Shown here in pieces: positions 1 through 64,000 of a stretch of 64,000 bases of DNA (its first letter is position 1; each line of letters begins with the position of its first letter). Where the stretch lies: the NCBI RefSeq assembly GCF_001522585.2, contig NZ_CP013373.1:2108001-2172000 (forward strand). Reading direction: 5' to 3'. A model generated the notes under the pieces. It made no database searches and had not been told where the DNA came from. It was given only the letters and a program-made list of their open reading frames with translations. The stretch is from Burkholderia sp. NRF60-BP8. Its GTDB lineage: Bacteria > Pseudomonadota > Gammaproteobacteria > Burkholderiales > Burkholderiaceae. Both the position numbers and the translations under genes were made by a program.

Positions 1-313
1 GCGTGGCGGCCGGCGGAATGCTCGAATGATCGACGATGCGCCGCACACGGCGCGCGCTCGCGTCGCCGGACAGCAGCCCGTGCTCGCCGAACACGACGTC
101 GCCGACCGCCCGGCCGTCGAGCACGCACACGAATACCGTCTCGACGCGCTCGGCCAGCTCGCGCGGCGTGCCGACCACCTGCGCACCGTCCTTCACCAGC
201 GCGTCGGCCTTGTCGCGCGAGCGATTCCACACGCGGACGCGATGCCCGGCCGCCAGCAGATGCCGAATCATCGGCGCGCCCATCAATCCCGGTCCGCAAA
301 ATCCGACTTCCAC
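1..313 (-). CDS. Beta-hydroxyacid dehydrogenase, NAD-binding N-terminus (truncated by window edge)
   Basis: The leftward reading frame starts at a GTG at 313 and runs off the left edge, leaving about 104 residues. It opens with a Rossmann dinucleotide-binding motif (GFCGPGLMG near residues 4-12) followed by an RVRVWNRSRDKADAL segment, the pattern of the 6-phosphogluconate/3-hydroxyisobutyrate dehydrogenase family, which includes tartronate-semialdehyde reductase. I chose the GTG because a purine-rich GAGACGAGGA precedes it and no ATG lies in frame upstream. The substrate cannot be told from the cofactor domain alone. A complete paralogue lies at 21996-22880. Confidence 0.8.
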   Translation of the reverse strand, partial: MEVGFCGPGLMGAPMIRHLLAAGHRVRVWNRSRDKADALVKDGAQVVGTPRELAERVETVFVCVLDGRAVGDVVFGEHGLLSGDASARRVRRIVDHSSIPPAAT

Positions 314-460
314 GATGTTCCTCGTCTCCGATATGGGTTGCACTTGCCGCCCATCATACCTATCACTCAAAGAAGCCGGGCACGCACGGGACCGTAGCGG
401 GACCGTAGCGGGACCGCGCGTTGCACCGGCCCACCATACGAACGTCCCAGGGAGCGCATC

Positions 461-670
461 ATGAGCGACCACGTGTACAAGATGATCGAGCTGACCGGTT
501 CGTCGCGGCAATCGAGCGACGACGCGATCCGCAACGCGATCTCGAAAGCCGGCAAGACGTTGCACAACCTGCACTGGTTCCAGGTGACCGAAACGCGCGG
601 CCACATCGAAGGCGACCAGGTCGTGCACTGGCAGGTCACGCTGAAGGTCGGCATGCGCATCGACGACTGA
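461..670 (+). CDS. Dodecin (flavin-binding dodecamer)
   Basis: A 69-residue protein whose whole length matches the dodecin fold: a short beta strand (VYKMIELTG), one helix (residues 18-31) and two long strands. Family members form hollow dodecamers that store or buffer FMN/riboflavin in the cytoplasm. Trp39, in the WFQV strand, would stack on the isoalloxazine ring and Gln58 (HWQV) would hydrogen-bond it; their spacing of 19 residues matches the Trp/Gln pair of characterised dodecins. The start follows GGGAGCGC. It stands alone, with no obvious flavin gene beside it. Confidence 0.9.
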
Positions 671-804
671 CGCACCCGCCGCCTCCCCTCGCGCCACGCG
701 CCGGATCCGCACAGTTCGGATCCGCGCGGCGCCGCGCGCCCCGCCTCCCCCGTTCAGGTCCCTCGTCGCGGCCTGGCCGGCGGGCATCCGCGGGTATCCA
801 TCTC

Positions 805-833
805 TTGACGCTGATTTTCGTTCATATTAAAAA
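805..833 (+). promoter_or_regulatory. Possible sigma-70 promoter of the LysR gene
   Basis: TTGACG at 805-810 and TAAAAA at 828-833 are separated by 17 bases, in a locally A/T-rich patch unusual for this DNA and 54 bases before the LysR start codon. The -35 box is good and the -10 box is weak. The 670-886 gap otherwise shows only a short CGGATCCG stem-loop at 702-724 without a T tract. Confidence 0.4.
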
Positions 834-886
834 CGATATACCCGACCACCCCCTCGATCAGCCCAGCCATATAAACCGGAGATAAC

Positions 887-1816
887 ATGAGTCAGCAACG
901 CGAGGCGATCGACACGTACCTCTTGCGCGTCTTGCACACCTTGTTGATGGAGCGCAGCGTCACGCGCGCGGCCGTCAAACTGAACCAGTCGCAACCGGCG
1001 ATCAGCGCCGCGCTGCGGCGCCTGCGCGACATCACCGGCGATCCGCTGCTGGTGCGCGGCAAATCCGGCATGGTGCCGACCGAATACGGGCTGCGCCTGC
1101 TCGAGCCCGTGCAGAACGCACTGCGTGAAATCGAGCGCATCAAGTTCCAGCAGCACAATTTCGACCCGGCCACGTCGATCCGCTGCTACCGGATCGGCTG
1201 CCCCGACTACCTGAACGTGCTGTTCGTGCCGACGGTCGTCGAACGCTTCCGTCAGGCCGCGCCGAACGCGACGCTCGAGTTCCACTCGCTCGGCCCCGCG
1301 TTCGACTACGAGCTCGCGCTGGAGGACGGCAAGCTCGACATCGTCGTCGGCAACTGGCCCGAGCCGCCCGAGCAGCTGCACCTGTCGAACCTGTTCGTCG
1401 ACGAAATCGTCTGCCTGATGAGCAACACGCACCCGTTCGCCAAGCGCGGCGGGCTCACGCTCGACCAGTACCTGAACGCACCGCATCTCGCGCCGACGCC
1501 GTATTCGGTCGGCCAGCGCGGCGCGATCGACGTGCATCTCGCGCGCGAGCGGCTCAAGCGTCATGTGGTCGTCACGCTGCCGTACTTCAACCTCGCGCCT
1601 TACGTGCTCGTGAAGTCGGACCTGATCTTCACGACCACGCGGCTGTTCGCCGATCACTACGCGAAGTTCCTGCCGCTGTCGGTCGTGCCCGCACCGCTCG
1701 ACTTCCCGCCGATGCAGTACTACCAGCTGTGGCACGAGCGCTGCCATTACTCCGACGAAGTGCGCTGGCTGCGCAGCCTCGTCGCCGAAGCCACCCGCAC
1801 GCTGATCGAGGCGTAA
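887..1816 (+). CDS. LysR-family transcriptional regulator
   Basis: The protein has 309 residues, the normal size for the family. A winged helix-turn-helix lies at residues 9-67 (MERSVTRAAVKLNQSQPAIS is the recognition region), followed by a NodD/NahR-like periplasmic-binding-protein fold for the effector. The segment YRIGCPDYLNVLFVP starts the effector domain near residue 97. It is convergent with the deaminase at 1955-3367, so it does not face its presumptive targets across a shared promoter. Control of the neighbouring purine genes is possible but is inferred from position only. Confidence 0.88.
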   Translation: MSQQREAIDTYLLRVLHTLLMERSVTRAAVKLNQSQPAISAALRRLRDITGDPLLVRGKSGMVPTEYGLRLLEPVQNALREIERIKFQQHNFDPATSIRCYRIGCPDYLNVLFVPTVVERFRQAAPNATLEFHSLGPAFDYELALEDGKLDIVVGNWPEPPEQLHLSNLFVDEIVCLMSNTHPFAKRGGLTLDQYLNAPHLAPTPYSVGQRGAIDVHLARERLKRHVVVTLPYFNLAPYVLVKSDLIFTTTRLFADHYAKFLPLSVVPAPLDFPPMQYYQLWHERCHYSDEVRWLRSLVAEATRTLIEA

Positions 1817-1954
1817 TCGCATACGGCGCGCGGTGCGCGCCGGTCGCGCCGGTCGCACCGTTACGCGGCGGGCCGGTGCGCGGCGCGGCGGGTCACGGCC
1901 GCAACGGCCGTGCGGCCGCCGCGTCGCGTGCGGCGCCACCGCCCCGCCGGCGCG

Positions 1955-3367
1955 TCAGCGCGACGCTTCCACCAGCGCCTGCGCAAGCGCGTTGTGACGC
2001 TCGATCACGGGCGGCAGATCGAGCGTCGCGAGCCGCCCTTCCCGCACCACCACCTTGCCGTTCACCACCGTATACGCCGTCTGCGACGGCGCACAGAACA
2101 CGAGCGCCGCGACCGGATCGTGCAGCGCGCCCGCGAACAGCGGCTGACGCAGGTCGAACGCGGCGAAGTCCGCGGCCATGCCGGGTTTCAGCGCGCCGAT
2201 GTCGTCGCGGTTCAACACCTTCGCGCCGCCGAGCGTCGCGATCTCGAGCGCTTCGCGCGCGGTCATCGCATCGGGCCCGAAGCCGACCCGCTGCAGCAGC
2301 AGCGCCTGGCGCACTTCCGCCACCATCTGCGCGCCGTCGTTCGACGCGGAACCGTCGACGCCGAGGCCGACCGGCACGCCCGCGAGCCGCATCTTCTTCA
2401 CCGGCGCGATGCCGGACGCGAGCCGCATGTTCGAACATGGGCAGTGCGCGACGCCCGTGCCGGTACGCGCGAACAGGCCGATGCCCGCCTCGTCGAGCTG
2501 CACGCAGTGCGCATGCCACACGTCGTGGCCGACCCAGCCGAGATCTTCCGCATATTCGGCGGGCGTCATCCCGAACTTCTCGCGGCTGTACGCGATATCG
2601 TTGACGTTCTCCGCGAGGTGCGTGTGGAGCGACACGCCGTACTCGCGCGCGAGCACGGCCGCGTCGCGCATCAGCTCGCGGCTCACCGAGAACGGCGAGC
2701 ACGGCGCGACCACCACGCGCAGCATCGCGTAGCGGCCTTCGTCGTGATAGGTCTCGATCAGGCGCTGCGCGTCGCGCAGGATGTCGGGTTCGCGCTCGAC
2801 GACCGAATCGGGCGGCAGTCCGCCGTCGCGCTGGCCGACGCTCATCGCGCCGCGGCTCGCGTGAAAACGCATGCCGATCCGCTGCGCGGCGCCGATGCTG
2901 TCGTCGAGCCGGCTGCCGTTCGGGTAGATGTACAGATGGTCGCTCGACGTCGTGCAGCCCGACTGCAGCAGCTCGGCCATCGCGGTGAGCGTCGACACCT
3001 CGATCATCTCGGGCGTCAGATGCGCCCAGATCCGGTACAGGTTCGTGAGCCAGCCGAACAGTTCGGCGTTCTGCGCGGCCGGCACCGCACGCGTGAGGCT
3101 CTGGTACATGTGGTGGTGCGTATTCACGAGCCCCGGGATCACGAGGTGGCCGCGCAGGTCGAGCACTTCGTCGGCGGTGTCGGGCAGCTCGGCGGTCGGG
3201 CCGACCGCGACGATCCGGTTGTCTTCGATGTAGAGCCCCGCGTCGCGCAACTCGCGGCGCGTGTCGTCCATGGTCACGAGCACGTCAGCGTGCTTGACCA
3301 GCAGGGTCGTCGGGCGGGATGAAGAGGAGTTCGGCGCGCGTGCGCCGGCGTGCTGCTCGAGATTCAT
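1955..3367 (-). CDS. Amidohydrolase of the 8-oxoguanine/guanine deaminase type
   Basis: A 470-residue member of the ATZ/TRZ branch of the amidohydrolase superfamily. Metal ligands are visible in order: NTHHHMYQ (residues 83-89), HTHLAE (248-253), HAH (285-287) and GVDGS (336-340). The HHHMYQSLTRA and GGLPPDSVVE segments resemble the 8-oxoguanine deaminases (Pa0142 group) more than classical guanine deaminase, as I recall these families. 8-oxoguanine deamination would yield urate directly, which fits the urate pathway next door. I chose the ATG at 3367 because GGAGA precedes it; a longer frame to 3571 has no family similarity. Exact substrate (8-oxoguanine, guanine or an s-triazine) is unproven. 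Confidence 0.8.
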   Translation of the reverse strand: MNLEQHAGARAPNSSSSRPTTLLVKHADVLVTMDDTRRELRDAGLYIEDNRIVAVGPTAELPDTADEVLDLRGHLVIPGLVNTHHHMYQSLTRAVPAAQNAELFGWLTNLYRIWAHLTPEMIEVSTLTAMAELLQSGCTTSSDHLYIYPNGSRLDDSIGAAQRIGMRFHASRGAMSVGQRDGGLPPDSVVEREPDILRDAQRLIETYHDEGRYAMLRVVVAPCSPFSVSRELMRDAAVLAREYGVSLHTHLAENVNDIAYSREKFGMTPAEYAEDLGWVGHDVWHAHCVQLDEAGIGLFARTGTGVAHCPCSNMRLASGIAPVKKMRLAGVPVGLGVDGSASNDGAQMVAEVRQALLLQRVGFGPDAMTAREALEIATLGGAKVLNRDDIGALKPGMAADFAAFDLRQPLFAGALHDPVAALVFCAPSQTAYTVVNGKVVVREGRLATLDLPPVIERHNALAQALVEASR

Positions 3368-3896
3368 GCGTTCTCCGCGTCGGTCTGCCTCCAGGGCTGT
3401 CCTGGAGGCGGTCACACAGCCGTTCGAACGCTGAATCGCGGCACGCCCCGGTGCCTGCGTCCGTTCGAACGCCCTGGCCCGGTTACCCGGCGTGCTCGCC
3501 GTCTTCGGGGTACGCGCCGGCCACGGGCCGACGCGCACGACGGGAGGATCGCCCAGGCGCGCGCCGCGCACAATACGCGATCCGGAATACCGCCCCTCAG
3601 GGATTCGGTATGGTACGCCGCCCGACGCCCCGCCGGGCGCCCCGAGGGTGCCCCGACGGGTGCCCGAAATCCGCGCTCGAAGCCGTTCCGGCGTGCAGTC
3701 GACAGCCGCTCATGCGCGGCGCATTATCTTCGATATCGCGCCCGTATTTGCGCGGGGAACCTTTTTACAATGCCTGCACGGCGCTCGCTTCAATCTCGCC
3801 GACGGGTATGTAGCCACGTGACGTGGAGCCTCGATCCGCCGCACGGTCAATGGATCGAGTCGCCGCCGAACCTCGCATTCACACAAGGAACAACGA
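3368..3896. promoter_or_regulatory. Divergent intergenic region with paired CGTTCGAACG palindromes
   Basis: This 529-base gap separates the leftward deaminase from rightward uraH. It holds two perfect copies of the palindrome CGTTCGAACG at 3421-3430 and 3462-3471, centres 41 bases apart, about four helical turns. They lie 54 and 95 bases upstream of the deaminase start and look like a dimeric operator pair. On the uraH side TACAAT at 3766-3771 could be a -10 box, but no good -35 is seen. I see no gene in the gap. Confidence 0.45.
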
Positions 3897-4250
3897 ATGG
3901 GAAAGCTCACTACCCACGTACTCGATACGGCGCACGGTCGCCCCGGCGCCGCCATCAAGGTGGACCTCTACGCGCTGGACGGCGATTCGCGCCGCGCGAT
4001 CAAGACCGTGCTGACCAATAGCGACGGCCGCTGCGACGAACCGCTGCTCGAAGGCGCCGCGCTCGCCGCCGGCGAATACGAACTCGTGTTCCATGCCGGC
4101 GACTACTTCGCGGCGCTCGGCGTGAAGGTGCCCGAACCCCGCTTCGTCGACCGCGTCGTCCTGCGCTTCGGCATCGCCGACACCGGCTCGCACTACCACG
4201 TGCCGCTGCTCGTGTCGCCGTGGTCGTACAGCACCTATCGCGGCAGCTGA
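3897..4250 (+). CDS. uraH: 5-hydroxyisourate hydrolase (transthyretin-like)
   Basis: This 117-residue protein matches the family's full length. It hydrolyses 5-hydroxyisourate, the product of urate oxidation, to OHCU. Catalytic features are all present: His7 in LTTHVLD, Arg45 in SDGRCD, His101 in HYHVPLL and the family-defining C-terminal YRGS tetrapeptide (114-117). There is no signal peptide, so it acts in the cytoplasm. ACAAGGAAC before the ATG is a good ribosome site. puuD, making its substrate, starts 53 bases downstream and is probably co-transcribed. Confidence 0.95.
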   Translation: MGKLTTHVLDTAHGRPGAAIKVDLYALDGDSRRAIKTVLTNSDGRCDEPLLEGAALAAGEYELVFHAGDYFAALGVKVPEPRFVDRVVLRFGIADTGSHYHVPLLVSPWSYSTYRGS

Positions 4251-4303
4251 CAGACGAATCGGCGCCTGCATCAAGACAAACGATCTGAGTCTGGAGGAGT
4301 TTC

Positions 4304-5497
4304 ATGGAAGGCTTCATCACCGACTGGCTGAACCTCGCGCTGCGATGGCTGCACGTCATCGTCGCCATCGCGTGGATCGGCGAGTCGTTCTATTTCGTCG
4401 CGCTCGACAACAGCCTGAAACCGCCGACCGACGCGAACCAGCGCAAGCGCGGCGTGTTCGGCGAGCTGTGGCACGTCCACGGCGGCGGTTTCTACAACAT
4501 GCAGAAGTACACGGTCGCCCCGCCGGAAATGCCCGACGACCTGCACTGGTCGAAGTGGCCGTCGTACACGACGTGGCTGTCGGGCTTCACGCTGTTCTTC
4601 GTGCTGTACCTGCTCGCACCGAACACGTATCTGATCGACAAGAACGTGCTCGACATGGGCCCGGTGGTCGCCGTGGCCTCAGCCCTCGGCTTCCTCGCCG
4701 CGGGCTGGATCGTCTACGACTCGCTGTGCCGCATCCTCGGCACCAACGATCGCGTGCTCGGCATCTGCGTCGGCCTGTACGTCGTGATCGCCGCGTACCT
4801 CGCGTGCCACATCTTCTCGGGCCGGGCCGCCTACCTGATCGTCGGCGCGATGCTCGCGACGATCATGTCGGCGAACGTGTTCTTCGTGATCATCCCGGGC
4901 CAGCGCAAGATGGTCGACAAGATGCTCAAGGGCGAGGAACCGAACCCGATCTACGGCAAGCGCGGCAAGCAGCGTTCGGTGCACAACACGTACTTCACGC
5001 TGCCGGTCGTGTTCGCGATGCTGTCGAATCACTATGCGATGACGTACACGAACAAGTTCAACTGGGTCGTGCTCGTGCTGATCATGCTGGCCGGCGCGCT
5101 GATTCGCCAGTTCTTCGTGATGCGCCACCGCGGCAAGCAGCTGTGGTACCTGCCGATCGGCGGCGTCGCGCTGCTGTCGGGCGCGCTGGTGTGGACGATG
5201 CCGAAGCCGGTCGCCCCGGAAGCGCAAGCGGCCAACGCACCGAAGATCGTGATCAACGACATCATGCCGATCCTGCAGCAGCGCTGCGTCGAGTGCCACT
5301 CGTCGAAGCCGACGCTGATGGGCAGCGCGCCCGCGGGCGTGATGTTCGACACGCCGGACGAAGTGTCGAAGAACGCGCAGCGTATCTACGAACAAGCCGT
5401 GCGCCTGAAGGCGATGCCGATCGGCAACGTCACGCACATGACCGACGACGAGCGGACGAAGCTCGCCGCCTGGTTCGAGGGCGGCGCCGCGAAGTAA
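4304..5497 (+). CDS. puuD: Membrane urate hydroxylase with C-terminal cytochrome c domain
   Basis: The 397-residue protein has an N-terminal integral membrane domain (about eight hydrophobic segments, residues 10-300, formerly DUF989). A C-terminal c-type cytochrome follows, with haem motif CVECH at 328-332 and a likely axial Met near 371 (KAMPIGN). PuuD replaces soluble uricase: it oxidises urate to 5-hydroxyisourate and passes electrons through its own haem toward the respiratory chain. A GGAGG Shine-Dalgarno precedes the ATG at 4304. It sits directly behind uraH, the next step, and ends just before a strong terminator. Confidence 0.93.
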   Translation: MEGFITDWLNLALRWLHVIVAIAWIGESFYFVALDNSLKPPTDANQRKRGVFGELWHVHGGGFYNMQKYTVAPPEMPDDLHWSKWPSYTTWLSGFTLFFVLYLLAPNTYLIDKNVLDMGPVVAVASALGFLAAGWIVYDSLCRILGTNDRVLGICVGLYVVIAAYLACHIFSGRAAYLIVGAMLATIMSANVFFVIIPGQRKMVDKMLKGEEPNPIYGKRGKQRSVHNTYFTLPVVFAMLSNHYAMTYTNKFNWVVLVLIMLAGALIRQFFVMRHRGKQLWYLPIGGVALLSGALVWTMPKPVAPEAQAANAPKIVINDIMPILQQRCVECHSSKPTLMGSAPAGVMFDTPDEVSKNAQRIYEQAVRLKAMPIGNVTHMTDDERTKLAAWFEGGAAK

Positions 5498-5524
5498 GCG
5501 CCCGGTTCGACCGCGCCTGAACGA

Positions 5525-5553
5525 CGGGCCCGCTTCGGCGGGCCTGTTTTTTT
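5525..5553 (+). terminator. Rho-independent terminator of uraH-puuD
   Basis: The stem GGCCCGC (5527-5533) pairs with GCGGGCC (5538-5544) across a TTCG loop and is followed by seven Ts at 5547-5553. It lies 28 bases after the puuD stop. The convergent lipoprotein gene gets no T run from it in the other direction. Confidence 0.85.
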
Positions 5554-5596
5554 GTATACCGCGATGCGGCTCGACGGCGACGTCGAGCCGCACCGG

Positions 5597-6961
5597 TCAG
5601 CCGGCCGAATAGCGCGGCGCGTAGCTCGCCTTGCGCGCGGCAAGCTGTGTCGCCCGCTCCGCCGGCGTGACGTAGCGCGTCGTCGCCGGCAGCACCGAGC
5701 GCAGGTCGGCCAGCTTCACGAGCGTCGCATGCGCGGCAGGCGCCGCGCCGGCCGACGTCGCGGGTAACCCTTGCCAGCGCAGATTCAGAAAGCCTTCGTG
5801 GATGCCCACCGTATCCACCCAGTTGTAGACGCCCGGATCGCTCGGCGATACGACGAACGTGAGCGTACCGTCCGGATTCGCGACCGCCTGGTTGTTGTTC
5901 AGCGACTGCGTGTGATTCACGTAGTCGGTCGTGATCAGCCAGCGGCCATAGGCGGGCGCGATGAAGTATTTCGCGCCGCCAAGGCTGACCGTCACCACCA
6001 ACGCTTCGTCGTCGGCGATCCGGAACGCGCTGTAGGTGGCCGCCTGCGTCGACAGCCGCCCGGCCGAGCCGCCCAGCGATACGGCCGGAATCGTATTGAC
6101 CGGCTGCGCGTTCGCGAGCGCGTTGTAGCTGGCGAACGTGCTGCCGCCGTTGCCGACCTGCGCGGCCAGCGCGGCGATCATCTCGGCCTTGGTCGGCACC
6201 GCCACCGACGAAGCGCCGGACACGCGCTCGACCGACAGATCGTCGAATTGCTGCACGCCCCATTCGGCGACGGTATCGCGAATGAAGAACGATGCGGCGA
6301 CTGCCGGCAACACGACGTGATTGCCGGTACCGTCTCCCGCGCCGGAATCCGCAGTAATCGTGAAGCTGCCGTCCGCACCGACCCGCAGCTGATCGCCGGT
6401 CAGATTCGACAGCGTCGCGTGACGGCTGTCCCACAAGCTGACGTTGCTGTCGACCGGGCCGTCGCGATGCACGCTACCGCGAATCACGTAACGCGCCGTC
6501 GGGTCGACCGGAAAGCTGCGATAAATCGTGTCCGGATTGTCGAACGTCGTGCGCGAGCCCGGCACGTCGATGCCGAACCACGTATGCGGCGCGGCGAGTC
6601 CGGAGATCACTTTCGGCGCGTTCGGATCACGGTTCGTGATCGCGAGCGCGCTCGACATCGCCGATTCGTCGACGGCCGTCTGCAGATAGGCGAGCGACTC
6701 GTCCGGCACGCCGCCCACCGCCTGGGCCGCGGCCAGCCATTGCGCCTTCAGCGCAGCCTTCGCCTGCACGACCGCGGGCGCGGCCACCAGTTCGAGCGCG
6801 AGTTTCTCCGCCGCGATCTGATCGGGCGTGGCAAGCGGGTTCGCGCTACGGGCCGCGCTCGTGCCGGTACTGGCGACGATGCCGCCGTCGCTACCGCCGC
6901 ATGCGGCGAGCGCCAGCACGGCCGCCGCCACTGCCGCGGCGATCGGGAGTCTTCCGTTCAT
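5597..6961 (-). CDS. Predicted lipoprotein of unknown function
   Basis: Taking the ATG at 6961 gives 454 residues that begin with a lipoprotein signal peptide: MNGRLP, a hydrophobic run, then LAAC with the acylated Cys at 21, followed by a GGSDGG linker. The mature part has segments such as NPDTIYRSFPVDPTARYVIRG that recall DUF1214-type proteins; I hold this family call loosely. There are no obvious catalytic motifs. It is convergent with puuD and flanked by allA, thus embedded in the purine locus, but nothing links it to purine metabolism. An in-frame upstream ATG at 7096 would bury the signal peptide, so it was not used. Confidence 0.7.
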   Translation of the reverse strand: MNGRLPIAAAVAAAVLALAACGGSDGGIVASTGTSAARSANPLATPDQIAAEKLALELVAAPAVVQAKAALKAQWLAAAQAVGGVPDESLAYLQTAVDESAMSSALAITNRDPNAPKVISGLAAPHTWFGIDVPGSRTTFDNPDTIYRSFPVDPTARYVIRGSVHRDGPVDSNVSLWDSRHATLSNLTGDQLRVGADGSFTITADSGAGDGTGNHVVLPAVAASFFIRDTVAEWGVQQFDDLSVERVSGASSVAVPTKAEMIAALAAQVGNGGSTFASYNALANAQPVNTIPAVSLGGSAGRLSTQAATYSAFRIADDEALVVTVSLGGAKYFIAPAYGRWLITTDYVNHTQSLNNNQAVANPDGTLTFVVSPSDPGVYNWVDTVGIHEGFLNLRWQGLPATSAGAAPAAHATLVKLADLRSVLPATTRYVTPAERATQLAARKASYAPRYSAG

Positions 6962-7111
6962 ATCGGGATGTTCGTGGGAGGAGGTTCGAGGATTCGGAAC
7001 GCATCGGCCCGCCGGGCCGACAAAGCGGTCAAGATACCGGGCTCCCGTGCCGCGACGAACCAACGATATGGAATATGCAAAGTCCTCGCGCGACAACCGT
7101 GCAGCGAAATG

Positions 7112-7140
7112 AAAAAAGCCCGCGCATCGTGCGCGGGCTT
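7112..7140 (-). terminator. Rho-independent terminator of the allantoin operon
   Basis: The 11-bp stem AAGCCCGCGCA (7116-7126) pairs with TGCGCGGGCTT (7130-7140). On the minus strand it is followed by a run of six Ts. It lies 23 bases beyond the allA stop and should end the leftward transcript. Confidence 0.88.
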
Positions 7141-7162
7141 CCCGAGTAACGCCGCCGTCGGT

Positions 7163-7675
7163 TCAGGCCGTCACCGCATCCAGTGCATCCTCGGTGAGCC
7201 ACAGCGACTCCTGCAGATCCTGCTCGTTCAGGTTCAGCCCGTCGCCGCCGCGATCGACGACGATGAAATCGCTCACGCCGCCCAACGCGATCAGCGGGTG
7301 ATGCCATACGCCCTTCGCGTAGTTGACGCCCTGCCAGCCGCTCGTCACGAATGCGCGGATCTTCGCCGGATCGAGTTCGCCCGCGGGCGCGACGACGACG
7401 AGATACGGCTGGTCGTTCAGCGGCACGAACGCCTGGCTGCCGAGCGGATGGCGCTCGAGCATCTTCACCTCGAACGGCAGCGTGCGCGGCTGGCCGCGGA
7501 ACAGGTTGACGAGCGTGCGACCACCTTCATCGGTCACGTCGACTTTCGCGAGATCGTGAAAGCGGATCGTCGTGCCGAGGTTGATCGGGATCTGCTTGGC
7601 CCCTTCCGTTTCGATCACGTCGCCGAACGGCGCGAATGCTTCCTTGGTCAGCGGTTCGATGGCAAGCGTCTTCAT
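7163..7675 (-). CDS. allA: Ureidoglycolate lyase
   Basis: A 170-residue AllA-family protein (family about 160-170) that splits ureidoglycolate into glyoxylate and urea, the last step of this pathway in the cytoplasm. Visible family signatures include [11 protein letters not shown] (12-22), [10 protein letters not shown], the [11 protein letters not shown] stretch (76-86) and [10 protein letters not shown] (122-131), the cupin-like metal and substrate region. Its ATG overlaps the alc stop by four bases (ATGA), so the two are translationally coupled. A terminator follows. Confidence 0.93.
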
Positions 7676-8685
7676 TTGTCGAGCGTCCCCCACAGTCGCA
7701 GGCGCGACACGCCGCCGTCCGGAATGATGTTCAGCCGCACGTGCGTGACGGGGCCGAGCGACGCGACGTCGTGTTCGAAGTAGTGCTGCTTGTCCATCTG
7801 CAGCTTCTGTTCGCCGAGCAGCACCGGCCAGAACATCGATTGCGTGATCAACGAGCTGTCCGTGCCGCCCGACACGTAGGCGGCCTGGATCGAGCAGCGA
7901 TCCGGGTAGTTGCCCTTGAAGAACGCGGTATCGACTTCGATCTTGCGGATCACGCCCGGGTGCGCGAGCGCGATGATCGCCCAGTCGTTGCCCGGTTCGC
8001 GGCGGCGGCGGGTTTCCCAGCCGTCGCCCATGTTCACGCCGCGGCCCGGCAGCAGCAGATTCGACGCGACGCCGAAGTGCTGGTTGTTCGCCGCCACCAC
8101 GTAACCGCCGTTTTCCATCGCCGCGAGGTCGAACTGCTCGGTCGCGCTCGCGCCGGCCCAGTCGAGCTGCGGCTGGCCGTACACGCGCAGGCGCGCGATG
8201 CCGCCGTCCGGGTAGATGTTCACGCGCAGGTGCGTGAACGCGCGCGCGTCGCTCGCTTCGACGTAGTGATGGCTGTTGCCTTGCAGCGTGGTCGACGCGA
8301 CGATCTCGACCCACTCGGTCGCCTGCGTCGGCGCGCCGTCGGCCACGAACGCGGCCTCGATCGACGCAGCCGGCGGGAAGTTGCCGGTGAAGTGGCTCGT
8401 GTCGATGTCGAAGCCCTTGATCACGCCGGGGCGCGCGAGCTTGACGATGCACCAGTCGTAGCCGGTCGTGCGCTTGCGGCGCGTCTCCCAGCCGTCCATC
8501 CATTTGCCGTGGTCGTCGTACTTGCCGGGGATGAAGACGGCCGGCTCGGGGTTCAGCATCCGGTCCTTCGGCGCGAAGAAATCGTCGCTGGCCTCGAGCG
8601 CCTGCGCACCGAGACGCGGGTCGGCAAGATTCACGTAGCGCCGCGTGAAATCGGGTGCGTTCGGATCGAGAAGCGGAACAGCCAT
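7672..8685 (-). CDS. alc: Allantoicase
   Basis: A 337-residue protein with the two tandem allantoicase repeats characteristic of the family. Each repeat carries paired elements: DGWETRRKR near residue 60 and [15 protein letters not shown] near 228, and [19 protein letters not shown] near 150 and [19 protein letters not shown] near 315. It hydrolyses allantoate to ureidoglycolate and urea. It lies between uraD and allA in the leftward operon and overlaps allA by four bases. Internal duplication and length are fully conserved, with no sign of decay. Confidence 0.95.
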
Positions 8686-8758
8686 GATGTTTCCTTGTTT
8701 CAGTGAGGCGATCGGGCCGCTGCGACGCAGCAGGCCGTTGCGGTGTCGGGCGGCGGTG

Positions 8759-9280
8759 TCAGGCGTCGATCAGGTCGTCGAGGCGAAAGCGCGCGATCCG
8801 GTAGATCTGGTCGAGGCTCGCGCGCAGCTCCTCGGCGCGCGAATGATTCACGCGCGACTCGAAGTTCGCGATGATGCCGTGGCGGTCGTAGCCGCGCACC
8901 GCGAGGATGAACGGGAAGCCGAACTTCTCGCGATACGTGCGGTTCAGCGTCAGCAGCTTGTCGAATTCTTCCTGCGTGCACTGGTCGAGGCCCGCGCCGC
9001 TTTGCTCGCGGGTCGACTCGGCCGTCAGTTCGCCGCGCACGGCGGCCTTGCCGGCCAGCTCCGGGTGGGCGTTGATCAGCGCGAGCTGGCGCGCTTCGCT
9101 GCTCGTTTCCACCGCATCCGACATCGTCTTGTGCAGCGCGTCGATGCTCGCGAACGGCCGCTCGCCCGCGGCGACCTCGGCCACCCACGGCGAATGTTCG
9201 AAAATCCCCGACAACGCCGCGACGAATGCGCTCGGCGCCATCGTGTTCAGTTGTTCCAACGTGTAGCGCATCGCCTTCAT
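8759..9280 (-). CDS. uraD: OHCU decarboxylase
   Basis: A 173-residue protein that decarboxylates 2-oxo-4-hydroxy-4-carboxy-5-ureidoimidazoline to S-allantoin. Family features: [13 protein letters not shown] at the start, the [11 protein letters not shown] segment with the catalytic His (about residue 29), the NAHPELAGK motif and the [12 protein letters not shown] core near 123. It is a free-standing protein, not fused to a HIU hydrolase; its partner uraH is about 5 kb away on the other strand. The start overlaps the puuE stop by four bases (ATGA). Confidence 0.94.
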
Positions 9281-10230
9281 GCTTTCCCTTCGTTTCGATG
9301 ATTGGGCTGATACGGATGATGTTCACGCCAGTGACGCGCGATATCGACACGGCGCGTCACCCATACGCGATCGTGCTTCTCGATGTGATCGAGGAAACGC
9401 TGCAGCCCGCGGAACCGGCCCGGCCGGCCGAGCAGTCGGCAGTGCATGCCGATCGACAGCATCTTCGGCGCCTCGTCGCCCTCCGCGTACAGCACGTCGA
9501 ATGCGTCGCGCAGGTAGTGGAAGAAGTGATCGCCGGTGTTGAAGCCCTGCGGCGTCGCGAAACGCATGTCGTTCGTGTCGAGCGTGTACGGCACGATCAG
9601 TTGCGGCGACGTGCGCCCGCCCGACACCTCGACGTCCATCCAGAACGGCAGGTCGTCGCCGTAGTTGTCGGAGTCGTACAGGAAGCCGCCGTATTCGGCG
9701 ACCAGGCGGTGCGTGTTCGGGCTGTCGCGGCCGGTATACCAGCCGAGCGGGCGCTCGCCCGTCACGCGCTCGATCGCTTCCATCCCGAGGCGCATGTGTT
9801 CGGCTTCGAGTTCCGGCGTCATGCTCTGGTAGTGAATCCAGCGCCAGCCGTGGCACGCGATTTCATGGCCGAGCTCGACGAATGCGCGCGCGAGCTCCGG
9901 ATGACGCTCGATCGCCATGCCGACGCCGAATACCGTCAGCGGCAGCCCGCGCTTCTCGAATTCGCGCAGGATGCGCCACACGCCGGCCCGCGACCCGTAT
10001 TCGTAGATCGACTCCATGCTCATGTGGCGGTCCGGATACGCGGCCGCGCCGACGATTTCGGACAGGAACTGCTCGGAGCCCGGATCGCCGTGCAGCACGC
10101 AGTTCTCGCCGCCCTCCTCGTAATTCAGCACGAATTGCACGGCGACGCGGGCGCGCCCCGGCCAGTTCGCCTGAACGGGATGGCGGCCGTAGCCGATCAG
10201 GTCGCGAGGATAGTTGGGATCGAGTGACAT
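9277..10230 (-). CDS. puuE: Allantoinase, polysaccharide-deacetylase type
   Basis: The ATG at 10230 gives 317 residues. It belongs to the NodB/polysaccharide deacetylase fold rather than the metal-dependent AllB amidohydrolases, and converts allantoin to allantoate. Signatures are PNYPRDLIGYGRHP at the start, FVLNYEEGGENC, GHEIACHGWRWIHYQ (about 121-135, with the NodB His pair), and GWYTGRDSPNT. It heads a tightly packed puuE-uraD-alc-allA group. The 161 bases upstream separate it from the racemase, and a TACACT on the minus strand near 10340 could be a local -10 box. Confidence 0.93.
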   Translation of the reverse strand: MSLDPNYPRDLIGYGRHPVQANWPGRARVAVQFVLNYEEGGENCVLHGDPGSEQFLSEIVGAAAYPDRHMSMESIYEYGSRAGVWRILREFEKRGLPLTVFGVGMAIERHPELARAFVELGHEIACHGWRWIHYQSMTPELEAEHMRLGMEAIERVTGERPLGWYTGRDSPNTHRLVAEYGGFLYDSDNYGDDLPFWMDVEVSGGRTSPQLIVPYTLDTNDMRFATPQGFNTGDHFFHYLRDAFDVLYAEGDEAPKMLSIGMHCRLLGRPGRFRGLQRFLDHIEKHDRVWVTRRVDIARHWREHHPYQPNHRNEGKA

Positions 10231-10391
10231 GGTTCGAAAGGCAACGAAAGCGGGCCGAGTGAGCAGGCTGAAATATAGGGTTCGCATCGACTGCGCGGCG
10301 CCCGGAGGCGGACCGCACCAGCCGATGCGACGACGGCCCAGTGTAGCGAAAACGTTCATACGCGCCCATACAGCGGCGCAGATAGTGCATG

Positions 10392-11183
10392 TCAGACGGT
10401 GTGTATGTGCGGGTGCGGCAAATCCGCGACCGGTTCCGCCGCCTCCCCGTCCGGCGGGCTGAAGCGGGCGAACGCACCGTCGTAGCGCTTCGGCAGCGGC
10501 CGCGCGTAGTCGCCGCGCTTCGCGGTCGCGAGGCGCAACGCGACGAGCGCCTCGGCCCACTTGACGGCCGCCGTGACGCCCTCGACCACCGGCGCACCGA
10601 TCTGCTGCTCGATCTCGTGCGCGAATTCGGCCATCCCCGCGCAGCCGAGCACGATCGCGTCGGCGCCGTCCTCGTCGAGCGCGCGCCGGCATTCGTCGAC
10701 GATGATCCGGCGCGCGGCCGAGCCGGGCCGGTCGAGTTCGAGCACCGCGACGTCGGTCGCGCGCACGTTGCGGCAGAACCGCTTCATCCCGTAGCGCTCC
10801 GCGAGGTGCCACGCCATCCCGCAGGTGCGCGCGAGCGTCGTGACGACCGAGAAGCCCGGCGCAAGCACGCTCGCCGCATGCATCGCGGCCTCGGCGATGC
10901 CGATCACCGGCCCGCGCGCGAGCTCGCGCGCCGCATACAGGCCCGGATCGCCGAAACACGCGATCACATATGCGTCGCAGCCGTCGCGCTCGCCCTGCGC
11001 GATCTCGGCGAGCAGCCCCGGCGTCGCGAGCGCCTCGTCGTAATACCCTTCGATCGACGGCGGCCCCATCGGCGGACTCACGGCCACGATCTCCGTGCCG
11101 GCGGCCGCGACCTCGCGTGCGCAGCGGCCCATCGCGTCGGTCATCCGCTGCGTCGTATTCGGATTGATCAGTCGGATCTTCAT
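10392..11183 (-). CDS. Asp/Glu/hydantoin racemase family protein (probable allantoin racemase)
   Basis: A 263-residue protein beginning MKIRLINPNTT, the signature opening of hydantoin/allantoin racemases. The two catalytic cysteines of the family are in VIACFGDPG (near residue 75) and VLGCAGMAEF (near 184). The role is inferred to be interconversion of allantoin or hydantoin enantiomers, since UraD makes S-allantoin while imported or spontaneously formed allantoin includes the R form. It follows the NCS1 transporter by 10 bases, supporting a shared transcript. Confidence 0.85.
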   Translation of the reverse strand: MKIRLINPNTTQRMTDAMGRCAREVAAAGTEIVAVSPPMGPPSIEGYYDEALATPGLLAEIAQGERDGCDAYVIACFGDPGLYAARELARGPVIGIAEAAMHAASVLAPGFSVVTTLARTCGMAWHLAERYGMKRFCRNVRATDVAVLELDRPGSAARRIIVDECRRALDEDGADAIVLGCAGMAEFAHEIEQQIGAPVVEGVTAAVKWAEALVALRLATAKRGDYARPLPKRYDGAFARFSPPDGEAAEPVADLPHPHIHTV

Positions 11184-11193
11184 CGCAGGCTCC

Positions 11194-12678
11194 TTACGCC
11201 TTCGCGCTTGCAAGCAGCCGGTAGAACCCGAAGCCGAGCCCCGCGCCGATGAACCACGAGAAATTCGCGACGCCCTGCCAGCCCGGCACCATCACGCACA
11301 CGACCGCGATCACCGCGGCCGGCAGCAGCGCGGCGAGCGCGCGGCGGTTCACGCCGCCCGTGTACCAGTACGCGCCGCTTTCCGACATCGTGTACAGGTC
11401 GTCGCGCACGAGGCGGCCGCGCTTGACGAGGTAGAAGTCGGCGATCAGCACGCCGTACAGCGGGCCGATGAACGCGCCGAGCACGTCGAGCGTGTAATGG
11501 ATCACCGCCGGGTTGTTGAACAGGTTCCACGGCGTGATGAAGATCGACGCGACGGCGGCGAGCATCCCGCCCGCGCGCCAGCTGATCAGGCGCGGCGCGA
11601 CGTTCGAGAAATCGAACGCGGGCGACACGAAGTTCGCGACGATGTTGATGCCGATCGTCGCGATCGTGAACGTCAGCGCGCCGAGGATCACCGCGGTCGG
11701 ATGGTCGATGCGGCCGACCGTCTCGACCGGGTCGGTGATCAGTTCGCCGAACACCGGCAGCGTCGCGGCGGTGGTGATCACCGTGACGAGCGAGAACGCG
11801 AGGAAGTTGACGGGCAGCCCCCAGAAATTGCCGCGCTTCACGTCGCCGAACGAGCGGCAGTAGCGCGAGAAGTCGCCGAAGTTGAGCATCGGCCCGGAGA
11901 AGTACGACACGACGAGCGACACGGCGGTGATCATCACCGGAATCACTTCCGCGCCGTGATACTTGACGCCGCCGAGGTTGATGCCGATGTTGCGCCAGCC
12001 CGCGCGCCACACCATGTAGCCGGCCAGGATGAACATCACGACATAGACGGCCGGGCCCGCGAAGTCGATGAACTTCTTGATCGTCTCCATCCCGTTCCAG
12101 AACACGAACGCCTGGAGCACCCACAGCAGCATGAAGCCGGCCCAGCCGACCGCCGACAGCCCGAGGAAGCCGTAGCGATGGACGTCCGCATACGGCAGCC
12201 ACTGCGGAAAGAATTTCAGCACGACGATCACGAGCGCGCTCGACGCGAGATAGGTCTGGATGCCGTACCACGCGATCGCGATCAGCCCCCGGATCACGGC
12301 CGGCACGTTCGCGCCGAGCACGCCGAAGGTCGCGCGGCACGCGACCGGATACGGCACGCCGATCTGCTGGCTCGGCCGCGCGATGAGGTTGCACAGCGCG
12401 TTCACGAGACCGATGCCGACGATCAGCGCGATCAGCACCTGCCAGCTCGTCAGTCCGAGCGCGAACAGGCTGCCCGCGAACACGTAGCCGCCGACGCTGT
12501 GCACGTCCGACATCCAGAACGCGAAGATGTTGTACGCGCCCCATGTCTGATTTTTAAGGGGTGCCAAATCTTCGTTGTACAGACGTTCGCTGTAACCGTC
12601 CGGCAATGCCGGACCGCCGCCCTCGCCGCCTTCTTCCGCCGGATAGGCGCTGTCGTGCGCCACACTGAATTGAGCCAT
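11194..12678 (-). CDS. NCS1-family nucleobase/allantoin/hydantoin transporter
   Basis: The ATG at 12678 has AAGGAG eight bases upstream and gives 494 residues with about twelve hydrophobic segments. NCS1 hallmarks are the N-terminal NEDLAPLKNQTWGAYNIFAFWMSDVHS region (around TM1, cytosine/allantoin permease pattern), the RPSQQIGVPYPV loop and the late IADFYLVKRGRL motif. These proteins import purines, pyrimidines, allantoin or hydantoins with Na+ or H+. Position directly before the racemase and allantoin genes favours allantoin or a related ureide. Confidence 0.9.
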   Translation of the reverse strand: MAQFSVAHDSAYPAEEGGEGGGPALPDGYSERLYNEDLAPLKNQTWGAYNIFAFWMSDVHSVGGYVFAGSLFALGLTSWQVLIALIVGIGLVNALCNLIARPSQQIGVPYPVACRATFGVLGANVPAVIRGLIAIAWYGIQTYLASSALVIVVLKFFPQWLPYADVHRYGFLGLSAVGWAGFMLLWVLQAFVFWNGMETIKKFIDFAGPAVYVVMFILAGYMVWRAGWRNIGINLGGVKYHGAEVIPVMITAVSLVVSYFSGPMLNFGDFSRYCRSFGDVKRGNFWGLPVNFLAFSLVTVITTAATLPVFGELITDPVETVGRIDHPTAVILGALTFTIATIGINIVANFVSPAFDFSNVAPRLISWRAGGMLAAVASIFITPWNLFNNPAVIHYTLDVLGAFIGPLYGVLIADFYLVKRGRLVRDDLYTMSESGAYWYTGGVNRRALAALLPAAVIAVVCVMVPGWQGVANFSWFIGAGLGFGFYRLLASAKA

Positions 12679-12827
12679 GACTTCTCCTTGACGCGGCCGG
12701 CAGGCCGCTCCACCGTCATCGATATCGCTCCGGATCGTCGCCCGGAGTCGGACCAGCGGCCCTCGGCAAACACCGCGGGCCTGCATTGCTCTCGTCGTGT
12801 GGCGCGCGGCCGGGTTCGCGTCGCCGC

Positions 12828-13532
12828 TCAGGCGCCGCCGAACACTTCGCGCAAATCGACCTGCCCTTGCGCGGGCCGGTCCAGCATCTTCAGTTCGACA
12901 TGCTGCAGGTGGCGCGCCATCAGCGTCACCGCCTGCTTCGGATCGCCCGCCTCCAGTGCGGCGAGGATCTCGTCGTGGTCGTCGCACGAGCACGGGCTGC
13001 GCCCGTGCGATTCGTACAGCGCCGACATCAGCGTCGAGCGTGCGACGAGCCCTTCGAGGCACTCGCTGAGCGTCGCATTGCCCATCAGCGTCGCGAGCGC
13101 CGTATGGAATTCGCCCGACAGCCGGATCCACGCCGCGAAGTCGTGCCGCTCGAACGCCTTGCGTTCCTTGTCGATCAGCGCCGCGACGCCCTTCAGCCGC
13201 TTGGCGCCGGGGCCGGTCGCGAGCCGCTCGACCACGGCCAGCTCGATGATCCGGCGCATCTCGAACACTTCGTGCACGTCCTGCAGCGACGGGCTCGCGA
13301 CGAACGCGCCGCGGTTCGGCTCGAGGTCGACCAGTTTGTCGGTCGCGAGCTGCGCGAGCGCCTGGCGGATCGTCCCGCGCTTCACGCCGAACACGTCGCA
13401 GAGCTGCGCCTCCGTCAGCTTCGCGCCGGGCGCGAGCCGATGCTCGAGGATCGCGGTGCGGATGCGCTCGGCGATCGCTTCGGGACCGGCTGCGCCGGAC
13501 GGATGGGAATCGGGCTCGTTCATGATCTGCAT
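12828..13532 (-). CDS. GntR-family regulator, FadR/FCD type
   Basis: A 234-residue protein. An N-terminal winged helix-turn-helix (residues about 14-85, with KLTEAQLCDVFGVKRGTIRQAL) is followed by an all-helical FCD effector domain containing the Asp/His metal-binding pattern (HDFAAWIRLSGEFHTAL and HDEILAALEAGD). It precedes the transporter gene by 149 bases in the same direction. Its promoter overlaps operator-like sites, which suggests autorepression, with the allantoin/transport operon as likely target. An alternative ATG lies three codons in, at 13523. Confidence 0.9.
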   Translation of the reverse strand: MQIMNEPDSHPSGAAGPEAIAERIRTAILEHRLAPGAKLTEAQLCDVFGVKRGTIRQALAQLATDKLVDLEPNRGAFVASPSLQDVHEVFEMRRIIELAVVERLATGPGAKRLKGVAALIDKERKAFERHDFAAWIRLSGEFHTALATLMGNATLSECLEGLVARSTLMSALYESHGRSPCSCDDHDEILAALEAGDPKQAVTLMARHLQHVELKMLDRPAQGQVDLREVFGGA

Positions 13533-13547
13533 CGTGTGATGGTCCTC

Positions 13548-13579
13548 ATCCTAGGATGGACATAAAGATTGTCAACAAT
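13548..13579 (-). promoter_or_regulatory. GntR proximal promoter with overlapping operator
   Basis: Reading leftward, a perfect TTGACA (13570-13575) and TAGGAT (13548-13553) are 16 bases apart, just before the GntR start at 13532. The -35 box sits inside the inverted repeat ATTGT-CA-ACAAT (13568-13579), a shape typical of FadR/FCD operators (TNGTNNNACNA class). Binding here would block RNA polymerase. Confidence 0.65.
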
Positions 13580-13691
13580 TCTTTTGCGAGATTTCGCACG
13601 ATCGGCGTGCGTCGGCGCGTCTCCATTCGGTGCAACGCGCACGAAATCCATGCACGACAAGCCTGTCAGGCAATACGGAGGCCCTTCTCGT

Positions 13692-13723
13692 CGTATACCC
13701 TCCCGGCAATTTTGTTGACAAAA
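13692..13723 (-). promoter_or_regulatory. Second operator-like site with distal promoter
   Basis: The inverted repeat TTTTGT-TG-ACAAAA (13710-13723) shares the TTGT-NN-ACAA core with the site at 13568. On the minus strand it provides TTGTCA (13716-13721) and TATACG (13692-13697) with an 18-base spacer, a weaker distal promoter. The rest of the 13533-13800 gap holds nothing else I recognise. Confidence 0.5.
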
Positions 13724-13794
13724 ATGGTGCAAAATCAAACATGGATCGTGTGGACGTCGACGAAAAATATTGACCGTTAGTTGCGCGCTTACAT

Positions 13795-13822
13795 AAAGAA
13801 AAAGGCGGGGAAACCCGCCTTT
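13795..13822 (-). terminator. Rho-independent terminator of the LD-carboxypeptidase gene
   Basis: The stem AAAGGCGGG (13801-13809) pairs with CCCGCCTTT (13814-13822) across a 4-base loop. Leftward it runs into TTCTTTATG, adding to the T-rich end of the stem. It lies 20 bases beyond the stop at 13842. Confidence 0.85.
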
Positions 13823-13841
13823 CGAATCGATCGCGCCGGCA

Positions 13842-14804
13842 TCAGCCGAGATGCGGATAGTCCGACAACGTCAGCCGGAACCCGTGCGCATTCGCGACCA
13901 GTTGGGCCTGGGCGCCGAACGGCAGCGTCAACAGGTCGGGCACATGGCCGAACTGGAGCCCCGTGACGACCGGAATCCCGACCACCGCGCGCACCTGGTC
14001 GATCATCGCCTGCATGTCGTAGCCGTTGTCGTACTCGAACGGCCGCGCACCGGTGAACTGGCCGAGCACGAGCGCCTGCTGGCGCGCGAGCAGCCCCGAC
14101 AGGTGCAGTTGATAGATCATCCGCTCGATCCGGAACGGCTGCTCGTTGACGTCTTCGATGAACAGGATGCCGCCCTCGATGTCGGGCATGTACGGCGTGC
14201 CAACCAGCGACGTGAGGATCGCGAGGTTGCCGCCCCACAGCGTGCCCGTCACGTTCACCGTCTGCACCTGCGGTGCGTCGGCGACGATCGTCGTGCTCGG
14301 CTGCGTCAGCGTCTGCCAGAAATGCTGCATCGTGAAGTCGCTCGGCGTTTCCGCGCCGAAATCGGCCGACAGCATCGGGCCGCCGAACGTCTTGATGCGC
14401 GCCTTCGCGTACAGCGCCAGCTGGATCGCCGTGAAGTCGCTGTGACCGACGAGCGCGATCGGCTGGTCGCGCAGCCGGCGCTCGAGCCCGCGATAGTCGA
14501 GCCCGTGCAGGATGCGCGCGGCGCCGTAGCCGCCGCGCACCGCGAGCGCGATGTCCGGCAGCGGCCGCTCGGGATCGGCGAGGCGGTTCAGGTCGCCCGC
14601 CCGCTCGCCGTCGGTGCCGCCGAAACGCTGGAAGCGCCGCTGCGTCGCCTCGATGTTCTCGATGCGCTGCTGTGCGCTGCTGAGGCGCTCGAGCGCGCGG
14701 TTGATCGCGTCGGGGTCGTGCGGATAGCCGGACGGCGCCAGCAGGCGGATGGTGTAGGACGCGGCGGGCTGGAAGGACATGGCGAAAGGTGTCGGGATCG
14801 TCAA
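13842..14804 (-). CDS. ldcA: Muramoyltetrapeptide carboxypeptidase (LD-carboxypeptidase, S66)
   Basis: The 320-residue protein is close to the roughly 300-residue LdcA family. It removes the terminal D-alanine from murein tetrapeptides during cytoplasmic peptidoglycan recycling. Motifs: RLLAPSGYP at the start, AVRGGYGAARIL (about 88-99), the nucleophile Ser in ALVGHSDFTAIQLAL (about 115-129), GGNLAIL, and the GIPVVTGLQFGH stretch with the catalytic His near the C-terminus. An ATG at 14780 (MSFQPAASY) is an equally plausible start. No signal peptide is present. Confidence 0.9.
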   Translation of the reverse strand: MTIPTPFAMSFQPAASYTIRLLAPSGYPHDPDAINRALERLSSAQQRIENIEATQRRFQRFGGTDGERAGDLNRLADPERPLPDIALAVRGGYGAARILHGLDYRGLERRLRDQPIALVGHSDFTAIQLALYAKARIKTFGGPMLSADFGAETPSDFTMQHFWQTLTQPSTTIVADAPQVQTVNVTGTLWGGNLAILTSLVGTPYMPDIEGGILFIEDVNEQPFRIERMIYQLHLSGLLARQQALVLGQFTGARPFEYDNGYDMQAMIDQVRAVVGIPVVTGLQFGHVPDLLTLPFGAQAQLVANAHGFRLTLSDYPHLG

Positions 14805-14881
14805 ACCTGCTTAGAGGGTCCGAACCGTGTCCGGTTCACGAAAACCGTGCACGCCCGCCACGACGGGCGCGACGGCGGCGC

Positions 14882-15876
<995 letters not shown>

Positions 15877-15905
15877 CAGTCAATCGGAACAATGCGGCAG
15901 GCCGA

Positions 15906-15934
15906 ATTCTAGCAGGGTGACGCCGGTATGACAG
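15906..15934 (-). promoter_or_regulatory. Extended -10 promoter for DUF1992-tadA
   Basis: Leftward CTGTCA (15929-15934), a 17-base spacer and TAGAAT (15906-15911) preceded by TGC form an extended -10 promoter. Its expected start point is about 23 bases before the DUF1992 ATG. Confidence 0.6.
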
Positions 15935-16180
15935 GCCCTTCGAATATATGCTCGATATTGCGTTTTTAGGGACCGAATCGCAGCGCATGCGCGCCGATCG
16001 CCGTCACTTGCCGCTGTGCTGCGCCGCAGCAGGCCGAGCGCCGGTGCGGACGCTTCCGGACGGCGGCGATGGCCTGCCCATTTTTGATCCACGACGATCC
16101 CGCAGCCCACCGCCGCCCCGACGAAAATGCCGGCCGCCTGCTCGCCTCCCCGCCTTCGCCACCCCGCCTTTGCCGCCCGA
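15935..16180. other. Non-coding stretch between the MFS gene and the DUF1992 promoter
   Basis: Together with the promoter this forms a gap of about 304 bases. I see no gene, hairpin terminator or repeat in it. Frames that cross it have shadow-like composition and no recognisable similarity. Confidence 0.5.
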
Positions 16181-17416
16181 TTACGCCGCTACCGTTTCCG
16201 GCCGCGCTTTCGCGAACGGCCGGAACATCGTCGCGATCAGGAACGCGCCGACTCCGATCGCGAACGATCCGAGGTACAGCCAGCCGTAGCTGCCGAGCGC
16301 GTCGACGATCAGCCCGCCCGCGACCGGGCCCGCGGCCATCCCGAGGCTGCCGGCCATCGCGCAGCCGCCGATCACGGTGCCCATCATCCGCAGCGGGAAA
16401 TTCTCGCGCGCGAGCACCGAATAGAGCGGCATCACGCCCGCATAGACGAAACCGAACAGCGTCGCGACCGCGTAGAAGCCGTCGAGCGAGCGCACGAAGT
16501 AATAGCCGAGCGCGCCGAACGCCTGCGCGAGCAATCCCGCCGCCAGCATGCGCTTCGCGCCGAGGCGATCGCCGAGTATCCCGAACGCGATCCGGCCGCC
16601 CATGCCCGCGAGCCCTTCCACGCTGTAGATCGACACCGCGACGATCAGCGGAATCCCGCAGGTCACCGCGTAGCTGACCGTGTGGAAGATCGGGCCCGAA
16701 TGCGTCGCGCAGCAGAAGAAATTGGTCAGCAGCAATACCGCGAACTGCGGCGAGCGCAGCGCATCCGCGACCGACATCGCGGCGGGCGCGCCGGCGGACG
16801 CTGGCGCGGGCGCCGCGTGCGCGGCTGCAGCGTCGAGCGCCGGCGCCCGGCGCACCAGCAGCGACACCGGAATCATCACGACGGCCGCCAGCACGGCAAT
16901 CAGCAGCATCGACGTGCGCCAGTCGCGCACCGACACGAGCCATGCGGCGAGCGGCGCCATCGTCATCGGCGCCATCCCCATGCCGGCCGACACGAGCGAT
17001 ACCGCGAGGCTGCGGTGCGTGTCGAACCAGCCGGTCACGCACGCCATCATCGGCGCGAATATCGCGGCTGTCGCGCTGCCGACGGCCAGCCCGAAGCTCA
17101 GCTGGAACACGAGCAGCGACGGCGCGCGGCTCGCGAGCGCCAGGCTCGCCGACAGCAGCACGGCGCCCGCGACGACGACCGGCCGCGTGCCGACGCGGTC
17201 CGACAGGCTGCCCCACGCCATGCTCGCAAACGCCATCGCGATGAAGCCGAGCGTCATCGCGGCGGAAATGCCGGTCATCGACCAGCCCGTCTCGCGCGCG
17301 ATGGAGCGCAGGAACACCGGCAACGAAAACATCGCGCCGATCGCGACGCAGCCCATCAGGCCGCCCGCGGCGACGATCACCCAGCGGTATCGGGAATCCG
17401 GCATGTGGCGTGTCAT
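16181..17416 (-). CDS. Major facilitator superfamily transporter (oxalate/formate antiporter-like)
   Basis: The ATG at 17416 follows a strong GAGGAGA and gives 411 residues with about twelve hydrophobic segments. The MFS signature is visible after TM2 (WGSLSDRVGTRPVVV) and again in the second half (GRIAFGILGDRLGAKRML). The overall pattern resembles the monocarboxylate/oxalate-formate group. It is divergent from the HutC-type regulator and the flavoprotein-ferredoxin genes, so it probably moves the substrate or product of that system; the substrate is unknown. Confidence 0.85.
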   Translation of the reverse strand: MTRHMPDSRYRWVIVAAGGLMGCVAIGAMFSLPVFLRSIARETGWSMTGISAAMTLGFIAMAFASMAWGSLSDRVGTRPVVVAGAVLLSASLALASRAPSLLVFQLSFGLAVGSATAAIFAPMMACVTGWFDTHRSLAVSLVSAGMGMAPMTMAPLAAWLVSVRDWRTSMLLIAVLAAVVMIPVSLLVRRAPALDAAAAHAAPAPASAGAPAAMSVADALRSPQFAVLLLTNFFCCATHSGPIFHTVSYAVTCGIPLIVAVSIYSVEGLAGMGGRIAFGILGDRLGAKRMLAAGLLAQAFGALGYYFVRSLDGFYAVATLFGFVYAGVMPLYSVLARENFPLRMMGTVIGGCAMAGSLGMAAGPVAGGLIVDALGSYGWLYLGSFAIGVGAFLIATMFRPFAKARPETVAA

Positions 17417-17556
17417 CGGGTATCTCCTCGTTCGTTGCGCCATTCGCGGCAACCGGGTGTCCGCTGCATGGCGCGGCGCGCGGCCCGGTCGTTATCGATA
17501 CGACGGACGACGCATCGGGAAATCGACATGCGCGGCGCATGATCTGCGGATTTTTT

Positions 17557-17584
17557 ATTGTCGGCGATCCCGCACCGATCGCAA
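17557..17584 (-). promoter_or_regulatory. Possible promoter of the MFS gene
   Basis: Leftward TTGCGA (17579-17584) and GACAAT (17557-17562) are 16 bases apart in an A/T-rich patch about 140 bases before the MFS start. Match is moderate. The rest of 17417-17650 shows nothing else. Confidence 0.35.
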
Positions 17585-17662
17585 GGGTCGGATCGTCCGG
17601 TCGCCCCGCCGCCTGCCGCCCCGCTTTTCCGCAACGGGAAATTCGAAAGCAGAAATGGTTGG

Positions 17663-17713
17663 TTGGGGCGCGCACGTGCGCTGGCTACACTCGCCCCATC
17701 TTGTCATAACAAG
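17663..17713 (+). promoter_or_regulatory. Promoter and operator-like site of the HutC-type GntR operon
   Basis: TTGGGG (17663-17668), 17 bases and TACACT (17686-17691) make a plausible promoter. Nine bases past the -10 box, CTTGT-CATA-ACAAG (17700-17713) is a 5-bp inverted repeat covering the expected start point and ending seven bases before the GntR ATG. This is the position expected for autoregulation. Confidence 0.55.
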
Positions 17714-17720
17714 TCGACCG

Positions 17721-18491
17721 ATGACGCCACCCAACGTCGTGCCGCTGTCCGCGGCCCCGCTCTACGTGCAGATCAAGGACACGCTGCGCGCGCGCATTCT
17801 CGACGGCACCTATGCGCCGCACAGCCGGATGCCGTCCGAGCACGAACTCTGCGCGACGTTCGACGTCAGCCGCATCACGGTGCGCCAGGCGCTCGGCGAC
17901 CTGCAGAAGGAAGGTCTGCTGTTCAAGCTGCACGGCAAGGGCACGTTCGTGTCGAAGCCGAAGGCCTTCCAGAACGTGACGTCGCTGCAGGGGTTCGCGG
18001 AGGCGATGTCGTCGATGGGCTACGAGATCGTCAACCAGTTGCGCAGCCTGCGCACCGTGAAGGCCGATCGCCATCTCGCGACGAAGCTGAACGTGCCCGA
18101 AGGCGCACCGCTCGTCGAGATCCATCGCGTGCGGCTGCTGAACCGCGAACCCGTGTCGCTCGAACAGACCTGGGTGCCCGAGGCGCTCGGCAAGCGCCTC
18201 GCCGGCGCCGATCTCGCGACCCGCGACATCTTCCTGATCCTGGAGAACGACTGCGGCATTGCGCTCGGTCATGCCGACGTGTCGATCGACGCGATCCTCG
18301 CCGACGACGAAATCGTCGACGCGCTGCACGTCGAGGAAAGCAGCCCCGTGCTGCGTATCGAGCGTCTCACGCACGATGCGTCCGGTGCGCCGATCGACTA
18401 CGAAACCCTCTACTTCCGCGGCGACGCCTTCCAGTACCGGCTGCGCGTCGACCGGCAGAAGGCACGCAAACCTGCAAGGAACCCGCGATGA
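17721..18491 (+). CDS. GntR-family regulator, HutC/UTRA type
   Basis: A 256-residue protein. The N-terminal winged helix-turn-helix spans residues about 11-80 (PLYVQIKDTLRARILDG, MPSEHELCATFDVSRITVRQAL, GKGTFV). A C-terminal UTRA ligand domain with the EIHRVRLLNREPVSLEQTWVP strand pattern covers about 95-245. Its stop overlaps the flavoprotein ATG by four bases (ATGA), so it is the first gene of that operon and presumably senses its substrate. Confidence 0.92.
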   Translation: MTPPNVVPLSAAPLYVQIKDTLRARILDGTYAPHSRMPSEHELCATFDVSRITVRQALGDLQKEGLLFKLHGKGTFVSKPKAFQNVTSLQGFAEAMSSMGYEIVNQLRSLRTVKADRHLATKLNVPEGAPLVEIHRVRLLNREPVSLEQTWVPEALGKRLAGADLATRDIFLILENDCGIALGHADVSIDAILADDEIVDALHVEESSPVLRIERLTHDASGAPIDYETLYFRGDAFQYRLRVDRQKARKPARNPR

Positions 18492-20227
18492 ATACCCATG
18501 TGCACGAATACGACGTCGTCGTGGTCGGCGGCGGCACGGCCGGCCCGATGGCCGCCATCAAGGCGAAGGAGCGCGATCCGTCCCTGCGCGTGCTGCTGCT
18601 CGAGAAGGCCCACGTGAAACGCAGCGGCGCGATCTCGATGGGGATGGACGGCCTGAACAACGCGGTGATCCCCGGTCATGCGACGCCCGAGCAGTACACG
18701 CGCGAGATCACGATCGCCAACGACGGGATCGTCGACCAGGAAGCCGTATACGCGTACGCCGCGCACAGCTTCACGACGATCGAGCAGCTCGATCGCTGGG
18801 GCGTGAAGTTCGAGAAGGACGGCACCGGCGACTACGCGGTGAAGAAGGTCCATCACATGGGCTCGTACGTGCTGCCGATGCCGGAGGGCCACGACATCAA
18901 GAAGGTGCTGTACCGGCAACTGAAGCGCGCACGCATCGCGATCACGAACCGGATCGTCGCGACGCGCGTGCTGACCGACGCGCAGGGCCGCGCGAGCGGC
19001 GTGCTCGGCTTCGACTGCCGCACCGCCGAATTCCACGTGATCCGCGCGAAGGCCGTGATCCTCTGCTGCGGCGCGGCCGGCCGCCTCGGTCTGCCGGCAT
19101 CGGGCTACCTGATGGGCACGTACGAGAACCCGACCAACGCGGGCGACGGCTACGCGATGGCCTATCACGCGGGCGCGGCGCTCGCGAACCTCGAATGCTT
19201 CCAGATCAATCCGTTGATCAAGGATTACAACGGCCCGGCCTGCGCGTACGTGACCGGCCCGCTCGGCGGCTTCACCGCGAACGGCAAGGGCGAACGCTTC
19301 ATCGAATGCGACTACTGGAGCGGCCAGATGATGTGGGAGTTCTACCAGGAACTGCAGAGCGGCAACGGCCCCGTGTTCCTGAAGCTCGACCATCTCGCGG
19401 AAGAAACGATCCGGACCATCGAGCAGATCCTGCATACGAACGAACGGCCGAGCCGCGGCCGTTTCCATGCGGGGCGCGGCACCGACTACCGCAGCCAGAT
19501 GGTCGAGATGCACATCTCGGAGATCGGCTTCTGCAGCGGCCACAGCGCATCGGGCGTATATGTGAATGCGCGCGCGGAGACGACCGTGCCGGGGCTGTAC
19601 GCGGCCGGCGACATGGCGGCCGTTCCGCACAACTACATGCTCGGCGCATTCACGTACGGCTGGTTCGCCGGGCAAAATGCGGCCGACTACGCGGCCGGCC
19701 GCGAACACGCGCCGGTGGACGACCGACAGGTCGACGCCGAGCGTTCGCGCGTGCTCGCGCCGTTGCTGCGCGAGCGCGGCCTGGCGCCGGCGCAGGTCGA
19801 GTACAAGCTGCGCCGCATGGTGAACGACTATCTGCAACCGCCGAAGGTGACGCGCAAGATGGAAATCGGGCTGCAACGTTTTGACGAAATTACTGAGGAT
19901 ATCGAAGAAATCAAGGCCGATAACCCGCACGAACTGATGCGCGCGGCCGAAGTGCGCGCGATCCGCGACTGCGCGGAAATGGCCGCACGCGCGTCGCTGT
20001 TCCGCACCGAGAGCCGCTGGGGGTTGTACCACCATCGCGTCGATTTCCCGCACCGCAACGACGCCGAATGGTTCTGCCATACGTGGCTGCGCAAGGATGC
20101 CGCGGGCGCGATGCGCAGCGAGAAGCGGCCGGTCGAACCGTACGTCGTGCCGCTTGCCGACGACGAACGCGGCGCCTACGCGCAGTTGCGCATCCGCGAA
20201 CCGGCCGCCCTCGCGGCCGCTCTTTGA
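18488..20227 (+). CDS. FAD-dependent oxidoreductase, AprA/fumarate reductase flavoprotein-like
   Basis: A 579-residue flavoprotein of the succinate dehydrogenase/fumarate reductase/APS reductase alpha superfamily. The FAD-binding Rossmann motif VVVGGGTAGPMAA is at residues 11-23, the second FAD segment GLYAAGDMAAV near 370, and the C-terminal helical domain ends with an HHRVDFPHRND motif like that of the SdhA/AprA group. The next gene encodes an AprB-like ferredoxin, so the two probably form a heterodimer. No signal peptide is present, so it is cytoplasmic. The substrate is not recognisable: no neighbouring sulfate-activation gene is present, which argues against dissimilatory APS reductase itself. 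Confidence 0.85.
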   Translation: MNTHVHEYDVVVVGGGTAGPMAAIKAKERDPSLRVLLLEKAHVKRSGAISMGMDGLNNAVIPGHATPEQYTREITIANDGIVDQEAVYAYAAHSFTTIEQLDRWGVKFEKDGTGDYAVKKVHHMGSYVLPMPEGHDIKKVLYRQLKRARIAITNRIVATRVLTDAQGRASGVLGFDCRTAEFHVIRAKAVILCCGAAGRLGLPASGYLMGTYENPTNAGDGYAMAYHAGAALANLECFQINPLIKDYNGPACAYVTGPLGGFTANGKGERFIECDYWSGQMMWEFYQELQSGNGPVFLKLDHLAEETIRTIEQILHTNERPSRGRFHAGRGTDYRSQMVEMHISEIGFCSGHSASGVYVNARAETTVPGLYAAGDMAAVPHNYMLGAFTYGWFAGQNAADYAAGREHAPVDDRQVDAERSRVLAPLLRERGLAPAQVEYKLRRMVNDYLQPPKVTRKMEIGLQRFDEITEDIEEIKADNPHELMRAAEVRAIRDCAEMAARASLFRTESRWGLYHHRVDFPHRNDAEWFCHTWLRKDAAGAMRSEKRPVEPYVVPLADDERGAYAQLRIREPAALAAAL

Positions 20228-20238
20228 GGAACCTTGCC

Positions 20239-20484
20239 ATGCCCCATACCCCGCACGACATCTTCCAGCGCAGCAGCGCGCCCGTGACGATCGACGAGAC
20301 GCTGTGCATCGCCGACAAGGGCTGCACCGTCTGCGTCGACGTGTGCCCGCTCGACCTGCTCGCGATCGACGTCACCAAGGGCAAGGCGTACATGCAGTTC
20401 GACGAATGCTGGTACTGCATGCCGTGCGAACGCGACTGCCCGACCGGCGCGGTCAAGGTCGACATCCCTTACCTGCTGCGCTGA
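20239..20484 (+). CDS. Two-[4Fe-4S] ferredoxin, AprB-like
   Basis: An 81-residue ferredoxin beginning 11 bases after the flavoprotein stop, with GAGGAA as ribosome site. Two cluster motifs are visible: C23-x5-C29-x2-C32-x3-C36-Pro and C57-x2-C60-x2-C63-x3-C67-Pro. The DECWYC context, with Trp58 beside the second cluster, resembles the corresponding region of APS reductase beta subunits; it lacks their C-terminal wrapping tail. Likely role: electron transfer to or from the flavoprotein. Confidence 0.9.
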   Translation: MPHTPHDIFQRSSAPVTIDETLCIADKGCTVCVDVCPLDLLAIDVTKGKAYMQFDECWYCMPCERDCPTGAVKVDIPYLLR

Positions 20485-20618
20485 CACGGCGCGCCACCCG
20501 CATCGACGACAGTACGATCGAGCCGGCGTGCGTCGACATCGAGCGCTGCTGTCTCGCGCTGTTGCGCGACGCCGCCTGAGCGCGCGTACTGGCCCACTCA
20601 CCGCACCGACTTTTCGCC

Positions 20619-21614
20619 ATGACCGCTTCTTCCCCCGCTTTCCCGCTGCCCGGCATGCCGTCCGCCGATCATGCGGCGCTCGTCGCGCGCCTCGCCGCGG
20701 CCGATGCCTCGGTGCGCCGCGTCGCACTGCTCGAACTCGCCGATCTCGAGGCGCCCGAACTCGTGCCGTCGTTCGTCGCGGCGCTGCGCGACGACCCGTC
20801 GGCCGACGTGCGCAGCGAAGCCGCACGCGTGCTCGACGCGTGGGAGCAGCCCGATGTCGTCGACGCGCTGTGCCATGCGCTGCTCGATCCGGACGACGGC
20901 GTGCGCGCAACGGCCGCGCACAGCCTGTCCGAACTGAAGGACGCGGCATCGGGCGCCGTGCTGCGCCGCTGGGCCGACCGGCCCGAGCCGTTCGTGCGCA
21001 CCGCCGTGCTGCGCGGCCTGCGCGAATTGCGCGACCCCGACGCGTTCGCGCCCGCACTGCGCGCGCTCGACGCGAGCGCCGCCGCCGTACGCACGGAGGC
21101 GGTCGTCGTGCTCGGCTGGCTCAAGGACGGCCGCGCGCTGCCGCCGCTCGCCCGCGTCGCGACCGCGGACGCCGATGCCGACGTGCGGCGCGCCGCGGTC
21201 GGCGCGATCGGGTTTGCAGCGGCCGGCGATACCGCCGTCGTCACCGCGTTGCTCGCGGCGCTGCGCGACGTCGAATGGCAGGTGCGCGAGGAAGCGGCCG
21301 CCACGCTCGGCAAGCTGCGCGTCGCCGTTGCGCGCGACCCGCTCGTCGCCGCGCTCGACGACGATTACTGGCAAGTGCGCGTGCGCGCCGTCCGCGCGCT
21401 CGGCCAATTGCGCGATGCGGCCGCGGCACCGGCCGTCGTCGCGCTGCTCGCGCATGCGATCAGCAATCTGCGCAAGGAAGCCGCCCTCGCGCTCGGCGAA
21501 TTGCGCGACCGGGCGACGCTGCCCGCGCTGCACGACGCGCTCGACGATCGCGACCCCGAAGTCCGCAAGGCCGTGCGGATCGCGATCGGACAGATCGACG
21601 AGGCGTCGCGATGA
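20619..21614 (+). CDS. HEAT-repeat (PBS lyase-type) protein
   Basis: A 331-residue protein made almost wholly of about nine helical HEAT repeats of roughly 31 residues. Recurring elements include DVRSEAARVLDAW, GVRATAAHSLSEL, DVRRAAVGAIGFA, QVREEAAATLGKL, QVRVRAVRALGQL, NLRKEAALALGEL and EVRKAVRIAIGQI. Such proteins act as scaffolds or, in the CpcE/NblB group, in cofactor attachment. It lies between the ferredoxin and a DUF971 gene and overlaps the latter by four bases, so an assembly or docking role for the flavin/Fe-S pair is plausible but inferred. The 134-base gap before it has no recognised feature. Confidence 0.85.
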   Translation: MTASSPAFPLPGMPSADHAALVARLAAADASVRRVALLELADLEAPELVPSFVAALRDDPSADVRSEAARVLDAWEQPDVVDALCHALLDPDDGVRATAAHSLSELKDAASGAVLRRWADRPEPFVRTAVLRGLRELRDPDAFAPALRALDASAAAVRTEAVVVLGWLKDGRALPPLARVATADADADVRRAAVGAIGFAAAGDTAVVTALLAALRDVEWQVREEAAATLGKLRVAVARDPLVAALDDDYWQVRVRAVRALGQLRDAAAAPAVVALLAHAISNLRKEAALALGELRDRATLPALHDALDDRDPEVRKAVRIAIGQIDEASR

Positions 21615-21889
21615 TTACGCCGATCGAAATCGCACTCGATCGCCCGGCACGCGCACTGACGCTGTCCTGGCCTGACGGCTCGGCGCAACGCATCGACTTT
21701 GCGCGGTTGCGTAGCGATTGCCCGTGTGCGGAATGCCGCAAGATCCGGCTCGACGGCGGCCGCATCGACGCGCGGCCGGACCTGACGCTGGACGGCGTGG
21801 AACCGCTCGGCTACGGCGTACGCTTCCTGTTCGGCGACGGTCATGCACGCGGCATTTATCCGTGGCCGTACCTGGCGGAGATCGCGTAG
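21611..21889 (+). CDS. DUF971 (GBBH-like N-terminal domain) protein
   Basis: A 92-residue protein consisting only of the DUF971 domain, also found at the N-terminus of gamma-butyrobetaine hydroxylase and near Mrp-type Fe-S carriers. Zinc-site ligands by analogy with the hydroxylase are Cys37, Cys39 and Cys42 (DCPCAEC) and His78 (GDGHARG). The GIYPWPYL ending is typical. It overlaps the HEAT gene (ATGA), so the two are translationally coupled. Function unknown; a role with Fe-S proteins is inferred. Confidence 0.88.
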   Translation: MITPIEIALDRPARALTLSWPDGSAQRIDFARLRSDCPCAECRKIRLDGGRIDARPDLTLDGVEPLGYGVRFLFGDGHARGIYPWPYLAEIA

Positions 21890-21995
21890 CGGCGACGATG
21901 CGGCTGTCGCGGTCGAGCGGGCTGGATGGCAGGCATGCGAAAACGCTGCGATACTGACGCCCACGATCGCCGCCACCTACCGTGGGAGCAGCACC

Positions 21996-22880
21996 ATGCA
22001 AACCCCAGTCGGATTCATCGGCCTCGGCGTGATGGGCACGCCGATGGCGCTCAATCTCGCTCAGGCCGGCACGCCGCTCGTCGTGTGGAGCCGTTCGCAC
22101 GGCAACGACGATGCGCTGCGCGACGCCGGCGCGCGCGTGGCCGAGGACATCGACGACGTATTCGTGTCCTGCCGCACCGTGATCCTGATGCTCGCGAACG
22201 ACGCGGCGATCGATGCCGTCCTCGCGCGCGGCACGCCCGGTTTTGCCGCGCGGGCCGGCGGGCACACGATCGTCAACATGGGTACGAATGCGCCCGAATA
22301 CTCGCGTGCGCTCGCCGACGCCATCGCCGCCGCGTCGGGCCGCTACGTCGAGGCGCCGGTATCGGGCTCGCGCAAGCCGGCCGAAGCCGGCCAGCTCGTC
22401 GTGATGCTGGCCGGCGCACCCGACGACGTCGATGCCGTCCGCGCGCTCGTGAAGCCGCTGTGCCGCGACAGTTTCGTGTGCGGCGACGTGCCGTCGGCGC
22501 TGACGATGAAGCTCGCCGTCAACCTGTTCTTGATCACGATGGTCACCGGTCTCGCCGAAGCCACGCATTTCGCGCAGCGTCACGGTATCGACCTCGCGCG
22601 CTTCGCCGACGTGCTGAACGCAGGCCCGATGGCGAGCGACGTGTCGCGCGTGAAGCTCGGCAAGCTCGTCGCGGAAGATTTCTCGGTGCAGGCGGCGATC
22701 ACCGACGTGCTGAAGAATGCGCGCCTCGTCGCCGAATCCGCGCGGGGCATCGGCATCGCGTCGCCGCTGCTCGACATCTGCCACGCGCTTTACGGCGAAA
22801 CCGAGCAGGCCGGGCATGGCGCGGCCGACATGGTCGCCGTGATCCGCGCGATCGAACGGCGTACCGGGAACGCCCGATGA
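21996..22880 (+). CDS. NAD-binding beta-hydroxyacid dehydrogenase
   Basis: A 294-residue protein of the 3-hydroxyisobutyrate/tartronate-semialdehyde reductase family. The dinucleotide motif GFIGLGVMGTPMALNL lies at residues 6-21, the substrate-site motif VEAPVSGSRKPAEAGQL near 121-137, and the catalytic Lys in MKLAVNLFL near 173. It probably reduces or oxidises a small 3-hydroxyacid or semialdehyde. It follows the DUF971 gene by 106 bases; TGCGATACT at 21947-21955 could be its own extended -10 box, so membership in the upstream operon is uncertain. Confidence 0.88.
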   Translation: MQTPVGFIGLGVMGTPMALNLAQAGTPLVVWSRSHGNDDALRDAGARVAEDIDDVFVSCRTVILMLANDAAIDAVLARGTPGFAARAGGHTIVNMGTNAPEYSRALADAIAAASGRYVEAPVSGSRKPAEAGQLVVMLAGAPDDVDAVRALVKPLCRDSFVCGDVPSALTMKLAVNLFLITMVTGLAEATHFAQRHGIDLARFADVLNAGPMASDVSRVKLGKLVAEDFSVQAAITDVLKNARLVAESARGIGIASPLLDICHALYGETEQAGHGAADMVAVIRAIERRTGNAR

Positions 22881-22923
22881 GCCGCGTGTACGCTCACGCG
22901 CTCGTTCGAACCAACGGATACGT

Positions 22924-23403
22924 ATGACCCTGTCCGCAACCGGCCACGCAGCTTCCTTGCGCCCCGTTCCCGCCGTGATCGGCATCGTGCTGCGCGAACG
23001 CGACGTGCTGCTCGTGCGCCGCGCGAATCCGCCCGATGCGGGCTGCTGGGGCTTCCCCGGCGGCAAGATCGAGCCGGGCGAGCCGCTCGCGGATGCGGTC
23101 GTGCGCGAGATCGCGGAAGAGACGACGGTCGACGTGGAAGCGCTCGACGCCTTTACCGCGCTGGACGCGTTCGATTACGATGCGCACGGCGCCGTGCGCC
23201 AGCATTTCATCCTGGTCGCGGTGCTGTGCAGATGGTTGCGCGGCACGCCGGCCGCCGGCGACGATGCGCTCGACGCACGCTGGTTCGACATCGACGAACT
23301 CGAGCGCGACGATTTGCCGATGAGCGCGGGCGTGCGCGACGTCGCGCGACGGGCGATCGAGCGGGCGGCGGTGTTGGGCAACGCGCGTCCGCCATCCGCC
23401 TGA
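22924..23403 (+). CDS. NUDIX hydrolase (ADP-ribose pyrophosphatase-like)
   Basis: A 159-residue protein with a NUDIX box: GGKIEPGE at 46-53 followed by REIAEETTV at 61-69, matching G-x5-E-x7-R-E-U-x-E-E-x-G-U except Thr for the last Gly. The GCWGFPGGKIE context resembles ADP-ribose/NADH-type pyrophosphatases. Substrate is otherwise undetermined. It starts 43 bases after the dehydrogenase. Confidence 0.88.
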   Translation: MTLSATGHAASLRPVPAVIGIVLRERDVLLVRRANPPDAGCWGFPGGKIEPGEPLADAVVREIAEETTVDVEALDAFTALDAFDYDAHGAVRQHFILVAVLCRWLRGTPAAGDDALDARWFDIDELERDDLPMSAGVRDVARRAIERAAVLGNARPPSA

Positions 23404-23497
23404 CGCTTCGCTGCCGCTTGCGTATCGGCGCGATGCGTTCGCTCCGTCACGGCGCCGACAACCTGTCGAGCGCCGCCGAATCACAACCTATCAAACC

Positions 23498-23947
23498 ATG
23501 ATCAGAATTCGACCATCCACCCAGGCCGACGGCACGCGCGTGCTGGATATCTGGCGCAACGCCGTCGACGCCACCCATCACTTCCTGAGCGACGACGATC
23601 GTCGTTCCATCGAATCCGAAGTCGTCGCGTTTTTACCGCGCGCACCGCTCGAGCTGGCCGTCGACGAAACCGATCGCCCGATCGGTTTCATGCTGCTCGA
23701 CGGCAGTCACATGGAGGCGCTGTTCGTCGATCCTGAACACCATGGCACGGGCGTCGGGCGGCGGCTGGTCGAAGAAGCACTCGAGCGCCATCCCGACCTG
23801 TCGACCGACGTCAACGAACAGAACGAAGCGGCGGCGGGGTTTTATGAGCGGCTCGGATTCGAGCGCTGCGGGAGGTCGGAGGTGGATGGACAGGGGCGGC
23901 CTTATCCGCTGATTCATCTTCGTTATCGCGGGAGTGGTCGGGACTGA
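23498..23947 (+). CDS. GNAT-family N-acetyltransferase, YjaB-like
   Basis: A 149-residue GNAT protein closely resembling E. coli YjaB as I recall it: VDATHHFLSDDD near residue 29, PIGFMLLDGSHMEALFVDPEH, then the acetyl-CoA-binding loop GTGVGRRLVEEAL (about 84-96) and NEQNEAAAGFYERLGFE near 108-124. The acetylated substrate is unknown. It stands alone between the NUDIX gene and a convergent RNA-ligase-like gene. Confidence 0.88.
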   Translation: MIRIRPSTQADGTRVLDIWRNAVDATHHFLSDDDRRSIESEVVAFLPRAPLELAVDETDRPIGFMLLDGSHMEALFVDPEHHGTGVGRRLVEEALERHPDLSTDVNEQNEAAAGFYERLGFERCGRSEVDGQGRPYPLIHLRYRGSGRD

Positions 23948-24031
23948 GCCGGAGTCCGGGCAGGAACGGGACACGGCACCGGCCCGGGCCGGACGCGCTG
24001 AAACGACACCGCCCTTGCGGTATCGCGATTA

Positions 24032-24616
24032 TCACGAGGAGTTGCCGGTCGCCAGCGGCCAGCGCCCCAACACGTCGTAGTGCGACTTGCCGAGCCAGCT
24101 ATCGATCAGGACGAAGTCGAACACGGTCCAGGTAATCGGCTCGATCCGATACTCATCGGGCCTCCGTGCGCCATACAGCAGCGTCACGTGCGGGGTGAAA
24201 CCCGAAGGAAAAACGCGCACGCCTGCCCGTTTCAGCGCCTCTCGCAACTGCCGCCGAAAATCGATCAAGCCGTCCAGACCGGCCCGCCCCATCAACACCA
24301 GCGGCTGATGACCGGGACGCCCGTTGAAGCTGACGATCTTGTCGAACGTCACGGAGAAAGACGGCACGTCCATGCGGTCCGCCACCGCACGTGCCCGTGC
24401 AAGGGTAGCGCCCGGCACGTAAGCGAAGTCGCCGAGCGAGCCCAACGTGATGTGCAGACGCTCTGTGCCCACCAGACTGTCCTTCTCCAGCCGCATGCTT
24501 TCGGTAAGGCCGGCAATGCGCGCCGCCGTGACCAGGTCCGGCAGCACGGCGAAAAAGAAGCGGTGCACGGGCGCCGGCGGCGGCGCATCGAATCCGGGTA
24601 GCGTCAGTTGAGTCAC
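24032..24616 (-). CDS. thpR: 2'-5' RNA ligase / 2H phosphoesterase family protein
   Basis: A 194-residue protein of the 2H phosphoesterase superfamily. The paired H-x-T-x motifs are HITLG (near residue 55) and HVTLL (near 142). ThpR proteins join or open 2'-5' linkages in RNA and hydrolyse 2',3'-cyclic phosphodiesters; physiological substrates are uncertain. It is divergent from the exonuclease gene, sharing a 133-base upstream region. Confidence 0.85.
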   Translation of the reverse strand: MTQLTLPGFDAPPPAPVHRFFFAVLPDLVTAARIAGLTESMRLEKDSLVGTERLHITLGSLGDFAYVPGATLARARAVADRMDVPSFSVTFDKIVSFNGRPGHQPLVLMGRAGLDGLIDFRRQLREALKRAGVRVFPSGFTPHVTLLYGARRPDEYRIEPITWTVFDFVLIDSWLGKSHYDVLGRWPLATGNSS

Positions 24617-24749
24617 GACAGCACGTCCGACAGGCCTGGAACGGGATTTTCATTATCGTCAATCGAACGCCGGCCCGCTCGCCGATCGATGAATCCGCCG
24701 TTCGCGAGCACGGAGATGCTACCCTCTCGGCCAGACTCGACACCCTCTG

Positions 24750-25388
24750 ATGAAGCATCCGAACTCAACCATGCAAACCGTCGCGGTACTGGACTTCGAA
24801 ACAACCGGGCTGTCGCCGAATCTGGGCGACCGTGCGACCGAAATTGCCGTCATCCTGCTGCGCGACGGGCAAATCGTCGACCGTTTCCAGAGTTTGATGA
24901 ATGCAGGCAGACGCATCCCGTCGGATGTCGTTGCGCTCACCGGCATCACCAACGACATGATCGCGGCGGCGCCACCAGCGTCCGAGGTCATGAAGGAAGC
25001 GGCGGCGTTCGTCGGCAAGCATGCGGTCGTCGCCCACAACGCCGGTTTCGACAATCGCTTCTGGCAGTCGGAACTGGGGATGCTCGGCATGTCGGCCGAC
25101 CATGCGTTTGCGTGCACGATGCTGGTGGCGAGACGGATCTACCCGGACGCCAGGAGTCACCGCCTGTCGAGCCTGGCCGAGATGCTGCGGTTGCCGCAGA
25201 CGGGCCGTGCGCACCGCGCGATGGTCGATGCCGAGATGGCTGGGCATCTGTGGTGCCGGTTGCAGCAGGATATCTCGCGGACTTACGGGCTAGACCGGAT
25301 CGATCACGCGCTGATGTCGCGGGTTCAGGCGACGACCAAGGCGAAGGTGCCGATGTATCTGCGGTCGCTTGGGCGGGCGTGTGCGTGA
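24750..25388 (+). CDS. DEDDh 3'-5' exonuclease (DnaQ-like)
   Basis: A 212-residue exonuclease domain protein. The three Exo motifs are visible: LDFETTGLSP (14-23), AHNAGFDNRFW (about 95-105) and HRAMVDAEM (about 154-162), giving the DEDDh set. It lacks polymerase-binding or helicase domains, so it is a free-standing nuclease related to the PolIII epsilon subunit rather than epsilon itself. An alternative start, MQTVAVLD, lies seven codons downstream. Confidence 0.88.
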   Translation: MKHPNSTMQTVAVLDFETTGLSPNLGDRATEIAVILLRDGQIVDRFQSLMNAGRRIPSDVVALTGITNDMIAAAPPASEVMKEAAAFVGKHAVVAHNAGFDNRFWQSELGMLGMSADHAFACTMLVARRIYPDARSHRLSSLAEMLRLPQTGRAHRAMVDAEMAGHLWCRLQQDISRTYGLDRIDHALMSRVQATTKAKVPMYLRSLGRACA

Positions 25389-25448
25389 CGCATCCCGTCC
25401 CGGAACGGAAAACACGACACGCGCTGACTGATTGCACCCGTTAACGCA

Positions 25449-25480
25449 AAACGGCCTGGCAATGAATTGCCAGGCCGTTT
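25449..25480 (+). terminator. Long perfect hairpin terminator, probably bidirectional
   Basis: A perfect 15-bp stem pairs 25449-25463 with 25466-25480 and ends in TTTCTTGC on the plus strand; on the minus strand it is followed by TTGCGTTAA. It lies about 60 bases after the exonuclease stop and 120 beyond the guaA stop and can serve both. The remaining 25481-25600 shows nothing else. Confidence 0.75.
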
Positions 25481-25600
25481 CTTGCCCGCGTGAGCCGGGG
25501 CAGCATGCCATCCAAACCGGCAACCCGCTTGCGAACTATCGCGACATCAAGCGATGCGCAACGGCACAAGCGGAATCGAACGCCGGTTCAGTCGGATTGC

Positions 25601-27220
<1,620 letters not shown>

Positions 27221-27327
27221 GGCTGCGGACGGGATGAAGAGAATAAGAAAAGCAGCGCATCGAGCGCTGCGTCAAAAGCATGGTCGGCGGCGTCGGGCGG
27301 CAGGCGGCACGCGCGACGCATCGCCGG

Positions 27328-27927
27328 TCAATCCTGCGACGGCGGGCGCGCGTCGAACGCGACGCTGCCTGATGCGCGGTCGGACGCGGCCGACGAGGTC
27401 GCCGCGGCCGGCGCCGAAGGCGCCACCGGACGGCCGACGACCGGCTCGACCCGCGGCTGCGCTGCGGAGGCCGGCGCCGGTTCGACCGGACGCTGCGCGC
27501 TCCGGCCTTCGAGCGCCTGCACTTTCTCGCGCCGGCGCACGGCCGATGCGAGCCGCACGCCGCCGAGGCCGAGCACGATCAGCGCGACTCCGGCCACGGC
27601 CGACAGCACCCGGCCGGCGGCCGCGAGCGCGGGCCCGCTGCCGGTGCCGATCGACCACACGACCGTCAGCACGCCGGTCAGCCAGTACACGTGGCCGACC
27701 GACCGCGCGACGGGCGCCGTGAGGTCGCCGTTGAACGCCGCATGAAACGCGAGCCACGCGAGCCCGAGCAGCGCGATACCGAACGCCTGGCCGAGCATCG
27801 CCGGCTGGACGTTCGCCAGTTGCAGCGCGTTGAACAGCGCCTGCCAGGGCGTCAGCACGAACAGCACGCCGAACGCCAGCAGCAGCACGGCATCGACGAT
27901 CAGCACGGCTCGCAGCAGCGGTTTCAT
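27328..27927 (-). CDS. Small integral membrane protein, function unknown
   Basis: A 199-residue protein with four predicted hydrophobic segments (about residues 5-27, 44-65, 78-96 and 108-128). A cytoplasmic-looking tail follows (from about 135), rich in Arg, Pro and Ala, that looks disordered. I recognise no catalytic motif. It starts six bases after the guaB stop and lies between guaB and guaA, so it is co-transcribed with them; whether it has anything to do with purines is unknown. Confidence 0.8.
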   Translation of the reverse strand: MKPLLRAVLIVDAVLLLAFGVLFVLTPWQALFNALQLANVQPAMLGQAFGIALLGLAWLAFHAAFNGDLTAPVARSVGHVYWLTGVLTVVWSIGTGSGPALAAAGRVLSAVAGVALIVLGLGGVRLASAVRRREKVQALEGRSAQRPVEPAPASAAQPRVEPVVGRPVAPSAPAAATSSAASDRASGSVAFDARPPSQD

Positions 27928-27933
27928 CGGCGA

Positions 27934-29394
27934 TCAGTCCACGTGATAGTTGGGCGCTTCCTTCGTGATCTGCACGTCGTGCACGTGCGACTCGCGCATG
28001 CCCGCCGCGGTGATCTGGACGAATTCGGCCTTCTCGTGCAGCTCGTCGATCGTGCGGCAGCCGCAGTAGCCCATGCTGGCGCGCACGCCGCCGACCAGCT
28101 GGAACAGGATCGCGTTGACCGAACCCTTGTACGCGACGCGGCCTTCGATGCCTTCCGGCACGAGCTTGTCGATGTTCGCCGAGTTGTCCTGGAAGTAGCG
28201 GTCCGCCGCGCCGTCCTTCATCGCGCCGACCGAACCCATGCCGCGATACGACTTGTACTGGCGGCCCTGGTACAGGAACACGTCGCCCGGCGCCTCTTCG
28301 GTGCCCGCGAACATGCTGCCCATCATCACCGCGTTCGCGCCGGCCGCGAGGGCCTTCGACACGTCGCCCGAGAAACGCACGCCGCCGTCGGCGATGCACG
28401 GCACGCCGGTGCCCTTCAGCGCTTCGGCGACGTTCGCGATCGCGCTGATCTGCGGCACGCCGACACCCGCGACGATCCGCGTCGTGCAGATCGAGCCCGG
28501 GCCGATACCGACCTTGACCGCGTCCGCGCCGTACTCGACCAGCGCCTTCGCGGCGGCGGCCGTCGCGATGTTGCCGCCGATCACCTCGACGTGCGGGAAG
28601 TTCTGCTTGACCCAGCGAACGCGCTCGAGCACGCCCTTGCTGTGACCGTGCGCGGTATCGACGACGATCACGTCGACGCCGGCCTGCACCAGCAGCTCGA
28701 CGCGCTCTTCGTTGTCCGGGCCGACGCCGACCGCCGCGCCTGCGCGCAGCTTGCCGTGTTCGTCCTTGCACGCGTCAGGGTGCTCGGTCTGCTTCGTGAT
28801 GTCCTTGACGGTCATCAGGCCGCGCAGCTCGAACGCGTCGTTGACGACCAGCACGCGCTCGAGGCGGTGGCTGTGCATCAGCGCCTTCGCTTCGGCGAGC
28901 GGCGTGCCTTCCTTGACCGTGACGAGGCGCTCGCGCGGCGTCATGATCGACTTGACCGGCTCGTCGAGGCGCGTTTCGAAACGCAGGTCGCGGTTCGTGA
29001 CGATGCCGACGAGCTGCGGGCCTTCGACGACCGGGAAGCCCGAGATGCCATGCTGGCGCGACAGCGCGATCACGTCGCGCACCTTCATTTGCGGCGGGAC
29101 CGTGATCGGGTCGCGGACGACGCCCGACTCGAAACGCTTGACCTTCGCGACTTCGCGGGCCTGTTCGGCCGGCGTGAGGTTCTTGTGGACGATACCGACG
29201 CCACCCTGCTGCGCCATCGCGATCGCGAGGCGACCTTCGGTGACCGTGTCCATCGCGGCGGACACGAGCGGCATGTTCAGGGAGATGTTGCGGGTCAGCT
29301 TGGTCTTGAGGCTGGTGTCGCGCGGGAGAACGTCGGAGAAGGCGGGAACGAGGAGCACGTCATCGAAAGTGAGTGCTTTTTGGATCAGACGCAT
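27934..29394 (-). CDS. guaB: IMP dehydrogenase
   Basis: A 486-residue enzyme oxidising IMP to XMP with NAD+, the committed step to GMP. The TIM barrel is interrupted by a pair of CBS domains (about 95-205; segments [19 protein letters not shown] and [20 protein letters not shown]). The catalytic loop GPGSICTTR, with the thioimidate-forming Cys, is near 300, and the flap [10 protein letters not shown] follows near 400. The start has an upstream TATAAT promoter element and a short leader. Confidence 0.97.
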
Positions 29395-29420
29395 GGCAAA
29401 TCCTATGGGCGCAAAAGCGA

Positions 29421-29449
29421 ATTATACGCGAAGCGCTGCGAATTTTCAC
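29421..29449 (-). promoter_or_regulatory. guaB promoter
   Basis: A perfect TATAAT lies on the minus strand at 29421-29426, with a weak GTGAAA -35 (29444-29449) 17 bases away. It is centred about 30 bases before the guaB ATG, predicting a very short leader. Confidence 0.6.
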
Positions 29450-29541
29450 AACACGAACAACGGCTTAGCCGGTTTCGGCCGTTCGGGGGCCGAATCGTTC
29501 GGATCGCCGTTCGGTTCGTTTTCGATCGCTTTTCGTTTCAT
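29446..29541 (-). CDS. Possible 31-residue ORF or gene remnant upstream of guaB
   Basis: An ATG at 29541 opens a 31-residue frame (MKRKAIENEP... ending PLFVL) that is hydrophilic, Pro/Lys rich, and stops inside the guaB promoter. No clear ribosome site precedes it. Similar frames arise easily in this DNA. It may be the tail of a gene disrupted where accessory genes entered. The surrounding 29395-29666 interval holds no other supported gene. Confidence 0.15.
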   Translation of the reverse strand: MKRKAIENEPNGDPNDSAPERPKPAKPLFVL

Positions 29542-29666
29542 CGCCGCATCGAGCCATTCGCGCAACCGCGGCCGGGCGGCACGCGGCCGTGTCGCGGCGG
29601 AGCCACGGCCGCGGCGGCGGCCGCGCACGGCCAGGCGCCCCGCCGCAGCGGCTGGCGTGCCGCGCG

Positions 29667-30470
29667 TCACGCCAGCCCGGCCGCGCGGACGATCATCGCC
29701 GCGCCGCCCGCCACCGCCGCGCAACCGACGATCCGCGCGACGCGTTCGCCGGCCGGCGCCACGCGTTCGGCGGCGATCGCCACCGTCACCGCGGCCATCA
29801 CGCGCAGATCCATCATGCCGGCCGCCAGCGCGACCGCCATCAGGTTCCCGCAACACGCGCCGCATCGGGTGGCAGCGCGCACGCCGTACCGCCATGCCGT
29901 GACCGGCGCCGCCCGCGGCCAGGGCGCGTGCGCCGCCGCGTGCCGGCAGCACGCCAGCCGGCGCGCCTTCCAGCCGGAGAATTGCAACGCGCCCGCGGCC
30001 GCCACGACGGCGCCGGCCGCGAAGGGCATCGCACGGGCGAGCGCCGGGAGCCGGGCGCCGGCCGTCGTCAGTGCGGCGCCGGCCGGAAACACGAGCGCCC
30101 CGAGCGCCATCCAGACCGAGAAATATCCCGCCCCCACGACGACGACGAGCCAGGCCGACCGCGCCGTCCGCGGACCGATGCGCTGCCAGTCATGCCAGAG
30201 CTGCGGCGCGAGCACGGGCAGCATCATCGTCACCGTCATCGCGCCCCACATTCCGACGAACGCCGCGAATGCGCGCCCGGCGCCCCGGCCGCACGGCCGC
30301 AGCCAGACGGCCGAGGCCACCCAGCCGCCGGACATCGGTTCGCCGCCCATCGCGGCCATCGACGCGTGCTGCGCCAGCGTCGCCATCGCGGCGAGCACGA
30401 ACACGGCCACGGCCGCCGCGCCGAAGGCCCGCGGATCGGCTGCCGCGTCGCCGGTTGTCGGCCGCGTCAT
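29667..30470 (-). CDS. DUF2182 predicted metal-binding integral membrane protein
   Basis: A 267-residue polytopic protein with about seven hydrophobic segments. The MWGAMTVTMMLPVLAPQLWHDWQ stretch near residue 75 and the cysteine-rich TRCGACCGNLMAVALAAGMMDL near 210 are hallmarks of DUF2182 (COG5486). The Met/His/Cys residues in the membrane have led to the metal-binding prediction; no function is proven. It follows the DUF899 gene by 27 bases in the same direction and is probably co-transcribed with it. Confidence 0.85.
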   Translation of the reverse strand: MTRPTTGDAAADPRAFGAAAVAVFVLAAMATLAQHASMAAMGGEPMSGGWVASAVWLRPCGRGAGRAFAAFVGMWGAMTVTMMLPVLAPQLWHDWQRIGPRTARSAWLVVVVGAGYFSVWMALGALVFPAGAALTTAGARLPALARAMPFAAGAVVAAAGALQFSGWKARRLACCRHAAAHAPWPRAAPVTAWRYGVRAATRCGACCGNLMAVALAAGMMDLRVMAAVTVAIAAERVAPAGERVARIVGCAAVAGGAAMIVRAAGLA

Positions 30471-30497
30471 CGCGCGCTCCCGCTCGCAGCCGGCCGC

Positions 30498-31262
30498 TCA
30501 GCCGCGCGCGTACTCGTCGTGACGGCGCCACCACGGGCCGGCCTCGTTGCGGCCGCGCGGCGCGCGATCGAGCCACTGGTACATTCCCCACAATCCGTCG
30601 AGGCCGCGCGCGTAGGTCGAATACGTGTGATAGACGGCGCCGTCCTCGCGCACGAACGCACTCATCCCCGGCCGGTCGAGCGAATACGTGGCCGCGTCGG
30701 TGCCGCACGTGGCCGCGAACTGCACGACGGGCGCCGGCGGCGGATCCATGTCCATCGCGTGAGCGGCCCGCGCATAGTTGTATTCGATGTCGCCCGCGCG
30801 CTGCTGCGTTTCGGTGAACGACACGTTGAAGTCGAAGTTGAAATCGCTGCCGACCGACGACGCCCACGGAAACGTCCATCCCATCCGCTGTCGGTAGGCG
30901 AGCAGTTTCGCGAGCGGCGCGCGCGACACGGCCGCGAGCGTCACGTCGTGATGCGCCAGATGCACGGCGAAGCCGTCGAAGCCGTCGGCGAGCGCCGAGC
31001 ACGACGGGCAGCCGGCCTTGTAGTCGGGGCCGAACATGAAGTGATAGACGAGCAATTGCGAACGGCCGCCGAACAGGTCGTCGAGCGTCGCCTGCCCTGC
31101 TTCGGTATCGAACCGGTAGGTCTTGTCGACGCGCACCCACGGCAGCGCCTGGCGCCGCCGCGCGAGTTCGTCGCTTTGCCGCGTCAGCGCCTTTTCCGCA
31201 TCGAGCAGCGCGCGGCGTTCGGCCAGCCATTCGTCGCGGGTTCCGGTGAGATGGGTCGTCAT
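30498..31262 (-). CDS. DUF899 thioredoxin-like protein
   Basis: A 254-residue DUF899 protein (COG4312 type). The conserved features are TRDEWLAERRALLDAEKALTR at the start, LVYHFMFGPDYKAGCPSCSALADGF with a CxxC-like pair (near residues 82-85), and the FHTYSTYARGLD-type C-terminal region (here VYHTYSTYARG). The fold is thioredoxin-like, so a redox function is likely but unproven. A strong AAGGAGG precedes the ATG at 31262. It is divergent from the HTH regulator and precedes DUF2182. Confidence 0.88.
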   Translation of the reverse strand: MTTHLTGTRDEWLAERRALLDAEKALTRQSDELARRRQALPWVRVDKTYRFDTEAGQATLDDLFGGRSQLLVYHFMFGPDYKAGCPSCSALADGFDGFAVHLAHHDVTLAAVSRAPLAKLLAYRQRMGWTFPWASSVGSDFNFDFNVSFTETQQRAGDIEYNYARAAHAMDMDPPPAPVVQFAATCGTDAATYSLDRPGMSAFVREDGAVYHTYSTYARGLDGLWGMYQWLDRAPRGRNEAGPWWRRHDEYARG

Positions 31263-31319
31263 TGCGGGTTCCTCCTTCCGATGGGTATCCGGGCACGGCG
31301 TACGGGGCCGTGTGCGTGG

Positions 31320-31328
31320 TGCTAGATT
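31320..31328 (+). promoter_or_regulatory. Possible extended -10 element for the HTH regulator
   Basis: TGC followed by TAGATT (31323-31328) resembles an extended -10 box 48 bases before the regulator ATG. No good -35 is seen. Confidence 0.3.
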
Positions 31329-31376
31329 AGTGCCGGGCATCGGACCGGAGGGAGTGACAAGTGTGTCGGGATTCGA

Positions 31377-32597
31377 ATGGATTCGCTGATCACCGCGGCC
31401 GCGCACGCGCTCGCCGCCGGTGACGCGCTCGGTGCGCTGAACCGCGTCGCGCTGCGCGACGATGCGCCGGCGCTCGCGCTGCGCGGCATCGCGCTCGCGC
31501 AGCTCGGCGATTTCGACCGTGCACGGGCGCTCGTGCGCGGCGCCGCCCGTGCGTTCGGCGCGAAGGAAGCGGTCGCACGGGCGCGCTGCGTCGTCGCGGA
31601 AGCCGAGATCGCGCTCGCGTCGCGCGACCTGCACTGGCCCGCGCGTGCGCTCGATGCGGCCTGCGCGACGCTCGATGCGCACGGCGACCGCGCGAACGCC
31701 GCGCATGCCCGCTACCTCGGCGTGCGCCGGTTGCTGCTGATCGGCCGTCTCGACGAGGCCGAGCGGCTGCTCGCGCATCTCGATCCCACGCCGCTGCCGC
31801 CCGCGTCGCGCGCCGCCCATGAACTGATCGCGGCCGGTATCGCGATGCGCCGCATTCGCACGCACGCGGCCCGTGCGGCGCTTGCCCGGGCGCGAACGGC
31901 CGCCCACGCCGCCGGCATCGCCGCGCTGGCGGCCGAGGTCGACACCGCCGCGCGCGTGCTCGACGCACCGGCCGCGCGGCTCATCGCGCGCGGCACGTCG
32001 CGGCTCGTGCCGCTCGACGAAGTCGAGACGCTGTTCGAGTCGAATGCGCTCGTCGTCGACGCGTGCCGCCACACGGTGCGCGATGCGCGCACGACCGTGT
32101 CCCTCGCGCGGCGTCCGGTGCTGTTCGTGCTCGCCCGTGCGCTCGGCGAGGCATGGCCGGCCGACGTGTCGAGAAATGCGCTCGTCGCCGCCGCGTTCCG
32201 CGCGAAACAGGCCGACGAATCGCATCGCGCGCGGCTGCGTGTCGAGATGGGCCGGCTGCGCGCGGTGCTGCGCCCGCTCGCGAACGTCGTCGCGACGCCG
32301 CGCGGCTTCGCGCTCGAGCCGCTCGGCGTGCGCGAGACCGTCGTCCTCGCGCGCCCGGTCGACGATCGCCATGCGGCCGTGCTCGCGCTCCTCGCCGACG
32401 GCGAAGCGTGGTCGAGCTCCGCGTTGGCGCTCGCACTTGGCGCCAGCCAGCGCACCGTGCAGCGCGCGCTCGATGCGCTCGCGGAAACCGGCAAGGTACA
32501 GGCGCTCGGGCGCGGACGCGCGCGCCGCTGGCTGACGCCGCCGCTGCCCGGATTCGCGACGACCTTGTTACTCCCGGTCGCGTTGCCGGGCGATTAG
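31377..32597 (+). CDS. Helix-turn-helix regulator with TPR-like N-terminal region
   Basis: A 406-residue protein. Residues 1-200 are Ala/Arg-rich helical pairs resembling degenerate tetratricopeptide repeats. A middle helical region follows, and the C-terminal part holds a winged helix-turn-helix: VLALLADGEAWSSSALALALGASQRTVQRALDALAETGKV (about 340-380), a DeoR/MarR-like arrangement. It is divergent from DUF899-DUF2182, so it probably controls them. Alanine/arginine content is very high, so the N-terminal fold assignment is tentative. Confidence 0.78.
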   Translation: MDSLITAAAHALAAGDALGALNRVALRDDAPALALRGIALAQLGDFDRARALVRGAARAFGAKEAVARARCVVAEAEIALASRDLHWPARALDAACATLDAHGDRANAAHARYLGVRRLLLIGRLDEAERLLAHLDPTPLPPASRAAHELIAAGIAMRRIRTHAARAALARARTAAHAAGIAALAAEVDTAARVLDAPAARLIARGTSRLVPLDEVETLFESNALVVDACRHTVRDARTTVSLARRPVLFVLARALGEAWPADVSRNALVAAAFRAKQADESHRARLRVEMGRLRAVLRPLANVVATPRGFALEPLGVRETVVLARPVDDRHAAVLALLADGEAWSSSALALALGASQRTVQRALDALAETGKVQALGRGRARRWLTPPLPGFATTLLLPVALPGD

Positions 32598-32628
32598 GAT
32601 GGCCTCATCGAACGACGAGGTGACGAAC

Positions 32629-33315
32629 ATGAAACGCTCCGCTGCAGACATCCTTCGCGAGTACGGCCCGTTTCCGGGCGTCGACGGCGTACACGGCGTC
32701 ACGTTCGACGGGCAGCACGTGTGGTATGCGTCCGGCGACAAGCTGAATGCGCTCGACCCCGAGCGCGGCACGACCGTCCGTTCGCTCGACGTCGCCGCGC
32801 ACGCGGGCACCGCGTTCGACGGCCGCCATCTGTTCCAGATCGTCGAGGACCGCATCGCGAAGATCGACCCCGAATCGGGCCGCGTGCTCGCGACGATTCC
32901 GGCGCCCGGCGGCGGCGCCGATTCGGGGCTCGCGTGGGCGGAAGGCACGCTGTGGGTCGGCCAGTACCGCGAACGCAAGATTCATCAGGTGGATCCGCAA
33001 TCGGGCGCCGTGCTGCGCACGATCGAATCGAACCGCTTCGTCACCGGCGTGACGTGGGTCGACGGCGAGCTGTGGCACGGCACGTGGGAAGCCGACCAGA
33101 GCGACTTGCGGCGCATCGATCCGCGCACGGGCCAGGTGGTCGAGCAGATCGACATGCCGGCCGGCGTCGGCGTCTCGGGGCTCGAATCCGACGGTCACGA
33201 CCGCTTCTACTGCGGCGGCGGCAACAGCGGCAAGCTGCGCGCCGTGCGCCGCCCGGCGCGCACGCGTGCCGCCACCGACGGCACGCAGGCGCCACCCGAT
33301 CCGGCAGAAGATTGA
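32629..33315 (+). CDS. Cytoplasmic beta-propeller protein (Vgb/YncE-like)
   Basis: A 228-residue protein with repeated blade-like units: HVWYASGDKLNALDPERG, HLFQIVEDRIAKIDPESG, TLWVGQYRERKIHQVDPQSG and ELWHGTWEADQSDLRRIDPRTG, each about 42 residues with a G-W/L-x-Asp pattern. This is the streptogramin-lyase/PQQ-like propeller style with about five blades. No signal peptide or catalytic motif is seen. The ATG at 32629 follows GAGGTGACG. It starts 31 bases after the HTH regulator, probably co-transcribed. Confidence 0.75.
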   Translation: MKRSAADILREYGPFPGVDGVHGVTFDGQHVWYASGDKLNALDPERGTTVRSLDVAAHAGTAFDGRHLFQIVEDRIAKIDPESGRVLATIPAPGGGADSGLAWAEGTLWVGQYRERKIHQVDPQSGAVLRTIESNRFVTGVTWVDGELWHGTWEADQSDLRRIDPRTGQVVEQIDMPAGVGVSGLESDGHDRFYCGGGNSGKLRAVRRPARTRAATDGTQAPPDPAED

Positions 33316-33432
33316 TGCGCCGCCCGTCGAAGCCGTTCGACGCGCCGCGCCCCGAGTGCAGGAATGAACAAGACGCCGCCGCGACGGCCTCGCTAAGATG
33401 CGCGCACCTCGGTCATTTGTTCGGAGCGGTCG

Positions 33433-34398
33433 ATGCAGCGCGGCGTGGTGTACGGTGTCCTGGCAGGCGCCCTGTGGGGCATGGTGTTTCTCGTTCCGCG
33501 GCTGCTGACCGATTTCTCGCCGTTGCTGCTGAGCGCCGGCCGCTACGCGATGTACGGCCTCGTGTCGCTCGCGGCCGCGTTGCCCGCCGCCCGCTCGCTG
33601 CTCGCGCGGCTGACCCGCGAGGATCTCGCCGCCCTGGTGAAGCTCGCCATCGTCGGCAACGTCGCGTATTACATGCTGCTGTCCGGCGCCGTGCACCTGA
33701 TCGGCATCGCGCCGAGTTCGCTGATCGTCGGCGTGCTGCCCGTGACCGTCACGCTCGCGGGCCTCGGCGACCATGGCGCCGTGCCGCTGCGGCGGCTCGC
33801 CGCCCCGCTCGCGCTGGTGATCGCCGGCATCGTCTGCATCAACGTCGACCTGTTCACGTCCGAAGCCGCGCACGCCACGACGCTGGCCCAGAAACTCGCG
33901 GGCATCGCGTGCGCGGCGGGCGCGCTCGCGAGCTGGACCTGGTACGCGGTGGCGAATGCACGCTACCTGCAACGTCATCACCGCTTCGGCGGCAACGAAT
34001 GGTCGGTGCTGTGGGGTGTCGTGACGGGCCTGCTCGGCGGGCTCTGCTGGCTGGCGATCCTCGCGCTGCCGGCCGGCATGGTGCAGCCGGCCGTCCCGGC
34101 GTCGCGCTGGCAGTTGTTCTGGCTGCTGAACCTCGTGCTCGCGATCGGCGCGTCGTGGCTCGGCAACGGGCTGTGGAATGCCGCGTCGAAGCGGCTGCCG
34201 CTCACGCTGTCGGGTCAGCTGATCGTGTTCGAAACCGTGTTCGCGATGCTGTACGCGTTCGTGTACGACCGGCGGATGCCGCACGCGCTCGAGATCGCCG
34301 CACTCGTGCTACTGCTCGCCGGCGTATACGGCTCGGTGCGACGGCACGGCGACACGCCGGGCAGCGCGCCGGCAAACGCAAACGCCGCGGCCCACTGA
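33433..34398 (+). CDS. DMT-superfamily (EamA) transporter
   Basis: A 321-residue protein with about ten hydrophobic segments in two EamA halves. The first opens with GVLAGALWGMVFLVPRLL; the second, from about residue 155, has SWTWYAVANARYL and the SGQLIVFETVFAMLYAFVYD segment typical of this family. It exports or imports metabolites; the substrate is unknown. It ends within a terminator hairpin. Confidence 0.88.
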   Translation: MQRGVVYGVLAGALWGMVFLVPRLLTDFSPLLLSAGRYAMYGLVSLAAALPAARSLLARLTREDLAALVKLAIVGNVAYYMLLSGAVHLIGIAPSSLIVGVLPVTVTLAGLGDHGAVPLRRLAAPLALVIAGIVCINVDLFTSEAAHATTLAQKLAGIACAAGALASWTWYAVANARYLQRHHRFGGNEWSVLWGVVTGLLGGLCWLAILALPAGMVQPAVPASRWQLFWLLNLVLAIGASWLGNGLWNAASKRLPLTLSGQLIVFETVFAMLYAFVYDRRMPHALEIAALVLLLAGVYGSVRRHGDTPGSAPANANAAAH

Positions 34399-34412
34399 GC
34401 GCCGCGGCGTTT
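34380..34412 (+). terminator. Hairpin terminator overlapping the DMT stop codon
   Basis: The stem AAACGCCGCGG (34380-34390) pairs with CCGCGGCGTTT (34402-34412); the TGA of the transporter lies in the loop. It also faces the end of rnfH, 29 bases further on, and may serve both directions. T tract is short. Confidence 0.6.
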
Positions 34413-34440
34413 GATCAGACCAATCGGGGCGAACGACGCG

Positions 34441-34764
34441 TCAGCGCGCGTCCTTGTGCATCCACTTGCGGCCCTCGATCGAGCCGTCGCGGCGAGATTT
34501 GTCGACGCGCCGCTGGCGCGCGAGCTTCGGATCGACGATCAGCGGACGGTAGATCTCGACGCGGTCGTGATCGACGAGCGGCGCGTCGAGCGGCGCGAGC
34601 TTGCCGTAGACGCCCGTCTTCGCGTGTGCGAGATCGATCTCCGGATGCAGCGCGAGCACGCCGCTCGCGTCGATTGCCGAGCGCACGGTCGCGCCTTCGG
34701 GCAACGACAGCGGAATCAGCGTCTGGCGGTCCGGCAGTGCGTAGCAGACTTCGATCGACAGCAT
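34441..34764 (-). CDS. rnfH: RnfH-family ubiquitin-like protein
   Basis: A 107-residue beta-grasp protein (UPF0125). The IEVCYALPDRQTLIPLSLPEG opening, GVYGKLAPLDAPLVDHDRVEIYRPLIVDPK centre and ARQRRV tail are typical. It is usually linked with ratA, and here it follows ratA by four bases. Function remains unclear despite the name. Confidence 0.9.
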   Translation of the reverse strand: MLSIEVCYALPDRQTLIPLSLPEGATVRSAIDASGVLALHPEIDLAHAKTGVYGKLAPLDAPLVDHDRVEIYRPLIVDPKLARQRRVDKSRRDGSIEGRKWMHKDAR

Positions 34765-34768
34765 CGCG

Positions 34769-35206
34769 TCACCCCTTTCCGTAGCGCTGGTCCGCGCGCT
34801 TCACGAACGAATCGACGAACGTGTTCGCGATGTGGCTGAACACCGGCCCGATGATCTTCTCGAGCAGGATGCTCGAAAATTCGTAATGCAGCGCGAATTC
34901 GATCTTGCACGCATCGGCGCGCAGCGCCGTGAAGCGCCACGAGCCCGTGAACTTCTTGAACGGGCCGTCCGTGAACTCCATGTCGATCCGCGTCGGGCGC
35001 TGCTGCGTGTTGCGCGTCGCGAAATGCTGCTTGATGCCCTTGAAGTTGATGTCGATGCGCGCTTCCATCCCGCTCTCGTCCTGACGGCGAATCTCGACAC
35101 CGCCGCACCAGGGCAGGAAATTGGGGTAGTCGGCCACGTCGGTGACGAGGTCGAACATCTGTTCCGCCGAATGACGGATCAATACGGTTTTCTGGACATC
35201 TGCCAT
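34769..35206 (-). CDS. ratA: START/Coq10-like protein of the RatA family
   Basis: With the ATG at 35206 (MADVQKTVLIRHSAEQMFDLV) it has 145 residues, the family length. The START/polyketide-cyclase fold is indicated by the VADYPNFLPWCGGVEI segment and the FTGSWRF strand. In E. coli the homologue was described as inhibiting 70S assembly, while eukaryotic Coq10 relatives bind ubiquinone, so its role is debated. It is divergent from smpB. Confidence 0.92.
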   Translation of the reverse strand: MADVQKTVLIRHSAEQMFDLVTDVADYPNFLPWCGGVEIRRQDESGMEARIDINFKGIKQHFATRNTQQRPTRIDMEFTDGPFKKFTGSWRFTALRADACKIEFALHYEFSSILLEKIIGPVFSHIANTFVDSFVKRADQRYGKG

Positions 35207-35264
35207 AAATCGCGCGGCATCGCTCAAAGTGGGAACGCCAAGCCGGGCGATTCTCGCCCCGCTT

Positions 35265-35283
35265 TGCTAAAATCGTGATTTTA
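35265..35283 (+). promoter_or_regulatory. smpB promoter element with overlapping inverted repeat
   Basis: TGC-TAAAAT (35265-35273) is an extended -10 box 33 bases before the smpB ATG. It overlaps the perfect inverted repeat TAAAATC-GT-GATTTTA (35268-35283), which covers the probable start point and could be an operator in this divergent ratA/smpB region. Confidence 0.5.
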
Positions 35284-35305
35284 AACGACTTGGCCCGATC
35301 CTTTC

Positions 35306-35752
35306 ATGAGCATCATCGACAACAGGAAAGCGCACTTCGATTACCACATCGAGGAACGCTACGAGGCGGGGCTCGTGCTCGAAGGCTGGGAAGTCAAGGC
35401 GCTGCGCGCCGGGCGCGGCCAAATCAAGGAAGGCTACGTCGTGGTGAAGAACGCCGAGATCTTCCTGATCGGCACCCATATCAGCCCGCTGCCCGAAGCC
35501 TCGACGCACATCAAGCCCGACCCGGTTCGCACGCGCAAGCTGCTGCTGCACCGCGAGGAAATCAAGAAGCTGATCGGCAAGGTCGAGCAGCGCGGCTACA
35601 CGCTCGTGCCGCTGAACTTCCACTACAAGGGCGGTCGCGTGAAGTGCGACATCGCGCTCGCGAAGGGCAAGAAGCTGCACGACAAGCGCGAAACCGAAAA
35701 GAAACGCGACTGGGAACGCGAGAAGGCGCGCATCATGCGCGCCGGCGCCTGA
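35306..35752 (+). CDS. smpB: SsrA-binding protein (trans-translation)
   Basis: The 148-residue protein binds tmRNA and delivers it to stalled ribosomes. Family features: [29 protein letters not shown] at the start, [11 protein letters not shown], and the basic C-terminal tail ([17 protein letters not shown]) that enters the mRNA channel. Length is typical. Confidence 0.97.
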
Positions 35753-35776
35753 CCCGCACGACCTGCATCGCAAACG

Positions 35777-35803
35777 ACACGGCCCGCTCGAAGCGGGCCG
35801 TGT
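35777..35803 (+). terminator. smpB hairpin terminator
   Basis: A perfect 12-bp stem (35777-35788 with 35792-35803) with a CGA loop follows the smpB stop by 24 bases. The T tract is weak (TGCATTGTG). Confidence 0.65.
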
Positions 35804-36023
35804 TGCATTGTGTCGTGCAATGCGTGTGAGCGCCGGCCGGACCGCCGCTCACTACGCCGGATGAATCGCTGCGTCGCGCTCCGGCCATGCATACGCGGCT
35901 ACGCTGAAGCTGCGCGACGATTCGCCGCATGCCCGCGCACCTCTTCAGCACATGCGCGGCGCAATCCCGTCGCACAGCCTCTCCTACGCTGCATCGCGGG
36001 CACGCTAACTACGCGCGTCACGT

Positions 36024-36959
36024 TCAGCCCTTCGCGCCCGCGGCCGCCCCCGCGCTCTTGACGATCGTCAGCGCCGACGAGATCGCGGTGCCGAGATCCG
36101 CCAGGTTCGACGGCACGATCAGCGTGTTGCCCTGCTTCGCGAGATTCGAGAACGCGCCGACATACTGCTCGGCGACCTTCAGGTTCACCGCGTCCATCCC
36201 GCCTTGCGACTGAATCGCGGTCGCGATTTTCTGGATCGCCTGCGCGTTCGCCTCGGCCACCGCCAGAATCGCGGCGGCTTCGCCCTGCGCCTGGTTGATC
36301 GCGGCCTGCCGCTCGCCTTCGGACTTCTGGATCGCGGCTTCGCGCGCCCCCGACGCGAGGTTGATCTGTTCCTGCTTGCGGCCTTCGGATGCAGCAATCA
36401 GCGCACGCTTTTCACGCTCCGCGGTGATCTGCGCCTGCATGGCGTGCAGGATCTCCTTCGGCGGCGTCAGGTCCTTGATCTCGTAGCGCAGCACTTTCAC
36501 GCCCCAGTTCGCCGCGGCGTCGTCGAGCGCCGACACGATGCTGTGGTTGATGAAATCGCGCTCCTCGAAGGTCTTGTCGAGCTCGAGCTTGCCGATCACC
36601 GAGCGCAGCATCGTCTGCGACAACTGCGTGATCGCGAGCACGAAGTTGCTCGACCCGTACGACGCCTTCATCGGATCCATCACCTGGAAATACAGCACGC
36701 CGTCGACCTGCAACTGCGTGTTGTCGCGCGTGATGCAGACCTGGCTCGGCACGTCGAGCGGAATTTCCTTCAGCACGTGCCGGTACGCGATGCGATCGAC
36801 GAACGGCAGCACGATATTGAGACCGGGCGACAGCGTCGCGTGATAGCGCCCGAAGCGCTCGAGCACCCATGCATGCTGCTGCGGCACGATCTTCACCGTC
36901 TTCGACACGATCACGATCGCGATGACGAGCAGGACAACCCAGATGATCAGCGAATCCAT
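36024..36959 (-). CDS. qmcA: SPFH-domain membrane protein (stomatin/QmcA-like)
   Basis: A 311-residue protein with one N-terminal membrane anchor (residues 3-22) and a prohibitin-homology domain beginning VKIVPQQHAWVLERFGRYH. A long Ala/Glu/Gln coiled-coil follows (about 175-250, EKRALIAASEGRKQEQINLASGAREAAIQ). Such proteins form large ring assemblies at the membrane, often with an NfeD partner; nfeD is the gene immediately upstream here, 32 bases away. The role in membrane protein quality control is inferred from the family. Confidence 0.92.
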   Translation of the reverse strand: MDSLIIWVVLLVIAIVIVSKTVKIVPQQHAWVLERFGRYHATLSPGLNIVLPFVDRIAYRHVLKEIPLDVPSQVCITRDNTQLQVDGVLYFQVMDPMKASYGSSNFVLAITQLSQTMLRSVIGKLELDKTFEERDFINHSIVSALDDAAANWGVKVLRYEIKDLTPPKEILHAMQAQITAEREKRALIAASEGRKQEQINLASGAREAAIQKSEGERQAAINQAQGEAAAILAVAEANAQAIQKIATAIQSQGGMDAVNLKVAEQYVGAFSNLAKQGNTLIVPSNLADLGTAISSALTIVKSAGAAAGAKG

Positions 36960-36991
36960 GAATATTTCCTCCTTGTTGTATCAGCGGACGA

Positions 36992-37426
36992 TCAGCCCGC
37001 GGGTTTCGCCACGACCACGAGGCGGTTGCCGCGCACGGCGCTCACCTGGTACACGTGCGCATCGTCGCGCTCGCCGTGCGCGAGCTCGACGTCCCAGTCG
37101 GCGCCGCGATACCGTACGCGCGCGCGGCCGTCACGCCACGCGTCGACCGTAACGGTCGAGCCGATATCGAGATTGACGTCGGGATTCGTCGACGTGTCGC
37201 GCTTCTGCTTGCGGCCGAGCCCCGAACGGCGCAGCACGATCATCGCGACGATCGCGACCACGGCCGCCGCGCCGAACTGCACGTGCGGCGCGAAACCGGC
37301 CAGTTGCAACAGCCCGCCCGCGAGAAAGCCGAGCGCGATCATCAACAGATAGAACGTGCCGGTCAGCAATTCGGCGACGACCAGCACGCCGACTCCGACC
37401 CACCAGAACAGATGCCCCGACATCAT
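36992..37426 (-). CDS. nfeD: NfeD-family membrane protein
   Basis: A 144-residue short NfeD protein: three hydrophobic segments in residues 8-66 followed by an OB-fold domain (IGSTVTVDAWRDGRARVRYRGADWDVEL). The long-form serine protease domain is absent. GGGAGACC precedes the double ATG. It pairs with the SPFH gene downstream in the usual operon. Confidence 0.92.
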   Translation of the reverse strand: MMSGHLFWWVGVGVLVVAELLTGTFYLLMIALGFLAGGLLQLAGFAPHVQFGAAAVVAIVAMIVLRRSGLGRKQKRDTSTNPDVNLDIGSTVTVDAWRDGRARVRYRGADWDVELAHGERDDAHVYQVSAVRGNRLVVVAKPAG

Positions 37427-37526
37427 TGTGGTCTCCCGAAAAACGTCCCCGATGCTCACTATATTCGCTGCGCGCGCGGCTGTGCGCAGCGGCCGGTGCG
37501 CTTGAGATGGCCCACGCGTACCGACG

Positions 37527-37559
37527 AAAAAAAACACCCCGGTGCTTACCGGGGTGTTT
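37527..37559 (-). terminator. ppsA Rho-independent terminator
   Basis: The 12-bp stem AAACACCCCGGT (37532-37543) pairs with ACCGGGGTGTTT (37548-37559). Leftward it ends in eight Ts. It lies 77 bases beyond the ppsA stop and is the clearest terminator in this part. Confidence 0.9.
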
Positions 37560-37635
37560 ATAGCACGAACCTTGCATTTTGCCTTCAACGAAAGCGCGGC
37601 GGACCGCACTTTCGCCGAAGTTGCATGACCGACCG

Positions 37636-40035
37636 TTACTTCCGGTTGGCGAGCGCCTGCCACGTATCGATGATCGTGTCGGGGTTCAGCGAGATCGACA
37701 CGATGCCTTCGTCGGTCAGCCATTGCGCGAAGTCCGGGTGATCGGACGGGCCCTGGCCGCAGATACCGACGTACTTGCCCATCTTGCGGCAAGTATCGAT
37801 CGCACGCTTGAGCAGGAACTTGACGGCCGGGTCGCGCTCGTCGAAGTCGACTGCCAGCAGTTCCATGCCCGAATCGCGGTCGAGGCCGAGCGTGAGCTGC
37901 GTGAGGTCGTTCGAGCCGATCGAGAAGCCGTCGAAGTGTTCCAGGAACTCTTCGGCGAGGATCGCGTTGGTCGGGACTTCGCACATCATCACGAGGCGCA
38001 GGCCGTTTTCGCCGCGCTTCAGCCCGAACTTCTCGAGCAGGCCGACGACGCGCTCCGCCTGCTTCACGGTCCGCACGAACGGCACCATGATCTCGACGTT
38101 GGTCAGGCCCATCTCGTCGCGCACGCGCTTCAGTGCACGGCATTCCATCTCGAACGCCTGCGCGAAATCGTCGGCGATGTAGCGCGACGCGCCGCGGAAG
38201 CCCAGCATCGGGTTTTCCTCGTCCGGCTCGTAACGCGAACCGCCGATCAGCTTCTTGTACTCGTTCGACTTGAAGTCGGACAGACGCACGATCACGGGCT
38301 TCGGATAGAACGCCGCCGCGATCGTCGCAACGCCTTCCGTCAGCTTGTCGACGTAGAACTGACGCGGCGACGCATGGCCGCGCGCCACGCTCTCGACCGC
38401 CTTCTTCAGGTCCTGGTCGATGTTCGGGTACTCGAGAATCGCCTTCGGGTGAACGCCGATGTTGTTGTTGATGATGAACTCGAGACGCGCGAGGCCCACG
38501 CCGGCGTTCGGCAGTTGCGAGAAGTCGAACGCGAGCTGCGGGTTGCCGACGTTCATCATGATCTTGACCGGGATTTCCGGCAGTTCGCCGCGCTGCACTT
38601 CCGTGACTTCCGTCTCGAGCAGCCCGTCGTAGATCTTGCCTTCGTCGCCTTCCGCGCACGATACGGTGACGAGCGCGCCGTCCTTCAGGATGTCGGTCGC
38701 ATCGCCGCAGCCGACGACGGCCGGCACGCCGAGTTCGCGCGCGATGATCGCCGCGTGGCAGGTGCGGCCGCCGCGGTTCGTGACGATCGCCGCTGCACGT
38801 TTCATCACCGGTTCCCAGTTCGGGTCGGTCATGTCGGCCACCAGCACGTCGCCCGGCTGCACGCGTTCCATTTCCGACGGATCCTGGATCACGCGCACGG
38901 GGCCCGCGCCGATCTTCTGGCCGATCGCACGCCCCGTCGCCAGCACCTGCGACTGGCCCTTCAGCTTGAAGCGCTGCTCGGCCTTGCCGGTTGCCTGGCT
39001 CTTCACCGTTTCCGGACGCGCCTGCAGGATGAAGATCTTGCCGTCGCGGCCGTCCTTGCCCCACTCGATGTCCATCGGACGCTGGTAGTGCTTCTCGATG
39101 ATCACCGCGTACTTCGCGAGCTCGATCACGTCGTCGTCGGTGATCGAGTAGCGGTTGCGCTGCTCGTGCGGCACGTCGACCGTCTTCACGCGGCCCGGCT
39201 CGCCCGGCTGCGTGAATTCCATCTTGATCAGCTTCGAGCCGATCGAACGGCGGATGATCGGGTACTTGTCCTGCGCGAGCGTCGTCTTGAACACGTAGAA
39301 CTCGTCCGGGTTCACCGCGCCCTGCACGACGGTTTCGCCCAGACCGTAGCTCGACGTGATGAACACGGCGTCCTTGAAGCCCGATTCGGTGTCGATCGTG
39401 AACATCACGCCGGCGGCGCCGACGTCCGAGCGGACCATGCGCTGCACACCGGCCGACAGCGCGACTTCGGCGTGCGTGAAGCCCTTGTGCACGCGGTACG
39501 AGATCGCGCGGTCGTTGTACAGCGACGCGAACACGTGCTTCATGCGGTCGAGCACGTCGTCGATGCCGACGACGTTCAGATACGACTCCTGCTGGCCGGC
39601 GAACGATGCATCGGGCAGGTCTTCCGCGGTCGCGGACGAGCGCACGGCGAACGACAGTTCGCTCGGCGAGCCGTTCTTCAGCACTTCGAACTGCGCGCGA
39701 ATTTCCTGCTCGAGGCGCGGCTGCAGCGGCGCGTCGACGATCCACTTGCGGATTTCGGCGCCGGCTTCGGCGAGCGCCTTCACGTCGTCGATATCGAGCG
39801 ACTCGAGACGCTTGGCGATCCGGTCGGTCAGGTCGTTGTGCTTGAGGAAATCGCGGAATGCGAGCGCGGTCGTGGCGAAACCGGTGGGGACGCGAACGCC
39901 TGCTTCGGAAAGCTGGCTGATCATCTCGCCGAGCGACGCATTCTTGCCGCCCACGATCTCCACATCGGTCATCCGCAACTGCTCGAACGGAATTACATAC
40001 GCCTGGTCCTTTGCGACGTTTGCTGCGTTAGTCAT
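37636..40035 (-). CDS. ppsA: Phosphoenolpyruvate synthase
   Basis: The 799-residue enzyme makes PEP from pyruvate and ATP for gluconeogenesis. The N-terminal nucleotide-binding domain opens with [12 protein letters not shown]. The swivelling phosphohistidine domain carries [17 protein letters not shown] (near 420), and the C-terminal PEP-binding barrel ends with [16 protein letters not shown] and [14 protein letters not shown]. The ATG at 40035 gives [17 protein letters not shown]; an upstream frame to 40074 is not needed. It is divergent from its regulator ppsR. Confidence 0.97.
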
Positions 40036-40120
40036 ACAAGCCCCTAAGTGTGAAAAAAATGCTCGATCGCGCAAGTGGGCTCGAACGCGGGCGCTTGCAA
40101 AAAGGCGCGGCGCGTCTTGC

Positions 40121-40302
40121 GCAACCTGTTAGATAAACACTCGCAGCGGCGGAAATCTTCCGACCCGATTTGCAAAAATCCCGGCAGAAGGGCGATATTT
40201 TCAGACAAATCGCCAGACTTGCCGGGAATTCGGGAATCGCGCGGCCCAGCCACCGAGCGCCGTTCGCGCCCTGCCCCCGCAATTGCTTATCCAACAGGTT
40301 GC
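40121..40302. repeat. Inverted pair of a 16-bp element between ppsA and ppsR
   Basis: GCAACCTGTTAGATAA at 40121-40136 recurs in reverse complement as TTATCCAACAGGTTGC at 40287-40302, 15 of 16 positions matching. Each copy is oriented the same way relative to the gene it precedes. The right copy lies in the ppsR promoter spacer. The rest of the 376-base gap (40036-40411) holds no gene. Confidence 0.7.
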
Positions 40303-40311
40303 CGCTATTCT
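40283..40311 (+). promoter_or_regulatory. ppsR promoter
   Basis: TTGCTT (40283-40288), a 17-base spacer and TATTCT (40306-40311) form a good sigma-70 promoter about 100 bases before the ppsR ATG. The spacer contains the 16-bp inverted element, so a bound regulator would interfere directly. Confidence 0.6.
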
Positions 40312-40411
40312 ACCGTGCCGGCTGCCGGATGTGGCGCGACCTTGTCACTGGGTCTGGAGGCTCGCCTCCAGCCGCCCGCGCAACTGCCCTTCACGCTCGA
40401 CGTCCAGATTC

Positions 40412-41227
40412 ATGCTGCCTACCGTATTCATCGTCTCCGACGGCACCGGGATCACTGCCGAAACCTTCGCGCATTCGATCCTTTCCCAGTTCGACCAGAA
40501 ATTCCGCCTCGTGCGCGTGCCGTTCGTCGACTCGCTCGACAAGGCCTATGCGACCGTCGAGAAGATCAACGAGGCCGCCGTGCACGACGGCCGTCGCGCG
40601 ATCGTGTTCACGACGCTCGTCGACAGCGAGTCGAACGACATCGTCAAGCGCTCGAACGCGCTCGTGCTCGACATGTTCCAGCGCTTCGTCGAACCGCTCG
40701 AGCAGGAACTGGAACTCAAGTCGAGTCACGCGATGGGCCGTGGCCACCAGAATGCGGACACCGAGGAATACAAGACGCGGATCGAGGCGATCAACTTCTC
40801 GCTCGCGCACGACGACGGCCAGTCGAACCGCAACCTGTCGGAGGCCGACGTGATCCTCGTCGGCGTGTCGCGCAGCGGCAAGACGCCGACGAGCCTGTAC
40901 CTCGCGATGCAGTACGGCGTGAAGGCCGCCAACTATCCGCTGATTCCGGAGGATTTCGAACGCGGCAAGCTGCCGTCGGCGCTGTCGCCGTACAGCGACA
41001 AGCTGTTCGGGCTGTCGATCGACCCGCAGCGCCTGTCGGAGATCCGCAACGAGCGCCGGCCGGGCAGCAAGTACGCGGCGCCCGAGAACTGCCGCTACGA
41101 GATCAACGAGGCCGAGGCGATGATGCGCCGCGAAGGGATCAAGTGGCTGTCGTCGACGCACAAGTCGATCGAGGAAATCGCGACGACGATCCTGCAGGAA
41201 ATCCGCCTCGACCGGCAGTCGTACTGA
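40412..41227 (+). CDS. ppsR: PEP synthase regulatory kinase/pyrophosphorylase
   Basis: A 271-residue DUF299 protein that inactivates PEP synthase by ADP-dependent threonine phosphorylation and reactivates it by phosphorolysis. Features: FIVSDGTGITAETFAHSIL at the start and the P-loop GVSRSGKTPTSLYLAMQYG (about 151-169), then YPLIPEDF. Divergence from its target ppsA is the common betaproteobacterial arrangement. The ATG at 40412 starts the family's conserved region. Confidence 0.95.
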   Translation: MLPTVFIVSDGTGITAETFAHSILSQFDQKFRLVRVPFVDSLDKAYATVEKINEAAVHDGRRAIVFTTLVDSESNDIVKRSNALVLDMFQRFVEPLEQELELKSSHAMGRGHQNADTEEYKTRIEAINFSLAHDDGQSNRNLSEADVILVGVSRSGKTPTSLYLAMQYGVKAANYPLIPEDFERGKLPSALSPYSDKLFGLSIDPQRLSEIRNERRPGSKYAAPENCRYEINEAEAMMRREGIKWLSSTHKSIEEIATTILQEIRLDRQSY

Positions 41228-41270
41228 CGGCCCACCCCGCCGGCGCGGCCGCGAGGCCGCCGCCAACAGC

Positions 41271-41295
41271 AAAAAGGCCGCGTCGAACGCGGCCT
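41271..41295 (+). terminator. Bidirectional terminator between ppsR and the RNA methyltransferase
   Basis: AGGCCGCGT (41275-41283) pairs with ACGCGGCCT (41287-41295). It is followed by CGTTTCGTTT rightward and TTTTGCTG leftward, so it can end both convergent genes. Confidence 0.75.
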
Positions 41296-41329
41296 CGTTT
41301 CGTTTGACGGCAAATACGCGCGTGCGGCG

Positions 41330-42112
41330 TCACGCGGGCCGCTGCTGCCGCACCTGCTCGAACAGGCACACCGCCGCCGCCGCCGCAACGTTCAGCGACT
41401 CCATCCCGCCCGGCTGCGGAATCGTCACGCGATGCGTGGCCGCGTCGCGCCAGAATGCCGACACGCCGGCACCTTCGTTGCCGAACACCCATGCAACGGG
41501 CCCCGACAGATCGCAGTCGTAGACCGCCTGCGCGCCATGCGAGTCGGTCAACGCGACCGGTACGTCGAGGCGTTCGGCCAGCGCCGCCGCGTCGATATCC
41601 TCATGGATCGACAGCAGGAAATGCGCGCCCATGCCCGAACGCAGCACCTTTGACGACCACGCATGGGCCGTCCCCGGCGCGCAGAACACGTGACGCACGC
41701 CGGCCGCCGCCGCGCTGCGCAGGATCGAACCGACGTTGCCCGCATCCTGCACGCCGTCGAGCACGACCGCCGTATCCGTCACGCGTTCGGGCAGCGGTTG
41801 CGCCGGCCGGTCGACCAGCAGCAGGAAGCCGACGCCGTTGACGACGTTCGACAGTTGCCCGAACAGCGCGTCCGGCAGCGTGACAATCCGCTGCGCGTCG
41901 ATACGCGCGACGATCGCTTGCGCGTCGGCGTGGCCGAGCGCGCCTTCGGTCGTGACGCACAGCTCGGGCGTCGCCCCCGTGTCGAGGTATGCGCTCGCCA
42001 GATGGAAACCTTCGAGCAGCGCCTGGCCGCTGCGGCGCTGATGGGCCGTCGAACCCGCGAGCGCCTTCAGGCGCTTGTACAGCGGGTTGTCGCGGGAAGT
42101 AATGCTTTTCAT
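41330..42112 (-). CDS. TrmH/SpoU-family RNA 2'-O-methyltransferase
   Basis: A 260-residue SPOUT methyltransferase. An N-terminal substrate-binding domain ([20 protein letters not shown]) is followed by the trefoil-knot domain with the three SpoU motifs: [21 protein letters not shown] (about 118-138), [13 protein letters not shown] (about 210-222) and [22 protein letters not shown] (near the end). It methylates a ribose in rRNA or tRNA; which site cannot be told. It overlaps rnhB by four bases at its start. Confidence 0.9.
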
Positions 42113-42753
42113 CGAATCAGATCGAGCGCCGCACGCACGGGCGCGAACGAGCGCCGATGCGCTTCGCACGGGCCGTGCTCGCGCAATGCGGCAAGATGTT
42201 TCGCGGTGCCGTAGCCCGCATGGACGTCGAAGCCGTACACCGGAAAGCGTTCGTGCAGATCGACCAGCATCCGGTCGCGCGTGACCTTCGCGAGGATCGA
42301 TGCGGCCGAGATGCTCGGCACGAGCGCGTCGCCGCTGACGATCGCCTCGGCGCGCACGTTCAGCGTCGGGCAACGGTTGCCGTCGATCTGCGCGAGCGTC
42401 GGCAGCACCGACAGCCCTTCGACGGCCCGCTTCATCGCGAGCATCGTCGCGTGCAGGATGTTCAGCGTATCGATTTCGTCGACGCTCGCCGACGCGACGC
42501 AGTATGCGTGCGAACGCTCGACGATCAGGTCGTACAGCATGTCGCGCTTCTTCGCGGACAGCACTTTCGAATCGTCGAGCCCGTCGATTGGCCGCGCCGG
42601 ATCGAGAATCACCGCGGCAGCCACCACCGGCCCCGCGAGCGGGCCGCGGCCGGCTTCGTCGACGCCGCAGACGATCTCGTCCGGGCGGCTGAAATCGAAA
42701 CCGCCCTGCACGTCGCTCGACGCGCGGCGGCGCGGTGCACGGACGGCGGTCAT
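42109..42753 (-). CDS. rnhB: Ribonuclease HII
   Basis: The 214-residue enzyme removes ribonucleotides and RNA primers from DNA. Active-site acids are in the [22 protein letters not shown] motif (Asp-Glu near residue 28-29), [11 protein letters not shown] and the later [20 protein letters not shown]. It is coupled to lpxB upstream and the methyltransferase downstream by ATGA overlaps. Confidence 0.95.
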
Positions 42754-43919
42754 GCGCGCCCCTTGCGTTGCTCGATCACGCGCACGACGGCCTCGGCCGC
42801 CTTCGCGGCCGTGTTCTGCCGCAGCGAAAGATGCATTTCGGTAAACACTTCGGTCAGCGTGCGGCGGTTCGCATCGTCGCGCAGCTGCGTGAGCGTCGCG
42901 TCGGCGAGCGCCTCGGGCGTCGCGAAATGCTGCAGCAGCTCGGGCACGACGAAACGCCCCGCCAGGATGTTCGGCAAGCCGACATACGGCAGGTAGCCCT
43001 GCCGGCGCATGATCTGCCCGGTCAGCCAGGGCACCTTGTACGAGATCACCATCGGCTTCTTCAGCAGCGCGGCTTCCAGCGTGACGGTGCCGCTTTTCAC
43101 GAGGATCGCGTCAGCGGCCGTCATCGCGACCTGCGAGCGGCCGTCGGTGATCGTCAGCGCGAGCTGCGGGTGCGCGTCGACGAGCGGCTGCAGCAGCTCG
43201 CGCAGCGCGGGCGTCGCCGCCGGCATCACGAACCGCACGCCGGGCTCGCGCTGCTGCATCAACGCCATCGCCGCGAAGAACGTCGGGCCGATCAGCGCGA
43301 TCTCCGAGCGCCGGCTGCCCGGCAGCACCGCGATCACCGGGCCGTCGGCCGGCAGGCCCAGCGCGATGCGCGCGCCGTGCGTGTCGGGTTCGAGCGGAAT
43401 GTCGTCGGCGAGCGGATGGCCGACGTAGGTCGATGCGACGCCGGCCTTGTCGAGAATCGCCGGTTCGAACGGGAACAGGCACAGCATGTGGTCGACGGAC
43501 TTCGCGATCTTCTTGATCCGGCCGCCGCGCCACGCCCAGATCGACGGGCACACGAAGTGGATCGACGGGATGCCCGCGTCGCGCGCGGCCTGCTCGACGT
43601 TGAAGTTGAAATCGGGCGCGTCGACGCCGATGAACGCATCCGGCCGTTCGGCGAGCAACTGGCGCTTCAGTTCGCCGCGAATCCGCAGGATCTCGGGAAT
43701 CTGACCCAGCGCCTCGACGTAGCCGCGCACGGTCAGCTTGTCCATCTGCCAGTGCGAGTCGAAGCCGTGCGCGATCATGCGCTGCCCGCCGATCCCGTAA
43801 TACTGGGCCGATTCGGGCAGCCGCTCGCGCAGGCCGCCGAGCAGCGACGCCGCGAGCAGGTCGCCCGACGGCTCGCCGGCCACCATCGCGAGCCGCAGCT
43901 GATTGGTCGGGAGCGGCAT
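42750..43919 (-). CDS. lpxB: Lipid A disaccharide synthase
   Basis: A 389-residue GT-B glycosyltransferase joining UDP-2,3-diacylglucosamine and lipid X. Signatures are [20 protein letters not shown] at the start, [43 protein letters not shown] and [10 protein letters not shown]. It follows lpxA by three bases. Confidence 0.96.
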
Positions 43920-43922
43920 CGC

Positions 43923-44711
43923 TTAGCGGATGATGCCGCGTTGCGACGCGTCGATGAACTCGACGAGCGCCTTCACCGGCGCATCACCGTCGCCACCCGC
44001 TTGCGCGAGTTCGCGCAGTTGCACTTTCGCTTCCTCCAGCGACAGGCTGTTCTTGTACAGCACGCGGTACGCGCTGCGCAGCGCCGAGATCGCGTCGGCC
44101 GAGAAACCGCGCCGGCGCAGCCCTTCGACGTTGATCCCGTGCGGCTCGGCCTTGTTGCCCGCCGCGATCACGAACGGCGGAATGTCCTGCACGAGCGCCG
44201 ACGCGCCGCCCAGCATCGAATGCGCGCCGATGCGCACGAACTGATGCACGCCCGACATGCCGCCGACGATCGCGAAGTCGCCGATCTCGACGTGGCCGGC
44301 CATCTGCGCGTTGCTCGACAGGATCACGTTGTTGCCGACGCGGCAGTCGTGGCCGATGTGCACATAGGCCATGATCCAGTTGTCGTCGCCGAGCGTCGTC
44401 ACGCCGACGTCCTGCACGGTGCCCGTGTGGATCGTCGTGAATTCGCGGATCGTGTTGCGGTTGCCGATCACGAGCCGGGTCGGCTCGTCCTTGTACTTCA
44501 TGTCCTGCGGACGGCCGCCGACCGACGCGTAATGGCCGATGCGGTTGTCCTCGCCGAGCGTCGTATGGCCTTCGATCACGCTGTGCGAGCCGATCGTCGT
44601 GCGCGCGCCGATCGTGACGTGCGGGCCGACGATCGCGTACGGGCCGATCTCGACCGATTCGTCGATCTGCGCGCCCGGCTCGACGATCGCGGTAGGATGA
44701 ATCCTGGTCAT
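43923..44711 (-). CDS. lpxA: UDP-N-acetylglucosamine acyltransferase
   Basis: The 262-residue protein is the first enzyme of lipid A synthesis, a left-handed beta helix made of hexapeptide repeats ([28 protein letters not shown]). The catalytic His and neighbouring region are visible in [15 protein letters not shown] and [20 protein letters not shown]. It lies between fabZ and lpxB as usual. Confidence 0.96.
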
Positions 44712-44778
44712 GCGCCGTTGCCTCTCGATATGATGTGTCGCGTTGCTCGCGTTACGTTATCCATGCGTGCCGCGTCGC

Positions 44779-45246
44779 TCAGGGCGCCGCGTCGGCCGTC
44801 TTGACCGTGCACATCAGTTCGGCTTCCGCCGCCACCTTGCCGTCCACTTCCGCCACCGCCTTGAATTTCCAGATGCCGCGGATGTAGCGCTCGAACGTCA
44901 CGTTCAGGATCAGCTGGTCGCCCGGTTCGACCACGCGCTTGAAGCGGGCACCGTCGATCCCGACGAAGTAATACAGCGTGTTCTCCGGATCCTTCGGCTG
45001 CTCTTCCGCGAACGTCAGCAGCGCCGCGGCCTGGGCGAGCGCCTCGAGGATCAGCACGCCCGGCATCACCGGCCGCTTCGGGAAGTGCCCCTGGAAGAAC
45101 GGCTCGTTGATCGACACGTTCTTCAGCGCTTTGATCCCTTTGTGCGGTTCGAGTTCGAGCACGCGGTCGACGAGCAGAATCGGGTAGCGATGCGGCAGCA
45201 GCGTGAGGATCTTGTGGATGTCGAGATTGATTTTTTCAGTGCTCAT
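44779..45246 (-). CDS. fabZ: 3-hydroxyacyl-ACP dehydratase
   Basis: A 155-residue hotdog-fold dehydratase of fatty acid synthesis. The catalytic region is [13 protein letters not shown] and [24 protein letters not shown], containing the active-site His and Glu. The ATG at 45246 was chosen because it gives the family start ([14 protein letters not shown]). It separates lpxD and lpxA. Confidence 0.96.
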
Positions 45247-45320
45247 GATGGTTCGTCTCACGCAGAGGCTGCGCGGTGGTGATGCAAAGGCTGAAGCGGG
45301 CCGCCGTGCGGCCCAGTCTG

Positions 45321-45358
45321 ACGAACCGGGCCGGTTGCGCTGGCCGTGCCCGGTTCGT
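45321..45358 (-). other. Stable hairpin in the lpxD-fabZ intergenic region
   Basis: ACGAACCGGGC (45321-45331) pairs perfectly with GCCCGGTTCGT (45348-45358) around a 16-base loop. There is no T tract, so it may be an mRNA processing or stabilising structure rather than a terminator. Confidence 0.45.
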
Positions 45359-45375
45359 GGTCTCGCATGATGGGC

Positions 45376-46455
45376 TCAGGCGTGGGCGCCGCCCTGGGCG
45401 GCGAGCGCGGCTTCGAGCGCCTTGATGCGCTCGCGCAGCTTGTCGAGGTTGCGCACGAGCGCGGCGCTCTTGTTCCATTCGCCGTGGTCGACGGCCGGGA
45501 ATGCGCTGGTATAGATGCCGGCCTTCGGCAGCGATTTCGATACGCCCGACTTCGCGGTGATGATGACATAGTCGCCGAGCGTCACGTGGCCGGCGATCCC
45601 CGCCGCGCCGCCGATCATGCAGTGGCGGCCGATCGTCGTGCTGCCCGCGATGCCGGCGCTGCCGGCGATCACCGTGTACGCGCCGATCCGGCAGTTGTGG
45701 CCGATCTGCACCTGGTTGTCGATCTTCACGCATTCCTCGATGACGGTATCCGCCATCGCGCCGCGGTCGATCGTCGTGTTCGCGCCGATTTCGACGTCCG
45801 GGCCGATCGTCACGCCGCCGACCTGCGGGATCTTGACCCAGCTGCCGGTGCGCGCGTCGCCGTCGCCGACGAAATCCGGCGCGAAGCCGAAGCCGTCCGA
45901 GCCGATCACGGCGCCCGCGTGGATGATCGCGCGCGGCCCGATCCTGCAGCCGTGGTACACCGATGCGTTCGGATAGATATGCGAGCCGGCGCCGATCGTC
46001 GTGCCGCGACCGACGAACACGTTCGCGTCGAGTTGCACGCCGTCTTCGATCACCGCGCCGGCTTCGACCGTCACGTGCGGGCCGATCACCGCGGTCGCGG
46101 CGACCTGCGCGGCCGGATCGATCGTCGCGCTCGGATGCACGCCGGCCGCACGCGGCGGCGTGGCGAGATCGATGAACATCTGCGCGACGCGCGCGAAGTA
46201 CGCGTACGGATTCGGCGTCACGATGAAGTTGCGACCGGTGGCGGCCGCGCCCAGCTTTTCGAGATCCTTCGGCGCGATCAGCACCGCGCCGGCGCGGGTC
46301 GTCTCGACCTGCGACAGGTACTTCGGGTTCGCGAGAAACGCGAGTTGCTGAGGGCCTGCCTGGTCGAGCGGCGCGAGGCCGCCGACCGTGCACTGTGCGT
46401 CGCCGGCGATCTCGCCGCCGAACCGCTTTACGAGTTCCTCGAGCGTCAATGCCAT
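45376..46455 (-). CDS. lpxD: UDP-3-O-acylglucosamine N-acyltransferase
   Basis: A 359-residue lipid A enzyme. The N-terminal uridine-binding domain ([29 protein letters not shown]) is followed by a long hexapeptide-repeat beta helix (residues about 105-310), including the catalytic [14 protein letters not shown], and a C-terminal helix ([14 protein letters not shown]). It stands between ompH and fabZ. Confidence 0.96.
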
Positions 46456-46471
46456 TCGTCGTCTGCTCCGT

Positions 46472-46999
46472 TCAGTTCGCCGAGCCGGACGCGAGCGCCT
46501 TGAGCACCTTGTCGGTGATGTCGATGCGCGGGCTGACGTACACGGCTTCCTGCACGATCAGGTCGTAATTCTGCTGCTCGGCGATCTGCTTGATGACCTT
46601 GTTCGCCTTTTCCAGCACGGCAGCCAGCTCTTCGTTGCGACGCTGGTTCAGGTCTTCGCGGAACTCGCGCTGCTTGCGCTGGAAGTCGGTGTCGAGCTGC
46701 GCGAGATCGCGCTGCTTCTGCGCGCGATCGGCCGCCGACAACGACGTGCCGTTCTTGTCGAGCGAATCGGACATCGACTTCAGACGTGCCGCGAGATCCT
46801 GCAGATCCTTGTCACGCTTCGCGAACTCGGCTTCGAGCTTCGTCTGCGCCGCCTTGGCGGGCGCCGACTCGCGCAGGATCCGATCCGAATTGACCGCCGC
46901 GATGCGGGCGACGTCCTGTGCGTGCACCGTCGCCGCGCCCAGGGCCAGCGCAACGGTCAGCGCGCACATCACTCGTTTCGAAAACTTACCGGTTAGCAA
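46472..46999 (-). CDS. skp: OmpH/Skp periplasmic chaperone
   Basis: A secreted coiled-coil chaperone that escorts outer-membrane proteins to BamA. A TTG start at 46999 gives 175 residues and a proper signal peptide: basic KFSKR, hydrophobic [15 protein letters not shown], cleavage after VHA. AGAGGG stands a few bases before the TTG. An ATG at 46969 would lose the basic n-region and is less likely. The mature protein has [11 protein letters not shown] and long charged helices (residues about 45-130). It follows bamA directly. Confidence 0.88.
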
Positions 47000-47033
47000 A
47001 ATTACCCTCTCGTTGCTGTTGTCATGCGTTCGG

Positions 47034-49343
47034 TCAGAACGCCGTCCCGATCTGGAACTGGAATTTCTGGTACTGGTCGCCTTCATGCTTCTGCAGCGGG
47101 AAGCCGAGGCTCAGCTTCAGCGGGCCGATCGGCGAGATCCACGCGAGACCCACGCCGTAGCCGTAGCGCAGGCCGTTGGCGCCCGTACTCGTGCCGCCCG
47201 GCGCATTGCCCCACACGTTACCGCCGTCGAGGAACGTGAACACGCGCAGCGTGCGGTCGTAACCCGTGCCCGGCAGCGGGAACGTCAGCTCGATGTTGCC
47301 GACCAGCATCTTCGAACCGCCGATCGGGTCGTTCGTCTTCGTATCGCGCGGGCCCAGCGAGCTCGGCTCGTAGCCGCGCACGGAGCCGATACCGCCCGCG
47401 TAGTAGTTCTTGAAGATCGGGTACGGGTTGCCGATACCGTTACCGTACCCGCCCTGCAGGTTCAGGCCCAGGATGAAGCCGCGCGAGAACGAATAGTAGT
47501 ATTGCGCCTGCAGGTCGGCCTTGTAGTACTGGATCTTGCCGACCGGCACGCCGTACTCCATGTTCGCCTGCGTGAAGTAGCCGCGGCTCGGAATCAGCGC
47601 GCTGTCGCGCGCATCGCGCGACCACGCCACCGTCAGCGGCACCGTGTTCGACACGCGGCCGAACTCGTTCACGTAATCCTGGTAGCTCTGCGGCGTGTTC
47701 GAATCGACGTCGAGGCGGTTCTGCTCGAAGCCCGCGCCGAAGTAGACGGTATCGACTTCCGAGAACGGAATGCCGAACTTCAGGTTGCCGCCCGCGCTGA
47801 TGATCCGGAAGCTCGAGCTCGTCGAATAGTAGAGCGGCTGGTACGTGCGGTAGAAGACGTCCGTGATCCGCTTGATGCCGTCGACCGTGAAGTACGGGTC
47901 GACCTGCGTGACGGTCAGCGTACGGTAGCTCTTCGCGGTGTTGACGTTCACCGACAGGCTCGTGCCCGAACCGAACACGTTGTCCTGCGACACGCCGGCC
48001 GACAGCACGACCTTGTCCGTCGACGAGAAGCCGGCGCCCAGCGTGATCGCGCCGGTCGGCTTTTCGTCGACCTTCACGTTCACGTCGACCTGGTCGTTCG
48101 TGCCTTCCACCGGCACCGTCGTCACGTCGACGTTGGTGAAGTAGCCGAGACGGTTCACGCGGTCCTTCGACAGCGCGAGGCGGTTCGAGTCGAACCACGA
48201 GCTTTCGAGCTGGCGCATTTCGCGGCGCACCACTTCGTCGCGCGTGCGCGTGTTGCCGACCACGTTGATGCGGCGCACGTACACACGGCGGCTCGGGTCG
48301 ACGACGAGGTTCAGGTTCACCTTGTGGTTCGCCTGGTCGATGTCCGGCTGCGCATTGACGGTCGCGAATGCGTAGCCGTATTCGCCGAGCTTGTCGACGA
48401 TCGACTTGGTGGTCTGCTGCAGCTTTTCGGCGGAGAAGCGGTCGCCCGGCTTGATCTTGATCAGCTTGTTGAGTTCGGCCTCGCGATCGAGCAGGTTGCC
48501 CGACAGCTTGATGCCCGACACCGTGTACGGCTCGCCTTCGTGCAGCGTGACCGTCAGGTACATGTCCTTCTTGTCCGGCGAGATCGACACCTGGGTCGAC
48601 TCGATGTTGAACTCGAGGTAGCCGCGGTTCAGGTAGTACGAGCGCACGGCCTCGAGGTCGCCCGTGAGCTTCTCCTTCGAGTACAGGTCGTTCTTCGTGT
48701 ACCAGGAGAACCAGTTCGGCGTCGACAGCTGCATCTCGTCGCGCAGCGTGCTGGTGCTGAACGCCTTGTTGCCGATGAAGTTGATCTGCCGGATCTTGGC
48801 GCTCGGGCCTTCGGCGACCGCGAACAGGATCGACACGCGGTTCGCGTCGACCGGCGTGATCGTCGTCTTGACCTCGGCCGCATAGAAGCCGCGCGTCAGG
48901 TACTGGCGCTTGAGCTCCTGCTCCGCCTTGTCGACGAGCGCCTTGTCGTAGTAGCGGCCGTCGGCGAGGCCGACCGCGCGCAGCGCCTTCGTCAGGTTGT
49001 CCTTGTCGAATTCCTTCGTGCCGGTGAAGTCGATCGACGCGATGGCCGGCCGCTCCTGCACCTGCACGATCACGACGTTGCCTTGCGTGGCGATGCGAAC
49101 GTCGTTGAAAAAGCCCGTCGCGTACAACGCGCGGATTGCTTCGGATGCCTTGTCGTCCGTGAAGGTATCGCCCTGCTTGATCGGCAGATAGGCGAACACC
49201 GAACCCGCTTCGACGCGCTGCAGCCCCTCGATCTTGATGTCTTGCACCACGAACGGTGCCGCTGCATGCGCCGCGAGGCCGTGCGCGGCGAGCGCGGCCG
49301 CTGCAACTGTCTTAGGTACAAAGCGATGAGGTTTGAACAACAT
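47034..49343 (-). CDS. bamA: Outer membrane protein assembly factor BamA
   Basis: A 769-residue Omp85 protein with a signal peptide ending AAHA, five POTRA domains (residues about 25-425, beginning FVVQDIKIEGLQRVEAG) and a C-terminal 16-strand barrel. The barrel contains the conserved SRGYF motif and the GSVRGYEPSSLGPRD loop-6 motif, and ends in Phe for outer-membrane recognition. It is the essential inserter of beta-barrel proteins. Order rseP-bamA-skp-lpxD is standard. Confidence 0.97.
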   Translation of the reverse strand: MLFKPHRFVPKTVAAAALAAHGLAAHAAAPFVVQDIKIEGLQRVEAGSVFAYLPIKQGDTFTDDKASEAIRALYATGFFNDVRIATQGNVVIVQVQERPAIASIDFTGTKEFDKDNLTKALRAVGLADGRYYDKALVDKAEQELKRQYLTRGFYAAEVKTTITPVDANRVSILFAVAEGPSAKIRQINFIGNKAFSTSTLRDEMQLSTPNWFSWYTKNDLYSKEKLTGDLEAVRSYYLNRGYLEFNIESTQVSISPDKKDMYLTVTLHEGEPYTVSGIKLSGNLLDREAELNKLIKIKPGDRFSAEKLQQTTKSIVDKLGEYGYAFATVNAQPDIDQANHKVNLNLVVDPSRRVYVRRINVVGNTRTRDEVVRREMRQLESSWFDSNRLALSKDRVNRLGYFTNVDVTTVPVEGTNDQVDVNVKVDEKPTGAITLGAGFSSTDKVVLSAGVSQDNVFGSGTSLSVNVNTAKSYRTLTVTQVDPYFTVDGIKRITDVFYRTYQPLYYSTSSSFRIISAGGNLKFGIPFSEVDTVYFGAGFEQNRLDVDSNTPQSYQDYVNEFGRVSNTVPLTVAWSRDARDSALIPSRGYFTQANMEYGVPVGKIQYYKADLQAQYYYSFSRGFILGLNLQGGYGNGIGNPYPIFKNYYAGGIGSVRGYEPSSLGPRDTKTNDPIGGSKMLVGNIELTFPLPGTGYDRTLRVFTFLDGGNVWGNAPGGTSTGANGLRYGYGVGLAWISPIGPLKLSLGFPLQKHEGDQYQKFQFQIGTAF

Positions 49344-49404
49344 GCATCCCCAATATTTAGCTGCATCAAATCGGGCGGCTGACCCGCGGCCGCCGCCTGA
49401 CGCT

Positions 49405-50778
49405 TCAGAAATGGATTAACCGAGCCAAATCGTTGAACAGCGCGATCGCCGACAATGCGACGATGCAGATCAACCCGGCTCTTTGCAGAATCAGCTGCCA
49501 ACGCTCCGAGACGGCTTTCCCGGTCGCGGCTTCAACCGCATAATATAACAGATGCCCCCCGTCCAAAACGGGAATCGGCAACAAGTTCAGGACGCCAAGG
49601 CTAATGCTGACAAGGGCGAGGAACGACAGGAACGCCGACGGGCCGAGCCGCGCGCTCTTGCCTGCGTAGTCGGCGATCGTCACCGGGCCGGACAGGTTCT
49701 TCAGCGACGCGTTACCCGTGATCATCCGCCCGAACATCTTCAGCGAATACACGGAGATGTCCCACGTGCGGTGCGCGCCGAGCCGCAGGCTCTCGATCGG
49801 CCCGTAGCGCACGTCCACCGACGGCGCGTGCATCGACAGCGCCGCGCCGATCCGGCCGACCTGCTGCCCGGATTCGTCGTCGCGCTGCATCTGCGGCACG
49901 ATCGACACCGTCTGCGCGGCGCCGTTGCGCTCGATCTGCAGGTCGAGCGGCTGGCCCGCGTGGTGCTTCACCGTATCGATGAAGCGCGCCGCGCCGCCGA
50001 GCGGCTTGCCGTCGAGCGCGACCAGCTTGTCGCCGACCTTCAGGCCGGCCTGCTCCGCCGCGCTACCCGGCTGCACCGACGCGACCGACAACGCGCCGCC
50101 GCCGGCCTCGAAGCCCAGATGAGCCATGAAGTCGTCGTCGAGCTGGCTGTCGGGCACGTTGCGCAGGTCGACGCGGAAATCGAACGTCGCATTGCCGTCG
50201 CGCGCGCCGAGCACGACCTCGCGATGGTCGAACGCGGCCGACAGCAGCTTCCAGCGCAGGTCCGACCACGATCGCACCGGTTCGGACTCGCCGCCCTGCG
50301 CGTCGCGGATCGACACGACCGTCTCGCTGCCGTCGAAGCCCGCGCGGGCCGCCGCCGTGCCGGCGGCGGGCGGCGCGACGATCGCGGCCGGCTCGGTCAC
50401 GCCGGTGGCGAATACGGCGGAGAACAGCGCGATTGCCAGCAGGAAGTTCGCAATCGGCCCGGCCGCGACGATCGCGATGCGCTTGTAGACCGACTGGCGA
50501 TTGAATGCCTGGCCGAGCTCGTCGGGCGGAATGCCGCCCGGGCCCGGATCGCGCTCGTCGAGCATCTTCACGTAGCCGCCGAGCGGCAGCGCGGACAGCG
50601 TCCACTCGGTGCCCGTCCTGCGGCCGACCCAGCGCGCGACGGGCTGGCCGAAGCCGATCGAGAAACGCAGCACCTTCACGCCGCACCAGCGCGCGACGCG
50701 ATAATGTCCGTACTCATGCACGACGACCAGCACCCCGATCGCCACCGCAAACGCGACCAGTTCGACCAGCACGTTCAT
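49405..50778 (-). CDS. rseP: Site-2 metalloprotease RseP
   Basis: A 457-residue membrane protease that cleaves the anti-sigma factor RseA in the envelope stress response. The zinc motif HEYGH is at residues 21-25 in the first membrane segment and the second motif NLLPIPVLDGGHLL is near 403-416. PDZ-type regions lie between (GGALSVASVQPGSAAEQAGLKVGDKLVALDG). GAGGTG precedes the ATG at 50778. It lies between dxr and bamA. Confidence 0.95.
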   Translation of the reverse strand: MNVLVELVAFAVAIGVLVVVHEYGHYRVARWCGVKVLRFSIGFGQPVARWVGRRTGTEWTLSALPLGGYVKMLDERDPGPGGIPPDELGQAFNRQSVYKRIAIVAAGPIANFLLAIALFSAVFATGVTEPAAIVAPPAAGTAAARAGFDGSETVVSIRDAQGGESEPVRSWSDLRWKLLSAAFDHREVVLGARDGNATFDFRVDLRNVPDSQLDDDFMAHLGFEAGGGALSVASVQPGSAAEQAGLKVGDKLVALDGKPLGGAARFIDTVKHHAGQPLDLQIERNGAAQTVSIVPQMQRDDESGQQVGRIGAALSMHAPSVDVRYGPIESLRLGAHRTWDISVYSLKMFGRMITGNASLKNLSGPVTIADYAGKSARLGPSAFLSFLALVSISLGVLNLLPIPVLDGGHLLYYAVEAATGKAVSERWQLILQRAGLICIVALSAIALFNDLARLIHF

Positions 50779-50789
50779 GAGCACCTCAT

Positions 50790-51986
50790 TCAGACCGTAC
50801 GCTCCACGCGTGGCGCAGGCGCTTTTGCAATGATCGCGGCCGCGAGGCGGCGGGCCTCGGCATCCGCCGCGAGGACGTCGTCGAGCCCGTCGGGCGCGCG
50901 GTTCGGCAGCGCGTTGAGCACCGCGTCGACCGTCGCCGCGATCGCCATGAAGCCGATCCGGCGCTCGAGAAATGCTTCGACCGCCACTTCGTTCGCCGCG
51001 TTCAATGCGGCGCTCGCGATACCGCCTTCCTCGAGTGCCTTCAGCGCGAGCGCGAGGCACGGGAAGCGCGCGTAATCGGGCTTCTCGAACGACAACTGGG
51101 CGATCTGCGCGAGGTCGAGCTGGTCGACGCCCGCGTCAACGCGCTCGGGGAAGGCGAGCGCGTGTGCGATCGGCGTGCGCATGTCGGGGTTGCCGAGCTG
51201 CGCGAGCACCGAGCCGTCGCGGTACGACACGAGCGAATGGATCACGCTCTGCGGATGGATCAGCACGTCGATCCGGTCGCCCGGCAGCCCGAAGATCCAG
51301 TGCGCCTCGATCACCTCGAGGCCCTTGTTCATCATCGTCGCGGAATCGACCGAGATCTTGCGGCCCATCACCCAGTTCGGGTGCTTGCACGCCTCGTCCG
51401 GCGTCACGTCGACGAGCGTGGCCGGCTCGCGCGTGCGGAACGGGCCGCCCGACGCGGTCAGGATGATCTTCGAGATCCCGCCGTGTTCGGCCGCATCGCG
51501 CGGCATGCACTGGAAGATCGCGTTGTGTTCGCTGTCGACCGGCAGCAGGATCGCGCCATGGTCGCGCACGGCATCCATGAAGATCGCGCCCGACATCACG
51601 AGCGCTTCCTTGTTCGCGAGCAGGATCCGCTTGCCGGCGCGTGCGGCCGCCAGGCTCGGCGCGAGGCCGGCCGCGCCGACGATCGCCGCGACCACCGTGT
51701 CGCAACCGTCGCTCTTCGACACGTCGACGAGCGCCTGCGGCCCGTGCAGCACGATCGTCTTGCTGCCCGCCGCGCGCAGTTTCGCGTCGACGTGCGCGGC
51801 CGTCGCGGCATCGCCGACCACCGCCACTTCAGGCGCGAAGCGCAGACACTGCTCGACGAGCTTGTCGCCGTTGCGGTGCGCGGTCAGCGCATAGACCGAG
51901 AAGCGCTCGGGATGGCGCGCGACCACATCGAGCGTGCTGTCTCCGATCGAGCCCGTGGAACCGAGCAATGTCAGACGTTTTTGCAT
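50790..51986 (-). CDS. dxr: 1-deoxy-D-xylulose 5-phosphate reductoisomerase
   Basis: A 398-residue enzyme of the MEP isoprenoid pathway. The NADPH-binding motif [15 protein letters not shown] is at residues 7-21. The metal/substrate residues are in [14 protein letters not shown] and ASGGPFRT, with the flexible-loop region [26 protein letters not shown]. Adjacent to cdsA and uppS it links isoprenoid and envelope lipid supply. Confidence 0.97.
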
Positions 51987-52001
51987 AACAGAAATAATGG
52001 T

Positions 52002-52823
52002 TTAACCAAGCAGCAGCATCGCGAGCGGCAGCACCGGCAGCAGCGCGTCGACACGATCGAGCACGCCGCCGTGGCCCGGCAGCAGTCCGCTCGAATCCTT
52101 CACACCCGCCTGCCGCTTCAGCAGCGACTCGAACAGGTCGCCGATCACGCTGTACGCGACCAGCAGCGTCAGCGCGGCCCACGCGCCGGACATGCCGTAC
52201 CGCGCGGCGAATGCAGAAAACAGGGTCGGTTCGAATGCGTGCACGGCCATCGCGACACCGGCGACGACCACGACTGCGAACCAGCCGCCGATCGCGCCTT
52301 CCCAGCTCTTGCCGGGGCTGATCGTGACGGCCAGTTTACGCTTTCCGAAGGCCTTGCCTGCGAAGTATGCGCCGATATCGGCCAGCCAGACGACCAGAAG
52401 CAGCGACAGCACGAACGGCACGCCCTGCGCGCGAGCTGCGACGAGCGCGTGCCAGCAGGCGGCGAATACGACGAGGCCGGCGGCCAGCAGGAACGGCCGC
52501 CAGACGCCGCCCGCGAGTTCGGGCTTGCGTCGCAGCGCGAACGGACCGACCAGCAGCCAGAACACGCCGGCCGCCATGAAAAGGGGACGGGACGAAGCCG
52601 CATCGACGCCGAGCGGCACGGTGGCTGCGAGCGCGAGCGCCGCGACGACCGCGTAGACGACGGGGCCGGCGCCGCCGAGCTTCAGCAGGCGCGCCCACTC
52701 CCACGCGGCGAACACGAGCACGACGCCGATCAGCGCGCCGAACCCGTCGAGCGGCGCGAACAGCGTCACCGGCAGCAGCACCGCCAGCATCGCGATCGCC
52801 GTGATCACACGGATTTTCAGCAT
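52002..52823 (-). CDS. cdsA: Phosphatidate cytidylyltransferase
   Basis: A 273-residue integral membrane enzyme making CDP-diacylglycerol. About seven hydrophobic segments and the CDS signature [32 protein letters not shown] near the C-terminus are visible, with [12 protein letters not shown] before it. The ATG lies inside the end of uppS (7-base overlap), implying translational coupling. Confidence 0.96.
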
Positions 52824-53599
52824 GAAAGGGAGTCGGCGTTCTGCGATTGCGGTTCGAGCTGCGCACTCGTGCGCCCGAAACGGCGCTCGCGCTCGGTATA
52901 CGACGCCATCGCGTCGGCCAGTGCCGCGCCGTCGAAATCCGGCCAGTACTTGTCGGTGAAATAGAATTCGGCGTACGCGAGCTGCCACAGCAGGAAGTTG
53001 CTGACGCGCTGCTCGCCGCCGGTGCGGATGAAGAGATCGGGCTCCGGCGCGTAAGCCATTGCCAGGTGCGGCGCGAATGCGTCCTCGGTCACTTCGACCT
53101 CGCGGCCTTCGCGCACGGCCTGCTCGACGAGCTTCTTCGTCGCCTGCAGGATGTCCCACCGGCCGCCGTAATTGGCCGCGATGGTGAGCGTCAGACGGGT
53201 ATTGCGCGCCGTCTTGGTTTCGGCGCGGCGGATCAGTTCGCGGATGCGCGGCTCGAAACGCTCGAGATCGCCGACGACACGCAGGCGGATCCCGTTCGCA
53301 TGCAGCTTGCCCACTTCGCGCTCGAGCGCGGTGATGAACAGCCGCATCAGGAACGACACTTCGTCGTTCGGCCGGCGCCAGTTTTCCGAACTGAACGCGA
53401 ACAGCGTCAGGTATTCGACGCCGGCGCGCGCGCAGCCTTCGACCACCGCCCGCACGGCATCGACGCCGCGGGTATGCCCCGCGACGCGCGGCAAGCGGCG
53501 TTCGGTCGCCCAACGGCCGTTGCCGTCCATGATGATCGCGATGTGACGCGGCACGACACCGACGTCAGGCACGCGAACGGTAGAGCTGGTATAGGTCAT
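52817..53599 (-). CDS. uppS: Undecaprenyl diphosphate synthase
   Basis: A 260-residue cis-prenyltransferase making the C55 lipid carrier for peptidoglycan and LPS. The first motif [13 protein letters not shown] is at residues 19-31 with the catalytic Asp; ENWRRP and the C-terminal [27 protein letters not shown] motif are intact. Overlaps cdsA by seven bases. Confidence 0.97.
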
Positions 53600-53648
53600 G
53601 GCCGTTGAGACAGTAATGCGGGAAGAAGGCGGCGCGCGAGGACGGTCG

Positions 53649-54209
53649 TCAGACCGTCATGATCTCGGCTTCCTTGGTCTGCACGAGCTTGTCGACTTCG
53701 GCGACGTGCTTGTCGGTCAGCTTCTGCACGTCGTCGCTCGCACGGCGCTCGTCGTCTTCCGAGATTTCCTTGTCCTTGACGAGCTTCTTCAGCGCTTCGT
53801 TCGCGTCGCGGCGCAGGTTGCGGATCGCGACCTTGGCCGTTTCGCCTTCGCTCTTCACGACCTTGGTCAGCTCGCGGCGGCGCTCTTCCGTCAGCGCGGG
53901 CATCGGCACGCGGATCAGATCGCCGGCCGTCGCCGGATTCAGGCCCAGATCGGCCTCGCGGATGGCCTTCTCGACCTTCGCGACCATGTTCTTTTCCCAC
54001 GGCTGCACGCCGATCGTGCGTGCGTCGACGAGCGTCAGGTTCGCGACCTGCGAGATCGGCACCATCGAGCCGTAGTAGTCGACCTGCACGTGATCGAGCA
54101 GGCCGGTGTGTGCACGGCCCGTACGGATCTTGGCCAGATCGTTCTTGAACGCTTCGATCGAGCGCTGCATCTTTTGCTCGACGCCCTTCTTGACATCAGC
54201 GACACTCAT
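53649..54209 (-). CDS. frr: Ribosome recycling factor
   Basis: A 186-residue protein of normal length that splits post-termination ribosomes with EF-G. Recognised by [29 protein letters not shown] near the start, the [26 protein letters not shown] centre and the C-terminal long helices. It sits between pyrH and uppS in the standard order. Confidence 0.97.
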
Positions 54210-54314
54210 TTCAACCTCCGAACCTTCAAACCTTCAAAAGAACGCGAGCCCCGCCCGGCGCGTGTCGCGCGCCGCGGCCGGCAACCCGCGCCGATCGCCC
54301 GCGTCCGCGGGAGT

Positions 54315-55184
<870 letters not shown>

Positions 55185-56066
55185 TTACTGCTGCTTTGCT
55201 GCTGCGACTTGCGCGGCCACTTCGGCGGCGAAGTCGTCCTGGCGCTTCTCGATGCCTTCGCCGACGACGAACAGCGCGAACTTCTGCACTGCGGCATTCG
55301 CTGCCTTCAGCATCTGCTCGATCGTCTGCTTGTCGTTCTTCACGAACGTCTGGTTCAGCAGCGACACTTCCTTCAGGTACTTCTGGACGCTGCCGTCGAC
55401 CATCTTCGCGACGATTTCGGCCGGCTTGCCCGATTCGGCAGCCTTCTGCTCGGCCACGCGGCGCTCCGTCTCGATCAGTTCCGCCGGCACGTCGGCCGAC
55501 GACAGCGCGACCGGCTTCATCGCGGCGATGTGCATCGCGACGTCCTTGCCGACCTGCTCTTCCGCGCCCGTGTACTCGACGATCACGCCGATACGCGCGC
55601 CGTGCAGGTACGTGGCGATCTTGTTCGCGGTTTCGAAACGGACGAAACGGCGGATCGAGATGTTCTCGCCGATCTTGCCGACCAGCGCCAGACGCACTTC
55701 GTCGACCGTCTTGCCGTCGAGCGGCAGCGCCGACAGTGCTGCCACGTCGGCCGGGTTCTTCGTCGCGACGAGTTCCGCGACCGTCTTCGAGAATGCGAGG
55801 AAGTCGTCGTTCTTCGCGACGAAGTCGGTTTCGCAGTTCAGTTCGACCAGCGCGCCCGCGTTGCCGCCGACGAACGATGCGACGACGCCTTCGGCCGTCA
55901 CGCGCGATGCGGCCTTGCTCGCCTTGTTGCCGAGCTTGACGCGCAGCAGCTCTTCAGCCTTGGCCAGATCGCCGTCGGCTTCCGTCAGCGCCTTCTTGCA
56001 CTCCATCATCGGTGCGTCGGTCTTTGCGCGCAGTTCTGCCACCATGCTTGCGGTAATTGCCGCCAT
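55185..56066 (-). CDS. tsf: Elongation factor Ts
   Basis: A 293-residue nucleotide exchange factor for EF-Tu. The N-terminal [28 protein letters not shown] and [10 protein letters not shown] motif are diagnostic. Two ATGs are adjacent (56069 and 56066); AAGGAG lies at better spacing for the second, which I use. It follows rpsB, with a terminator-like hairpin between. Confidence 0.97.
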
Positions 56067-56177
56067 CATTCGCTCCTTGAGTCTGTATTCACAACGCCGC
56101 CCGCTTGGACGCGAACGGCCGGGATTCGTTTCCGGACCCGCGCCGATTCGGCGCGATCAGGTCCGGCGCACAAGCTT

Positions 56178-56210
56178 AAAAAAAGGGGGCCTGTTGAGAG
56201 CCCCCTTTTT
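56178..56210 (-). terminator. Terminator/attenuator between rpsB and tsf
   Basis: AAAAAGGGGGC (56180-56190) pairs with GCCCCCTTTTT (56200-56210) around a 9-base loop. Leftward the stem ends in a run of seven Ts. It lies 19 bases beyond the rpsB stop, so some transcripts should stop before tsf. Confidence 0.85.
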
Positions 56211-56228
56211 GCGCCGGCTCGGGGCCAG

Positions 56229-56969
56229 TTACGCGTTTTCCTCGACGTACTCGTCGTCGCCGCGCGCTGCCTGGACCACTTCGTTGACCGCGTTCGCACG
56301 GCCTTCGAGGATCGCATCGGCCACGCCTTGAGCGTACAGCGCGACTGCCTTGCTCGAGTCGTCGTTACCCGGGATCACGTAGTCCACACCTTCCGGCGAG
56401 TGGTTCGTGTCGACCACGGCGATGACCGGCACGCCCAGCTTGTTCGCTTCCGTGACGGCGATCTTGTGGTAGCCGACGTCGATGACGAAGATCGCGTCCG
56501 GAATGCCGCCCATGTCCTTCACGCCGCCGATCGACTTCTGCAGCTTGGCGATTTCACGCTCGAACAGCAGCGCTTCCTTCTTGCTCATCTTCTCGGTTTC
56601 GCCCGCTTCGACGGCCGCTTCCATGTCCTTCAGGCGCTTGATCGACACCTTCAGCGTCTTGAAGTTGGTCATCATGCCGCCGAGCCAGCGTGCGTTGACG
56701 TACGGCATGCCCGCACGTTGCGCTTCCTGGGCGATCGTGTCACGCGACTGGCGCTTCGTGCCGACGAACAGGATCGTGCCGCGGTTCGCTGCCAGCTGGC
56801 GCACGTACTTCTGTGCGTCCGTGAACATCGGCAGCGTCTTTTCGAGGTTGATGATGTGAATCTTGTTGCGGTGACCGAAAATGAACGGAGCCATCTTCGG
56901 GTTCCAGAAGCGCGTCTGGTGACCGAAGTGGACACCCGCTTCCAGCATTTGGCGCATCGTGACTGCCAT
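56229..56969 (-). CDS. rpsB: 30S ribosomal protein S2
   Basis: The 246-residue S2 protein is recognised by [28 protein letters not shown] and the later [35 protein letters not shown]. The acidic C-terminus (DDEYVEEN) is typical. It heads the rpsB-tsf group and is preceded by a leader of about 200 bases. Confidence 0.98.
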
Positions 56970-57176
56970 GTAAATTCTCCACGAGGGTTGGGTCTTAAGC
57001 CGGCCGCCGTACCGCCGCGCGAACCCGCCCGAAGGGCGCGAACTCCGCGCGGCCGGCACCCTGGTTGCGCCGGCTTGCGATTCGGCACGTGCAAAACGCC
57101 CGTGCCGCAAGCCTTTCACCGCGATGCCGCCCCAAAATGGGGAAAGTTCGGCATTTGGATATCGACTTAGCCAAAG

Positions 57177-57206
57177 AGTATAGCACGCGGATTTGTCGGC
57201 TCTCAA
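57177..57206 (-). promoter_or_regulatory. rpsB promoter with long leader
   Basis: Leftward TTGAGA (57201-57206), 18 bases and TATACT (57177-57182) preceded by TGC make a strong extended -10 promoter. The start codon is at 56969, giving a leader of about 200 bases, the place where S2 autoregulation acts in enterics. Confidence 0.7.
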
Positions 57207-57305
57207 GTCGCGCGGCACTTTCGCTTGCCGCTCGGCAGCGGGCCGGACAATCCGCGAAAACCCGCATCCGGGCGGCCCGCAGGGGCTGCGAGGCCCGCCA
57301 TAAGG

Positions 57306-57314
57306 TGCGATAAT
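57306..57314 (+). promoter_or_regulatory. map promoter element
   Basis: TGC-GATAAT (57306-57314) is an extended -10 box 33 bases before the map ATG; the -35 (CTGCGA) is weak. The rest of the 56970-57346 gap has no gene. Confidence 0.5.
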
Positions 57315-57346
57315 CCGTCAATTCACCGCATTCCAGGCATACCTCG

Positions 57347-58162
57347 ATGGCTATTACGCTCAAAAACGAACACGATATCGCGGAGATGCGCGTTGCCTGC
57401 CGTCTCGCGAGCGAAGTGCTCGACTTCATCACGCCGCACGTCGTCGCGGGCGTCACGACCGCCGAACTCGACCGGCTCTGCCACGAGTTCATGATCAACG
57501 AGCAAGGCACGATCCCCGCGCCGCTGAACTACCAGCCGCCCGGCTATCCGCCGTACCCGAAGGCCACCTGCATTTCGGTCAACGACGTGATCTGCCACGG
57601 CATTCCCGGCGAGAAGGTGATCAAGAACGGCGACGCGCTGAACATCGACATCACCGTGATCAAGAACGGCTATTTCGGCGACACCAGCCGGATGTTCATC
57701 GTCGGCGAGGGTTCGATCCTCGCGAAGCGCCTCGTGCAGACCACCTACGAATGCATGTGGCTGGGCATCGACCAGGTCAAGCCCGGCGCGCACCTCGGCG
57801 ACATCGGCTACGCGATCCAGAAGCACGCGGAAGCGCAGGGCTACAGCGTCGTGCGCGAATACTGCGGCCACGGCATCGGTACGGTGTTCCACGAGGATCC
57901 GCAAGTCGTCCACTACGGCCGTCCGGGCACCGGCATCGAGCTGAAGGCCGGGATGATCTTCACGATCGAGCCGATGATCAACGCCGGCAAGCGCGACATC
58001 CGCACGATGCCCGACCAGTGGACGGTCAAGACGCGCGACCGCAGCCTGTCCGCGCAATGGGAGCACACGGTGCTCGTCACCGACACCGGCTACGAAGTGC
58101 TGACCGTGTCGGCCGGCACGCCGGCGCGCCCCGTGTTCGCGCAACCGGCCGCCGCCGTCTGA
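57347..58162 (+). CDS. map: Methionine aminopeptidase, type I
   Basis: A 271-residue enzyme removing N-terminal Met from nascent proteins. Metal ligands appear in [19 protein letters not shown] (Asp pair), [14 protein letters not shown] (His), [10 protein letters not shown] (Glu) and WEHTVLVT (Glu). Length and single-domain layout are those of type Ia. Divergent from rpsB, as in many proteobacteria. Confidence 0.97.
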
Positions 58163-58205
58163 GCGCCGTCGCGCCCGCCCCACCTCCGCACCCGAACGGC
58201 CGCCC

Positions 58206-60782
58206 ATGAGCGCTCACGCTGCCCCCTCGCCCGAAGCGCTGTCGCGGCGCGCCGAATTCAAGGCCGCCAAGACGGAGCTGCTCGAGCGCTTTCGCCGCGC
58301 GGCGAACGTCGCGTCGCTGATGCACGCGCTGTCGAAACTCACCGACGATGCATTGAAGCGCGTGTGGGACGAATGCGGGCTGCCCGCGTCGCTCGCGCTC
58401 GTCGCCGTCGGCGGCTACGGGCGCGGCGAGCTCGCGCCCTATTCCGATGTCGACATCCTCGTGCTGCTGCCTGATGCGCACGACCCGGCGCTCGACGCGC
58501 GCATCGAGCGCTTCATCGGGATGGCGTGGGATCTCGGCCTCGAGATCGGCAGCAGCGTGCGTACGGTCGCGCAGTGCATCGAAGAGGCGTCGCAGGACGT
58601 CACGGTGCAGACCTCGCTGCTGGAAGCGCGCCGCATCGTCGGCAGCACCGCGCTGTTCGAGCGCTTCACCGTGCGCTATCACGAAGCGCTCGACGCACGC
58701 GCGTTCTTCACCGCGAAGGTGCTCGAGATGCGTCAGCGCCACGCGAAGTTCCAGGACACGCCGTACAGCCTCGAACCGAACGTGAAGGAAAGCCCCGGCG
58801 GGCTGCGCGACCTGCAGACCATCCTGTGGATCGCGCGCGCGGCCGGCTTCGGCAGCAGTTGGCGCGAACTCGACACGCGCGGCCTCATCACCGACCGCGA
58901 AGCGCGCGAGCTGCGCCGCAACGAAGGCTTCCTGAAGACGTTGCGCGCGCGGCTGCACGTGATCGCCGGGCGCCGTCAGGACATGCTCGTGTTCGACCTG
59001 CAGACGCAAGCCGCCGAAAGCTTCGGCTACCAGCCGACGCAGGCCAAGCGCGCGAGCGAGCAGCTGATGCGCCGCTACTACTGGTCCGCGAAAGCAGTCA
59101 CGCAGCTCGCGACGATCCTGATCCAGAACATCGAGGCGCAGCTCTTCCCGGCGACGAGCGGCATCACGCGCGTGCTGTCGGCCGATCGCTTCGTCGAGAA
59201 ACAGGGGATGCTCGAGATCGTCGACGACGGCGTGTTCGAACGCCATCCCGACGCGATCCTCGAAGCGTTCCTGCTGTACGAAACGACGCGCGGCGTGAAG
59301 GGCCTGTCCGCCCGCACGTTGCGTGCGCTGTACAACTCGCGCGAAATCATGAACAACACGTGGCGCCGCGATCCGCGGAACCGCGCCACGTTCATGCGGA
59401 TCCTGCAGCAACCCGAAGGGATCACGCACGCGTTCCGGCTGATGAACCAGACGAGCGTGCTCGGCCGCTACCTGCTGAATTTCCGCCGCATCGTCGGGCA
59501 GATGCAGCACGACCTGTACCACGTGTACACGGTCGACCAGCACATCCTGATGGTGCTGCGCAACATCCGCCGCTTCGCGGTGGCCGAGCATGCGCACGAA
59601 TATCCGTTCTGCAGCCAGCTGATCGGCAACTTCGAGCGCCCGTGGGTGCTGTATGTCGCGGCGCTGTTCCACGACATCGCGAAAGGCCGCGGCGGCGATC
59701 ACTCGACGCTCGGCATGGCCGACGCGCGGCGCTTCTGCCGCGAGCACGGCATCGACGGAGACGATGCCGCGCTGATCGTGTGGCTCGTCCAGCATCACCT
59801 GACGATGAGCCAGGTCGCGCAAAAACAGGACACGAGCGACCCCGACGTCATCAAGCGCTTCGCCGAGGTCGTCGGCAACGAACGGTATCTCACCGCGCTG
59901 TACCTGCTGACCGTCGCCGATATCCGCGGCACGAGCCCGAAGGTGTGGAACACGTGGAAGGGCAAGCTGCTCGAGGATCTCTACCGCATCACGCTCGCGG
60001 TGCTCGGCGGCGCGAACCCCGACGCGCATTCGGAGCTGAAGTCGCGGCAGGAGCAGGCGCTCGCGCTGCTGCGCCTGGAAACCGTGCCCGAGGATGCGCA
60101 CCGCGCCTTGTGGGATCAGCTCGACGTCGGCTTCTTCCTGCGTCACGACGCGGCCGACATCGCATGGCAGACGCGCGTGCTGTACCGGCACGTGAACGCC
60201 GAAACCGCGATCGTCCGCGCGCGGCCGTCGCCGATCGGCGACGCGCTGCAGGTGCTCGTGTACGTGAAGGACCGCCCCGACCTGTTCGCGGGCATTTGTG
60301 CGTATTTCGACCGTAACGGGCTGTCGGTGCTCGATGCGCGCGTCAGCACGACGCGGCACGGCTATGCGCTCGACAACTTCATCGTCACGCAGACCGAACG
60401 CGACGTGCGCTATCGCGACATCGCGAATCTCGTCGAACAGCAGCTCGCGACGCGGCTCGCCGAAACCGCACCGCTGCCGGAGCCGTCGAAGGGTCGCCTG
60501 TCGAGGCTGTCCCGGACGTTTCCGATCACGCCGCGCGTCGACCTGCGGGCCGACGAGCGCGGTCAGTACTACATCCTGTCCGTGTCGGCCAACGACCGGC
60601 CGGGCCTTCTCTATTCGATCGCGCGCGTACTCGCCGAACATCGGATCGGCGTCCATGCGGCGCGGATCAATACGCTCGGCGAGCGCGTCGAAGACATCTT
60701 CCTGCTCGCGGGTGCCGGCCTGTCCGACAATCGCCTGCAGATCCAGCTCGAAACCGAATTGCTGCGCGCGATCGCAGTCTGA
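58206..60782 (+). CDS. glnD: PII uridylyltransferase / uridylyl-removing enzyme
   Basis: An 858-residue nitrogen sensor that modifies PII proteins according to glutamine. The nucleotidyltransferase domain has [17 protein letters not shown] (near 66-82). The HD hydrolase domain contains [17 protein letters not shown] near residue 490, and two C-terminal ACT domains bind glutamine ([13 protein letters not shown] near 690 and [17 protein letters not shown] near 798). It follows map by 43 bases. Confidence 0.97.
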
Positions 60783-60798
60783 ATGAATCCCAGCGTTT

Positions 60799-62679
60799 AT
60801 GCGCACCAAATTAACCGTCAAGAATCCGAAGCCGGCGTCGCCGACTCGCGCCCCTGTCCGCTCCGGCAGCCTCGTCGCCCGCAAGGCGGTGCGCCCCGCT
60901 GCGCCGCCCGCCGCAGACAAGTCGGCCCGCCCGAAGAAGGCGCCTGCGGCAGCCGCCGGCGAACGCTCGTTCAAGCCGCGTGGCGCCGCAGGCGCCGAAC
61001 GCGCGGGTGCGGATCGCGCACCGGCCCAGCGTGCGCCGCGTGACGGCGGTGCCGAACGCGGCCCGCGCGCCCCGTATCGCGACAACGCAGCCGGCGAAGG
61101 CGCGAAGCGTGGTTTCGGCGACCGTCGCACGTCGTCGGATCGCCCGCCGCGTCGCAGCGACGACGATGCACGGCCGCGTCGTGCGGGTGCCGACGAAGGC
61201 AAGCGCCCGTCCTACCGCGACAACGCAGCCGGCGAAGGCGCGAAGCGCAGCTTCGGCGATCGCCGCACGTCGTCGGATCGCCCGCCGCGCCGCAGCGACG
61301 ACGATGCACGTCCGCGTCGTGCGGGTGCCGACGAAGGCAAACGCCCGGCCTACCGCGACAACGCAGCCGGCGAAGGTGCGAAGCGCAGTTTCGGCGATCG
61401 CCGCACGTCGTCCGATCGCCCGCCGCGACGCAGCGACGACGCTGCACGGCCGCGTCGTGCGGGTGCCGACGAAGGCAAACGCCCGTCCTACCGCGACAAC
61501 GCGGCCGGCGAAGGCGCGAAGCGCAGCTTCGGCGACCGTCGCACGTCGTCGGATCGCCCGCCGCGCCGCAGCGACGACGCTGCACGGCCGCGTCGTGCGG
61601 GTGCCGACGAAGGCAAACGCCCGTCCTACCGCGACAACGCGGCCGGCGAAGGCGCGAAGCGCAGCTTCGGCGACCGTCGCACGTCGTCGGATCGTCCGCC
61701 GCGCCGCAGCGACGACGATGCGCGTCCCCGCCGCGCAGCAGGCGCTGACGACAACAAGCGTCCGTCCTATCGCGACAAGGCGGCCGGCGAAGGCGCGAAG
61801 CGTGGCTTCGGCGACCGCCCGGCCCGCCCCGCGCGCGACGGCGAGCGCCGTTCGTTCGGCGCGGTGAAGACCGCGCAACCCGTCAAGCGCGCGGCGGCCG
61901 ACGTCGACTACGGCGACGAAACGGGCCTGATGCGCCTGTCGAAGCGGATGTCCGAACTCGGCATGTGCTCGCGCCGCGAAGCCGACGAATGGATCGAAAA
62001 GGGCTGGGTGCTCGTCGACGGCGAACGCATCGACACGCTCGGCACCAAGGTGCGCGCCGACCAGAAGATCGAAATCGACGAGCGCGCGAGCGCGGCACAG
62101 GCCGCGCAGGTGACGATCCTGCTGCACAAGCCGGTCGGCTACGTGTCGGGCCAGGCGGAAGACGGCTACGAGCCGGCGGCCGTGCTGATCACGCGCGCGA
62201 ACCGCTGGAGCGGCGACCATTCGCCGGTGCGCTTCTCGCCGCAGCACCTGCATGCGCTCGCACCGGCCGGCCGTCTCGACATCGACTCCACCGGCCTGCT
62301 CGTGCTGACGCAGAACGGCGTGATCGCGAAGCAACTGATCGGCGAGCAGTCGGACATCGACAAGGAATACCTGGTGCGCGTGCGCTTCGGCGAACGACTG
62401 ATCGACATCGACCAGCACTTCCCCGCGGAATCGCTCGCGAAGCTGCGCCACGGTCTCGAGCTCGACGGCGTCGCGCTGAAGCCCGCGCTGGTGAGCTGGC
62501 AGAACGGCGAGCAGTTGCGGTTCGTGCTGCGCGAAGGCAAGAAGCGCCAGATTCGCCGCATGTGCGAACTGGTCGGCCTCGACGTGATCGGCCTGAAGCG
62601 CGTGCGGATGGGCCGCGTGATGCTCGGCGCGCTTCCGCAAGGCCAATGGCGCTACCTGTCCGCCGACGAGACGTTCTGA
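60799..62679 (+). CDS. RsuA/RluB-family 23S rRNA pseudouridine synthase with repetitive N-terminal extension
   Basis: A 626-residue protein. The enzyme proper is only the last 250 residues: an S4 RNA-binding domain from 378 (MRLSKRMSELGMCSRREADEWI) and a catalytic domain with GRLD at 491-494, Asp494 being the likely nucleophile, and LREGKKRQIRRMCELVG near the end. It resembles RluB/RluF; the exact uridine is not decided. Residues 1-92 are Ala/Pro/Lys rich and 93-347 are five to six tandem copies of a basic 46-residue repeat, a large disordered extension compared with the usual enzyme. Sixteen bases separate it from glnD. Confidence 0.9.
   Translation: MRTKLTVKNPKPASPTRAPVRSGSLVARKAVRPAAPPAADKSARPKKAPAAAAGERSFKPRGAAGAERAGADRAPAQRAPRDGGAERGPRAPYRDNAAGEGAKRGFGDRRTSSDRPPRRSDDDARPRRAGADEGKRPSYRDNAAGEGAKRSFGDRRTSSDRPPRRSDDDARPRRAGADEGKRPAYRDNAAGEGAKRSFGDRRTSSDRPPRRSDDAARPRRAGADEGKRPSYRDNAAGEGAKRSFGDRRTSSDRPPRRSDDAARPRRAGADEGKRPSYRDNAAGEGAKRSFGDRRTSSDRPPRRSDDDARPRRAAGADDNKRPSYRDKAAGEGAKRGFGDRPARPARDGERRSFGAVKTAQPVKRAAADVDYGDETGLMRLSKRMSELGMCSRREADEWIEKGWVLVDGERIDTLGTKVRADQKIEIDERASAAQAAQVTILLHKPVGYVSGQAEDGYEPAAVLITRANRWSGDHSPVRFSPQHLHALAPAGRLDIDSTGLLVLTQNGVIAKQLIGEQSDIDKEYLVRVRFGERLIDIDQHFPAESLAKLRHGLELDGVALKPALVSWQNGEQLRFVLREGKKRQIRRMCELVGLDVIGLKRVRMGRVMLGALPQGQWRYLSADETF
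61075..61839 (+). repeat. In-frame tandem 138-bp repeats (46 residues)
   Basis: Copies begin at 61075, 61213, 61351, 61489 and 61627 (the last 141 bp, with one extra Ala codon), and a partial sixth at 61768. Each encodes YRDNAAGEGAKR-(S/G)-FGDRR-TSSDRPPRR-SDD-ARPRRAGADEGKRP with few substitutions. DNA identity between copies is high by eye, pointing to recent expansion by recombination or slippage. Confidence 0.95.
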
Positions 62680-62705
62680 CCTCGGGCACGTAACGTACGC
62701 CCGCC

Positions 62706-62740
62706 AAGAAAAAACCCGCTCGCGCGGGTTTTTTCTTTTC
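62706..62740 (+). terminator. Bidirectional terminator
   Basis: A 14-bp stem (62706-62719 with 62724-62737) with a TCGC loop has A tracts on the left arm and T tracts on the right. It can end both the pseudouridine synthase and the convergent def transcript. Confidence 0.9.
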
Positions 62741-62757
62741 CGCGGCAGCGCCGCCGA

Positions 62758-64000
<1,243 letters not shown>

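Follow-up and report, generated by a model that had tools for sequence, protein, structure and literature searches.

Two reports (PMC4267179, PMC2864759) describe the arylsulfonate reductase/ferredoxin pair AsfAB, encoded in asfRABC, as acting in sulfonate use alongside an ABC importer with an SsuA-like binding protein; the asf regulator is given as a LysR-type protein (PMC4267179) and the AsfAB of Cupriavidus metallidurans as Rmet_4334/5 (PMC2864759). The flavoprotein and an 8-Cys ferredoxin are here encoded side by side, a two-part design shared by the operon that we describe. The dissimilatory APS reductase AprAB and the PAPS reductase of M. thermolithotrophicus (8a8o) lie in the same superfamily branch as the operon and likewise join an FAD subunit to a small two-[4Fe-4S] ferredoxin. 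Closest by family assignment are PRK08275, which NCBIfam names a “fumarate reductase/succinate dehydrogenase” flavoprotein subunit, and PRK13800, in which such a flavoprotein is fused to HEAT repeats. A literature search on the gene set and Asf, with most subscription journals lying beyond its reach, found no paper on the cluster, and no passage on it was found in the Gordonia and Acinetobacter papers.

We analyzed a 64-kb stretch of the Burkholderia sp. NRF60-BP8 genome (hereafter the window), which bears the operon listed in Table 1. All five genes claimed in a preliminary description, together with the divergent MFS gene, are present, and the ATGA overlaps of the GntR/flavoprotein and HEAT/DUF971 gene pairs are confirmed. 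The cluster start had been placed at 17663, upstream of where the GntR gene begins, and the claimed close spacing holds for these two overlaps but breaks down between the ferredoxin and HEAT genes, where a 134-bp gap houses an ATPase remnant. None of the five operon genes codes for a membrane anchor, and no sulfate-activation gene is found among them.

Table 1. Features of the operon and its flank (positions in the window)
Feature	Position	Strand	Remarks
MFS transporter gene, L-lactate/oxalate-formate type	16181..17452	-	divergent from the GntR operon; MFS_1 domain
Palindrome CTTGTCATAACAAG	17700..17713	+	just 5′ of the GntR gene; probable GntR operator (predicted)
HutC-type GntR/UTRA regulator	17721..18491	+	256 aa; Pfam GntR 76 bits, UTRA 132 bits
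FAD flavoprotein, AprA/FrdA superfamily, PRK08275	18488..20227	+	579 aa
AprB-like ferredoxin	20239..20484	+	81 aa; eight Cys, two [4Fe-4S] motifs; Fer4 domains
Scar of deleted ABC ATPase gene	20487..20579	+	final ~30 codons and stop
HEAT-repeat protein	20619..21614	+	331 aa; HEAT_2 169 bits
DUF971 (GBBH-like_N) protein	21611..21889	+	92 aa; C-P-C-A-E-C; PF06155 71 bits

The flavoprotein displays FAD_binding_2 and Succ_DH_flav_C domains and is a clear member of PRK08275 (NF006131; 1150.9 bits, cut-off 587). Its nearest PDB sequence is the alpha subunit of the PAPS reductase 8a8o (E 3.6e-58), but it scores under the cut-offs of both the AprA model TIGR02061 (176.5 against 641.75 bits) and the PAPS/APS reductase model PRK06854 (286.6 against 557), and is 25–27% identical to four AprA rows. 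In a tree from which 10 near-duplicates of the 63 family rows had been removed beforehand, it is placed beside AprA and one PAPS-reductase-like row, outside the AprA, SdhA and NadB rows; no characterized member of this two-subunit oxidoreductase was found, as had been supposed. A sister family of ~31–33% identity was seen with a TctC-type tricarboxylate receptor at the one locus scanned.

For the comparison of residues, 49 family members were aligned to reference rows. We used as landmarks the active-site residues Arg265 (A. fulgidus), Asn74 and His398 of AprA; the catalytic residues His242, Arg286 and Arg399 of the E. coli SdhA, with His354 likewise as a reference residue; and the histidine that binds FAD covalently in SdhA. 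Asn74 and His398 of AprA are kept in 49/49 members; the Trp234 and Gln145 columns hold Tyr and Val, respectively, in all of them, as the Arg265 column holds Leu, and hence APS chemistry is not to be assumed. The SdhA Arg286 and Arg399 columns are gaps with no aligned residue, the His242 column is Asn and that of the covalent-FAD histidine is Gly, each in 49/49; the His354 column is His in 48/49. On these missing catalytic residues we reject plain fumarate reductase/succinate dehydrogenase membership, and on the sub-cut-off scores with the missing Arg we reject plain APS reductase membership. An enzyme with the fumarate reductase name would be expected to have the two catalytic arginines that are absent here, and each of the 49 aligned members is short of catalytic residues expected under that database name. 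Invariant positions number 182 of 579; 48 of these are polar or aromatic residues that neither the AprA nor the PAPSR-like rows have, which suggests a specific substrate pocket. A structure predicted from 18 close sequences had a mean pLDDT of 51, and nothing was concluded from the model.

Of 7998 database proteins scored from a larger pool of candidates, 6520 match the flavoprotein at E 1e-20 or better, a count that does not imply family membership of all. Our survey of neighbors took in 122 loci altogether: the 80 closest, with flavoproteins 84–98% identical to that of NRF60-BP8, 10 plasmid loci, and 32 loci from other genomes whose flavoprotein passed the cut-off of the family; of 33 such genomes, G169, with an incomplete match at the end of a contig, was left out of the neighbor reading. 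Among the 80 closest loci the GntR gene is kept in 79, that for ferredoxin in 80, HEAT in 79 and DUF971 in 76; where HEAT (L019) or DUF971 (L019, L066, L067) is absent the contigs stop early, and the neighbor search found neither GntR nor DUF971 at L077. As the partners recur in 76–80 of the 80 closest loci, the gene cluster is far beyond chance. The core is conserved in the closest, plasmid and further-genome loci, and the combination of flavoprotein, ferredoxin and HEAT protein recurs across proteobacteria and cyanobacteria.

The HEAT and DUF971 genes, previously described as dedicated partners, thus do accompany the flavoprotein gene in other genomes; the idea of dedication calls for some adjustment, the HEAT protein being fused to the flavoprotein in Tsukamurella and DUF971 not being found in some lineages. 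The HEAT protein matches positions 593–894, the C-terminal third, of the PRK13800 fusion family (73.5 bits), and the Tsukamurella fusion, from the sole actinobacterial locus read, reaches 1568 bits to this model (cut-off 1196). Because of this fusion, the HEAT protein is likely a structural partner of the flavoprotein. DUF971 is encoded alongside most proteobacterial copies, with a CxCxxC motif in 100 of 107 matches, and a Mrp/NBP35 gene comes after the HEAT gene in both cyanobacterial loci. All eight Cys are kept in the 121/121 ferredoxin matches of relatives. In contrast to AprAB, the operon has an 81-residue beta subunit (38.3 bits to the AprB model TIGR02060, under the cut-off of 135.65) and HEAT and DUF971 genes, and is devoid of sulfate-activation genes. 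Candidate sources of electrons occur at the further-genome loci in the form of an FNR-type (ferredoxin-NADP reductase) gene (10/32), FdxA (13/32) and an NfnA/GltD-like oxidoreductase (8/32); FNR, FdxA and NfnA-like genes were seen at 0/80 of the closest loci.

In most of the more distant relatives, the operon is linked to an SsuA/TauA-like ABC importer, which we detected at 18/20 loci versus 0/20 control stretches of the same genomes, using reference proteins drawn from such loci, so that linkage and not function was tested. The complete ABC trio is present at 30/32 further-genome loci, 6/9 plasmid loci and 31/80 closest loci, as well as at an Acinetobacter locus (L151). SsuA_fam (TIGR01728) is the top family for four of the binding proteins, at 113–150 bits under a cut-off of 163.5 (L103, 113.2; L100, 150.4; L102, 115.3; L022, 117.6), and one binding protein compared with solved structures is best matched by TauA and SsuA. 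The ATPase is closest to the taurine ATPase model and the permease to the SaoP, nitrate and SsuC models. Unlike SsuABC/TauABC, however, these importers score under the curated cut-offs throughout, and their binding proteins are 447–474 residues long against about 320. The ABC trio is missing from the operon in NRF60-BP8, and also at 49/80 closest loci (one ending early), 37 of which are without the MFS gene as well. The scar in NRF60-BP8 can be aligned to the C-terminal end of the ATPase from B. cenocepacia NCTC13227 (L022), and the sequence indicates that the operon has lost the importer's genes for the ATPase, the permease and the substrate-binding protein; elsewhere in the NRF60-BP8 genome nothing closer to the binding protein than a 31% match was found. 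The MFS protein, of the lactate/oxalate-carrier type (best NCBIfam SfMCT, 157 bits, under the cut-off of 320), had been regarded as an importer of the system. Its gene is a Burkholderia-specific neighbor, present at 16/80 closest loci, all Burkholderia, with four of these also having the ABC trio; this excludes it as the general importer, the usual one in relatives being the ABC transporter.

Several sulfur-related genes are found near the operon in relatives. Among the 80 closest loci there are FMN monooxygenases at nine, an SfnB-like gene at four, the shell gene of a sulfur-metabolism encapsulin at nine, and its cysteine desulfurase cargo, serine acetyltransferase and rhodanese at eight; these sulfur-island loci belong mostly to one Paraburkholderia group. 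TauE/SafE occurs at 3/10 plasmid loci, the very three that supplied the query proteins, and TauD-family matches at 4/122 loci. The search gave no FMN monooxygenase, SfnB, encapsulin or TauE match at any of the 32 further-genome loci, and no TauE match at any of the 80 closest.

In C. metallidurans, a flavoprotein and 8-Cys ferredoxin pair (L111) is probably AsfAB: taking the hopene cyclase at 722.8 kb as Rmet_4148 and adding 186 genes of an estimated ~1.1 kb leads to ~929 kb, and the pair lies at 927.9–929.9 kb, an identification made uncertain by another hopene cyclase at 999 kb. A few kilobases from the pair there are SsuA/TauA-like matches for a binding protein, a permease and an ATPase; the search gave no LysR match next to the pair, nor any HEAT, DUF971 or GntR match in the 17 kb around it. 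This putative AsfA, so assigned by position, differs from the operon flavoprotein in being 23% identical to it over 418 residues and in grouping with SdhA/NadB on a very long branch (97/95 support).

Taking gene content and residues together, we consider it somewhat probable that the operon specifies an inducible, ferredoxin-driven oxidoreductase scavenging organosulfur compounds of the sulfonate type, with an AsfAB-like design in another clade. Of the small carboxylate or sulfonate-like substrate suggested earlier, the sulfonate finds backing in the importer of SsuA/TauA type and in the sulfur genes near the operon in some relatives, and the carboxylate is left with the MFS family and the distant sister family. 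Under the scavenging scheme, a sulfonate-type compound would relieve the GntR repressor; NADPH would reduce the ferredoxin via a ferredoxin-NADP reductase or another NAD(P)H-ferredoxin oxidoreductase, and the 8Fe ferredoxin would pass electrons to FAD, which would attack the imported substrate and free its sulfur, probably as sulfite. The HEAT protein would dock on the flavoprotein; insertion of iron-sulfur clusters into the ferredoxin may be aided by DUF971, with Mrp/NBP35 taking this role in cyanobacteria. In NRF60-BP8 and the many Burkholderiaceae relatives without the operon ABC importer, another carrier, perhaps the MFS protein here, would import the substrate. More tentatively, the enzyme might be an oxygen-independent reductive desulfonase (or one cleaving S–N/S–S bonds), in which FAD N5 attack with low-potential 8Fe ferredoxin electrons yields sulfite from imported sulfonates, with HEAT as structural subunit and DUF971 as iron-sulfur insertion factor; it would then be a further AprA/FrdA branch lying under a fumarate reductase name in many genomes.

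It is also possible, if rather unlikely, that the sulfonate group is removed by a distinct monooxygenase (SsuD, NtaA/DmoA or similar), for which the flavoprotein and ferredoxin, as an AsfAB-like pair, would be the source of electrons without acting on the sulfur compound themselves. The two-part design and nearby ABC matches of the putative AsfAB would fit this, as would the FMN monooxygenases of the nine closest loci; yet no such FMN monooxygenase was found at the other 71 closest, 10 plasmid and 32 further-genome loci, the putative AsfA is distant and in another clade, and the 48 family-only residues suggest that the flavoprotein has a substrate pocket of its own. The absent SdhA arginines and the His242-to-Asn change, the SsuA/TauA-like importer of relatives and the want of a membrane anchor among the five genes make it improbable that the enzyme is an oxidoreductase acting on carboxylates in the manner of fumarate reductase/succinate dehydrogenase, a role to which its NCBIfam name, its domains, the conserved His354 column, the lactate/oxalate-type MFS gene in Burkholderia and the sister family's TctC-type receptor would point. 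It is very improbable that the enzyme is a genuine APS/PAPS reductase serving sulfate assimilation or sulfite oxidation: the nearest solved structure and the retained AprA Asn and His argue for it, but both family scores, the three replaced AprA residues and the operon's gene content argue against it.

If the sulfur reading of the operon is true, it would represent a widespread added organosulfur route in soil, plant-associated and opportunistic bacteria, provide a testable job for DUF971 and the HEAT protein, and offer a ready counterpart with which to compare AsfAB. The palindrome, importer and fusion open this idea to direct testing. Whereas asf goes with a LysR regulator, the operons of this family in relatives go with GntR, Crp or LysR. 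The TTGTN4ACAA palindrome occurs once in the window against 0.14 expected (at least one copy in 11/100 shuffles) and stands at the GntR start in 75 of the 101 loci where GntR adjoins the flavoprotein; it is the probable GntR operator, and the predicted target DNA of the regulator is CTTGTNATNACAAG.

The genes named in the preliminary description were all recovered in the window, and its family names agree with the Pfam and NCBIfam assignments (see table). The source genome comprises three contigs (7.08 Mb), and among the matches listed the closest relatives of the flavoprotein come from Burkholderia, including B. cenocepacia with 98% identity. ATGA overlaps join the GntR gene to that of the flavoprotein and the HEAT gene to that of the DUF971 protein. 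On the reverse strand 5′ of the cluster (11194-13532) are ORFs that resemble, by eye, a permease of the nucleobase/allantoin type and a GntR regulator of the FadR type.

Features of the cluster and its divergent neighbor, in window coordinates
Feature	Position	Basis or remark
MFS gene	16181-17452	divergent from the cluster
Palindrome CTTGTCATAACAAG	17700-17713	5′ of GntR; holds the window's only TTGTN4ACAA
GntR	17721-18491	ORF and Pfam/NCBIfam
Flavoprotein	18488-20227	ORF and Pfam/NCBIfam
Ferredoxin	20239-20484	ORF and Pfam/NCBIfam
HEAT	20619-21614	ORF and Pfam/NCBIfam
DUF971	21611-21889	ORF and Pfam/NCBIfam

This gene neighborhood is conserved. Among the best 80 of 590 loci encoding a relative (Burkholderiaceae, with flavoproteins 84-98% identical), the flavoprotein gene is linked to genes for GntR in 79, the ferredoxin in 80, HEAT in 79 and DUF971 in 76, the contig stopping short in the locus without HEAT and in three of the four without DUF971. 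The family scores over the cut-off in 15/250 genomes of the order-level sample and 21/398 of the phylum-level sample (the window's genome is counted in both), against 0/14 control genomes, and is therefore widespread but accessory. The neighborhood was read in 32 of the 33 other genomes over the cut-off: the ferredoxin is present in all 32 of these survey loci and in 9/9 annotated plasmid loci, HEAT in 31 (the 32nd is cut by the end of its contig) and eight (in the ninth it is fused), and DUF971 in 26 and four, respectively. A tenth locus of the plasmid collection, Acinetobacter L151, carries GntR, the flavoprotein, the ferredoxin, an ABC trio and HEAT, with no DUF971 match found. In Tsukamurella, the one actinobacterial locus read, the flavoprotein and HEAT form a single 893-aa protein (PRK13800, 1568 bits; cut-off 1196).

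The eight ferredoxin cysteines are retained in 121/121 proteins and a CxCxxC motif in 100/107 DUF971 hits. In two cyanobacterial plasmid loci no DUF971 gene was found and an Mrp/NBP35 gene lies 3′ of HEAT; in HCF101 a single polypeptide unites a carrier of the Nbp35 type and DUF971, the function of the latter being termed elusive in an excerpt of PMC7980591. The swap supports, without proving, a role for DUF971 in iron-sulfur insertion. The HEAT protein would be a subunit of the oxidoreductase and DUF971 a factor for cluster insertion. In the Nostoc edaphicum plasmid locus L099 (8995-15150), genes for two HAD hydrolases, a methyltransferase, a GNAT and a VOC/FosA-like protein intervene between those of the flavoprotein and the ferredoxin, a hint that the substrate is modified or conjugated.

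An ABC trio (binding protein, permease and ATPase) accompanies the operon in 31 of the best 80 loci, where it lies between the ferredoxin and HEAT genes, and in 30/32 survey and 6/9 plasmid loci; such trios occur in 0/20 control stretches of the same genomes versus 18/20 matching operon loci. SsuA_fam was the top model for the four binding proteins scanned (113.2, 150.4, 115.3 and 117.6 bits; cut-off 163.5), and one of these proteins compared with solved structures had TauA and SsuA as its nearest relatives. The window's operon lacks the trio: its 134-bp ferredoxin-HEAT gap (20485-20618) aligns with the 3′ end of the B. cenocepacia NCTC13227 ATPase gene, of which it still encodes IDDSTIEPACVDIERCCLALLRDAA-stop. 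A close copy of the NCTC13227 binding protein was not found elsewhere in the window's genome (best 31%). The same gap in B. metallica (L012, 11994-12281) preserves a 57-residue binding-protein fragment from the start of the gene, and other Burkholderia gaps measure 271 bp (L020), 162 bp (L016), 119 bp (L023) and, in several, 35 bp; thus, the ABC losses look repeated. In the best 80 loci, 12 have the MFS gene only (including L019, which ends before the trio position), four both, 27 the trio only and 37 neither. Therefore, the MFS transporter possibly stands in for the lost ABC importer in Burkholderia, but such replacement is no general rule. A cyanobacterial LysR regulator (L104, 6661-8676) has an extra C-terminal part with a weak NMT1_2 match and 33% identity over 235 residues to the Acinetobacter L151 binding protein, as if the regulator carried its own copy of the sensor.

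The palindrome CTTGTCATAACAAG is probably the GntR operator. The single TTGTN4ACAA match in the window (0.14 expected) means little alone, as 11/100 shuffles have at least one; the weight is carried by conservation, with the motif in 75/101 loci within a span that runs from 130 bp upstream of the GntR match to 20 bp into it (0.006 expected per locus) and a one-base variant in 7 of 12 misses inspected.

NCBIfam places the flavoprotein in NF006131/PRK08275, "fumarate reductase/succinate dehydrogenase" (1150.9 bits; cut-off 587); its scores to the AprA, PRK06854, SdhA/FrdA and NadB models fall far under their cut-offs. That name is unsupported, because residues of the activity are missing from the family: in 49/49 aligned members Asn replaces His242 of E. 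coli SdhA, nothing aligns with its Arg286 or Arg399, and Gly occupies the position of its covalent-FAD His, the exception being the His354 column (His in 48/49). Of the AprA positions, Asn74 and His398 are conserved in 49/49, and Arg265 has become Leu, Trp234 Tyr and Gln145 Val in every member, changes that exclude plain membership of APS reductase. Gln145 is named in an excerpt of PMC10322725, which likewise describes the M. thermolithotrophicus PAPS reductase as having an architecture like that of dissimilatory APS reductase; the alpha subunit of this enzyme is the nearest solved structure by sequence (E 3.6e-58). Across the 49 members 182/579 positions are invariant, and 48 invariant polar or aromatic ones were not found in four AprA rows or a PAPSR-like row. 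A tree computed after reducing 63 rows to 53 by removal of 10 near-duplicates shows the family as a single group (87/92) adjoined by these five rows (92/79), with SdhA, NadB and a putative AsfA across the midpoint (97/95); its exact sister is unsure since several comparison branches are very long. A sister family in other Burkholderiales (L154-L158; 31-33% identity, ~340-350 bits to NF006131, under the cut-off) couples a flavoprotein with an AprB-like ferredoxin. The one such locus scanned, L158, has an adjacent tricarboxylate receptor of the TctC type and a regulator that looks, by eye, AraC-like, and 4/5 of the genomes (G046, G090, G100, G169) also have an AprA match over the cut-off.

In design the cluster is like AsfAB, described in part of PMC4267179 as a reductase/ferredoxin electron-transfer system with a binding protein, an ABC transporter and LysR, required for aromatic sulfonates. 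An excerpt of PMC2864759 gives Cupriavidus metallidurans AsfA/AsfB as Rmet_4334/5 on the second replicon, where a flavoprotein and 8-Cys ferredoxin pair lies at the expected position with SsuA/TauA-like ABC matches nearby. Yet the cluster is not AsfAB: this putative AsfA is only 23% identical to the window's flavoprotein over 418 residues, a protein of the PRK08275 type is missing from the replicon (best 29%), and HEAT, DUF971 and GntR matches, like LysR ones, were not found beside the pair. Nor was a close AsfA found in the window's genome (best 27% over a short stretch). The literature searched, with most subscription journals outside its coverage, yielded no experiment on the cluster.

We propose, from sequence comparison, that the substrate is likely a sulfonate-type organosulfur compound, which would be imported and reduced. 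In the survey loci, a ferredoxin-NADP reductase-type gene occurs in 10/32 (one scanned: 134.7 bits to PRK10926, cut-off 390), FdxA in 13/32, and a large protein that we read as a putative NAD(P)H-ferredoxin oxidoreductase of NfnA/GltD-like type in 8/32 and also in A. caldus, with PRK06567 as its top model (606.6 bits; cut-off 1072); searches for all three found nothing in the best 80 loci (0/80). In six loci grouped as one genus (L127-L131, L134) the FNR gene lies immediately 5′ of the flavoprotein gene on the same strand. These neighbors favor electron input, and a reductive direction appears fairly probable. More tentatively, the FAD might act directly on the substrate and release sulfite.

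Sulfur-related genes also occur nearby. In the best 80 loci these include NtaA/DmoA-type FMN monooxygenases (9/80), SfnB-like genes (4/80, one confirmed by model), a family 2A-type encapsulin shell (9/80), a type linked with sulfur metabolism in an excerpt of PMC8049743, and a cysteine-desulfurase cargo, serine acetyltransferase and rhodanese (8/80); these loci are mostly one Paraburkholderia group and hence not independent. A Paraburkholderia sulfur island close to the operon (L034, L037, L038, L041, L043, L044, L049, L083) combines encapsulin, cysteine desulfurase, EpsC-type serine acetyltransferase and rhodanese genes. The 32 survey loci have one serine acetyltransferase and two rhodaneses, and none has an FMN monooxygenase, SfnB, encapsulin or TauE. 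TauE/SafE is found in 3/10 plasmid loci, which also provided the queries, and in 0/80 best and 0/32 survey loci. TauD-family matches occur in four of 122 loci (L119 and L122, of the same genus, L049 and L145) and in 0/20 control stretches. At L139, an SBP_bac_11 binding-protein gene, which we assign to the sulfate type, lies 3′ of the cluster.
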